Made by a program: the position numbers and the translations under genes. Of a DNA stretch of 34,610 bases, positions 1 through 34,610 are shown one piece after another; position 1 is the first letter of the stretch, and the number at the start of each line of letters is the position of its first letter. Under the pieces are notes generated by a model. That model was not told the origin of the DNA, made no database searches, and saw only the letters and a list, made by a program, of their open reading frames with translations. This DNA is from a virus. The stretch lies in the IMG/VR virus record IMGVR_UViG_3300032396_000069, positions 1 through 34,610 of that record. One strand, 5' to 3'.

Positions 1-1
1 A

Positions 2-1069
2 ATCGGGCGGGTTTCCTCCAACGGGTTGGATTATGACGAACCGCTGGTCAAGGGCCTCGTCGAACAAATCAACACCAAACATCCCGGCGGGATCATGGGA
101 CACATCAAAGCGGAAGAGCGTTCCACCGCCTATCCGGTTCCTGACGTGTATTGGGTGGGTGCGAAGATGATCGGCAAAACGGCTTGGGCCAAGGGGTATC
201 TCCCGCCTGGCAGGGCCAAAGAACACTTCTGGCGACAGAAAGCAATGGGGGGCAAAGCGGCCACCAGCATCTTCGGACCGTTCACCAGCCAGATGAAAAA
301 CGAGGAGAAGAAATCCTGGAAAGCCAAGGGGTTCGAGTTGGAATCGCTGGATCTCGCCCCCTGGGAACGCGCCGCCTTACGGTTATCCGGGACGTTCCAC
401 GTGACCAGCCAAATGGAAGCGGGGATCGTGCCTGAATTTACATCGACATCCTGGGACTTTCTTACGGGTGTACCCGTCACCCAGGACTTAGCTCAGGAGG
501 TCACTATGCCTGAAAAAGCGGCAGTGCTGGCCACATTGACGGCGGACGAACTTCAAACCGTCCCCGCCTTCGCGGCACTGCGCGAGACGATTATTGCCGG
601 GGTTACGCAGGAGCAAGACACCCGCGTGGCCGCCTTGACCCAGCAGATGGCGGAGAAAGACCAACGCATCGCTGAACTGGAAGCCGACAACACGGCCAAA
701 GCCACCCAGGTGGCGGAATACCAACGGAGCGAGCATGAAGCCGCGCTGCGCCAGCATATTGCCGAACTGACGGCCTGGAACACCAATGGCAAACCGGAGG
801 CGACCGACAAACTGAACGCCCTGCGCACTATGTTGTTTGCGATGGCGCAAGCTCGACTGGGCGGCGTGGTGTCGGAACTGGCACTGGCCAAACCGGCGGT
901 CGAGGAATTGATGACGGGCGACCTGAAAGTCCTGGTCGAAATGACGCGCGATGCCCTCAGCGGTCCCGCCATTCGTGTCGGGGGGGTGGGGCGCGAGGGG
1001 GCGTCGAAACCCGTGGAACCCACTCTTCAAGAAGGTAAAGAGGCACTCCATACGTTTGGGGTGTCGTAG
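2..1069 (+). CDS. Capsid maturation protease-scaffold fusion (5' end outside window)
   Basis: The frame is open to the left edge, so the true start lies outside and 355 residues are visible. The first ~150 residues form a compact domain with a Gly-His-Ile segment and a run of conserved-looking aromatic and charged residues. Residues ~185-240 (counted from a TTG at position 26) are a Lys/Glu/Gln-rich coiled coil typical of scaffolding regions. The position directly before a decoration-like gene and the major capsid gene is where tailed phages keep the prohead protease and scaffold. By family logic the N-terminal part would cleave scaffold and capsid delta regions inside the prohead. I infer the protease role mainly from position and architecture; no catalytic triad can be assigned with certainty. 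A second start at 506 is listed separately. Confidence 0.6.
   Translation: MGRVSSNGLDYDEPLVKGLVEQINTKHPGGIMGHIKAEERSTAYPVPDVYWVGAKMIGKTAWAKGYLPPGRAKEHFWRQKAMGGKAATSIFGPFTSQMKNEEKKSWKAKGFELESLDLAPWERAALRLSGTFHVTSQMEAGIVPEFTSTSWDFLTGVPVTQDLAQEVTMPEKAAVLATLTADELQTVPAFAALRETIIAGVTQEQDTRVAALTQQMAEKDQRIAELEADNTAKATQVAEYQRSEHEAALRQHIAELTAWNTNGKPEATDKLNALRTMLFAMAQARLGGVVSELALAKPAVEELMTGDLKVLVEMTRDALSGPAIRVGGVGREGASKPVEPTLQEGKEALHTFGVS
495..500 (+). promoter_or_regulatory. Internal Shine-Dalgarno AGGAGG inside the protease gene
   Basis: AGGAGG lies 5 bases upstream of an in-frame ATG at 506. Such a perfect site within a coding region is unusual. It points to a separate translation start for the C-terminal scaffold part. 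Confidence 0.65.
506..1069 (+). CDS. Nested scaffold protein, in frame with the protease
   Basis: An ATG at 506, preceded by AGGAGG with a 5-base gap, would give a 187-residue protein identical to the C-terminal part of the longer product. It contains the coiled coil (residues ~25-80), a helical middle and a Gly/Pro-containing tail, which fits a capsid scaffold that is assembled and then removed. The arrangement matches lambda C/Nu3, where the scaffold is translated from an internal start within the protease gene. The start and the Shine-Dalgarno are seen directly; the scaffold function is inferred. Confidence 0.6.
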   Translation: MPEKAAVLATLTADELQTVPAFAALRETIIAGVTQEQDTRVAALTQQMAEKDQRIAELEADNTAKATQVAEYQRSEHEAALRQHIAELTAWNTNGKPEATDKLNALRTMLFAMAQARLGGVVSELALAKPAVEELMTGDLKVLVEMTRDALSGPAIRVGGVGREGASKPVEPTLQEGKEALHTFGVS

Positions 1070-1084
1070 AGGTAGGAGGACAGC

Positions 1085-1513
1085 ATGGGAAGTATTACCG
1101 TAACCGGTGCCGATGTCTGCTACCTGGATGCGCCCAATCACCCGCCGCTCAATCTGGTGGCGGGGGCAGCGCTGACAGTGGGGTACGCGGTCTATCTGGA
1201 CAGTTCCGGGTATGCGCAGCACGCGGACGCTGATCTTTCGGCGGTCGGTGCGCGCGTGGTGGGTATCGTCGTCGCCAGCAAAGACGGCTCGACGACGGTG
1301 GCATCGGGTGACCGCTGTTCGGTTGCCGTTTGGGGTCGGGTCACGGGCTTTTCGGGGATGACCCCCGGTGCTCCGGTCTACATTTCGAAGACGGTGGGAC
1401 GCCTGGATCAAACCGCCCCCACCAGTGGCGCGTATCCGAATGCGATTGGCCGGGCCGTGAGTGCCACGACCATTTTCGTCAACTGGAACGCGACGGACGC
1501 GACGAGCGTCTAA
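1085..1513 (+). CDS. Capsid decoration-like protein
   Basis: This 142-residue protein is rich in Gly, Ala, Val and Thr with short alternating beta-strand patterns and no membrane segment. Small all-beta proteins of this size placed between the protease/scaffold and the major capsid gene are usually head decoration or stabilisation proteins. AGGAGG at 1074-1079 precedes the ATG by 5 bases. The gene is 15 bases after the scaffold stop and 12 bases before the capsid gene, so the three are surely co-transcribed. The family (DUF2190-like or lambda gpD-like) cannot be decided by eye; position and composition carry the call. Confidence 0.55.
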   Translation: MGSITVTGADVCYLDAPNHPPLNLVAGAALTVGYAVYLDSSGYAQHADADLSAVGARVVGIVVASKDGSTTVASGDRCSVAVWGRVTGFSGMTPGAPVYISKTVGRLDQTAPTSGAYPNAIGRAVSATTIFVNWNATDATSV

Positions 1514-1525
1514 CGGGAGGATCAC

Positions 1526-2662
1526 ATGGGAACGACACTTGGTTATGAATCCATCCTGAATCTCGCCCTCCCGTCCGGCGTCGATGCAACGCTGCTGGCG
1601 CAGTGGGAACTGGCGACCGGTGAGACCTTTATGGGCTTCACCCAGCGCTTGGCGAGTGCCCTGGCTGCCGTCAACGCGGAATTTCAGACGGACTGGGGCA
1701 ACCTGTTTTACACCACCGAAACTCAGGAGTTCGAGTATCGCAACGGGGGCACCCCGGCGGCATCGCCCGTGGTTACCGACCTCGATGTGGTCGATCCGAC
1801 GCACGAAACGACCATCGGTCACCAGATCGCGCTGGAAGTCAAACAAGAAGTCATCGGCGGGACCGAGCGATGGTTCCTGGATGCGCGCGAAATGCAATTG
1901 ACCTCCGACATCGGGGGCAAGATCGACAACCTGCGTAAGCGCTTCGAAACCGATCTGCTCAACCGCGCTTTCCTGACCACCGAATACAGCGTCGGCACCT
2001 CTGGCTACAACGTGCCCTGGGTCCACTCGACCACGGGCAACATCGACTTCGTGCCGGTGGCCTACAACGGCGAAACCTTTGCCAGCACACACGATCACTT
2101 TCTGGGGGTGGCGTCAGGGTCCTACGGGTTCGGCGACATGCTGAACCAGATGGCCGAAACCCTCCAGGAACATGGACATGATGGTCCGTATTATGCCATT
2201 GTCTCCCGTGCGGACATCGGTAGCTATCGCGACCTGGCTGACTTCATTCGCCCCAAGGATCAGATGATCTCGATCATCGACCGCGCAGGCGAAACCAGTG
2301 GTCCGAACTACTACACCACCCAGGCGCTCCGTAAAGGCGTCATCGGCGGGTTCAGCTCGGATTATGGCGAAATCGAACTCTATGCGACGGCGCGCGTGCC
2401 GACCGCCTACGCCTTCCTGACCAAGAGTTATGGCACCCTATCGCCCAAGAATCCGTTTGCGGTCCGGCTGCGTCCGGCCTCGCGCGGGGGCAAGGGCTTC
2501 GGGTGTTACATCGCTGCCGTCACGGGAGATAGTACCATCAGCCCGATCAAACTCATCCGTATGGAGTTCGAATACGGGCTGGGGCTGGGCGGGGATCGTA
2601 CCAATGGGGTCGCTGCCTATCGCTCGACGGGTGGCACCTGGACGAATCCGACCATCAGTTGA
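1526..2662 (+). CDS. Major capsid protein (HK97-fold type)
   Basis: The protein has 378 residues, the usual size for an HK97-fold coat protein. It follows the protease/scaffold and decoration genes and precedes the connector genes. The N-terminal ~40 residues are helical and hydrophobic. The middle has a long charged E-loop-like region and an Ala/Glu/Lys helix, and the C-terminal third has beta-rich segments with Arg and Gly. It would build the icosahedral shell. GGGAGG about 5 bases before the ATG gives a strong ribosome binding site, as expected for the most abundant virion protein. The fold assignment rests on size, order and pattern. Confidence 0.75.
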   Translation: MGTTLGYESILNLALPSGVDATLLAQWELATGETFMGFTQRLASALAAVNAEFQTDWGNLFYTTETQEFEYRNGGTPAASPVVTDLDVVDPTHETTIGHQIALEVKQEVIGGTERWFLDAREMQLTSDIGGKIDNLRKRFETDLLNRAFLTTEYSVGTSGYNVPWVHSTTGNIDFVPVAYNGETFASTHDHFLGVASGSYGFGDMLNQMAETLQEHGHDGPYYAIVSRADIGSYRDLADFIRPKDQMISIIDRAGETSGPNYYTTQALRKGVIGGFSSDYGEIELYATARVPTAYAFLTKSYGTLSPKNPFAVRLRPASRGGKGFGCYIAAVTGDSTISPIKLIRMEFEYGLGLGGDRTNGVAAYRSTGGTWTNPTIS

Positions 2663-2678
2663 CATCCGACACAGTAAC

Positions 2679-2701
2679 AGAGGGGCGTCGTGAGCCCCTC
2701 T
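2679..2701 (+). terminator. Stem-loop directly after the major capsid gene
   Basis: AGAGGGGC (2679-2686) and GCCCCTCT (2694-2701) form a perfect 8-bp stem with a 7-base loop. No T-run follows, so it is not a classical terminator. It could pause transcription or protect the 3' end of the capsid message, lowering expression of the downstream genes. It covers a GTG that might otherwise be taken as the start of the next gene. Confidence 0.6.
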
Positions 2702-2713
2702 CTTGAGGAACCC

Positions 2714-3730
2714 ATGATCGAAAGTCGCGGTTTTAATTACCTCCACTTCCGAAAAACGGCCTGCGATGGCTACAGTTATTATGCCCTCTCGCAGATCAAG
2801 GCGCTGGCACAGATCGGCGCGAAGGTGTATCCCGGCTTACTCATGGACCTGGAGGACACGCCGGGCTGGTATAACTACCTGCGCGGGTTGGATATGACCC
2901 GCCTGAACGTGGTGCTGGCCCCTCCGCATGATCTGAAAGCCATGCCCGGTCGGGTGTTTGCGAGCACCATGTACGAGAGCACGCGCCTTCCCGACGAGTG
3001 GGCACACCACGTCAACACGAAAGCGGAACGCCTGATCGTGCCCTGCCAGTGGTGTGCAGACGTGTTTCGCGACAACGGTGTCACGACTCCGATACACATC
3101 GTGCCGGGGGGCGTTGATCCGGTTGAGTTTCCGAACACATTCATCCCTCTGCCGACGAACCGTCCTTACACCTTTCTGGCATTTGGGGACCGGGGCAGCC
3201 GCAAGGGGCAGGATCTCGTCTGGGAAGCCTTTTACGATACCTTTGGGGAAAACCCGGACGTGCGCCTGATCATCAAAACCCGGCAAGGGGGTCTCCCCTG
3301 GCTGTCGACCGCCAAAGGCGACCGGCGGGTGACGATCTGGCGTGAGGACGTGCTCCACATGGCCGACGTGTATGCGCACGTCGATTGTGTGGTCAATCCG
3401 ACCAAGGGCGAAGGTTGGGGCATGTTCCCCCGTGAAGCCGCCTGTACCGGGAAACCGGTCATCTGCACCGCGTTCGGCGGCACCCTGGATGGGGTAGAAC
3501 ACTGGGGCATTCCCATCGTGAATTACCAGATGGTCCCCGCCGCCATTCTGGGTGGTGGCGAATGGGCCATGCCCGATGTTGAAGAAGTCGGCACGCACAT
3601 GCGCTGGTGTTACGAGCACCGCGACGAGGCGTGGCAGAAAGGGCAGCAGGCCGCCGCCTGGCTGCGCGAACACCAGACCTGGCAGCATTCGGCCCGGCGC
3701 TTGATGGAGTTGATTGAGGAGTGGGGCTGA
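2714..3730 (+). CDS. GT4-like glycosyltransferase in the head operon
   Basis: The 338-residue protein has a GT-B layout with family 4-like motifs. The first domain ends with Pro-Gly-Gly-Val-Asp (residues ~131-135). A strand with Arg-Lys-Gly (~163-165) follows, and then a Glu-Gly-Trp-Gly segment with a downstream Glu-Ala-Ala-Cys-Thr-Gly-Lys-Pro-Val-Ile stretch (~233-251), which corresponds to the EX7E nucleotide-sugar site. Such enzymes move a sugar from a nucleotide donor to an acceptor in the cytoplasm. I chose ATG 2714, with GAGG 5 bases upstream, over GTG 2690, which lies inside a stem-loop. The stop overlaps the next start (TGATG). The acceptor is unknown: the coat protein, another virion protein, DNA bases or host glycans are all possible. 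Confidence 0.8.
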   Translation: MIESRGFNYLHFRKTACDGYSYYALSQIKALAQIGAKVYPGLLMDLEDTPGWYNYLRGLDMTRLNVVLAPPHDLKAMPGRVFASTMYESTRLPDEWAHHVNTKAERLIVPCQWCADVFRDNGVTTPIHIVPGGVDPVEFPNTFIPLPTNRPYTFLAFGDRGSRKGQDLVWEAFYDTFGENPDVRLIIKTRQGGLPWLSTAKGDRRVTIWREDVLHMADVYAHVDCVVNPTKGEGWGMFPREAACTGKPVICTAFGGTLDGVEHWGIPIVNYQMVPAAILGGGEWAMPDVEEVGTHMRWCYEHRDEAWQKGQQAAAWLREHQTWQHSARRLMELIEEWG

Positions 3731-4068
3731 TGGCACTCAGTGATGCGGATCGGCGCTACGTTCAGTATATGACGGGCATTGGGGATACCGAAGCGGTGTT
3801 CACCGACGCCCAACTGGATGAGTGGTATACCGAAGCAGGAGAGGACAAAAAGGCCCTGATTCTGACGGTGTGGTATGTCCTGCTGGCCGATGCCACCCGG
3901 TTGTATGATTACCGACTGGCCCAGTCGGCGGAAAGCAAATCGCAAATTTACAAAAACATCAAAGACCAGATCGACATCTGGGAGCACAAAGCCAACCAGG
4001 CCCAGCAAGTCCGGCTGGTGGGGATGCGCGCCATCCCCCCGATAGATCGGGAGAAACCGAGTTTCTGA
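3730..4068 (+). CDS. Head-tail connector (adaptor) protein
   Basis: A 112-residue, mostly helical acidic protein with a pattern typical of adaptor proteins that dock onto the portal ring (gp6/gp15-like): short helices rich in Asp, Glu, Tyr and Trp and a basic C-terminal tail. ATG at 3730 overlaps the glycosyltransferase stop by one base, and GAGGAG (3716-3721) sits upstream. It is followed immediately by three more connector genes in the standard siphovirus order. I infer the function from size and gene order. Confidence 0.6.
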   Translation: MALSDADRRYVQYMTGIGDTEAVFTDAQLDEWYTEAGEDKKALILTVWYVLLADATRLYDYRLAQSAESKSQIYKNIKDQIDIWEHKANQAQQVRLVGMRAIPPIDREKPSF

Positions 4069-4457
4069 TGGGTCTCAATGCGTGGTTGGGCACCAGTGGG
4101 CTCTTAGAGACGACTATCGACGACAACGATAAGGCGTTTGACACGGCACGCCGCATCGCCGAACAGCCCACCAGCATCGTCATCCGGCGGGCGGGCGTAG
4201 AGCAGGCAGCCCAGACGGTGCGGTTGGAAGTCCTGACGCCTCGCACGGACATAAGTGGACCCGCTGGCAACCAGGGACAGAAGCAGGATATGTTGATCCT
4301 GGGGTATCGGGGACATCCTACCCTGTCCACGACCGTGATCTATCGCGGCGACCGGTTTTTTCATGCCGGGCAGATGTATGTGGTGGTGGATGTCTGGGAC
4401 ACCCTTCCCGGACGGATGCTGGCAGTCGCGGAAGCCAGCGGGGAGCAGCGATCATGA
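4068..4457 (+). CDS. Head closure/stopper-like protein
   Basis: A 129-residue protein that begins with a short helical part and continues with alternating beta-strand segments (Val/Ile/Leu with Arg and Thr), as seen in head-closure stopper proteins that plug the portal after packaging. Its ATG overlaps the stop of the adaptor gene (TGATG) and its stop overlaps the next start (ATGA). The call rests on gene order between adaptor and tail completion. Confidence 0.5.
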   Translation: MGLNAWLGTSGLLETTIDDNDKAFDTARRIAEQPTSIVIRRAGVEQAAQTVRLEVLTPRTDISGPAGNQGQKQDMLILGYRGHPTLSTTVIYRGDRFFHAGQMYVVVDVWDTLPGRMLAVAEASGEQRS

Positions 4458-4930
4458 GAGCGCCGGAACCCATCGGGGATGTCACACTGCGCAGCGTCGA
4501 AGCTGGTTTTGAATGGGTGGTGACACCCGAACAAGCCTTTGGCGCGCTGGCCGATGCTTACTTAAACTATCTGCGGGAAGCCTTGAACGTGATCATGCAG
4601 ACCCGCGCGAACGACATCCTGGTCTGGATGAAAGACAATGCGCCGTGGCAGGACCAGACGGGCAACGCCCGCCGCACGTTGTTCACCCAGGTCATTCAGG
4701 GGTTGAACGAGATCACGCTCCTGCTGTCGCATGGCATGTATTATGGGTTCTGGCTGGAGGTCAAGTGGGCAGGTCGCTACAGCATCATCAGCCCGGCCCT
4801 CGACCATTGGGTCCCCATCATCATGCAGGATTTACAAAAGCTCGTGCGCGGGGGGCAGTTCAACCAGACGGGCATTAGCCGCCAGTGGAATCCCGACACG
4901 CAAACGGCGTTTTATGAGGGCAGGGTATGA
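4454..4930 (+). CDS. Neck/tail completion protein, HK97 gp10-like
   Basis: The 158-residue protein carries the recognisable layout of the HK97 gp10 family. There is a long N-terminal helix, an Asn-Ala-Pro-Trp-x5-Gly-Asn-Ala-Arg segment (~57-70), a His-Gly-x-Tyr-Tyr-Gly-x-Trp-Leu-Glu stretch (~93-103), and a Tyr-x-Ile-Ile-x-Pro-Ala-Leu motif (~111-118). This family joins the head neck to the tail tube. ATGA overlaps join it to both neighbours. Confidence is good for the family, less for the precise step in assembly. Confidence 0.75.
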   Translation: MRAPEPIGDVTLRSVEAGFEWVVTPEQAFGALADAYLNYLREALNVIMQTRANDILVWMKDNAPWQDQTGNARRTLFTQVIQGLNEITLLLSHGMYYGFWLEVKWAGRYSIISPALDHWVPIIMQDLQKLVRGGQFNQTGISRQWNPDTQTAFYEGRV

Positions 4931-5394
4931 CCTTCATGGATGACATCAAAGCGGTGTTGGTGGCCGATACCGGGGCGGGCGGAGTCGCGACCCTGTGTAC
5001 CGGGGGCATTTTCACGTATGCCCAAACGGGCCGCAATGGGATTACCCGTGTCATGAGCAGTGCGCCTTTTGATGCGACCACGGGGCTGTTGAAGCCCTGC
5101 TGCCTGGTCAAGGGCCGCGAAGAAGTGCCCGATGGCGGGATGGATGACGACCAGACGCAAGAGGTCAGTTACCGGCAGGTAGTCGAGTTGTGGTTTTACG
5201 ATGATGGAGATCGTGCCTATACCACCATCGAGAGTGCCCGCACCCGTGCCAAGGTGTTACTACACGGGCAGATGATCGGGTCCAGCAAGTTCATCCCGCA
5301 CTGGGCGGGCAATATCCTGACCCAGCAGCGTGACGAAGCGTTAGACAATGCCCTGATGATCCGGAGTGACTTCGCGATCCGGGCGATAGGATAG
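4927..5394 (+). CDS. Tail terminator-like protein
   Basis: A 155-residue alpha/beta protein located directly between the gp10-like gene and the major tail protein, the usual slot for the tail terminator (gpU/gp17-like) that stops tube growth and binds the head. A strand-rich middle and a C-terminal Arg-containing segment fit this. The start is the ATG at 4927 that overlaps the previous stop (ATGA). Two Cys residues stand adjacent near residue 58. Confidence 0.55.
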   Translation: MTFMDDIKAVLVADTGAGGVATLCTGGIFTYAQTGRNGITRVMSSAPFDATTGLLKPCCLVKGREEVPDGGMDDDQTQEVSYRQVVELWFYDDGDRAYTTIESARTRAKVLLHGQMIGSSKFIPHWAGNILTQQRDEALDNALMIRSDFAIRAIG

Positions 5395-5401
5395 GAGACA
5401 A

Positions 5402-5935
5402 ATGGCATATACGCAGAGTTTCATGTACGGCCTGTCGGACGCCAAGATCGCCGTCTGGAATAGCGCTCAGAACTATGGGACGGCGCTGGACGTAGAGTCC
5501 GTCAAGGTCTTCGGGGTCGAGCTGGATATGGAAAGCGGCGAACTGGAAGGTGATGACATCATCACCGACAGCCATGCCAAAATCCAGGCGGCCAACATCA
5601 CGCTGGGCTTCGGTCTCAAGGACAACGATGTCCTGGCCATTTTGACCGGGGTGACCAATACGGTCAGCACCAATACCGAGTCGATGATCTTTGGGCGGGA
5701 CAACATGCCTTACTTCGCCATCTGTGGCCGCGTGGACACCACCACGGGGGGCGGGGATATGTGGCTGTTTATCCCCAAGGTCAAGATCATGTCCGGCTTG
5801 AACTTCTCGATGGCCAAGGGCGCGTACATCGAAGAGAACGTGACGGCGCGGGCCCATTATGAAAGTACCGTCTACGGCGTGATGAAACTGATCCATCATG
5901 CGACGGCGACGGCCGTGACCATCCCACCCACGTAA
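5402..5935 (+). CDS. Major tail tube protein
   Basis: A 177-residue protein with the pattern of tail tube subunits: an N-terminal segment describing a 'sample' of beta strands, a hydrophilic acidic stretch (Gly-Glu-Leu-Glu-Gly-Asp-Asp), then Phe-Gly-Arg-Asp-Asn-Met-Pro-Tyr-Phe (~98-106) as seen in several siphovirus tube proteins, and a beta-rich C-terminus. It would polymerise around the tape measure protein. GGAG precedes the ATG by 5 bases. It sits just before the tail assembly chaperone and tape measure genes. Confidence 0.75.
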   Translation: MAYTQSFMYGLSDAKIAVWNSAQNYGTALDVESVKVFGVELDMESGELEGDDIITDSHAKIQAANITLGFGLKDNDVLAILTGVTNTVSTNTESMIFGRDNMPYFAICGRVDTTTGGGDMWLFIPKVKIMSGLNFSMAKGAYIEENVTARAHYESTVYGVMKLIHHATATAVTIPPT

Positions 5936-5951
5936 TTGAAAAGGGGTTGCA

Positions 5952-6488
5952 ATGGTAAACCAGTTGGTATTGACTCCGCCCCACGAATGGCGGAAAGAAT
6001 CAGAAGGGGAGCTGTGTCGGCTCCCCTCCGGTCGTGTGGCACGGTTGCGCGGCGTCCAGTTCGACTTCTTCGTGATGACGGGCAAAATCATGGACAGTCT
6101 GACGCCCATCATTGCTGCCATTATGGAGGGGAAGAAAGATATTGAGGCCATGCTGCCCGACAAAATCGCGGACCTTCAGCAGTACATCGACATCCTCAAC
6201 GCGGTGTGCCGCTGTGCGTTTGTGGAACCGCAAATTGTGGACCCTCCGATCTCGGACAACCAGATCAGCATCAATGACCTGCTCTTCGAGGACAAGGAGT
6301 TTGTCTATCACCTGCTGGGGATCGCGACTCGCGACTTGGAGCCCTTTCGTCGGCAACAAGAAGGCTATGTGGACTCTGTGGTGTCTCCAGAAGGACACGT
6401 ACCAGCCAGCGAGCCACCTGCTGAACCTGCGCGCGTGGGCGACGGCGAAGACGGGGCTGGACGGGTGGTGGACGGCGTTCCAGTTTGA
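5952..6488 (+). CDS. Tail assembly chaperone, short form (G-like)
   Basis: This 178-residue product lies between the tube and tape measure genes. Residues 1-131 look like a folded helical protein. The last ~45 residues (Gly/Pro/Glu/Asp/Val-rich) look like an unstructured out-of-frame tail. By analogy with lambda gpG/gpGT it would chaperone the tape measure protein and stay out of the virion. AAGGGG precedes the ATG. Its 3' part overlaps an open frame at +1 that runs to the tape measure start, so it is probably the short product of a programmed frameshift. Confidence 0.65.
   Translation: MVNQLVLTPPHEWRKESEGELCRLPSGRVARLRGVQFDFFVMTGKIMDSLTPIIAAIMEGKKDIEAMLPDKIADLQQYIDILNAVCRCAFVEPQIVDPPISDNQISINDLLFEDKEFVYHLLGIATRDLEPFRRQQEGYVDSVVSPEGHVPASEPPAEPARVGDGEDGAGRVVDGVPV
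6342..6345 (+). other. Candidate +1 slip site CCC.T in the tail chaperone gene
   Basis: In the short-form frame the codons read GAG CCC TTT CGT. A shift of tRNA-Pro from CCC to CCT moves reading into the +1 frame at TTC (6346). Both Pro and the following Phe can re-pair after the shift. CCC.U is known to support +1 frameshifting in Listeria phage PSA. The exact site is inferred; other slip points upstream (for example GGG.A at 6318-6321) are possible. Confidence 0.45.
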
Positions 6489-6651
6489 TCGGGCGGTGTC
6501 CTGGTTCGGGCGGCACGTCGAAGGCGTGCTGAACGAGACCGACGATAAGGGCCACTACAAACACACCTTGGCCGAGGTGTTGGGCGATGAGCCAGACAAG
6601 CAAGAGGCTCTGGACTGGCTCACGGGCATGTTTGGAGTAATCCGCACATGA
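6346..6651 (+). CDS. Tail assembly chaperone extension (T-like) reached by +1 frameshift
   Basis: The +1 frame gives 101 residues rich in Trp, Leu, Ala and Lys, with well-formed amphipathic helices, ending at TGA 6649-6651. That stop overlaps the tape measure ATG (ATGA). Joined to residues 1-131 of the short form it yields a product of 232 residues. The only internal ATG in good position (6367) has a purine-rich tract only 2 bases away, so independent translation is less likely than frameshifting. The T-like part would bind the tape measure protein. Confidence 0.6.
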   Translation, partial: FVGNKKAMWTLWCLQKDTYQPASHLLNLRAWATAKTGLDGWWTAFQFDRAVSWFGRHVEGVLNETDDKGHYKHTLAEVLGDEPDKQEALDWLTGMFGVIRT

Positions 6652-9600
6652 GCGTCTTCGACCAGATGGGATGGTCTTCCAAAGGAGCCGAGGGCACCGG
6701 CAACTCGGTCGGCAATGCGCAGGGACGGTTTACGATTGATACGTCCAGTTTTGCGCAGGCCCGGTCGGAGATTCTCCGCGAATCCCGCGCCATGAATGCC
6801 GCCATCAAACAAAGTCTGGGCGATACGGCCAAACAAACGGCACTACAAACCCGCGCGGAAGCTCAAGCCTATAACGATCTGCTCAAAAGCCTCAAGCGGG
6901 ATTATCAAGACCGCCTGAAGCAAGAAAAGACCCTCACCAAACAAATCGAGCGGGAAGCTGCCGAACGACTCAAGATCGAAAAGAAAGCGGCTGCCGAACG
7001 CGCCAAGTTACAAGAGGCGCGTATGACAGCGCTCGGCGGGGCTACCGTGGCGGCCACCGGGCTGGGATTGGCGGCGGCGCAGGACATCAAGGTGTTGCGC
7101 GCCCAGTTCAAGTTGTTCTATGGGGATCAGCGCAAGTCGACCGAGGAAATGGAACGGCTGCGCGACCTCGCTGAAAAACTCAACCAGCCTTTCCTGGAAG
7201 TGCTGCGGAATGCCACGGAACTCATCCCGGCGGTCAAAGGCACCACGGCGGAACTTGCGCAGGCCACCATCATCTCTCAGAAGTTAGCCACGCTGCTGCC
7301 TGAAATGGCCAGTCGTGCGGGGTTTGCCCTCCGCGAGTTCAGCGTGGGACAGTATATGTCGCTGACCCGCGTGTTCAACCTCAACCGGGAAAAACTGAAA
7401 GAAATCCTGGACCTGGCCAACGGGGATGTCAAGGTCGCCTTCGACTTGCTGGATGAATATCTCAGTCAGTTGGGGGTCACCACGGACAAGTTGGCCGAAG
7501 TGGGGCGCGACACCAATGCGTTTAAGGTGCTTCGGTCCGAATTGACCGAAACGCTGGCCACCGGGTTCATGCCCCTTCGAGATGCTCTGTCTGACATCAC
7601 CTGGGGGCTGTCCGACATGCTGCGCACCGTACGCGAACTGCACCCCGATCTCCTGAAAGTGGCCTCAACCCTGGCGGTCATTATAGCCCTGTCCCAGTCG
7701 GGCCGGGTGGCGGGGGCACTGCCCGTCGTGGGGCAGTTTGCGAAGGGCCTTGGTCTTCCCTCCGTCAGTGCAGGCACGCTGGGGAAAGCGGGATTGTATG
7801 CGGGCGTAGGGGTGGGATCGGCTTACGTGGGGGCCCTGGCAGGCAAACAAATTGTGCGGGGCATTGGGGCAGTCACGGGACGAGAAGATTTGCAGCAGTT
7901 CTCCTTGAACGAGGCGCTTACCACCTTGAAAAAAGGGCTATATGCGATTGCGTATGCCCTAGGGTCCTTTGCGAAACATATTGCTGATATGTCCACGGGC
8001 TGGGATGATATGTGGGCCTCTCTTCAACAGAAGATCATTGATGCCCTCACGGAAGCGATCAATGGGATCATCGGGTTGATCAACAATATACCCGGCGTTC
8101 ACGTGGAGAAAGTCGCGAAAACCAATGTGAGAGCCGGACGCGACATCAACCGTGCGCAAGAAGCAGCCACTCAATTCCTGACCCTTCCTCCCGAAGCCCA
8201 AAATCAGGCGACCCAATGGGCCACCCGACGAGGGATGAGTACCGGGGACTTTCTGGCGAACATCACGCAAATTACAGAGGCGTTTAAAACGGCGACCGCG
8301 CAGGGACGGGATTTTGTCACCGTATTGGATGAGACCTACGATGATCAGGCGATCACCTCCGCTGATAAATTTCATGAGGACATCAATCAATGGCTCCTCG
8401 ACTTGGGCAAAACGATGGGGATCATTGAAGAAGGCAAAGGGCATCAGGGCCAACTCTCCAGCAATCGGATGGGTGGGATCAACCCATCTGAATTGCAAAT
8501 GACGGACGAGTTACTGGCAGAGTGGCAGAAATTCCAGCAAGACCTGTTCGACATCGCCGTCGAGTACGACCAGAAGATCACCGACCTGACGCTGGATCAT
8601 AATAACGATCTGGCCGATCTGTACCAACAGTTGGGCGATGATCTGGTGCAGGCGGCGGCGGATGAGGCCGAGCGGTACCAGGAAGCCCTGCAAAAGGCGC
8701 GCGACTCGGAACTGGAAATCCGCACCGATCTGGCAGATAAACTGGCCGAAGACGACGCCGATCTCGCCGATAAGCTGTTAGAACTCCAGGATGATTATCA
8801 AAAAGCGGACGAAAAGGCGACCAAAGATCATCTGAAAGCCCTGCTGCGGATTCAGGAAGAGGGGCGGTTGGCGATCCTCTCGGCAGCGGCCCGGTTGGAC
8901 GGCGTGGCGGTGTGGGAAGCCATGCAGCGCATGAAGCAGCAGTTGAAAGACGAGCAGGACAATTACCAGGACGAACGGAAGGAACGCCAGAAGCGCCTGG
9001 ATGACCAGATCGCCGATGAACTGAAAGCGCACGAAAAACGCGCGGCGCAGGATCAGCGGGAGGCCGATAAAAAGATTGCCAAACTCTGGGAGCAGTATCG
9101 CAAGGAAGAAACCGCCGCCGCCGCCGACTACAGCAAAAAGCTGGCCGACCTGCGCAAGAATTTCGTCGACCAGCAGACCGAATATGGCAAACAGTACACG
9201 CAGCGTCTCAACCAACTGATCGCCCAGGGCGCAGCGGAAAAACAGCAGCGCGAGCAGTCCTGGTTGGATACCTTCAATGCTATCGAAGAAGAGGCGGGGG
9301 TGCATGAAGACGCCCTGCTCAAAATTCACCAGGATGGCAGTGCCGCCATCGAGGCCCAACTCACCGCCTGGTATAACGGCATGATCGCGAAGTTTGCGCA
9401 GACCACGGGCGTCATGGGCACGCCTATCACCCCGGTGGGGTCGCTCCTGAGAGCGCCGCTGAAGCAGGGCGGGGGACGACTGGCTGCGACCGGACTCTTC
9501 CGGGGGGAGCGCGGGGAAACGGTGCTGCGCCAGGATACCACCCGGCAGATCAGCCGTATGTTGGGTGACAACTGGACGCCCAGTTCCCTGACGGCGGCCT

Positions 9601-9737
9601 TGGCAGGTGGACGCCAACGGGAACGAGGTCCGGTGGGGCCGATTGCCATCAATATCTATGGAGAGACGCGGCGCAGTGATGCGGAGATTGAGAATCTGGT
9701 GCGGCATGAGTTGGTGCAGGTCTTCGAGGGGTTGTAA
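6648..9737 (+). CDS. Tape measure protein
   Basis: At 1029 residues this is the longest gene of the window. It sets tail length and lies in the tube lumen. Residues ~45-125 are a coiled coil of Lys/Glu/Ala/Gln. Hydrophobic segments occur at ~128-145, ~335-370 and ~385-415, and could insert in the host membrane on DNA ejection. Residues ~610-900 form a very long charged coiled coil. The C-terminal ~110 residues are Gly/Arg-rich and end in a small alpha/beta piece. The start overlaps the chaperone stop (ATGA). No lysozyme or peptidase domain is obvious in it. Confidence 0.9.
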   Translation: MSVFDQMGWSSKGAEGTGNSVGNAQGRFTIDTSSFAQARSEILRESRAMNAAIKQSLGDTAKQTALQTRAEAQAYNDLLKSLKRDYQDRLKQEKTLTKQIEREAAERLKIEKKAAAERAKLQEARMTALGGATVAATGLGLAAAQDIKVLRAQFKLFYGDQRKSTEEMERLRDLAEKLNQPFLEVLRNATELIPAVKGTTAELAQATIISQKLATLLPEMASRAGFALREFSVGQYMSLTRVFNLNREKLKEILDLANGDVKVAFDLLDEYLSQLGVTTDKLAEVGRDTNAFKVLRSELTETLATGFMPLRDALSDITWGLSDMLRTVRELHPDLLKVASTLAVIIALSQSGRVAGALPVVGQFAKGLGLPSVSAGTLGKAGLYAGVGVGSAYVGALAGKQIVRGIGAVTGREDLQQFSLNEALTTLKKGLYAIAYALGSFAKHIADMSTGWDDMWASLQQKIIDALTEAINGIIGLINNIPGVHVEKVAKTNVRAGRDINRAQEAATQFLTLPPEAQNQATQWATRRGMSTGDFLANITQITEAFKTATAQGRDFVTVLDETYDDQAITSADKFHEDINQWLLDLGKTMGIIEEGKGHQGQLSSNRMGGINPSELQMTDELLAEWQKFQQDLFDIAVEYDQKITDLTLDHNNDLADLYQQLGDDLVQAAADEAERYQEALQKARDSELEIRTDLADKLAEDDADLADKLLELQDDYQKADEKATKDHLKALLRIQEEGRLAILSAAARLDGVAVWEAMQRMKQQLKDEQDNYQDERKERQKRLDDQIADELKAHEKRAAQDQREADKKIAKLWEQYRKEETAAAADYSKKLADLRKNFVDQQTEYGKQYTQRLNQLIAQGAAEKQQREQSWLDTFNAIEEEAGVHEDALLKIHQDGSAAIEAQLTAWYNGMIAKFAQTTGVMGTPITPVGSLLRAPLKQGGGRLAATGLFRGERGETVLRQDTTRQISRMLGDNWTPSSLTAALAGGRQRERGPVGPIAINIYGETRRSDAEIENLVRHELVQVFEGL

Positions 9738-10127
9738 ATGAGCAGCTATCAGATCGTGGATGGCTTTGACCATGCCGGGACCCTGGCGACGTTCAACCCG
9801 CAACCAGCCTCTCCCGGCCTTCTGTACCCGCGCCGGGACATTGCCGTGAATGGGCACGAGTATGTCAACGGGCAGCCCTATACCTTCTGGGAATACAAGG
9901 GCATCATCCCCGCCAGCCAGTATGATGCTCTGCTGACCCTGTTTGGATTGAGCAATACCGTCGTGTCCAACGAAGTGACGATTAAAACCATGACCGACCC
10001 TGACCGCTCGACCTGGAGCAATTACAACGCGATTATTGTGCTGCCGGTGAATGGACAGGATGTCACCTACGAACGAGGGTTCTGGCGGGATGCGAAGTTC
10101 AAGGTCAAACTGGTGGAGGCGCTATGA
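9738..10127 (+). CDS. Small minor tail protein
   Basis: A 129-residue beta-rich protein with many Tyr, Trp, Asn and Gly residues. It starts one base after the tape measure stop with GAGGGG upstream, and its stop overlaps the next start (ATGA). Proteins in this place are usually distal tail or tip components. No family motif is recognised; it may join the tube to the large hub that follows. Confidence 0.55.
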   Translation: MSSYQIVDGFDHAGTLATFNPQPASPGLLYPRRDIAVNGHEYVNGQPYTFWEYKGIIPASQYDALLTLFGLSNTVVSNEVTIKTMTDPDRSTWSNYNAIIVLPVNGQDVTYERGFWRDAKFKVKLVEAL

Positions 10128-12910
10128 CAGTTACCTGGCGCGACCATCCTTACTCCTATGACGGTTTTTTAGCTGTCTTGAACCCCGCGACTGTGCTGGC
10201 CGCCCAGGTGGACTACACCCACACGAACAGCAGCGGTAAACTGGCGGGCACGAGCATCTGGCAGTATGTCTTCTTCGATACGGTGACGGTCGGCGATACC
10301 TCGGCTACCGGAGTCGAAGAAGGCATGACCCTGATCCTCGGCAGCAGTGCTGGGGCCGACGACCTGGGTCGCTGCCGGGTGCGCGGTGTCACCACGGTCA
10401 ACGTGGGGGGAACGAATTACACGGTCCTGATGGTCTGGGCCAGCCCCAACAAAGCCGATGGCGGGCTGTACATCTACAACACGACCATACATTTATCCGT
10501 ATTTCTCGACTATCGCGTCTGGATGAAGGCTCCCTACTACATCGGCGCATCGGGCTACTTCGATGGCACGATTGGACCAGTACCGGCCACCTGGAAACCC
10601 GCCCCCAAAGCGAATGCGGGTCCGGGCTATGCGGGTTTCGTCGATGCCACCACGGGGCTGGCCACCGTCTCCTTCAGTGGCGCGAATAGTTATGCCACCG
10701 CCCGCGATGCGGTATTGGGAGCGTGGGGGTCAGACATTGCGCCGACAGCGACCATTACGTCATCCTCGGAGAACGGCACCCACTACGACCACCTGGTGGT
10801 TGATGGTAACACGACCACCTATTGGGAGGCGACATCCGACCAGAACGAATATCTGATCTTCACGTTTGCGGCGGCCAAAAAGATCAAGAAGTTCTCCTTG
10901 ACCTGTACCGGGTTGTATGCCCCGTATCAATTCCAGTTGCGCAAGACCGCGACCGGATCGGCGAATGTGGGCGAATATTTCTCCACCGCCTGGGGCACGA
11001 ACGAAACGCGCACCTTTTACGTGGACTACGATTATCCCGATGGAGGGCTAACGGTCTTTCGTCTCTACGTCCAGTCGTCGGATGGTGGCGGTGGTTATAA
11101 CGTGCGTATCAAGGAAGTCAAGTTCTATGAGGAAGATCGCGCGACCGCTTACACGTGGGGCGTGGATTCGACGGTGACCATCACGGTGGGGTCCACCACC
11201 ACCGAAGCCATCACGGCGACCTTCCCCCCCGGCTGGCACTGGGTCAAACTCACCGTCACGGACAGCCTGACGATGACTGGCTTTGTGCATGTCCCGGTAT
11301 ATGCGGGAACGCGCGATGGATTGGGCCTCATCAATCCTGCGGGAGCCACGCTGACGGCCAGTACCGAAAAGTTGGGGTATCCCAAAGAAGCGGCCTTTGA
11401 TAGTGATACCGGCACGGCCTGGGCCGCGACCGCCAATACCGGCTCGCTCTCCATTGAATATGGAGCGGCGCAGAGTGTGGGAGAGGCGGTGATAACCAGC
11501 GGCTTAATCGACACCTGGTCGAGCACTATTCGGGATTTCAGTATCGACTATTGGAATGGAAGCGCCTGGGTGCCGGTGGCGTCGGCGGCTGATCTTCCCC
11601 CGACTACCTGGTACGGCGATGCAGGCAATATTCCTTACGTGGCGACATTTACGCCCGTCACCGCCGCGAAGTGGCGTATCAATATCACGGACAGCAACGC
11701 CGAAGGCACCTCGGTGGGAGTGAAAGAACTGGCGTTTTATCAAACGGGAGCCCCCGTTCCCATCACCGATTTCGAAGTGACCAATCAGGTGCTTGGGTTG
11801 GGCGGGCAAAAGCTATCGGTCATCATTCATGAAGACCTGCCGCTCGACACATATCCCGATGGCACCCTGGTGATGTACTGGGAAGAGGAATATTACGGGG
11901 GCGTTCAAGGCAGCCTGAGTACGGCGGGCCCCAGCGGACGTGAGCACGTCAAATTCATCGGTTGGATCGATACGGAACCGACCGAGATCGTCGCCGAGTC
12001 GTTCGATACGCGAACCAGCACCACCTTTGACTGCGTGGATGTCGGCGGACGCCTGGCCCAACTCCCGGCATTTTCGTTGATGTTCGAACGGGTCACGACC
12101 ACACCAGGCTACCTCTACGAATTGTATGGGGCGAACCTGGACCGCTGCATCTATATTATGTTGCATTATATGTCCACGGCTTGCGAACTGGCGGACTTTT
12201 TCGGCACGAAACTGGGGGATACCTGGGGCGTCAGCATTCTCGCGATGCAAAGCGGCACGCTGTTTTCGTCCATCGACGAACGGGCGCAAGCCATTGCCTA
12301 TCGCTTCACCTGTGACAAACTGGGACGCTTACGGCTGATTGAAGATCCCATGCTCAAGGGCACGACCGATCATGGTACCTCTATCACGTTGGCGCTGACC
12401 GAAGCGGATTATTCGTCCCTGACCTATACGCATACCCGGCCCAGTCGTTACCACTGGTTGTGGGGCAGCAGCATCGATGCCTACATTCTCGAAGTCAAAA
12501 CGGATGTCTCGTTTGTCATCTCGACCTACTTCTGCATCGTCCCCGGTGAAACCCCAGGGCAGGGCGCATCCTCGGAGGATCATGGCGAGCAGTTGGGCAC
12601 CCAGTTCCAATTGAACTGGCGGGAGGGGCACCGATACGCCGCGCGGCTGAATGCCAATGACTCGAACCTGGAGATGGGGTTGTGCCATGCGGGAGATTAT
12701 GGACTGGACCCGGCGCAGATGATGTGGGTATCATTGACGCTGACTTCCGATCATGCGCCGGTACGCGGACGAACGTTCAGTGCCCACCCTGCCTTGCTCT
12801 ATGAGCTGCGGATCGTGCATGATCACGCCGCCAAAACCAAAACCGTATCGCTGACGATGGAGCTCGAAGTGTATGGCACCTCGGCAGTGACCTATACGCC
12901 CCCGGCCTGA
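10124..12910 (+). CDS. Tail hub/adhesin with discoidin-like and PKD-like domains
   Basis: This 928-residue protein has a mosaic layout. Residues ~1-160 are beta-rich. Residues ~163-202 and ~340-393 look like the two halves of a PKD-type Ig domain. Residues ~205-337 between them resemble a discoidin (F5/8 type C) domain, with a Gly-Asn-Thr-x-x-Tyr-Trp segment and a jelly-roll strand pattern. Residues ~405-541 form a second discoidin-like domain. The remaining ~380 residues look like a baseplate hub/tail tip part. Discoidin domains bind glycans or lipids, so host recognition is likely. Neighbours are coupled by ATGA and TGATG. The domain borders are by eye. Confidence 0.65.
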   Translation: MTVTWRDHPYSYDGFLAVLNPATVLAAQVDYTHTNSSGKLAGTSIWQYVFFDTVTVGDTSATGVEEGMTLILGSSAGADDLGRCRVRGVTTVNVGGTNYTVLMVWASPNKADGGLYIYNTTIHLSVFLDYRVWMKAPYYIGASGYFDGTIGPVPATWKPAPKANAGPGYAGFVDATTGLATVSFSGANSYATARDAVLGAWGSDIAPTATITSSSENGTHYDHLVVDGNTTTYWEATSDQNEYLIFTFAAAKKIKKFSLTCTGLYAPYQFQLRKTATGSANVGEYFSTAWGTNETRTFYVDYDYPDGGLTVFRLYVQSSDGGGGYNVRIKEVKFYEEDRATAYTWGVDSTVTITVGSTTTEAITATFPPGWHWVKLTVTDSLTMTGFVHVPVYAGTRDGLGLINPAGATLTASTEKLGYPKEAAFDSDTGTAWAATANTGSLSIEYGAAQSVGEAVITSGLIDTWSSTIRDFSIDYWNGSAWVPVASAADLPPTTWYGDAGNIPYVATFTPVTAAKWRINITDSNAEGTSVGVKELAFYQTGAPVPITDFEVTNQVLGLGGQKLSVIIHEDLPLDTYPDGTLVMYWEEEYYGGVQGSLSTAGPSGREHVKFIGWIDTEPTEIVAESFDTRTSTTFDCVDVGGRLAQLPAFSLMFERVTTTPGYLYELYGANLDRCIYIMLHYMSTACELADFFGTKLGDTWGVSILAMQSGTLFSSIDERAQAIAYRFTCDKLGRLRLIEDPMLKGTTDHGTSITLALTEADYSSLTYTHTRPSRYHWLWGSSIDAYILEVKTDVSFVISTYFCIVPGETPGQGASSEDHGEQLGTQFQLNWREGHRYAARLNANDSNLEMGLCHAGDYGLDPAQMMWVSLTLTSDHAPVRGRTFSAHPALLYELRIVHDHAAKTKTVSLTMELEVYGTSAVTYTPPA

Positions 12911-13206
12911 TGATGATTACACGAAACGAAGTGCGCCATCTGATTCGAAGTAAACTGGCTCAGGCCAAGTTCATGAACTATATTCCCGCCGTCATGGGGC
13001 GCGATGATGGAGGGGCGTCTTTCACCTTTACGGTACCGGGGGGACGGGGGTATACTTATGTACGGATTATCCAGAGTGGCAGCCCGATTACGCTGACCAA
13101 AGCCCTCAACCGGGCGGGCATTGCCGAAACAGGGGATCTCCCCGTCTGGCTGGACCAGGATGCCGATGGACGGTTGGTCATTATTTCCGCGAGGTTTACC
13201 GGCTGA
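12910..13206 (+). CDS. Small tail-associated protein, unknown function
   Basis: A 98-residue basic and beta-rich protein. It starts at the ATG at 12910, or at the next codon (ATG 12913), and overlaps the hub stop (TGATGATG); its stop overlaps the sortase-like start. It has no Cys, signal peptide or membrane segment. Its place between hub and sortase-like gene suggests a virion or tail assembly role, but this is inference. Confidence 0.6.
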   Translation: MMITRNEVRHLIRSKLAQAKFMNYIPAVMGRDDGGASFTFTVPGGRGYTYVRIIQSGSPITLTKALNRAGIAETGDLPVWLDQDADGRLVIISARFTG

Positions 13207-13703
13207 TGAAACGTGGATGGTTCCTGATTTTACTGCTGTGGTTCCTGGGAAGCGTGGCTCCTGCTTCCAGTGCCCCTCCCCCGATGGGCCTGCTGCTCAT
13301 CCCGTCTCTCCAGATGACCGAGCCGATCTACGAACGTATGGAAGCGAATGGGGTGCTGGATTTGAGCATCTTGGGCACGCATGTGGCGCATTATGGGGGC
13401 ACAGGGTGGCTGAACTCAGGCTATAGCCCTATCATCCTCGTCGGGCATCTGGCGCTCCAGGAACAACGACCCGGCGCATTCTACCGGCTGTCGGAAGTCC
13501 AGATCGGGGCACGGATCGTGGTGTCGGACCCGCATAGAAGTGCCTGGTTCCGCGTGACGGCCTCCTATGTCACCGATCCGTCTGATGCGGCGATCCTGCA
13601 AGTGCGACCCGTCCTTCCTGGCGCGGAGCAGCTCGTCCTGATTGCCTGTGAAGGCGCAGATGGTGCTCAGCGGCGTATCGTCATCGCGACGAGGGAGTTC
13701 TAA
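13206..13703 (+). CDS. Secreted sortase-like transpeptidase (class D/E/F type)
   Basis: The 165-residue protein opens with a hydrophobic signal or anchor (residues 4-17) and an Ala-Ser-Ser-Ala stretch suited to signal peptidase. The rest reads as a compact sortase barrel. It has Val-Gly-His (His81), then Gly-Ala-Phe-Tyr-Arg-Leu (90-95) and a strand with Gly-Ala-Arg-Ile-Val-Val. Ile-Ala-Cys-Glu-Gly follows (Cys148), then Arg156/Arg157 ahead of a final strand. This His-Cys-Arg order and spacing is the sortase catalytic set. Sortases cleave sorting motifs and join proteins to amines in the cell wall. The gene is coupled to tail genes on both sides. What it cleaves is unknown; no C-terminal sorting signal is visible in its neighbours. 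Confidence 0.75.
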   Translation: MKRGWFLILLLWFLGSVAPASSAPPPMGLLLIPSLQMTEPIYERMEANGVLDLSILGTHVAHYGGTGWLNSGYSPIILVGHLALQEQRPGAFYRLSEVQIGARIVVSDPHRSAWFRVTASYVTDPSDAAILQVRPVLPGAEQLVLIACEGADGAQRRIVIATREF

Positions 13704-13704
13704 C

Positions 13705-14886
13705 ATGGGCATCGGACTGGCCGTTCTCGGCGCGCCAGGGTTGGGGGGCGGGGGGCCTCATAATACTACCGCTCCTATCATCTCAGCCACCGCCACAATA
13801 GGCACGACCATCACCCCTACGCCCGGCGTCTGGATGGGCAACCCTACGCTGACCTACCAGTGGCAGCGCTACACGGGAGGCGCATGGGTCGACATCGGCG
13901 GAGCCACGACCGCGAATCGTGCGCCAGTGGATGCGGATTTCGGGTTGGCGCTCCGGCTGGCTGAAACCCCGAATGGCATCACAGCGCTGACGGTCTACAG
14001 CAACAGCACAGGATTGACAGCGGAAGCGCCCGCGCAAAGTTTGGGGAACGAACTGCTGCAAAACAATGCTCTATCTACGTGGAGTGGGGATAATCCGTCC
14101 AGTTGGTCCGTGGGAGGGGAATCCGGCAGCGATCCGCAGCTTACAGAGCGCGATCCCAACCAGGGCCACGCGGATACCAAGACGGTCGGGGGCGCAGCGA
14201 ATTATTACTCATCTGCTGTAACCAATCAGCCTTCGATGTTTCAGACGATCCTCTCCATTGGCAGTTATTATGAGTCGCTCATTGAAGTCTCAAATTTCGT
14301 GGGAGGCAGTATCCGCCTGGAAATGGGAGACATATTTCCCACCCTTACCGCTATTGGTACGTACCGCATTTTGGGACGTGCGACCTGGGCGGTGTGGAAT
14401 TTGCGTGCGATTGGAGCGCCGGATGTAACAGTCAACAGCACCTCTTCCAAATTGTTAACGATAAATACGCAGCTTATCGCGCCCGGTGCCAATATGCGTC
14501 TGGACCAGTTCTATAGTTTACCTGCCACACCGGCGGACGGATCACAGACGTGGCTCTATGCGCGCATCAGCGATTTTGCGACTGGAAATTTTTGGAAAGT
14601 TGAGTTGGTTTACAACGGCTCGCAGTGGAACATCAACCTGTACAGCGTGGCCACATTCACCAAAACGAGTCGGATCGCCGCGACCAACATTGGGGCGACG
14701 AATGGAGTACGGGTCAACATGAACGGCGATCAACTCTCCTTGTGGACCACTGCCGACGGCGGCGCGAACTGGACACAGCGAGGCACGACGATTACCAATT
14801 CGACCTATCAGACCGCCACGGGAGTCAACGCGATCTGGACCAGCGACGTTACGCCGGGAAATTTGGTCTATGCTCCGGCGGCTTAG
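13705..14886 (+). CDS. Ig-like/carbohydrate-binding tail protein, receptor-binding candidate
   Basis: I chose ATG 13705, with AGGGAG (13693-13698) 6 bases upstream, giving 393 residues. The first ~20 are Gly-rich. Residues ~25-110 have the Pro-Thr-Pro-Gly-x-Trp and Tyr-Gln-Trp-Gln-Arg pattern of bacterial/phage Ig-like domains. Residues ~115-230 resemble a carbohydrate-binding jelly roll (Asn-Glu-Leu-Leu-Gln-Asn... Trp-Ser). The C-terminal ~150 residues form a further concanavalin-like beta sandwich with Trp and Asn. This layout fits a fibre or tip protein that binds host surface glycans. The gene follows the sortase-like gene by one base after its stop. Confidence 0.6.
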   Translation: MGIGLAVLGAPGLGGGGPHNTTAPIISATATIGTTITPTPGVWMGNPTLTYQWQRYTGGAWVDIGGATTANRAPVDADFGLALRLAETPNGITALTVYSNSTGLTAEAPAQSLGNELLQNNALSTWSGDNPSSWSVGGESGSDPQLTERDPNQGHADTKTVGGAANYYSSAVTNQPSMFQTILSIGSYYESLIEVSNFVGGSIRLEMGDIFPTLTAIGTYRILGRATWAVWNLRAIGAPDVTVNSTSSKLLTINTQLIAPGANMRLDQFYSLPATPADGSQTWLYARISDFATGNFWKVELVYNGSQWNINLYSVATFTKTSRIAATNIGATNGVRVNMNGDQLSLWTTADGGANWTQRGTTITNSTYQTATGVNAIWTSDVTPGNLVYAPAA

Positions 14887-14908
14887 AGTAATCAGGAGGA
14901 AACCAACA

Positions 14909-15385
14909 ATGGCTAGTTCATATTTCTATGGGATCTGCCGGTGGATCGATGTAGGCGGCGTGATGAAGAAATCGGTCGAGATCGAAGTTTCGCTGGAATC
15001 AGGCGTGGATTACAGCGACCATGCCAGCGAAGATAAACCCACCCCAGAAGTGGGCGACCCGGTCATCTGGTCGGTGATCTATCCCAAATCGAACGATTAC
15101 GCAACCATGCTGGCCGGATGCGCGCCGCAACTCCCGCCCGCGTCCAGCGATTTGTTCTGCTTCTGCACGCGGACGAAAGGGGGCGCGGTGACGGTGTGCG
15201 ATTTCACCGCCCCGCCCAATGACCGCTGGCTCGATGATCTGAACGCCTATCTATCCTACTGGTTTCCGCATCTCTATACTGATGTGCAAGAGTTGGGTCT
15301 GCGATCCGATATGCCCCGCGCTGACATCGTAGATGCCATCAGCCACCTGATCAATCCTGCCGTCCATCCAATACCGAGGGAATGA
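14909..15385 (+). CDS. Unknown tail-region protein, 158 residues
   Basis: ATG 14909 is preceded by AGGAGG (14894-14899), which decides the start. The protein is acidic and rich in Asp, Pro, Tyr and Trp with four Cys, two of them as Cys-Phe-Cys in the middle. It has no signal peptide or membrane segment. It lies after the receptor-binding candidate and before two small genes. No family is recognised. Confidence 0.6.
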   Translation: MASSYFYGICRWIDVGGVMKKSVEIEVSLESGVDYSDHASEDKPTPEVGDPVIWSVIYPKSNDYATMLAGCAPQLPPASSDLFCFCTRTKGGAVTVCDFTAPPNDRWLDDLNAYLSYWFPHLYTDVQELGLRSDMPRADIVDAISHLINPAVHPIPRE

Positions 15386-15386
15386 C

Positions 15387-15629
15387 ATGGCGACAACTTA
15401 TCGCTGCGTAGTGGTTACCTCCTGGCGGGAAACACCGGGCTTACGAGAAATGCGGGTCGCGGTGGATCATCCAGTGGGCGTATGGTCCGATATTACAGGT
15501 CAGCCCGATATAAACCTGCCCTGCGATCCGAATGTCCTAGTCGTGCAGGGAGATCATATTCCCGGCGACGACATGACCCTTGTGCTGGCCGATCCAAACG
15601 CGGTAGTTCTCTCTTACGAGGTGGAATGA
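15387..15629 (+). CDS. Small unknown protein, 80 residues
   Basis: A beta-rich, Asp/Val-rich protein with one internal Cys pair separated widely. GAGGGA lies 6 bases before the ATG and its stop overlaps the next start (TGATG). It has no recognisable domain. Confidence 0.55.
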   Translation: MATTYRCVVVTSWRETPGLREMRVAVDHPVGVWSDITGQPDINLPCDPNVLVVQGDHIPGDDMTLVLADPNAVVLSYEVE

Positions 15630-15829
15630 TGCCTACGCCGATTGTAACTGAAGTCAAACCCGATGCCACCGTGAAGGCGGGCGAAGTCGTCAGCCTCAAG
15701 GATGCGCTCAAGGCACTGGGGATTCAGCAAGACGTGCTTGATAAAGAAGTCAAACAGGACGTGAAGCGAGGCGATCTGGCGCGCGTGCTGATCGAAATCT
15801 GTCGGAAGGCGGAAAAGAAAAAGGTATAA
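15629..15829 (+). CDS. Small unknown protein, 66 residues
   Basis: ATG 15629 overlaps the preceding stop by one base (TGATG). The protein is Lys- and Asp-rich with a charged helical C-terminal half (Lys-Glu-Val-Lys, then Lys-Lys-Lys-Val at the end). It might bind nucleic acid or another protein, but nothing proves this. It ends the tail block before the non-coding spacer. Confidence 0.55.
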   Translation: MPTPIVTEVKPDATVKAGEVVSLKDALKALGIQQDVLDKEVKQDVKRGDLARVLIEICRKAEKKKV

Positions 15830-15870
15830 CCCCTCCGCGCGGCCCGATAGGCCGAACCGCGCAGACGGGG
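15830..15870 (+). terminator. GC-rich stem-loop after the tail block
   Basis: CCCC (15830-15833) pairs with GGGG (15867-15870) around an inner 6-bp stem GCGCGG (15837-15842)/CCGCGC (15857-15862). No T-run follows. It is placed right after the last tail gene and just before a promoter, which suits a Rho-dependent or structural module boundary. Confidence 0.45.
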
Positions 15871-15893
15871 CGGTCTCGTGTGAACGGTAAGCC

Positions 15894-15922
15894 TTGCGAT
15901 CAACGCAGAATTAAGCTATGAT
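15894..15922 (+). promoter_or_regulatory. Sigma70-type promoter for the lysis block
   Basis: TTGCGA (15894-15899), 17-base spacer, TATGAT (15917-15922). It would start transcription near 15929 and serve the lysis genes from 16028. Confidence 0.55.
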
Positions 15923-16027
15923 TGTTGTAGGTGGAAGGCACGGGGATAAAGCGCCCCACCGGTCATGAGCCGACCGCTAGAGCGCCGATCTCATTATACC
16001 GCCAACCGGCTCGACTGAGAGTGGATC
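15923..16027 (+). ncRNA. Structured 5' leader of the lysis message (putative)
   Basis: About 100 bases between promoter and start codon contain a GGGG/CCCC hairpin, a CGGTC/GACCG hairpin with a 7-base loop and GAGCCG...CGGCTC flanking ends. It resembles no riboswitch I know. It may modulate lysis translation; this is inference from stem content only. Confidence 0.3.
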
Positions 16028-16408
16028 ATGCGATTATGGAAAACGATGCGACAACAGGACACCCTGTCCTATATCACCAGTGTGCTTGGCGGGATGTTTC
16101 AGATCGCGCTATCCTTTCTGCTGTTGATCCATCAGACGCCCATCAATCAACGCTTTGAAGACCTGACCGGCCTCCCGATTGAACTTCTGGCGGGCTGTTT
16201 CCTGGGCGCAGGGATAATGTTGTGGGCCTTTCCCTATGACGATTACCTTTTCGTGCTGGCGACCGCTCCCTTCTTTTTCTATCTGATTTTGGTGATTTTG
16301 CTGGCCATCGATGGCACATTGCAACCCAGCGCCGGATTGATCAGTCTGTGGGGCCTGGTATCGCTCTACCTGCTCTACGGGTATCAGCGGCGGTGCATCG
16401 ATGGATAA
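16028..16408 (+). CDS. Four-helix membrane protein, holin candidate
   Basis: The 126-residue protein has four hydrophobic segments at ~13-35, ~51-68, ~72-94 and ~102-120, joined by short loops, with charged N- and C-termini. It is the first gene after a promoter and precedes a spanin-like gene, so a role in making holes or depolarising the membrane at lysis is likely. The ATG at 16028 has only a weak GAG upstream; ATG 16046 is an alternative. Confidence 0.55.
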   Translation: MRLWKTMRQQDTLSYITSVLGGMFQIALSFLLLIHQTPINQRFEDLTGLPIELLAGCFLGAGIMLWAFPYDDYLFVLATAPFFFYLILVILLAIDGTLQPSAGLISLWGLVSLYLLYGYQRRCIDG

Positions 16409-16943
16409 TCTGATCGTGCAAGGGGGCACCTTCATTGGGGCGATCCTGTTTACGGTGATCAGCCTGTCGTTCACCCAGCGCAAGAATGCTCGCATTCAAT
16501 CCGAACGATCCCAAACGTTGGCGCATGTGTCGGCCACGAATCAGGCCCGGTTGGAGGAACGGATCGCCGATCAACAAGTGCTGATTGACGATCTGAAAAA
16601 AGACGTTTCTCGCCTCACCCATATTGAGGGACAATACAACCTGCTCCAAGAGGCTCATGATCTGCTGAAAAAAGATCATGACGAACTCAAAGGCAAGTTT
16701 GAGGAGAAATCTCAAGCCTGGGAAAAGGCGAACGGCGATCTGGTCACCGAACGCACGAAGATCAGCGACCTAGAAACCCAGAACGCCCAACTGTTCGAGG
16801 CGAACAAAACCCTGTCGCTCAAAATGACCGCCTACGAGCGCGTGTTTGAGTTGCAAGGCCAGCGTCTCAATGAGAAAACCACGGATGTCGCGCCGGAGCC
16901 GGGAGAAGCACCCGCGCCGGTCGTGGAGGAGCCGAAAGTATGA
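16401..16943 (+). CDS. Single-helix coiled-coil membrane protein, spanin-like
   Basis: The 180-residue protein has one N-terminal membrane segment (~8-26) followed by a charged coiled coil from ~30 to ~150, and a Pro/Glu/Ala-rich tail. This is the layout of an inner-membrane spanin subunit and also of some holin partners. It overlaps the holin candidate by 8 bases and the next gene by ATGA. A matching outer-membrane lipoprotein is not visible, so the spanin call needs care. Confidence 0.45.
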   Translation: MDNLIVQGGTFIGAILFTVISLSFTQRKNARIQSERSQTLAHVSATNQARLEERIADQQVLIDDLKKDVSRLTHIEGQYNLLQEAHDLLKKDHDELKGKFEEKSQAWEKANGDLVTERTKISDLETQNAQLFEANKTLSLKMTAYERVFELQGQRLNEKTTDVAPEPGEAPAPVVEEPKV

Positions 16944-17248
16944 TCGAACCATCCCATTTTAGCCAAGATGTGTTGTGGTACGTCCTGTCGGCCTCGTTGA
17001 TCATCATCCCGCCCGCCCTCGCCCTGATCGTCGCCTTGCGCGCGGGCGCAGGAGTCGCATCGGCGGTCTGGTCGTTGCTGGATGCGATTCGCCGCCAGAT
17101 CGATGAACCCGCCGAGCAGGCGACGCTAAGCGCGGCGCTGAGTGTATCGCCGGAAAGCATCGCGCAGATTGAGGCGCTGATCGGCAAACTTGAAGCGCTG
17201 GTTCAGAAGCCTGCGCAAGAGGTCAACGTGGGGGAGTCCGCCAAATGA
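16940..17248 (+). CDS. Small membrane protein, second holin candidate
   Basis: The 102-residue protein has a hydrophobic stretch at ~12-33, Ala/Leu/Ile-rich, with a weaker second one at ~35-46, then a helical soluble tail with Ala, Glu and Leu. It could be a holin or an antiholin-like regulator of the preceding membrane proteins. ATGA overlaps link it to both neighbours. Confidence 0.45.
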   Translation: MIEPSHFSQDVLWYVLSASLIIIPPALALIVALRAGAGVASAVWSLLDAIRRQIDEPAEQATLSAALSVSPESIAQIEALIGKLEALVQKPAQEVNVGESAK

Positions 17249-17472
17249 CCCAAACAATCACCATCACAACGATTGTTCCTCGCCAACAAGGGATAGCCTG
17301 TCCCCATTGTCACGGTACAGGCAATCTAGGTGATGGCAGCAGTTCGTATTCCATGCGTGTGCTGCCCAACGGTGATCATGAGATAACGACATCCCATCGC
17401 GATGCTACGCCTTGCCCCACCTGTGGCGGCAAAGGTCGCGTTGGTATCGTGAGGCTGGACTCCGACCAATGA
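17245..17472 (+). CDS. Small DnaJ-type zinc-motif protein
   Basis: 75 residues with Cys-Pro-His-Cys-His-Gly-Thr-Gly (~19-26) and Cys-Pro-Thr-Cys-Gly-Gly-Lys-Gly (~57-64). These are two CxxCxGxG repeats of the DnaJ cysteine-rich domain and would bind one zinc. No J domain is present. The role in a lysis operon is unknown; a folding or redox helper for the exported lysin is a guess. A similar motif pair occurs in the opposite-strand gene at 18826-19059. Confidence 0.7.
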   Translation: MTQTITITTIVPRQQGIACPHCHGTGNLGDGSSSYSMRVLPNGDHEITTSHRDATPCPTCGGKGRVGIVRLDSDQ

Positions 17473-17549
17473 CCGCACGCCCGTACAGACGCCAGATGTT
17501 CGCGGCCTGGCAGGCCATGCGCCGGGCCTGGGGGAAGCGACGACGATGA
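17469..17549 (+). CDS. 26-residue basic microprotein coupled on both sides
   Basis: ATG 17469 overlaps the zinc-motif stop (ATGA), and TGA 17547-17549 overlaps the lysin start (ATGA). The encoded peptide is strongly basic: eight Arg and one Lys with Trp, Met and Ala, ending in Arg-Arg-Arg. Exact coupling at both ends suggests it is translated. It may be only a coupling peptide that delivers ribosomes to the lysin, or a membrane-active basic peptide. Confidence 0.5.
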   Translation: MTARPYRRQMFAAWQAMRRAWGKRRR

Positions 17550-18829
17550 AACGCCTGCTGCCTCTCGCCCTGATCTTCGTCGCCTTATGGCTCTCTGGCC
17601 CGGTCCTGCTTTCCAATGGGCAGGACGAACCTACGCCTGTGCCCCCACCCGCACCGGTGCCAGAGTCAGAGAAAGTCCTGTATATCAACATCTACACCGA
17701 CGGCACCTGGGACTACGCGCCCCTGCCGGAAGGCACGCCGACGCCCGACGAATTCACGCCTGCCCCCAGCAGCACCCCGACGCCCATGCCCAGCCCGACG
17801 CCGACCAGCACGCCGCTGCCTCTCTGCGGAGGGCTGACGACCGCCGATACCTTGAATGGTCGCGACGCCCCACGGGGTGCGGTCACTGCGCAGTTCACCA
17901 AGGGGACGGCGGTAGGCATCTCTGGGGGACAGTGGTACAACCAGGCAGGCACCTGGGAGCTCTGGTATAAGGCGACCGCCAACGGCAAGACGGTCTGGGT
18001 GCTCTCGACCTACGTCCAACTGAACACCGGCGCGGTGTGCAGCTTCCCCGCCAAGCCGGTGACCTCGAAGCTGGGCCTGCACCTGACCGTGGGAGCTAAC
18101 GCCGGTGTTGTTTATGCTGCGCTACCCCGGATCGGGCTGCTGAAATGCACGACGGGCACAGAAGGTATTTGCATCGGGGCCAAACAACAGCGCCCCGATT
18201 TGCTGATCTTGTATCGTGTTACCACGCCCGACTGCCCCACAGGATGGGGCAACGGTAACGGTACGGCGGTCGCCGATGCGTGGTGGAACACGAAATACAA
18301 CCAGTGGCGCGCGGCGGGCATGATCGGCGTGGCAGATTTTACAGAGGGAGTCAATGAGTGCGGGTTTGGGGGCAGTGCGTGGGAGCGGGCGTTCTGGATT
18401 CGCATGATGGAAAACGCCAACCTAGCAGGCGTCTGTATTTTGCTGTTTTCGGACTCCTATGGCACGCCGTCAATCCTCGAATTTCAATCGCGCGCGCCTA
18501 TCCTCGATTACGCGCTGGCGCATCCCTGCGCGTCCGGGCGGGTACACAGTATCGCCATGCACAGTTATGAGGGCGTTCAGTCCGGGGATTGGAAGTGGGG
18601 GCGTTACCGCCTCTTTATGGATGCGCTGGGCGACAAGTATCTCCAAGTCCCGATTGTGTTCAGCGAGTATGCCTATAACACAGGCAATCCGCCCACTGAT
18701 TGTACTGCGCTGTGGGCAGATTGGTCGCAAGCCTCGAAGGTATTCAACGCCGATCCCCAGGTGCTAGGAGTGAATTATTTTAATACCTCGCCTATCGGCG
18801 GCTGGCTGGATGTCAGCCCGTGCTTTTAG
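17546..18829 (+). CDS. Sec-exported lysin with SH3b and glycosidase-like domain
   Basis: 427 residues. A signal peptide (~1-24) is followed by a Pro/Thr/Ser-rich linker (~28-92), an SH3b-type domain (~93-165) and a TIM-barrel-like domain (~173-427). The last has Asn270-Glu271 and Ser373-Glu374 in the positions of the clan GH-A acid/base and nucleophile. SH3b domains bind peptidoglycan, so a wall glycan hydrolase is expected. Lysin export by Sec would place the enzyme outside before lysis, with the membrane proteins triggering activity. The stop codon (TAG 18827-18829) overlaps the stop of the opposite gene. Confidence 0.65.
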   Translation: MKRLLPLALIFVALWLSGPVLLSNGQDEPTPVPPPAPVPESEKVLYINIYTDGTWDYAPLPEGTPTPDEFTPAPSSTPTPMPSPTPTSTPLPLCGGLTTADTLNGRDAPRGAVTAQFTKGTAVGISGGQWYNQAGTWELWYKATANGKTVWVLSTYVQLNTGAVCSFPAKPVTSKLGLHLTVGANAGVVYAALPRIGLLKCTTGTEGICIGAKQQRPDLLILYRVTTPDCPTGWGNGNGTAVADAWWNTKYNQWRAAGMIGVADFTEGVNECGFGGSAWERAFWIRMMENANLAGVCILLFSDSYGTPSILEFQSRAPILDYALAHPCASGRVHSIAMHSYEGVQSGDWKWGRYRLFMDALGDKYLQVPIVFSEYAYNTGNPPTDCTALWADWSQASKVFNADPQVLGVNYFNTSPIGGWLDVSPCF

Positions 18830-19059
18830 ACCAACAAGTCTCCATTGCCATCGCACTTTGGGCAAGTCGTTCCGATCCATATCCCGGTTCCGTGACATTG
18901 CGGGCATGATTCTGGATCAATCACAGACTCGCCTGGCTCGAATAGATCATCATCTGCGGCTATATCCATCTTTCTCCGCCATCCAAGTATGAGCCACGTG
19001 ATTATACCCGCAAGAAGTGGCGCGAACACCATAAATGCGACTCCTAGAATGTCTTCCAT
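18826..19059 (-). CDS. Membrane-anchored DnaJ-type zinc-motif protein
   Basis: 77 residues. A hydrophobic segment at ~6-26 is followed by Arg-Arg-Lys, an acidic stretch, and two CxxCxGxG motifs: Cys-Pro-Gln-Cys-His-Gly-Thr-Gly and Cys-Pro-Lys-Cys-Asp-Gly-Asn-Gly. The GAGGAG 8 bases upstream of ATG decides the start. It is the last gene of the early strand and faces the lysis operon, whose zinc-motif protein has almost the same first motif. Function is unknown. Confidence 0.65.
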   Translation of the reverse strand: MEDILGVAFMVFAPLLAGIITWLILGWRRKMDIAADDDLFEPGESVIDPESCPQCHGTGIWIGTTCPKCDGNGDLLV

Positions 19060-19064
19060 CTCCT

Positions 19065-19469
19065 CTACTCCTCTCCGCTCCGCCGCGTGGCGGACTCGCC
19101 GTCTGACTTATCGTCGCCCTTGAGCGCCATTTCATCGATCGCCTGACGTAACGACTCGTAGAACCTGGGGCCGATAACCTCTGCCATTTTATCCTCATGT
19201 ACCAACAGGATGTCATCGCGACCCAGCGCCGTCTCTTTGCCGTCCAGATAGACATAAGCGGTGCGCCATACGCGCATCCCGCCGAGCACGCCGGGAGGGG
19301 TGCGCATCAATGGGGCGAACGGCGCGGATTGTTCGCGGGTGGCTGATTGTAGATCGCAAAATGCCGCCTCATTGCAGACTAGCCACGTCTTATTTCCATA
19401 CGGACGCGGATCGGGGAACTTCTCAGATAACTCTTTGCGCATGGCTTTTAACTGGTCGTAAAAACTCAT
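19065..19469 (-). CDS. Unknown protein, 134 residues
   Basis: Mixed alpha/beta protein with an N-terminal charged helix, two Cys near residues 32 and 38, and a very charged C-terminus (Lys, Asp, Glu, Ser, Arg). AAGGA precedes the ATG by about 8 bases. It is 5 bases upstream of the zinc-motif gene. No family is recognised. Confidence 0.55.
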   Translation of the reverse strand: MSFYDQLKAMRKELSEKFPDPRPYGNKTWLVCNEAAFCDLQSATREQSAPFAPLMRTPPGVLGGMRVWRTAYVYLDGKETALGRDDILLVHEDKMAEVIGPRFYESLRQAIDEMALKGDDKSDGESATRRSGEE

Positions 19470-19533
19470 TTCTCATTCCTTCCCTCTGCCGCCGCTGCGG
19501 CGGGCTACCCCTCGATTAGTCTCTGCCCCGTCA

Positions 19534-20568
19534 CTAGGCGCTGGCGGCGAACATCGGCAGATCACTCAATAACGCCGTCACAAACCCCGGTCGATCCAAG
19601 GCGCGCCATGCCGCCATGATCGCATTGCAGGATCGCCGATGCGCCTCATAGTTGATTTCCGGCTCCGACCATCCCTCATTCGGGATGATCCCGCGTCCAC
19701 TCGGCGTCCAATATTCCCCTACTTCGCTCAGGTGGTGCAGGTAGTTGCCATCCGCGCTCCACACTTGAAGCACCGCCGATAATGACAACTGCCGACCCGG
19801 ATCTCCACCCAGTAAATGCACCGGCCACCCGCGAAACTCCGCGATGGGTACTTTCGTGCCGCCGTAAGTAGTGGGCACACTGTATCCCAGTCGCACGGGC
19901 TTTCCACCTATCGACCGGGGCAAGCGCGCGATCCCGCCATTGACTTTGGGGATGATGATTACCACCTGGGCATACTGTGACGCTTCATTGGCCCAGTCGA
20001 GCACTTCCGGCAGTTGCTCCTCGCGTTCCCAGTCGAGCACGGTCGCCAGCCAGGGACGATACTCCGCCAGCGCGGCCATAAACTCAGCGCGGTTTGGATT
20101 CTTGTACTCCTGATCTACCATGTAGGGGCGGTGATAGACGGTGCTCGGCAAGCGTGCGCCCAACAACCAGCCCGCATCACAGGCGATCTCAGCGTAGCGA
20201 GTAGACCGCGCGGCGCAGTAGATCAATTCGCGCTTCCCGACATTCGGTTGCCACATGCGACGCAAAGGCAACCGCCAGCACAACAGCCGCCGTCCGTTGT
20301 CGGTGTATTCGATGCTGTCCAGATGGAAGCCGCGCCGGAAGTACCAGCTATTCGCCTCCAGGTCTTCGGGGCACTTGGCGAAGATGCTGGTTGCACCCGG
20401 CGTCCAGGTCAGGCGGCGTAACATCTGCGATCCTGCCCCGCGCCGCTGGCTAATCAATTCGTAGATCGTCAGTTGGCCATCGTTGCGAAGATGCCAACGG
20501 CAGTAGCCGCCATCGACGAGCATCAACTCGCGGCGTTCACTGGACTGGTAGAGCGATTCGAAGATCAT
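19534..20568 (-). CDS. GNAT-like N-terminus fused to a barrel-like domain (transglycosylase-like?)
   Basis: 344 residues. Residues ~20-102 look like a GNAT acetyltransferase: Arg-Arg-Gly-Ala-Gly (42-46) in the acetyl-CoA loop position and Tyr-Phe-Arg-Arg-Gly-Phe (76-81) near its end. From ~115 to ~290 a repeated strand-loop pattern recalls a (beta/alpha)8 barrel, with a Leu-Asp-Trp-Glu strand (~178-181), Ile-Pro-Lys-Val, Leu-Gly-Tyr-Ser-Val-Pro-Thr (~227-233), His-Leu-Leu-Gly-Gly (~251-255) and Asp-Gly-Asn (~273-275). The last resemble TGT/DpdA-type guanine transglycosylases, but I cannot prove this. No deazaguanine synthesis genes are visible. The ribosome site is weak. Confidence 0.5.
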   Translation of the reverse strand: MIFESLYQSSERRELMLVDGGYCRWHLRNDGQLTIYELISQRRGAGSQMLRRLTWTPGATSIFAKCPEDLEANSWYFRRGFHLDSIEYTDNGRRLLCWRLPLRRMWQPNVGKRELIYCAARSTRYAEIACDAGWLLGARLPSTVYHRPYMVDQEYKNPNRAEFMAALAEYRPWLATVLDWEREEQLPEVLDWANEASQYAQVVIIIPKVNGGIARLPRSIGGKPVRLGYSVPTTYGGTKVPIAEFRGWPVHLLGGDPGRQLSLSAVLQVWSADGNYLHHLSEVGEYWTPSGRGIIPNEGWSEPEINYEAHRRSCNAIMAAWRALDRPGFVTALLSDLPMFAASA

Positions 20569-20617
20569 AAAACCCCATTTCCATTGTCCCCGATACTTTG
20601 ATCTTATCGTGGGCTAT

Positions 20618-20899
20618 CTATTCATCAAGCCATCGAATCGGCTCATATTCCCGCCGTCCGCATTTTGAGCAGAAAACAAAGGATTGCCCATAAACACGAC
20701 CCTCCTCCGGCGGCTCGCCCTCGATATATTCCTCGCCACAATCAGGGCAGCGCCAGATAACCCGCCCAACCCAACCGTCATTGATTGATCCTATCATCCG
20801 GCCCTGCTCGTGTACATGACCGCACGCGTAGCATGGACGCCCTATTGAGGTTGGATAAGCGCCGGGATGGGTGTGGCAAACACATTTACACGGTTTCAT
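20618..20899 (-). CDS. Zinc-ribbon protein, four Cys pairs
   Basis: 93 residues beginning at the second ATG of an ATG-AAA-ATG set, with AGGA just upstream. It has Cys-Val-Cys-His, Cys-Tyr-Ala-Cys-Gly-His, Cys-Pro-Asp-Cys-Gly-Glu and Cys-Ser-Lys-Cys-Gly-Arg, which fits two zinc ribbons. It overlaps the end of the previous gene by 14 bases. A role as a small DNA-, RNA- or protein-binding adaptor is plausible but unproven. Confidence 0.6.
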   Translation of the reverse strand: MKPCKCVCHTHPGAYPTSIGRPCYACGHVHEQGRMIGSINDGWVGRVIWRCPDCGEEYIEGEPPEEGRVYGQSFVFCSKCGRREYEPIRWLDE

Positions 20900-21167
20900 T
20901 TTCATCCTGCCATTCATTCCACTCAAAATAACGGTTGCATTCGTCGCAGTAATGCCAACCTCCATGACCTTGGCATTCCTCGCACCACTCCCAATCATCC
21001 TCATCATACCAGAGGGGGTCAAGTTCGTAGAGGTCATCAATGATGCCGTCATTGCACCCGATCCGCGCGCAACGCAACCAAGAGGTTTCATGTCCGCAAG
21101 TGGGGCACGTTGGACCCATGCCGATATTCTCAAGATCGTCAATATCTGGTCGGTGTTCTTCTGCCAT
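20886..21167 (-). CDS. Cys-rich acidic zinc-motif protein
   Basis: 93 residues, very acidic and Trp-rich. Cys-Pro-Thr-Cys-Gly-His near residue 21 and Cys-x8-Cys-x3 are followed by Cys-Glu-Glu-Cys-Gln-Gly-His-Gly and a Cys-Asp-Glu-Cys pair, again of DnaJ CxxCxGxG type. GAGGGAG sits 4 bases before the ATG. It is first of the next small operon after a 127-base gap. Confidence 0.6.
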   Translation of the reverse strand: MAEEHRPDIDDLENIGMGPTCPTCGHETSWLRCARIGCNDGIIDDLYELDPLWYDEDDWEWCEECQGHGGWHYCDECNRYFEWNEWQDENETV

Positions 21168-21294
21168 TTCTCCCTCAATCTTTCGTTCTCGTTCGCGATT
21201 TATCGCTTATCAATTTGGTGATTCTAGTACATATTCTAATCAACAGACCTTAATGCTGCGTTCACCAATCCGCAAGTGCGTGATGCGGCTAACT

Positions 21295-21792
21295 CTATGC
21301 TATCAGAAAACACCGCGCCCCCAGTACGGGCGGCGCTGAAAACTGCGCGGGAAGTGGGTCGATCCTTTCGAAGATCAATAACCCGCCCTTTGTCTCCCCG
21401 CACCACGTCCACCCGTCTTCAATGAAGCAATACCCCGGCCTGTCACTGCGCACCTTCGATGGATTGACATAGGTGTAAAGTCGCTGGTTCGGCCACCGCT
21501 GCCATGCCAGTTTAACCGCCTGCTGTATCAGGTCGCTGGCCATCAGTCCACTCTCATTGCGGAATACTGAGCAATTGATCCCTTGCTGATCATCCATCCC
21601 TTTGAATTTGCGCCAGATAAACAGCGCATCGCAGGTCACGGTCATGAGGACCATCTTTTCGCCCGGCCCGACAAAGAGTTTAGGTTCTCTGCCGTCCTTG
21701 TATTTGCGATACGAGTAATGGCGCTTTAATAAAGCCATTGCACGCGGATCGCCGTCGGTGGCCGAGCACCAGTAACCGTATTCAGCGAACAA
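21295..21792 (-). CDS. GNAT-fold phage protein
   Basis: 165 residues from a TTG start; no ATG lies in frame before a stop upstream. The pattern resembles a phage family with a GNAT-like fold: Arg-His-Tyr-Ser (~24-27), a hydrophobic strand, Cys-Ser-Val-Phe-Arg-Asn-Glu (~74-80), Trp-Pro-x-x-Arg-Leu-Tyr-Thr-Tyr-Val (~100-109), Pro-Gly-Tyr-Cys-Phe and Gly-Trp-x-Trp-Cys-Gly. GGAG is 9 bases upstream of TTG. It is recalled from phage genomes by pattern only; the substrate is unknown. Confidence 0.55.
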   Translation of the reverse strand: MFAEYGYWCSATDGDPRAMALLKRHYSYRKYKDGREPKLFVGPGEKMVLMTVTCDALFIWRKFKGMDDQQGINCSVFRNESGLMASDLIQQAVKLAWQRWPNQRLYTYVNPSKVRSDRPGYCFIEDGWTWCGETKGGLLIFERIDPLPAQFSAPPVLGARCFLIA

Positions 21793-21794
21793 AA

Positions 21795-21977
21795 TCAGCG
21801 CTCCGGGTTCTGGATATAGGCGTCATAGGCTCGACCTACGCGCCCCTCTAATTCCTTGATGCGTGCTTTCGCGGTCCTCAGTTCGCTTTCCAGTCGTTCA
21901 GCGCGGCTGTATTCCTTATCACGGTCGTCGCGCATTTTCTCATACAGATATTCCAGGTGTCTGATTTCGCGTTCCAT
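21795..21977 (-). CDS. Small coiled-coil protein, 60 residues
   Basis: Almost the whole protein is a charged amphipathic helix with heptad spacing and it probably dimerises. I chose ATG 21977 because GGAGG precedes it by 5 bases; an upstream GTG would leave the site inside the coding region. It ends 2 bases before the next gene. The role is unknown. Confidence 0.6.
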   Translation of the reverse strand: MEREIRHLEYLYEKMRDDRDKEYSRAERLESELRTAKARIKELEGRVGRAYDAYIQNPER

Positions 21978-22018
21978 CTCTTCCTCCACTCAGGGCAGGG
22001 CGATCCCTACCCCGCCTG

Positions 22019-22588
22019 CTACTTGACGACTTCGAAGCTCAGCACCCAACACCAGGGGTTGTCCGTCCAGCGTGTGCCGGGCTTTTTGTTGATGCGATCC
22101 CACAGCGCTTCATAGGCGCTTTTGTAGTAGCTGAATAGATCGTTCGGAAACCCAGGGACATGATACCCGTTGCCATCATACGTGATCCCCTCTGCCATCA
22201 CATCAGTCGAGCCGATGTCCTGCACCCGTTCGCGCCGGATGCTCAGGAGGCGGATGCGTAGGGGTCTCCAGGAATGGTCGTTGACAAAAACGTAATCATG
22301 TGGCGCGATCCATGCCGAATTACCTCCGCTGTCGTCGGGATGCCACCACACGCCCGCCTGCCCTCGACCTGGCTGCACGGCGTAGGTGTTGCCCACGCGC
22401 CACTTGACACGCCCGCTGGTATCCAGCACGTAATGGATCGTCTCCCAGTGCGTCTCCAGACGGCCCTGAGCGGTGACGACGCAGTTATCCAGCTTGGACC
22501 ATGCCGTCTCGCCCAACTTGTACACACGCCGCGATTGACCCTTGCGGCCTTCCACTATCGCGGTGATGTTCTCAGGTTCGTAGATCAT
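22019..22588 (-). CDS. ASCH-like phage protein
   Basis: 189 residues. It opens with Glu-Gly-Arg-Lys-Gly-Gln-Ser-Arg-Arg-Val (~13-22), close to the Gly-Arg-Lys-x-Gln-Thr-Arg-Arg motif of ASCH-related phage proteins. Tyr-Ala-Val-Gln-Pro, a strand with Ile-Arg-Leu-Leu-Ser-Ile (~114-119) and a closing Asn-Pro-Trp-x-Trp-Val-Leu-Ser-Phe-Glu segment complete the pattern. The fold is RNA-binding (PUA-related) in known cases, with a few acting as hydrolases. Starts by ATGA with the upstream gene. Confidence is fair for the family. Confidence 0.55.
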   Translation of the reverse strand: MIYEPENITAIVEGRKGQSRRVYKLGETAWSKLDNCVVTAQGRLETHWETIHYVLDTSGRVKWRVGNTYAVQPGRGQAGVWWHPDDSGGNSAWIAPHDYVFVNDHSWRPLRIRLLSIRRERVQDIGSTDVMAEGITYDGNGYHVPGFPNDLFSYYKSAYEALWDRINKKPGTRWTDNPWCWVLSFEVVK

Positions 22589-22896
22589 TCGGCCTCCTTC
22601 GGCGCATTCATTCCTAACGCAATCACTTCGATACGCTTGATGAGTTGCCCCAATTCGAGGTCGCTTCGATCCAACAGGGGGAGCGCGGACAGTATCTCGA
22701 CCAGGATCGCGTGAAGGCGGCGATCCAGTAGGTCACGAGTTGTCCGCGCCTGATTGAGTTCATTCGTCAGCCGCACGACCTCCGCCTCCAGCAGCGCGAT
22801 TCGTTCGGCGCTGGCCTTGCGCGCCGCTTCCACCGCCTCAGCGGGCGTGGAGTGTACACCCCAGACCGTAGGGCGCTTCGAGGACTTGTTATCCAT
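22585..22896 (-). CDS. Coiled-coil protein, 103 residues
   Basis: ATG 22896, with GGAGAG upstream, is preferred over an upstream ATG. A Lys/Ser-rich start is followed by a charged helix with heptad leucines (~30-75) and an acidic end. It overlaps the end of the upstream gene by 8 bases. Unknown role; a scaffold-like partner in the early set is possible. Confidence 0.55.
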   Translation of the reverse strand: MDNKSSKRPTVWGVHSTPAEAVEAARKASAERIALLEAEVVRLTNELNQARTTRDLLDRRLHAILVEILSALPLLDRSDLELGQLIKRIEVIALGMNAPKEAE

Positions 22897-23587
22897 TGTA
22901 CTCTCCTGTATATTTTGCGCCGGGGCAATCCACTTCATGTGGATACGTCTTGAGCGTGCTGTTACGGATTGGCCCCTTGCTACAGAAGCGGCATTCGTTC
23001 CACCCGCCGCCGTGTTCGTCGGGCTGCCAGTACGCCTCTGCCAACTGGTTCGTAGACTCCTGGGTCAGCGCTGCCAACTCATCGGCCAGTTGCGCGAGGC
23101 GCGTCTGGTCGGTGGCGTGGATGTTGCGAAGAGTCTCGGCTTCTTGCGTCAATCGTACATTCTTGGCCTGCATATATCGGAAGAGATCCAATACTTCTGT
23201 CAGACTGATCTTGTCGTTGGCGCTAATACCCAATTTCCGCAATCCTTCGGCTAGATAGCGCCGCATATCAAGGATACACTCCGAACGTGCATCGGATCGG
23301 GCGCATGAGATTTCATTGGCGCGCAAGCGTTCAGCGTCGGCGATCTGCTGCTGCTGGGCGTCCACCAGGGCCAGCAGGTCACGGAGGTCATCGGGGGCGT
23401 GAGCAATCAACTCGGCGTCTAAGGCCGTAAGATATTGAGCGATATTCCCCACTCCTGGGGCAGCTACTCGAAATGTGCAGAGATTAACATAATCAGCAAG
23501 CCCGTCCATTACCCACTCCCCCGGCGTCGCCGCCGCCAGTCGAGCACGAATGGCGTCCAACGTTTCAGGAGTCATGTGATCCGTCAT
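22889..23587 (-). CDS. Ea22-like N-terminus with coiled coil and C-terminal zinc site
   Basis: 232 residues from ATG 23587, which has GGAGG 7 bases upstream. Residues ~1-75 have Ala-Arg-Leu-Ala-Ala-Ala-Thr-Pro-Gly-Glu-Trp and a Leu-Ile-Ala-His-Ala-Pro segment, as in the Ea22-type phage proteins. Residues ~80-190 form a coiled coil. The C-terminus has Cys-x-x-Cys and a His/Cys pair, probably a zinc knuckle. Function unknown; these proteins are accessory early genes. Confidence 0.55.
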   Translation of the reverse strand: MTDHMTPETLDAIRARLAAATPGEWVMDGLADYVNLCTFRVAAPGVGNIAQYLTALDAELIAHAPDDLRDLLALVDAQQQQIADAERLRANEISCARSDARSECILDMRRYLAEGLRKLGISANDKISLTEVLDLFRYMQAKNVRLTQEAETLRNIHATDQTRLAQLADELAALTQESTNQLAEAYWQPDEHGGGWNECRFCSKGPIRNSTLKTYPHEVDCPGAKYTGEYNG

Positions 23588-23589
23588 GG

Positions 23590-23700
23590 TTATTTCCTCC
23601 ACGGCTTCTTATCATCGGGCGGAATCACCCAGGCGATCCAGCAAATGAACACGGTGATAAAAACCACTATCCTGACCAACGCTTCGAAGCCGTCCATCAT
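23590..23700 (-). CDS. Tiny single-pass membrane protein, 36 residues
   Basis: Two ATGs follow each other; the first overlaps the preceding stop (ATGA). The peptide is one hydrophobic helix (Val/Ile/Phe/Trp-rich) flanked by an Asp/Glu start and a charged end (Asp-Asp-Lys-Lys). Its size and layout are those of small phage membrane regulators. GAAGG lies upstream. Confidence 0.5.
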   Translation of the reverse strand: MMDGFEALVRIVVFITVFICWIAWVIPPDDKKPWRK

Positions 23701-23939
23701 AACACCTTCGCATGAATGAGGTAGTCCTCGACCAGCAATCGGGCGGGGAGGAAACTCAACGTGGGTGGCACTGGGAAGACGTTGTGGTGCATTCCCTCCG
23801 CCGATACCGTGGCGACACTGCCCATCCACGTCTCGTCAGAAGTGCCCACGCTCTCCCCAATCAGCACCGCCAGATAGTTCTGGATACGCAGGGTACGAAT
23901 CACCGTCCCCCAGATGATTTCTTCTTTCCACTCAGGCAT
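23697..23939 (-). CDS. Unknown protein, 80 residues
   Basis: Small beta-rich protein with Trp-Lys-Glu-Glu near the start and a hydrophobic C-terminus. It overlaps the upstream gene by 8 bases and the downstream one by ATGA. No domain is recognised. Confidence 0.5.
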   Translation of the reverse strand: MPEWKEEIIWGTVIRTLRIQNYLAVLIGESVGTSDETWMGSVATVSAEGMHHNVFPVPPTLSFLPARLLVEDYLIHAKVL

Positions 23940-24249
23940 CGACCGCCTCCAGCAACTCGTTCAACCGCTGCTGGTACTGGCGGGTGATCACCACCTCCGC
24001 CGGGCTGAACACGGCCCGCGCGTTGATGGCCTGGACCGCAAGCACCAACGCCGGATTTTCAGCCCGCAGACGCTCCAGGGCGGTGGTAGAGCGACGTTCC
24101 GCCGTTCGTATGAGCTTCCGTTGCTGGCGCGCGTAGATCACGTCTTCCCGGCGGTCGGGAGGCGGCTGAAAGTCGTCGGGGTGATCGGTGTCCACGTCCC
24201 AAAAACAAACCGCCGACAGTGGATCGGGATAAACTTCTTTGAACTTCAT
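23932..24249 (-). CDS. Unknown protein, 105 residues
   Basis: ATG 24249 overlaps the upstream stop (ATGA) and decides the start. The N-terminus is aromatic and acidic, the rest a long helix with Arg-rich faces, one Ala/Leu/Val segment and a Gln/Arg/Leu-rich end. It could be nucleic-acid binding. No family recognised. Confidence 0.55.
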   Translation of the reverse strand: MKFKEVYPDPLSAVCFWDVDTDHPDDFQPPPDRREDVIYARQQRKLIRTAERRSTTALERLRAENPALVLAVQAINARAVFSPAEVVITRQYQQRLNELLEAVDA

Positions 24250-24656
24250 GCCACGACTCCTAACATCTGACTCTTGACAAAGGCGATATAGCGTCCCTGT
24301 TCCAACGCCATGCGATACTGAAGCGGGAACTGGTAATGGTTCTGCGTCACCAGGGCCCGGCAGGGCGGCAGCAGTCGTTTCTCTTCTGCCGCCTTCAACT
24401 CCTCGGCGATCTGTTCGATGTCCGTCCCCAACGCCGCTACCGTGGTGATTTCGGGGAACGTCCGCAGCACTCTGGGTTTGCCGTTGTCCAACCGCCGTCG
24501 GGCATCGACAACCACCACCTGAAGCGGCAGCACGAACACGTACAGTGGAGTCGCGTGCGTACGTTTGCCGATCAGGTAACCATGCTCGCAGCGGGTGCGT
24601 TCCCGGTTGAGACCAATAAGGGCTGTGCGGAGGTAGCGGCGCAGGTCGGGGGACAT
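24246..24656 (-). CDS. Unknown protein, 136 residues
   Basis: Alpha/beta protein with a basic N-terminus (many Arg), a strand of Val-Val-Val-Val, and a helical C-terminal half. Cys occurs twice. It is coupled to the next gene by ATGA and follows the upstream gene by 3 bases. No known family by eye. Confidence 0.55.
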   Translation of the reverse strand: MSPDLRRYLRTALIGLNRERTRCEHGYLIGKRTHATPLYVFVLPLQVVVVDARRRLDNGKPRVLRTFPEITTVAALGTDIEQIAEELKAAEEKRLLPPCRALVTQNHYQFPLQYRMALEQGRYIAFVKSQMLGVVA

Positions 24657-24659
24657 GGT

Positions 24660-24896
24660 TCAGGCCCTCCAGGCGGGCAACGTCACGTCCGGCATCACAT
24701 CCAGGACCGCGCCGTAACACTCGCATAACCGCTGGTGAATGCCCCAGGTGGTCGAAAGACTGTCGGGCAGGTCGATTTCGAACTGGACGCCCCCCCGGTG
24801 TTGGAGCCAGGGCCACAACAGTAAGTCGGCAAAAACTTCATAATCACAACAATCGAACACCCACACACCCATCACACGATGAACCTTTCCAATCAT
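24660..24896 (-). CDS. Unknown protein, 78 residues
   Basis: Starts with ATG and GGAGAG about 6 bases upstream. It has Cys-Cys-Asp (15-17) and Cys-Glu-Cys, but no regular zinc spacing. The protein is hydrophobic in its central part without a clear membrane helix. Confidence 0.5.
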   Translation of the reverse strand: MIGKVHRVMGVWVFDCCDYEVFADLLLWPWLQHRGGVQFEIDLPDSLSTTWGIHQRLCECYGAVLDVMPDVTLPAWRA

Positions 24897-24915
24897 GATT
24901 TTCTCTCCTTCTCGA

Positions 24916-25413
24916 TTAACGTTTGAATGGAATCCCTAAAATTTCGCACAGGTCGTATTCGACATAACGACCTTTGGGAACATGGTCATAAGAGGCTCGA
25001 TGGCGCGCGAACTCCGCCGCTGCCCGCCCAATACCCCAATCGGGACCGCGCGTTTCCCCATTAACGACCACGGTGTAATTGCTGGGATCATGGGGACGCT
25101 GACCTTGGGGGGCAGGAGTAACCTTACGCGCAGGCTTTTTCGCTTTCGGGGGGGGGACGATTGGATTCTCACAGGCGATCCCCTCCTCTGGGAAGTTGTC
25201 CAGGTCTTGCAACTCATGGTCGTCTTCGAGAGGCCCGGCGTGGTCGGTTTCAACGGGATAGGCCCAGTCCGGGTTCACGGGTCGTTCAGGCAGGGATACC
25301 CACGGCATCCGGTCATCAAAATCGGGAGGGAACCAGGGGGTGCGGTCGTAATCCACGGTATCGTCACGGTCGTCCAACAGCGGCCACTCAAGGGCGGGTG
25401 TCGAGGTGCACAT
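24916..25413 (-). CDS. Acidic Pro-rich protein, 165 residues
   Basis: I chose ATG 25413, close after the upstream stop, since the earlier frame looks like an antisense extension. The N-terminal half is Asp/Pro/Trp-rich and likely disordered, followed by a Lys/Arg/Pro segment and a folded C-terminal ~60 residues with Asp-Trp-Gly, Ala-Ala-Glu-Phe-Ala and a basic end. Function unknown; perhaps a DNA mimic or adaptor, which is speculation. Confidence 0.5.
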   Translation of the reverse strand: MCTSTPALEWPLLDDRDDTVDYDRTPWFPPDFDDRMPWVSLPERPVNPDWAYPVETDHAGPLEDDHELQDLDNFPEEGIACENPIVPPPKAKKPARKVTPAPQGQRPHDPSNYTVVVNGETRGPDWGIGRAAAEFARHRASYDHVPKGRYVEYDLCEILGIPFKR

Positions 25414-25417
25414 CGGA

Positions 25418-25645
25418 TTAATCCTGGTCCTGACGCACAACGTGAAGCGGCTCCACGCCTTCGAGAGGGGTCGATGGAGGAAGGAATGTAATTTCGCTAT
25501 CGTGCGCTGGTGACCGTCCTGGTGCGTCTGGGAGGGTATGCCCGGCATTGAGCCAATCGGTCAGAGTCCAGACGCGCCACAGGAGCTCGATCAACTCGGT
25601 CTGGCCTACGGCGATGTGATTCAGAATATCTTGCGTCGGGTTCAT
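25418..25645 (-). CDS. Unknown protein, first gene after a strong promoter
   Basis: 75 residues, helical N-terminus with Trp, Leu and Glu, then a Pro/Ser-rich end. GAGGGA is 5 bases before the ATG. The consensus promoter at 25670-25697 lies just upstream, so this gene leads a second early transcript running left. Confidence 0.55.
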   Translation of the reverse strand: MNPTQDILNHIAVGQTELIELLWRVWTLTDWLNAGHTLPDAPGRSPAHDSEITFLPPSTPLEGVEPLHVVRQDQD

Positions 25646-25669
25646 CTCATTCCCTCATTGCCTATATTC

Positions 25670-25697
25670 ATTATATACGATAATAGCGGAGTGTCAA
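25670..25697 (-). promoter_or_regulatory. Consensus sigma70-type promoter
   Basis: On the minus strand TTGACA (25697-25692) and TATAAT (25675-25670) are both perfect, separated by 16 bases. The expected start is near 25663, 18 bases before the ATG at 25645. The -35 box holds the stop codon of the upstream gene (25694-25696). Confidence 0.8.
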
Positions 25698-25933
25698 GCC
25701 GGTCGTGGGTGCCATGTTTTGTCTTTCCCGTGGGTTTGACAACACCCGACCTCGCCCAGCCATGCCTGGACGATGGGCCAGCCCCGCGAGACATCGTAGT
25801 TCCCGGCAAAGAAACTGGCGGCATACAGTTCGTGGTACAGGATGCGCTCCGCCACGGAACCCCGGTCAGCGAGTTTGAGGAACAGGGCTTGCACGTCGGG
25901 TTTCGAAATGGGGCCGGACCATTGGGCAGTCAT
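25694..25933 (-). CDS. Unknown protein, 79 residues
   Basis: ATG 25933 overlaps the stop of the HNH gene (ATGA), with GGAGAG upstream. Helical with a Phe/Leu/Ala core, two adjacent Cys near the end and a basic His/Lys/Arg tail. Its stop codon is embedded in a promoter -35 box. No family recognised. Confidence 0.55.
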   Translation of the reverse strand: MTAQWSGPISKPDVQALFLKLADRGSVAERILYHELYAASFFAGNYDVSRGWPIVQAWLGEVGCCQTHGKDKTWHPRPA

Positions 25934-26304
25934 ACGATCTCTCCGAACAACTTCAATTGGATACCCGCGATCTGATAGGGCAGCCCACGCGCAATGATCC
26001 ACTCAGGCACGGGGTACCAGGTACTCGGCAATACACCGCCGGGCTTCCAAACACCTTGCACATGCAAATGGCAGTTCTGGCATAGCGCGACGGTATTTTC
26101 ATAGGAACAATCCATTTTGTCATCGATGAGGTGATGCACCGTCAAAATGCGCGGCTTGCCGTCTTGATTGCGCAGCGTGGCGTGCCGGGTATCGCCGACC
26201 GGAAATTGTGCTCCGCAGTACTCGCAGCGCCAGCCCGCGCGCTCGTAGGCGGCGCGTTGCAGTAATCCTTCGACCCATTCCATAGGATAACGATCCTCAG
26301 TCAT
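25930..26304 (-). CDS. HNH endonuclease
   Basis: 124 residues from ATG 26304 with GAGGAGGAT upstream. Cys27-x-x-Cys30, Val-His57-His58, Asn70 and Cys75-x-x-Cys78-His79 follow the HNH beta-beta-alpha zinc layout. Such enzymes cut DNA with a metal ion; in phages they serve at packaging or as homing and defence nucleases. It is coupled to genes on both sides, next to a methyltransferase gene two positions away. The full HNH core is present, so activity is plausible. Confidence 0.8.
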   Translation of the reverse strand: MTEDRYPMEWVEGLLQRAAYERAGWRCEYCGAQFPVGDTRHATLRNQDGKPRILTVHHLIDDKMDCSYENTVALCQNCHLHVQGVWKPGGVLPSTWYPVPEWIIARGLPYQIAGIQLKLFGEIV

Positions 26305-26576
26305 CAATCCTCCTCGACCGGATCATGGTCTACCTTCTGATAGTCGTCATCGTCGTCCAGGATCACCCCGACGACGCGGGGATCGTGGTCGATGCGTCCG
26401 GTATCCCGCAGGGTGACGGCCAACGTGCGCAGTCGTTCGAGTTTCTCCCGTAAGATCCAGTGATTCCGGGTGTTCAGGTCCTCAGTCTCATGCAAGATGG
26501 CGACCAGCAGCACATCCTTGTTGTGGCTGGCGTTCAGCCCCAGGTTGACCAGATCCGCCGTGCGTTTGGTTGTCAT
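26304..26576 (-). CDS. Unknown protein between methyltransferase and HNH genes
   Basis: 90 residues from ATG 26576 (ATGA with the methyltransferase stop). The first ~60 are helical with Leu and Arg. The C-terminus is very acidic with five Asp in a row. An acidic tail can bind partners or mimic DNA; no known family. Confidence 0.55.
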   Translation of the reverse strand: MTTKRTADLVNLGLNASHNKDVLLVAILHETEDLNTRNHWILREKLERLRTLAVTLRDTGRIDHDPRVVGVILDDDDDYQKVDHDPVEED

Positions 26577-27184
26577 CCAGGTACCCTTTCGAATAATGAA
26601 TGTTGAACCATCTGCGCATCCCATTGGGCCAGGATTTGCCGTGAAGGTTTTTCTAAGGTCGCATAGGTAATCTCACGACCGATGTTTAGCCCGTGGGTCA
26701 ACCAGATCACAGGAAACTGGGCGCTCGACTCGACCCAGGTATGCCCTTCCATCTTAAAATCGACGCGCTTATCCATCAGGATAATTTCTGCCCCAAACCG
26801 TTTCATGAGCACCTGAGCCTGTGCCGCGCCGATCATCTCCAGGGGCACCAAGAGCGCGAAGGGTTGGCCGATCTCGTGACACCGCGCGTGCCATAGATAT
26901 TTGACGCTGTAGGGCGGGTTGGTGACCACGACATCGGCTTCATAGGGCGGGCAATCGAAGAAGTTATCCCCGGTCAGCAGGTCGCTGCCCACCACGCTGA
27001 ACCCCTGGGCCTTGAGCGCACGCACCAGATGCCCTTCACCCGCCGCCGGTTCCCAGATCGTCCAGGTGGGATTCAGGTAAGGCAGCAACGGTTGGATGGC
27101 ATAGGGCGGCGTCTGGCAGCGGTCATAGCCGTTCGAGACTTTTACGTCGCCCTTACTCTGGCGTTTGGGTTTTGGTGCATTCAT
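26573..27184 (-). CDS. Adenine-type DNA methyltransferase
   Basis: 203 residues from ATG 27184 (ATGA overlap). The SAM-binding motif Glu-Pro-Ala-Ala-Gly-Glu-Gly is at ~45-51 and the catalytic Asn-Pro-Pro-Tyr at ~89-92, typical of N6-adenine (or N4-cytosine) methyltransferases of class I. No target recognition domain of restriction enzyme size is seen, so it could be a solitary phage methylase protecting DNA from host nucleases or timing replication. The recognised sequence cannot be told. Confidence 0.8.
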   Translation of the reverse strand: MNAPKPKRQSKGDVKVSNGYDRCQTPPYAIQPLLPYLNPTWTIWEPAAGEGHLVRALKAQGFSVVGSDLLTGDNFFDCPPYEADVVVTNPPYSVKYLWHARCHEIGQPFALLVPLEMIGAAQAQVLMKRFGAEIILMDKRVDFKMEGHTWVESSAQFPVIWLTHGLNIGREITYATLEKPSRQILAQWDAQMVQHSLFERVPG

Positions 27185-27456
27185 CGCTGCACCCGCCGGG
27201 CCAGGACGCTGACCAGCTTCAATCCCGGCAGCACGGTGACCTTTTGCTGCTGGTAGTCGACCCCATCCAGACGCCAGGACGCCCTCCCACCCATGACAGC
27301 GTGGTAGCGGCGGTGCTGCTGCCAGAAGCGGGTGTTCCACAGGGTCAGGGAGAGACGGTCGCCGGACAGCACCCAGTCGGCGAGGGCGGGGCCGGGGTCG
27401 CGATAGGCGGAGCCGCGCAGCGAACGAACAGCGGGACGGTCGAAAAGAGGGGACAT
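27181..27456 (-). CDS. Unknown basic protein, 91 residues
   Basis: Small Arg-rich protein with alternating strands and Trp; it follows the primase-helicase gene by 14 bases. The ribosome site GGAGA is about 8 bases away from the ATG. It might bind nucleic acid near the replication proteins, but no fold is recognised. Confidence 0.5.
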   Translation of the reverse strand: MSPLFDRPAVRSLRGSAYRDPGPALADWVLSGDRLSLTLWNTRFWQQHRRYHAVMGGRASWRLDGVDYQQQKVTVLPGLKLVSVLARRVQR

Positions 27457-27470
27457 TCCACAGTTCTCCT

Positions 27471-29471
27471 TTAATCTTGACCCATCACAAAGGTCTTTTT
27501 CGGATGATATTCTTCCTCATCATCGGACACCACATTGTTAGTCCACAAGTGCCGATGCAGAGCAGTTTCTACCAGCACACGCGCTGGGGCAATGCCTGAG
27601 CTATTTTTCATGACCGCCAGCCAGGCTTGTTCGAGCCGGGCTCCGTCTTTGGTGAATTTGGGGGACAGAGTGAGATAGAGATTGGGTAAATGGTCAGAGA
27701 CCGACTGCCCCGCATTGCTATCGATGACCTGACCGGCGCGCACGCTCCGACTGTTGGCCTTGCCCACCTGGGAGGCAATGATTCCCACAAGGTTCAGGTC
27801 GATACACGTCTGCCCGATCAGGTTGGCTTTATCTTCGAGTTCGCTCCAGACTCCTTGACCGCGTGGGTTACGCGCTTTCTGTAGGTAGTCAAACGCCAGC
27901 ACGGAGACTTTGCGACCGGCGGCGCGACGTTCAGTGACGATGCGTTCGACAGTTTTCAGGATTTGGTCGAGCGATGCTCGTGCCGAGTCGATATAGATAG
28001 CCTTGCCGGGCCACTTACTGACTAGATCGATCCGGTGAAGCACCTGGCTGAGTTGATCGTCGCTGATGAGTTTCCCATTACGCCGATCCACCGGCACGCC
28101 CTTAGCGTTTTCGGAGTGCCACATCTGACTTTCGCGCTGCGCCGTAAAACTGGGACCACCATAGCGGGCGACCGCTTTCATCTGAACTTCTTCGGGCGAC
28201 CACTCCGGCCCCCACATGATCACGTCATGTCCCCGTTGGCGCAAGATGTCCAATCCAGTCTCGATAAATGCTGTTTTACCCAACCCTCCGCCGGACACGA
28301 TGTAGATCAATTTGCGGGGTTCCCATAGCTTCGCAAAGCCCCCCAAGTGATGCAGGCAGGAGTATGGGGAGAGAATGGATTCGGTGGGAGTTCCTTCTCC
28401 CAGGGTCCATCCCAGAATGTTTTGCAACGCCGTATCACTATCGACGATGCGAATGGTAGGTGCAGGAGGTTTGTGACCATTTCCGTTAGGAGCGTGCTCA
28501 TGGAGTTTAAAGACTCGTTCGGGCTTAAAGGCTTTTTTCGTTTCTTCCCAGGAGGGAAGACCCAACAAATCAGCAATGCGATGGGTGTTAAAATCTTCAT
28601 CGCACGAAAAGCAGCGCAACCCATGCGTCTGGAAATTCCAATTGGCACTGGGGGTGCGATCTTCATGAAAAGGACAGGGAATATTCTGGCGCGAATGACC
28701 ATTTGATCGGGGCGGCGCAATCTTCCAAGCATGCACTGCCGCCTGTTCAATCTCGATGCACCACTGTTGATAGCGGTCTTTGTACTCTGCTGGGATGTCC
28801 GTGCGCACGATGGGTGGTTCCACCGCTGGCAATACCGGCAGTTCCAGAGTCACCGACTCATAGGCGCTGTAAAGCGCTTCGGCGGTGACCATCTGGGGCG
28901 GTGTAGTGGGTGTGTCTTTGAGCCAGGCGTAGTGTTTCCCGCAGGGATGTAGGGACGGCGGACGAACGACCAAACAATCCGATCCGTAACGCAGCTCAAT
29001 GTGCGGACGCTGGCGGTCGGGTTGCCCCTTTTCATCCCACGCCCCCATGGTTCCCGGACGATCCAGGCGACCGCCCATCGGACGATGCTCAGGCTTAATC
29101 CATTCGTCAAATTGGGGGCAGAGCACTGAAGCATGGAAACCGCCACCCGGCGTGCGTACCACATGGGCATAATCCACCGGTAGGTCGAGCGCGAACAGGA
29201 AGGCATTCACGGCATTCTCATTGTCCTGTTTGTCGAAATCGACGACGACTAAGCCCCCAATGCCACAGAACGCTGAGTAGCCCGTCGTGCGACTATCTTT
29301 CCAGGGAAGTTCCCGAACCTGTTCACGGGTTTGGTGTGCTTCTTGAAATAGCGCCCAGTTGGTGAAGGGACGTTTTTCAGCGATGGGAATCACATTGAAT
29401 CCCCAGCCGAAATCCATAGCGGCGGCGTTCCAGATCGCAGACTTGGCGGGCGCTTCGGTGACGGCAGTCAT
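27471..29471 (-). CDS. Prim-Pol primase with CHC2-type zinc finger and DnaB-like helicase
   Basis: 666 residues. Residues ~12-200 are an archaeo-eukaryotic-type primase/polymerase with Val-Asp78-Phe-Asp80, Pro-Gly-Gly-Gly-Phe-His113 and a later Arg-Pro-Pro-Ser-Leu-His strand. Residues ~262-295 form a zinc finger of the DnaG CHC2 type (Cys266, His269, Cys287, Cys290). Residues ~380-640 are a RecA-type motor with Walker A (Gly394-Thr400, Lys399) and Walker B (Phe527-Asp528). It would unwind the fork and lay primers. The start overlaps the initiator-like gene (ATGA). Mixing a Prim-Pol with a bacterial-type zinc finger in one chain is notable but known in phages. Confidence 0.8.
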   Translation of the reverse strand: MTAVTEAPAKSAIWNAAAMDFGWGFNVIPIAEKRPFTNWALFQEAHQTREQVRELPWKDSRTTGYSAFCGIGGLVVVDFDKQDNENAVNAFLFALDLPVDYAHVVRTPGGGFHASVLCPQFDEWIKPEHRPMGGRLDRPGTMGAWDEKGQPDRQRPHIELRYGSDCLVVRPPSLHPCGKHYAWLKDTPTTPPQMVTAEALYSAYESVTLELPVLPAVEPPIVRTDIPAEYKDRYQQWCIEIEQAAVHAWKIAPPRSNGHSRQNIPCPFHEDRTPSANWNFQTHGLRCFSCDEDFNTHRIADLLGLPSWEETKKAFKPERVFKLHEHAPNGNGHKPPAPTIRIVDSDTALQNILGWTLGEGTPTESILSPYSCLHHLGGFAKLWEPRKLIYIVSGGGLGKTAFIETGLDILRQRGHDVIMWGPEWSPEEVQMKAVARYGGPSFTAQRESQMWHSENAKGVPVDRRNGKLISDDQLSQVLHRIDLVSKWPGKAIYIDSARASLDQILKTVERIVTERRAAGRKVSVLAFDYLQKARNPRGQGVWSELEDKANLIGQTCIDLNLVGIIASQVGKANSRSVRAGQVIDSNAGQSVSDHLPNLYLTLSPKFTKDGARLEQAWLAVMKNSSGIAPARVLVETALHRHLWTNNVVSDDEEEYHPKKTFVMGQD

Positions 29472-30358
29472 GCACCTGCTCCTGGCTGCCGGGCAGCGGC
29501 GGCGGCTTGCAAGGCCAGTCCATACGCATCGGGTTCAGCCCAAACGTCGCGAGGGGCGGTCGGCGGCGGGGATTGGGGCGGACGCGATGGGATGCCCGTC
29601 GCCGGAGGCTTTGGGTTGCGCCACTCCGAAAGATGTTTCGAGAGTGCTCCTGGTCCGAAGTCCGTAAACTTCTCGCAGAATTTGTGCAGGGAGGGGATGT
29701 CAGCAGGCGCGGTGTGGGCCAAGCATAACTCACGCGCCACCTTCTGGACCAACCCAATTTCAGTGCCCGTCATGGTTTTCCAATCCCATCCAAAGGCATT
29801 GACGATAGCGTCTTTCATCGGGTTCATGCAGGCGGAGGGCACCCGTTCTTTCGTCGGCTGGGCCGCTCGGCGACGTTGTGCCTTCTTTTTAGGCACAACA
29901 ATATCTTCAACCTGGAAGATACCTTTGAGGTCCGCCATCATACTTTCCCTGACGGAACTTTCGATCCCATCCATGGTCTTGAGGTCGGCGATCACGCTCC
30001 CCGCCTCTTCGGGAGACAGGCGCAACAGGGGCACCAGGGTCCCGTCTTTCGCGCGAAAGACGCCAGTGAGCTGATACACAAATTGGCGTTCGGGCAGGTT
30101 CTTTTCTTCCCCCACGCGCTGGTGATAAGGAACCAGGATGATGGCTTGGCGATCCAATAACCAGCGGCGGGCCTCAGTGATCTCTTTGTGACTGGAGAAG
30201 CCCGTTTCGGCCATCAGCAGGTCCGTGCTGGGCCAGCAGCGCAAACGTTGATTGGAGTGGAGCAGCATGGCGGTCAGGATGGGCCAGCGTGCGCCTTTAT
30301 TGCCCTCCCGAAATTCATGTAGGTGATTCCGAACATCCCAATGAAGTTCTTTAGACAT
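29468..30358 (-). CDS. Replication initiator/helicase loader-like protein
   Basis: 296 residues. The N-terminal ~95 residues read as a winged helix: Arg-Trp-Pro-Ile-Leu, a Trp-Pro-Ser-Thr... Leu-Met-Ala-Glu-Thr-Gly-Phe-Ser helix and a beta wing. A basic middle with Lys-Lys-Lys and Arg-Arg-Arg follows, then a helical part and a Pro/Ala-rich tail. It lies directly upstream of and is coupled to the primase-helicase, which is the usual place for an initiator or loader. The call is based on HTH pattern and gene order. Confidence 0.6.
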   Translation of the reverse strand: MSKELHWDVRNHLHEFREGNKGARWPILTAMLLHSNQRLRCWPSTDLLMAETGFSSHKEITEARRWLLDRQAIILVPYHQRVGEEKNLPERQFVYQLTGVFRAKDGTLVPLLRLSPEEAGSVIADLKTMDGIESSVRESMMADLKGIFQVEDIVVPKKKAQRRRAAQPTKERVPSACMNPMKDAIVNAFGWDWKTMTGTEIGLVQKVARELCLAHTAPADIPSLHKFCEKFTDFGPGALSKHLSEWRNPKPPATGIPSRPPQSPPPTAPRDVWAEPDAYGLALQAAAAARQPGAGA

Positions 30359-30370
30359 GGCAGGGTCCTT

Positions 30371-30925
30371 TTACCAGGATTTTCCGTCGTTGAACCGCAT
30401 ATTGCGGGCGAGCACATAGGCTGAAGCCAGGGTGTGATTGGCGGCGTTGTAGCCCTTGTCATTGCCTGGGCAGCATCGATCACCGCAGACCCGTGCTCCG
30501 CGTCCGTCAAATTCGATGCCGATAGCGCCGCAACGGGGGCACTGACACCAGAGATAGCGGTGGTCCTCATTACCGTTGGGAAACCAGCACATAGCACTGC
30601 TGCTGTCGGTCTCTACTTCAGGAAAGCCAAAGTGCGAAGTGACTTTAGGAAGGTCTCCGAAGAACACGTAGACGTTGCGGTTAGTGAGTTGCGCCAACCG
30701 TCGGGCTTTCAAGTCTTCTAGCGGTGTCGGGGTAAAGGGCTTGATTTCCACCCAACAGTCTAGAATGGGGAGGAAGAAATCGGGAAGGTAGTAGAGATTC
30801 CCCAGGTTGACGCCTTCCAATTCGTAGGCAAACGTCATGCCCAGAATATCCATGAAGGCGGCCCACTTCGCTTCCAACCGACTGCGATACAGCGTGCCAT
30901 TGTAGGTCGTTTCAATCGCTTTCAT
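30371..30925 (-). CDS. PD-(D/E)XK nuclease with C-terminal zinc ribbon
   Basis: 184 residues. Arg-Ser-Arg-Leu-Glu18, Leu-Pro-Asp49 and Trp-Val-Glu60-Ile-Lys62 give the PD-(D/E)XK core in the order and spacing of phage endonucleases. A C-terminal Cys-rich stretch (~127-153) with Cys-x-Cys-Pro-x-Cys-Gly and Cys-Gly-x-x-Cys-Cys probably binds zinc and may help bind DNA. The gene sits between the initiator-like gene and small genes and may resolve or trim replication or recombination intermediates. The catalytic core is complete. Confidence 0.7.
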   Translation of the reverse strand: MKAIETTYNGTLYRSRLEAKWAAFMDILGMTFAYELEGVNLGNLYYLPDFFLPILDCWVEIKPFTPTPLEDLKARRLAQLTNRNVYVFFGDLPKVTSHFGFPEVETDSSSAMCWFPNGNEDHRYLWCQCPRCGAIGIEFDGRGARVCGDRCCPGNDKGYNAANHTLASAYVLARNMRFNDGKSW

Positions 30926-30929
30926 CGTC

Positions 30930-31172
30930 CTACCCTATCACTCGTGTACTCGGCTTCATCTCGTGCTTCGTCTGGACTGGCGGTCGGTCCTCCATCCACA
31001 TCGCGATGACTGTGACATCCTGTCCGCATCCTGGATCGACGCTCCAGAAGTAGCGTTCGGGGATGGCGTTCAGCGCGACCAACTCACGGATAAACTGGTC
31101 GCGCAATGCGTTCCAATGTGCCGCCTCTTCAGCGGGTCCCAACCTCTGGAGGTATTCCCAATTGATGATCAT
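30930..31172 (-). CDS. Unknown protein, 80 residues
   Basis: Helical N-terminal half with Trp and Leu, then an alternating strand pattern and a basic tail. One Cys. It is separated by 4 bases from the nuclease gene and 3 from the SLOG gene. No family recognised. Confidence 0.5.
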   Translation of the reverse strand: MIINWEYLQRLGPAEEAAHWNALRDQFIRELVALNAIPERYFWSVDPGCGQDVTVIAMWMEDRPPVQTKHEMKPSTRVIG

Positions 31173-31175
31173 GCT

Positions 31176-31520
31176 CTACCCCCTAAACACGGTTACGGTC
31201 TTGATATGCTTGGCCTGGAGCGCCAAGTCAATCGTGCCCTTCGTCCCGCGCGACTCGCCGTCCCAGAACGCGACCACTTCTTGTGCCGCGTCCACGATCA
31301 GACGGTTGCGTATCATGCCCGCCGACTTGCCGAAGCGGTCCCAGTCGGGAAGGAAGACGACCACGGATAGCCCCCGTGCTTCAGCGTAGCCTGCTGCGAG
31401 GCTATCCACGCCCTGCGCGCCACCAGAGATGATGATGGTCCCCGCTGGAAGCGCATCGATGTACGCCTTGATACGCAGGTAGTCCGTCCAGGTGCGACTG
31501 CCGACAATCGCGATCTTCAT
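31176..31520 (-). CDS. SLOG-family nucleotide-sensor protein (YspA/DprA-related)
   Basis: 114 residues from ATG 31520 (ATGA overlap). It has a first strand with Ile-Val-Gly-Ser-Arg (~4-8), then Ile-Ile-Ser-Gly-Gly-Ala-Gln-Gly-Val-Asp (~31-40), Pro-Asp-Trp (~59-61), an Arg-Asn-x-x-Ile-Val-Asp helix and Gly-Thr-Lys-Gly-Thr-Ile-Asp (~91-97). That is a Rossmann-like SLOG domain, which binds nucleotide-derived ligands. In other systems SLOG proteins sense signalling nucleotides in defence. Here it stands alone, so a ligand sponge or sensor are both possible. Confidence 0.7.
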   Translation of the reverse strand: MKIAIVGSRTWTDYLRIKAYIDALPAGTIIISGGAQGVDSLAAGYAEARGLSVVVFLPDWDRFGKSAGMIRNRLIVDAAQEVVAFWDGESRGTKGTIDLALQAKHIKTVTVFRG

Positions 31521-31741
31521 GCCCCCTCCCCCCGTTCCACCGTCTCCATCGCCCTGCACCAGGCACTCCAACTCGACGGATCATCCCGGCGCGACTCCAG
31601 CACCAGATACGCCTGGCAGATGGTGGTGTACAATTCCTGGTCGGTCAGATGCAGATGGGCGATGCCCGCGCGGGTCAGGTCGGCGCGGATTTGGTGCAGG
31701 TCGTGGTGGATGTCGTGGATCGTGTGGTAGATGGTGCTCAT
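31517..31741 (-). CDS. His-rich small protein, 74 residues
   Basis: ATG 31741 is set by an ATGA overlap with the upstream stop. The first ~15 residues alternate His with Ile/Leu/Asp (five His in 13 residues). The next part is a helix with Arg/Asp. The end is Arg/Glu/Gly-rich. Its 5' 57 bases are nearly identical to those of the 28-residue gene at 32510-32596. The His cluster could bind metal. Confidence 0.55.
   Translation of the reverse strand: MSTIYHTIHDIHHDLHQIRADLTRAGIAHLHLTDQELYTTICQAYLVLESRRDDPSSWSAWCRAMETVERGEGA
31685..31741 (-). repeat. 57-base near-identical repeat, copy 1
   Basis: Start of the His-rich gene. It matches 32540-32596 with 3 mismatches in 57 bases, all starting at an ATG inside an ATGA overlap. 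Recent duplication or gene conversion is likely. Confidence 0.8.
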
Positions 31742-32154
31742 GGTTTCCTCCCGAACTGCCAAACAGGTGTTTCGGCAATTAACGTGTATTCGCCCTTGGT
31801 CGCCGTGTCCAGCACGCACAGATCAACCACGTGCGTCCAGCCAGGTTCGTAGACGTGGACTAACTGATAGCGCCAGCCGTCATCCTCGTAGCTGTGCGGG
31901 ATGATGAAATCACCCACCTCAGTCATCATCGTGACCATCTCGTCCCAGTCGTCGGGGTGAATGACAGTCAGGCGAATTTGGGGACCCCGTTCAGCCATCA
32001 ACTCTTTGCGCACGAGTTCAAGTTGGTCCTCGAAACTGACGGGGGCAGTATCTTGTGCTGAAACTCCCAAGATTCCCAGGATGTCTTGCTCCAACTTATC
32101 CGAGAGGGCTTGAAAGAACTTGCGCGTCACGTCATCGGGAAGGTTGGTGCTCAT
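31738..32154 (-). CDS. Unknown protein, 138 residues
   Basis: ATG 32154 overlaps the upstream stop (TGATG); GGGGAG is upstream. Helical N-terminal half with Asp/Glu/Leu, then a strand-rich half with Trp and Tyr. No zinc motif is visible. Coupled on both sides. Confidence 0.55.
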   Translation of the reverse strand: MSTNLPDDVTRKFFQALSDKLEQDILGILGVSAQDTAPVSFEDQLELVRKELMAERGPQIRLTVIHPDDWDEMVTMMTEVGDFIIPHSYEDDGWRYQLVHVYEPGWTHVVDLCVLDTATKGEYTLIAETPVWQFGRKP

Positions 32155-32513
32155 CAGTATTCTCCCCATCGTTCCCCGTAACGGTCATAATCGGGTTCAG
32201 GGCGCGAGTTCCAGTAGCGTTCCTCATCCGGCGACTCGTGCCGCGACTGGTCGAACCGCAGGGCTTTCAGCGAGCACGCCACACACATATCCGTGTTACC
32301 CGTCTCTGCACCACAGATGATGCAGTGCAGCCCCTCGTAGGGTGGCGTGGTGCGCCAGTCCGGCGTTTTCATGTCCAGGCAGCGGGGGCAGAAGCCCCAG
32401 TGTTCAGCGTGCTCGTAGGCGATGAACCGTCCACATTGCTCGCAGCGCGGGGCATAGAAGCCCTGCTCGAACCATTCCTCGTCATCGGTACTGATCGGCT
32501 CGATGTAGGTCAT
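32154..32513 (-). CDS. Small protein with four CxxC pairs
   Basis: 119 residues from ATG 32513 (ATGA). Cys-x-x-Cys-Gly-Arg (~24-29), Cys-Pro-x-Cys (~42-45), Cys-Ile-x-Cys-Gly (~64-68) and Cys-Val-x-Cys (~77-80) fit two zinc ribbons; an Arg/Glu/Tyr-rich tail follows. Role unknown; nucleic acid or protein binding is likely. Confidence 0.6.
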   Translation of the reverse strand: MTYIEPISTDDEEWFEQGFYAPRCEQCGRFIAYEHAEHWGFCPRCLDMKTPDWRTTPPYEGLHCIICGAETGNTDMCVACSLKALRFDQSRHESPDEERYWNSRPEPDYDRYGERWGEY

Positions 32514-32596
32514 GACTTCTCCTCCTTCGGGCTGGCGTCGCGGATCTGGTTCAGGTCGTGGTGGATGTCGTGGATCGTGTGATAGATGGTGCTCAT
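32510..32596 (-). CDS. 28-residue His-rich microprotein
   Basis: A complete frame joined by ATGA on both sides (to the zinc-ribbon gene upstream and to the four-CxxC gene downstream). Its first 19 codons match the His-rich gene at 31517-31741 with 3 base changes, and it then diverges into a short Asp/Lys/Glu-rich end. Because both copies keep the His pattern, the peptide may be functional rather than only a coupling device. Confidence 0.5.
   Translation of the reverse strand: MSTIYHTIHDIHHDLNQIRDASPKEEKS
32540..32596 (-). repeat. 57-base near-identical repeat, copy 2
   Basis: Start of the 28-residue gene, partner of 31685-31741. Confidence 0.8.
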
Positions 32597-32799
32597 GCTT
32601 CACCGTCCTTATATAGCGGCTCAAACCGCATCGCGTCCGCGTAGCAGTCGGGGCACACCTCGATCAGTTCCCCACGAAAGTTGTGGATCTGACCCCAGTC
32701 CGTGAGGCGGGTAGAGAGGCCCTTGAACACCGTCAGCGTCTCCGGCTTCTGTTGGAGACAGCGGGGACAGTAGCGCAGGTGCTTAATCTTGCGGGTCAT
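32593..32799 (-). CDS. Small zinc-ribbon protein, 68 residues
   Basis: Cys-Pro-Arg-Cys (~11-14) and Cys-Pro-Asp-Cys (~49-52) with basic residues at the start: a classical zinc ribbon. ATGA overlaps with both neighbours. Role unknown. Confidence 0.65.
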   Translation of the reverse strand: MTRKIKHLRYCPRCLQQKPETLTVFKGLSTRLTDWGQIHNFRGELIEVCPDCYADAMRFEPLYKDGEA

Positions 32800-33050
32800 T
32801 GGTCGCCGTCCAGTGGCGTGAAGTCCAACTCAATATGCTTACCGCCGGGGGTGCTGCTGGCCTCAACCCAATGCTTTTCGCACATCCCGAAGGGGCGACC
32901 AGCGGGCGATCCGGTGACAATCACTCGCAGTATTTTCTCAGAGCATCCCTTGATGTTGCAGCGACGGATGCCCCAGTTGATGCCAAGCGCCGTTGTTTCA
33001 ATACTGCCGAATGGATCATCAGTGCCAATGATTTGAATATTGTCAGACAT
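32796..33050 (-). CDS. Small Cys-containing protein, 84 residues
   Basis: Cys-x4-Cys and Met-Cys-x-x-His suggest a zinc site. It is the first gene after the attenuator-like leader; GGAGG precedes the ATG by 6 bases. The terminator-like stem ends 17 bases before the start codon. It leads the early operon towards the left. Confidence 0.6.
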   Translation of the reverse strand: MSDNIQIIGTDDPFGSIETTALGINWGIRRCNIKGCSEKILRVIVTGSPAGRPFGMCEKHWVEASSTPGGKHIELDFTPLDGDQ

Positions 33051-33066
33051 ACTGACCTCCGACTAA

Positions 33067-33110
33067 AAACTCCCATCGTTTGACGGATGATTTGGCGACT
33101 CTGGGAGTTT
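33067..33110 (-). terminator. Terminator-like stem with T-run (attenuator, part 1)
   Basis: On the minus strand AAACTCCCA (33110-33102) pairs with TGGGAGTTT (33075-33067), perfect 9 bp with a 26-base loop, then TTTTT. It sits just before the ribosome site of the gene starting at 33050. Formation should stop transcription before that operon. Confidence 0.65.
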
Positions 33111-33149
33111 CCCAACCGAAGAGGGGAAATCGCAAAATCACCCGTCAAA
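33079..33149 (-). promoter_or_regulatory. Alternative long stem (antiterminator-like, attenuator part 2)
   Basis: TTTGACGGATGATTTGGCGA (33079-33098, plus strand) is the near-perfect complement of 33130-33149: 8 bp, one G-U, 6 bp, one mismatch and 4 bp. Its 33079-33098 arm lies inside the terminator loop while the other arm lies outside, so both stems cannot form together except as a pseudoknot. Confidence 0.65.
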
Positions 33150-33192
33150 AGACAGGAGTCTTGTCTTCGGCATCTTCGGCTTCCCAGGGCCG

Positions 33193-33214
33193 CCAAGCGA
33201 TATTCTCCGCTTGG
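33193..33214 (-). promoter_or_regulatory. Palindrome, operator or leader hairpin
   Basis: CCAAGCG (33193-33199), 8 bases, CGCTTGG (33208-33214): 7 bp perfect. It lies in the leader directly beside the other palindrome. Confidence 0.5.
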
Positions 33215-33215
33215 T

Positions 33216-33233
33216 TCACTGATTGCTCAGTGA
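33216..33233 (-). promoter_or_regulatory. Operator-like palindrome at the transcription start
   Basis: TCACTGA-TTGC-TCAGTGA, perfect 7-bp half-sites with a 4-base centre. It begins 7 bases after the -10 box of the promoter at 33241-33269, so it overlaps the expected start point. A dimeric repressor would fit; the regulator at 33978-34484 is the nearest candidate. Confidence 0.6.
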
Positions 33234-33240
33234 TGTAAAC

Positions 33241-33269
33241 AGTCTATCACGCCATGCGCTGTAAATCAA
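33241..33269 (-). promoter_or_regulatory. Sigma70-type promoter of the early operon
   Basis: On the minus strand TTGATT (33269-33264), 17 bases, TAGACT (33246-33241). Both boxes match four of six consensus bases. The start would be near 33234, giving a ~185-base leader before the first gene. Confidence 0.55.
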
Positions 33270-33347
33270 CCCCCAATCACCCGACTGTCGAACATTGGTC
33301 GATTTTACGCCATACGATTGGAGGAATCCGTTATCTTTTGGTGTCTT

Positions 33348-33587
33348 TCAATCCTCCGACTGTCGCTGATAGCCCCACAGATAGACCGCCTCACCTGCAT
33401 TGTTGTGGTACATATAGGTCTTGCCGGTGACCCCATACCCCAGGACGGTCAGGTTGCTGGGCTCGACGCCCACGGTATGGGTGGTAGGGACGTGGCGGCC
33501 ACAGGTGGCGCAGGTCGATGGATAGCCGCCATGCGCCTCGAAGAAGGCGAGGCAGTCGGGGCAATTCGTTGATCGCTCAGTGGTCAT
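33348..33587 (-). CDS. Small zinc-ribbon protein, 79 residues
   Basis: ATG 33587 overlaps the upstream stop (ATGA). Cys-Pro-Asp-Cys (~9-12) and Cys-Ala-x-Cys-Gly-Arg-His (~26-32) form a zinc ribbon; the rest is beta-rich with Tyr and Gly. It is the last gene before the ~300-base non-coding control region. Confidence 0.65.
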   Translation of the reverse strand: MTTERSTNCPDCLAFFEAHGGYPSTCATCGRHVPTTHTVGVEPSNLTVLGYGVTGKTYMYHNNAGEAVYLWGYQRQSED

Positions 33588-33985
33588 TCGTCCACTCCAC
33601 CCATATCTGCTGCCCATTCCCCGCAGTCGTTCCCGCGCGTGTAGTTGCCCTCATCCACGGGGTGGGAGGTGCTGGGATCAAAGGGGATATGAATGCCCTG
33701 CTGTTCCCAGTCTCCCCCCTCATAGTCCTCATCCTCCAACTCCAGTTCGTCCTCAAATTCCGACGAGCACTCCGTGCATAGGTGGCTGGGGTTGGCGAAG
33801 TCGAACCACTCGAAGCCGCCATAGAACAGCCCGCAGCCCCAGCAGAATCCCATCGCGTAGGCGTGCTCCGCGCAGTAGTAGGCGCTGGGATGCGCCGGGT
33901 CGTCGTTGTCGGGCAGCCAGCAGGGCGAGCCGTCCTGGTCGCAGTCAGGGTGTTCGCAGCGTTGGTTCAGGGTATCTTCAGTCAT
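33584..33985 (-). CDS. Acidic Cys/His-rich protein, 133 residues
   Basis: Cys-x4-Cys, a further Cys and Cys-x-x-His near the start, Cys-Trp-x-Cys-Gly, and Cys-x-x-Cys in the middle, then a strongly acidic stretch and a Gly/Asp/Trp-rich end. Probably two zinc sites and a disordered acidic part. It overlaps the regulator gene by 8 bases. Unknown role; an acidic DNA mimic is one guess. Confidence 0.55.
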   Translation of the reverse strand: MTEDTLNQRCEHPDCDQDGSPCWLPDNDDPAHPSAYYCAEHAYAMGFCWGCGLFYGGFEWFDFANPSHLCTECSSEFEDELELEDEDYEGGDWEQQGIHIPFDPSTSHPVDEGNYTRGNDCGEWAADMGGVDE

Positions 33986-34484
33986 CTTGTTGGTCCTTCC
34001 GATAAGGCTTTTTGCCTATCCCTTGGTATCCGCAATTCAGGCAGGTGTACTCCGTCCAGAGATAATCCCGCGTTTTCAGCAGGTAGGGAAACTCAGCGCG
34101 AACATCTTGAGATTGTCCCCAGACTATCCGATCAGAGCCGCAATGGAAGCATACTTTATTCATTGGTTCACCAGTGGCTCCAAAACCGCTTTTCAGTTGG
34201 TCGATAAGTTTATCAGCCCGCGCAGCGGTCACCAGATCGGACAAGTCAAAATGCGGGTTGACGCCTGTCATTAACCATTCGATGGATATACCGTAAAGAT
34301 CGCGCAATTGCAGCAGGCGATGGAGGTCCAATCCTCTTCCCCCCCGTTCCCATTGACTGATGGTGGCCGCCGATCCTGATAATCCCAGCAACTTGGCGAC
34401 TTGCCCCTGCGAGAGTCCAGCGGCTTTGCGCGACTCAATCAGACGGTGTAGGATACCTTCCACCTCGGCATTGACCTCACTCAT
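33978..34484 (-). CDS. XRE-type HTH regulator with C-terminal zinc ribbon
   Basis: 168 residues from ATG 34484, with GGAGG 8 bases upstream. Residues ~10-73 form a lambda-repressor-like helix-turn-helix: Leu-Ser-x-x-Gln-Val-Ala-Lys-Leu-Leu-Gly-Leu-Ser and Thr-Ile-Ser-Gln-Trp-Glu-Arg-Gly. The C-terminus has Cys112-x-x-Cys115 and Cys148-x-x-Cys151, a zinc ribbon. It lacks the usual CI peptidase domain, so it should not be cleaved by RecA. It would repress or time the early operon; nearby palindromes are candidate sites. Confidence 0.7.
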   Translation of the reverse strand: MSEVNAEVEGILHRLIESRKAAGLSQGQVAKLLGLSGSAATISQWERGGRGLDLHRLLQLRDLYGISIEWLMTGVNPHFDLSDLVTAARADKLIDQLKSGFGATGEPMNKVCFHCGSDRIVWGQSQDVRAEFPYLLKTRDYLWTEYTCLNCGYQGIGKKPYRKDQQDD

Positions 34485-34608
34485 AATATTCTCCTCCCAG
34501 AGCGGCATAGACGATCTTCTCATCACGTGTCCAGGGCCGCACGATGTAGCCCTTTTCATAGGCTTGCGGATCGACGCTCAGGCAATCCGTCCACGTCACG
34601 AGGTCGTG
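34477..34608 (-). CDS. Partial early gene at the right edge, unknown
   Basis: A frame open to the window edge gives 43 residues, rich in Tyr, Glu, Asp and Trp, ending at TGA 34477-34479 which overlaps the regulator start by 8 bases. That overlap style is the rule here, so it is probably a real gene whose start lies outside. No family is recognised. Confidence 0.5.
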   Translation of the reverse strand, partial: HDLVTWTDCLSVDPQAYEKGYIVRPWTRDEKIVYAALGGEYYE

Positions 34609-34610
34609 GC

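Follow-up and report, generated by a model that had tools for sequence, protein, structure and literature searches.

The window, that is, the whole linear IMG/VR virus record of 34,610 bases from an uncultivated tailed phage, almost certainly carries among its tail genes a gene for a sortase-family protein (Table 1). The ORF starts with ATG, and residues 31–162 of its product match the Pfam profile PF04203 (Sortase), scoring 56.4 bits (cut-off 26.6), a match that, on this profile score, is far above chance. The catalytic His, Cys, and Arg occur in the order and with the spacing typical of sortases, as seen in alignments. The first-pass annotation, which had described a sortase-like enzyme with a signal peptide and a His81-Cys148-Arg156/157 arrangement, was thus borne out on all three points. 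The identity of the enzyme is well supported, whereas its function and target we infer.

Table 1. Features of the window and of the compared viral loci (window coordinates unless contigs are named)
Feature	Position	Strand	Evidence or remark
Major capsid protein	1526-2662		
Major tail protein	5402-5935		
1029-aa ORF, tape-measure size	6648-9737		
ORF between tape-measure-size ORF and hub-like tail gene	9738-10127		
Hub-like tail protein of 928 aa; F5/8 type C carbohydrate-binding domains	10124..12910	+	PF00754 4.6e-13; phrog_17517 (tail) 1.7e-8
Small gene upstream of sortase, 98 aa	12910..13206	+	no Pfam, PHROG, or NCBIfam match above cut-off
Sortase-family protein, 165 aa	13206..13703	+	PF04203 3.2e-15; best 50 Foldseek PDB matches all sortases
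N-terminal signal-like segment, residues 1-23, without lipobox Cys	13206..13274	+	hydropathy
Catalytic-type His81 (VGHL)	13446..13448	+	invariant in 39/39 aligned sortases
Catalytic-type Cys148 (LIACEG)	13647..13649	+	Cys in 37/37 aligned sortases reaching the column
Arg156-Arg157	13671..13676	+	Arg157 the likelier catalytic Arg
Gene downstream of sortase, 393 aa, possible receptor-binding/fibre protein	13705..14886	+	position only
Protein with signal-like N-terminus, 427 aa, Pro/Thr linkers, candidate exported lysis enzyme	17546..18829	+	
Sortase genes of six actinophage-like contigs (L048-L053)	near 10001; 9401 in L052		
phrog_17228 loci	L054:34395-34991 and L057-L062	- (L054)	

His81 and Cys148 stand in the columns of the catalytic His and Cys of the aligned sortases. 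The position of the arginine depends on the alignment, since that with 8T28 pairs Arg157 with the Arg of THRI (THRI/QRRI), whereas the MAFFT column favours Arg156; from these alignments Arg157 appears the likelier catalytic residue, Arg156 being possible too. The N-terminus, MKRGWFLILLLWFLGSVAPASSA, is hydrophobic and resembles an export signal in a hydropathy scan (2.78 over 10 residues), and cleavage would be expected after ASSA.

The protein fits none of the classes of cellular sortases tried. It misses the general NCBIfam sortase model (30.8 bits vs a cut-off of 39.35) as well as the class models C (29.1/160 bits), D (25.5/165), E (17.8/160), and F (25.5/166), so that assignment to class D, E, or F, against which the first-pass annotation had proposed a profile search, is not supported. 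In a tree of 33 rows, mostly from Actinomycetota, it lies on a branch of 2.24 without a supported neighbour. With PF04203 (peptidase family C60) it shares the domain above the cut-off, the His/Cys/Arg set, the predicted fold, and the signal-like N-terminus, and it differs in being phage-coded, in its location in a tail block, in fitting no class, and in having LIAC where sortases usually have TLxTC. Class C sortases come closest in several respects: 8T28 is the best pairwise sequence match among solved structures (E 0.0022), 8T28 and SrtC1 structures are the best Foldseek matches of the predicted model, and the short Cys-to-Arg spacing of 8–9 is common to both; nevertheless, the class C score is far under its cut-off, and no pilin gene was recognised near the window sortase. 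The protein is best read as a true sortase-family cysteine transpeptidase that has no class as yet.

A weak model of the fold is compatible with a sortase, whose hallmark is an eight-strand barrel. AlphaFold gave a pLDDT of 38.7 for the protein alone, and a pLDDT of 60 with a pTM of 0.54 when supplied with an alignment of 11 sortases from fetched loci; the C-terminal half of the model is good, and the N-terminal half has a pLDDT around or under 50. Foldseek found 99 PDB matches with an E of 0.001 or lower; the best stands at E 1.6e-7, and the 50 listed are all sortases, with the model reaching TM 0.42–0.48 to sortases. As the input alignment itself contained sortases, these matches support the sortase fold of the model but do not prove it independently.

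Close relatives of the gene were not recovered. The scarcity of phage-coded sortases, already remarked upon in the first-pass annotation, is reflected in the lack of any tblastn relative among the 50,697 phage records of INPHARED (nor was any found among the 72,556 plasmids of PLSDB) and in only two clear fold matches of the model in BFVD. No direct relative of the window sortase was detected by single-protein scans of IMG/VR and GTDB, or by viral scans with an alignment that included two solved sortases and with one that included designed rows; the latter (A2–A5) are aids to the search pattern and not real sequences, and all matches were confirmed by tblastn. The GTDB scan with the designed alignment yielded five Actinomycetota sortases only, which do not show an actinobacterial origin, as the designed patterns favour class F. 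A class C query of INPHARED retrieved sortases in unannotated Listeria and Enterococcus 'phage' contigs and in gut contigs, all of which look like host DNA; these were rejected as phage sortases, and the Listeria/Enterococcus contigs (OR846588, OR847695, and similar ones) look like host chromosome contamination. A search with the capsid gene led to a contig (L002, from a record of 25,415 bases) with a 100% identical capsid protein and to two further relatives at 83–88%; the sortase is absent from all three, none of which reaches its position, and scans with the hub, a capsid alignment, and Prim-Pol revealed no sister phage covering it. A search of 247 genomes of Actinomycetota for capsid relatives found none, a result that says little about the host; a Chloroflexota host is suspected from the Pro/Thr linkers and the G+C content of 58%.

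The sortase gene is tightly packed on both sides, in accordance with its earlier placement within the tail gene block. Its ATG begins on the A of the TGA of the upstream 98-aa ORF (an overlap of one base), and the next ORF follows after a one-base gap. Of the flanking genes named in the first-pass annotation, the tail hub is upheld by phrog_17517 and the F5/8 type C domains, while the receptor-binding label of the downstream gene is unproven, its product having no family match in Pfam, PHROG, or NCBIfam. The G+C content of the sortase gene by codon position (65/47/69%) resembles that of other genes of the window, and base composition is even across the region. On the plus strand there is no terminator-like site from 9500 until 16218, and promoter-like sites are no more frequent than chance expects. 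These features make the sortase look like a part of the late tail-gene block, without transcription of its own, rather than a separate insert. Further downstream, the 427-aa protein has no Pfam, PHROG, NCBIfam, or PDB match and is a candidate novel exported endolysin. Two overlapping ORFs in different frames precede the tape-measure-size ORF (5952–6651), an arrangement also found in contig L004 and resembling the frameshifts of tail assembly chaperones.

Phage sortases recur beyond the window. A search with class F sortases of Actinomycetota revealed six actinophage-like IMG/VR contigs (L048–L053), in all of which the sortase was confirmed with PF04203; the class F cut-off was passed by each of the four tested. 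An exported protein is encoded directly upstream of the sortase in 6/6 contigs, and its C-terminal ends are RIDTGLGGTA, RVDTGLGGLAK, RVDTGLGGLTR, VPRGGVATGGGPA, TPSGGVATGGGPA, and VPVGGVATGA, without a membrane tail. Such a pairing suggests a substrate with its enzyme, and (D/A)TG-GG is possibly a new sorting motif. INPHARED contains no tblastn relatives of the two cassette sortases and the one exported partner tested. Two of the six contigs, the temperate actinophage-like G258 and G259, have terminase, portal, and integrase genes besides the sortase cassette. Like the window sortase, the enzymes of the six contigs are phage-linked and exported, several of them lie close to tail or endolysin genes, and they are about 23–35% identical to it. 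Most have a lipobox, however, and after the catalytic Cys they share with class F sortases of Actinomycetota the sequence TCGGxFD..Y..N; the window sortase has neither. It also lacks the adjacent exported partner: no exported (D/A)TG-GG protein is encoded directly upstream, where the 98-aa product showed no signal in the hydropathy scan. A 2026 paper (PMC13251363) states that what class F sortases do physiologically is still unknown.

A second group of phage proteins was reached through the predicted fold. In BFVD the window model is matched best by a protein of 198 aa from Streptomyces phage TP1604. It is uncharacterised and was taken from its length and sequence to be the product of gene 43, which belongs to phrog_17228 ('peptidase'). 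Matches to this family are found in 20 records of Streptomyces phages, among them TP1604, Zuko, and Samy, with members annotated as 'peptidase' or 'cysteine protease', both annotations being predictions. It is sortase-like: His, Cys, and Arg are invariant in seven aligned members, three members match PF04203 weakly (best 0.0066), and the Samy record notes PDB 4D70_B, 4d70_A being described as Clostridium perfringens sortase D. Its members resemble the window sortase in being phage-coded and exported, in the His/Cys/Arg set, and in most cases in the CEG starting with the catalytic Cys. They differ in their location outside the tail block, TP1604 gene 43 lying among non-structural genes. The link between the two is one of modelled fold only, as their sequences have diverged too far to be paired with confidence, and the window protein had no PHROG match at E 0.1 (hhalign probability 3.8 for phrog_17228).

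Bacteria use sortases to fasten proteins to the cell wall, and a presumably exported sortase in a tail operon suggests that the phage alters the surface of its host. The enzyme would be made late, in one transcription unit with the tail genes, and would reach the outer side of the host membrane through the general export path. There Cys148, with His81 and Arg157, would cut a sorting-type peptide of a surface protein, presumably of the host (or of unseen phage origin), which would then be joined to the wall or released. The surface of the infected cell would thereby be altered, most likely with the benefit of less re-adsorption of progeny or rival phages. This account as a whole, to which we assign an even chance, draws on the Pfam match, the catalytic set, the fold matches, the signal-like N-terminus, and the tight packing in the tail block, on the sugar- and glycan-related genes of contig L002, and on the independent viral contigs in which a sortase and its exported neighbour lie close to tail and lysis genes. 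Against it we count the weak model, the lack of a close relative with the gene, and the lack of a visible substrate: a scan for a motif followed by a hydrophobic tail found no C-terminal sorting signal in the window, itself a fragment (in agreement with the first-pass annotation), or in loci L002 and L012. The six contigs with a sortase beside an exported protein indicate that in other phages the probable partner can come from the phage itself, but those partners go with class F-type sortases, a group different from the window enzyme.

The late tail-lysis location and the missing phage substrate would also suit an exported peptidase or hydrolase that strips wall-anchored host proteins or cuts wall cross-bridges, aiding lysis and progeny release; we hold this to be unlikely, since sortases hydrolyse slowly without an acceptor and the 'peptidase' and 'cysteine protease' labels of the phage proteins of related fold, which would favour it, are predictions. 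A virion-associated protein of the tail tip, with the hydrophobic N-terminus aiding membrane contact and the enzyme acting on wall peptides at entry, seems distinctly unlikely: wall-active enzymes are common in phage tail tips and the gene lies directly between tail genes, but proteins built into tails in the cytoplasm do not usually carry an export signal, and the N-terminus, with MKR, a hydrophobic stretch, and an SSA-like end, reads as one. A passenger gene (moron) of host origin, expressed in lysogeny and benefiting the lysogen only, is quite improbable despite the abundance of sortases as cellular genes and the cassettes of the temperate contigs, as the gene has a phage-like composition, overlaps tightly with the tail genes, and has no promoter or terminator-like site of its own beyond chance, and neither the window nor contig L002 (both fragments) contains a tyrosine integrase.

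A broader view can be put forward tentatively, with more doubt than confidence: tailed phages may have recruited sortases more than once (in the window phage, in the six class F-type contigs, and in phrog_17228) as a general means of reshaping the surfaces of infected cells. The window enzyme, coded in the tail operon without a substrate of its own, would be a new class acting directly on host surface proteins. The phrases 'phage sortase', 'viral sortase', and similar ones were not found in the literature searched, from which subscription journals were mostly missing, so their absence is no proof of novelty. With the tail-operon sortase and the sortase–partner pairs of other phages, covalent anchoring of proteins would join the known means by which phages change host surfaces, and short phage sortases could supply new specificities for protein ligation.

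In the L002 contig a large group of genes upstream of the capsid gene (L012 and L002:1–7614) codes for glycosyltransferases, FkbM methyltransferases, and nucleotide-sugar enzymes, namely a UDP-sugar dehydrogenase and a sugar epimerase, which fit modification of envelope or virion glycans. The group adjoins a 581-aa portal-like ORF with no Pfam match. In the window itself the capsid and connector genes flank a glycosyltransferase gene (2690–3730; phrog_2170, 8.3e-24) that contigs L003 and L004 have retained. Finally, a minus-strand block including the gene of a DUF6610 protein (19534–20568; 1.2e-33) runs towards the tail-lysis block, the two meeting near 18.8 kb.

Follow-up and report, generated by a model that had tools for sequence, protein, structure and literature searches.

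Does the intergenic gap ahead of a minus-strand gene block in an uncultivated phage encode a structured RNA leader, and does this leader act as a switch? The window analysed here, a linear IMG/VR virus record of 34,610 bases with 58% G+C, contains at this locus a 297-nt interval (33347–33051) between minus-strand genes. A preliminary description had suggested an attenuator, in which a terminator stem and a 20-base imperfect stem interleave in a simple A, B, A′, B′ order and thus exclude each other. Position, fold strength, G-U strand asymmetry and competing complementarities beyond chance lend good support to a structured RNA leader, possibly a switching one, in front of the operon. We regard the segment 33269–33051 as the putative promoter and structured 5′ leader of an early-type operon; conditional attenuation, with predicted termination at a run of five U and a presumed regulation and signal, is tentatively considered its most likely function, closely rivalled by RNase III processing or translation control.

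Genomic setting and candidate promoter

Upstream of the gap, on the same strand as the leader, lies the gene of an HTH_3 repressor-like regulator with a zinc-ribbon-like C-terminal end (33978–34559, minus strand; Pfam HTH_3, 1.6e-10; PHROG transcriptional regulators); two small proteins without family are also encoded there. Downstream, the long minus-strand block starts with the gene of an 84-aa cysteine-containing protein without family match (32796–33050), whose start codon at 33050 is located 5 nt from the Shine-Dalgarno sequence GGAGG (33060–33056), and includes a prim-pol/DnaB-like helicase gene (27471–29471). Because these genes reside on the minus strand, the relevant RNA is that of the minus strand. 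The designation of the operon as early-type is deduced from this gene content, namely a repressor-like HTH protein upstream and a prim-pol/helicase downstream. The block also encodes a SLOG-family (YspA/DprA-like) protein (31176–31571, minus strand).

A candidate sigma-70-like promoter, TTGATT-17-(TGa)TAGACT, is found at 33269–33241 on the minus strand, with a predicted start near A33234. It matches 8 of 12 positions of a consensus that may not be that of the host, and carries an extended −10 element; counting both strands, the window has six such promoter-like sites, of which this one alone falls within 32000–34610, and a stricter scan at 9/12 retrieved no site. If transcription began near 33234, a perfect 7-bp hairpin (UCACUGA and UCAGUGA around a GCAA loop, TCACTGAnnnnTCAGTGA; 33233–33216, minus strand, pair probability >0.99) would lie at about position +2, followed one base later by a second 7-bp hairpin, CCAAGCG-8 nt-CGCUUGG (33214–33193, minus strand, −10.2 kcal/mol). 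The palindrome at 33216–33233, of which the window contains no second perfect copy, might function as a 5′ stem-loop or equally serve the HTH protein as a repressor operator; a related sequence with 4/18 mismatches is present at 33566–33583, close to a likely start site of the gene whose end is at 33348. Two leader ORF candidates were detected, one of 24 codons including two Trp (GTG 33219), which has a GAG-like ribosome site and starts inside the hairpin, and one of 11 codons (ATG 33173); the ribosome sites of both are poor. Further upstream, two copies of a 17-nt direct repeat (CGACAGTCGGgtGATTG and CGACAGTCGGagGATTG; 33274–33290 and 33349–33365, minus strand) lie 75 bases apart, one at the end of the upstream gene and the other in the gap before the candidate promoter, and are possibly protein-binding sites.

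A 33-bp hairpin and its competing pairings

The dominant element of the leader is a single ungapped 33-bp inverted repeat built from 33130–33162 and 33066–33098, of which 27/33 positions are Watson-Crick pairs; in the minus-strand RNA, four additional G-U pairs bring the total to 31/33. The 5′ arm (33162–33130) includes the A arm of the preliminary description and the 3′ arm (33098–33066) both A′ and B′ before it runs into the U-run. The loop region in between (33129–33099) comprises a small hairpin, UGGGA-AAC-UCCCA (33114–33102 region), and segment B (33110–33102). The U-run (U5, 33069–33065) is positioned exactly at the 3′ base of the hairpin, with U33069–33066 paired inside the stem, and the favoured fold is this single long hairpin, whose end at the U-run lies 5 nt ahead of the Shine-Dalgarno sequence.

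The repeat ranks as the top inverted repeat of the window with a score of 18, compared to 10.5–14 for the best repeat in each of eight whole-window dinucleotide shuffles. For a 121-nt segment the fold reaches a z value of −6.5 with none of 200 shuffles as strong, and among 4600 sliding windows on both strands the leader region has the strongest fold and the lowest energy for its G+C. Calculated, as all fold energies given here, at 37 °C for RNA alone without proteins, the operon strand folds at −57.2 kcal/mol and the opposite strand at −42.1 kcal/mol, which is 15 kcal/mol weaker. Consistently oriented to the operon strand are also the transition differences between the arms, all four of which produce G-U pairs on the minus strand (1/16 by chance). 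No second copy of the arms exists within the window.

The previously described terminator stem is indeed present on the minus strand. Segments B (33110–33102, AAACUCCCA) and B′ (33075–33067, UGGGAGUUU) form a perfect 9-bp complement next to the U-run at 33069–33065, and such a match was equalled in 15 of 20000 loop shuffles in a post hoc test that kept the long hairpin constant. The 20-base stem, 33149–33130 with 33079–33098, is found as well, but not as a separate element, as it constitutes the upper part of the 33-bp repeat reaching 33162/33066. The A/A′ stem therefore extends through B′ and the U-run, and the simple A, B, A′, B′ switch was rejected in that form. In the lower half of the hairpin, 33162–33151 pairs with 33077–33066, i.e. 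with the descending arm of the terminator and most of the U-run, and for this reason both folds place a stem directly before the U-run. Since the hairpin topped by the proposed anti-terminator stem draws on the descending arm and the U-run in its lower part, formation of that stem alone would not abolish a terminator-like structure. In a transcript ending at 33066 the originally proposed terminator, the least stable among three alternative folds, is about 16 kcal/mol weaker than the long hairpin (−62.9 versus −78.7 kcal/mol). It requires a loop of about 26 nt, or of 17 nt if three inner pairs form, and was not listed by an intrinsic-terminator scan for loops of 3–8 nt, which reports only a weak 6-bp version. 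In contrast to a structured, possibly switching leader as such, the specific terminator/anti-terminator switch is not well supported.

According to the fold models, a better candidate anti-terminator is provided by a long-range helix not listed in the preliminary description. Its 5′ strand belongs to the segment 33196–33173 (minus strand), of which 33196–33182 (UUGGCGGCCCUGGGA) pairs with 33106–33092 by 13 Watson-Crick and one G-U pair out of 15 positions; in a further post hoc test, 34 of 5000 conditional shuffles equalled this helix. The adjacent CCGAAGA (33179–33173) is able to pair with UCUUCGG (33121–33115), and via 33196–33193 the helix competes with the second leader hairpin. Its ensemble probability exceeds 0.92 while the exposed RNA ends at 33092–33084; it loses at an exposed end of 33082, and from 33080 onwards the long hairpin prevails with a probability >0.99. 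The computed barrier for refolding along a direct path is about 29 kcal/mol, which represents an upper bound. Since the long-range helix prevails as long as the polymerase has not come close to the lower stem, a co-transcriptional switch different from that originally suggested is possible. A weak 5–6-bp hairpin can still form before the U-run in the long-range-helix fold.

Known leader elements and possible functions

In the whole window no Rfam family was matched at its gathering score, in agreement with the preliminary description that the element matches no riboswitch. The leader yielded only weak matches (two microRNA precursors, a snoRNA and c4-a1b1), which were judged to be due to chance, those to microRNAs merely reflecting a long hairpin. 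By this Rfam comparison the leader resembles no riboswitch, T-box or r-protein leader, and we do not claim membership in the riboswitch, T-box, put or c4 classes. A literature search provided general comparators only. Attenuators of the trp type and of Bacillus subtilis r-protein leaders resemble the present leader in having stems that exclude each other and precede a U-run upstream of the first gene, and two short candidate leader ORFs are found here; in contrast, the supposed anti-terminator arm and the 3′ arm of the terminator are united here in one stable 33-bp hairpin, the ORFs lack a good ribosome site, and no ligand or aptamer is known. Attenuation of the trp type relies on regulatory codons in a leader peptide that is translated; of the two ORFs, the one at 33219 carries the two Trp codons. 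In an attenuator, mutually exclusive terminator and anti-terminator are of near-equal stability at the decision point. The long-range helix and the long hairpin exchange at an exposed end of 33082; the initially proposed pair, about 16 kcal/mol apart, is unbalanced. Intrinsic terminators consist of a GC-rich stem of about 5–15 bp with a short loop, followed by a U-rich tract; the leader combines a stem with U5, but it favours a 33-bp stem, and the loop of the short alternative measures about 26 nt. The present leader parallels c4 and P4 CI antisense-RNA immunity leaders in that its segment B has possible pairing partners both upstream and downstream within it; however, the c4 score is at chance level (10 bits compared to a gathering score of 46.7, E = 9.6) and no processed RNA is known. 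The put RNA of phage HK022, with two stems in about 70 nt, contacts the zinc-binding domain of the RNA polymerase β′ subunit (PMC9378689). The present phage leader, likewise early-type, would also start with a pair of neighbouring stem-loops directly downstream of the promoter, followed by a terminator-like stem; this likeness concerns the stem layout only, as plain 7-bp hairpins totalling 41 nt contrast with the bulges and triplex in the about 70 nt of putL (PMC9378689).

In the tentatively preferred scenario of conditional attenuation, the candidate promoter at 33269–33241 would start an RNA carrying the structured leader of the minus-strand early-type operon. The first structure to form would be the upstream helix 33196–33182:33106–33092, sequestering segment B together with the tip of the 3′ arm. 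Upon emergence of the lower 3′ arm, the long hairpin (33162–33066) would become favoured and form right behind the polymerase at the U-run. The choice between these folds might then set the amount of transcription continuing into the operon, possible inputs being polymerase speed, ribosomes translating a leader peptide or the binding of a protein. This scenario would accommodate the strongest fold and inverted repeat of the window, the coincidence of folding strand and operon strand in both energy and G-U asymmetry, the U5 exactly at the 3′ base of the hairpin, and two competing pairings of the same segments that both surpass conditional shuffles. It is also consistent with the sharp thermodynamic crossover at 33082, the high computed barrier and the long operon-strand gap with its promoter-like site. 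Less compatible are the presence of only five U, a stem far longer than in usual intrinsic terminators, and the three alternative folds all ending at the same U-run, which makes true anti-termination by any of them uncertain; moreover, the searches gave no relative of the leader and hence no covariation. In a more specific version, a single very long hairpin would serve as terminator and also as sink for the would-be anti-terminator arm, control depending on whether the earlier-formed upstream helix resolves before the polymerase clears the U-run. Such a kinetic timer made of RNA would differ from known riboswitches and from put/nut elements; we consider it quite unlikely.

RNase III-type processing is the main rival because duplexes of 33 bp are natural substrates of such enzymes, while terminators seldom reach this length. 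A double-strand-specific RNase of the host would cut the leader duplex, or the duplex would shield the 5′ end as a stability or standby element, thereby setting translation or stability of the first mRNA, and the U-run would merely be part of the stem, in which U33069–33066 are in fact paired. RNase III generally needs a duplex of two helical turns and its processing sites span about 20 bp or more, a length exceeded by the near-continuous duplex right before the Shine-Dalgarno sequence. The early mRNA of T7 and the lambda N leader likewise contain RNase III sites in long irregular hairpins just before early phage genes. These sites differ from the present leader by its U-run at the stem base and its competing upstream helix; processing, which we regard as possible but somewhat doubtful, would leave the U5, the upstream helix and the B:B′ match unexplained. 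Every alternative fold leaves some stem before the same U-run, and consequently the hairpin might also act as a constitutive partial terminator, reducing read-through to a constant extent and involving no switch. We deem this unlikely; it would render the long leader and the extra complementarities beyond chance unneeded.

Control at the level of translation would demand that the hairpin, sometimes together with pairing of CCGA (33170–33167) to UCGG (33062–33059), limits ribosome access to GGAGG at 33060–33056. Longer fold models indeed pair part of the Shine-Dalgarno sequence, but the CCGA:UCGG pairing is weak and varies among folds and the core stays mostly free; such control is considered unlikely. 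The inverted repeat could finally operate on the DNA level without an RNA role, as protein-binding site or as remnant of replication or of a mobile element, for which the palindromes at 33216–33233 and 33066–33162 next to the gene of an HTH regulator might be quoted. Given the G-U strand asymmetry, which favours RNA, and arms without another copy in the window or related copies in viral contigs, this reading appears highly improbable. Two further candidates were discarded, a retron since no reverse transcriptase gene was seen in the neighbourhood, and a transposon end since the arms have no second copy.

If conditional attenuation applies and the leader switches, it would provide an RNA-based control point for early-type genes in an uncultivated phage group without relatives in the searched phage collection, and would broaden leader attenuation to include a co-transcriptional design with three states. 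Should the hairpin serve only for RNase III cleavage or partial termination, it would be an ordinary, though strong, phage leader element.

Relatives of the phage

Neither the leader nor its 84-aa gene has a relative in the viral, genome, phage or plasmid collections searched. Viral contigs were queried with the prim-pol, major-capsid-like, 84-aa, HTH, replication-initiator-like, 133-aa and methyltransferase proteins, and relatives were obtained for the capsid region (L021 with 99.9% nucleotide identity, L022 and L023 with 83–86%) and for the methyltransferase (L027, 81% amino acid identity) only. None of these contigs reaches the leader, L022, L023 and L027 being short and L021 covering the other side only; genome-contig scans were empty, and the phage and plasmid collections were without match. 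The hairpin-arm motif has 19 exact matches in viral contigs, roughly as many as chance would give, and no inverted partner lies near any of them.

The 99.9% identical contig (L021/L026) extends the phage by about 18 kb leftward of window position 1. This extension encodes, as judged by eye, many glycosyltransferase-, sugar-nucleotide-enzyme- and methyltransferase-like proteins beside structural genes. Within the window, a sortase-like protein, likewise recognized by eye, is encoded at 13206–13703 on the plus strand, which is unusual in a phage structural/lysis region.
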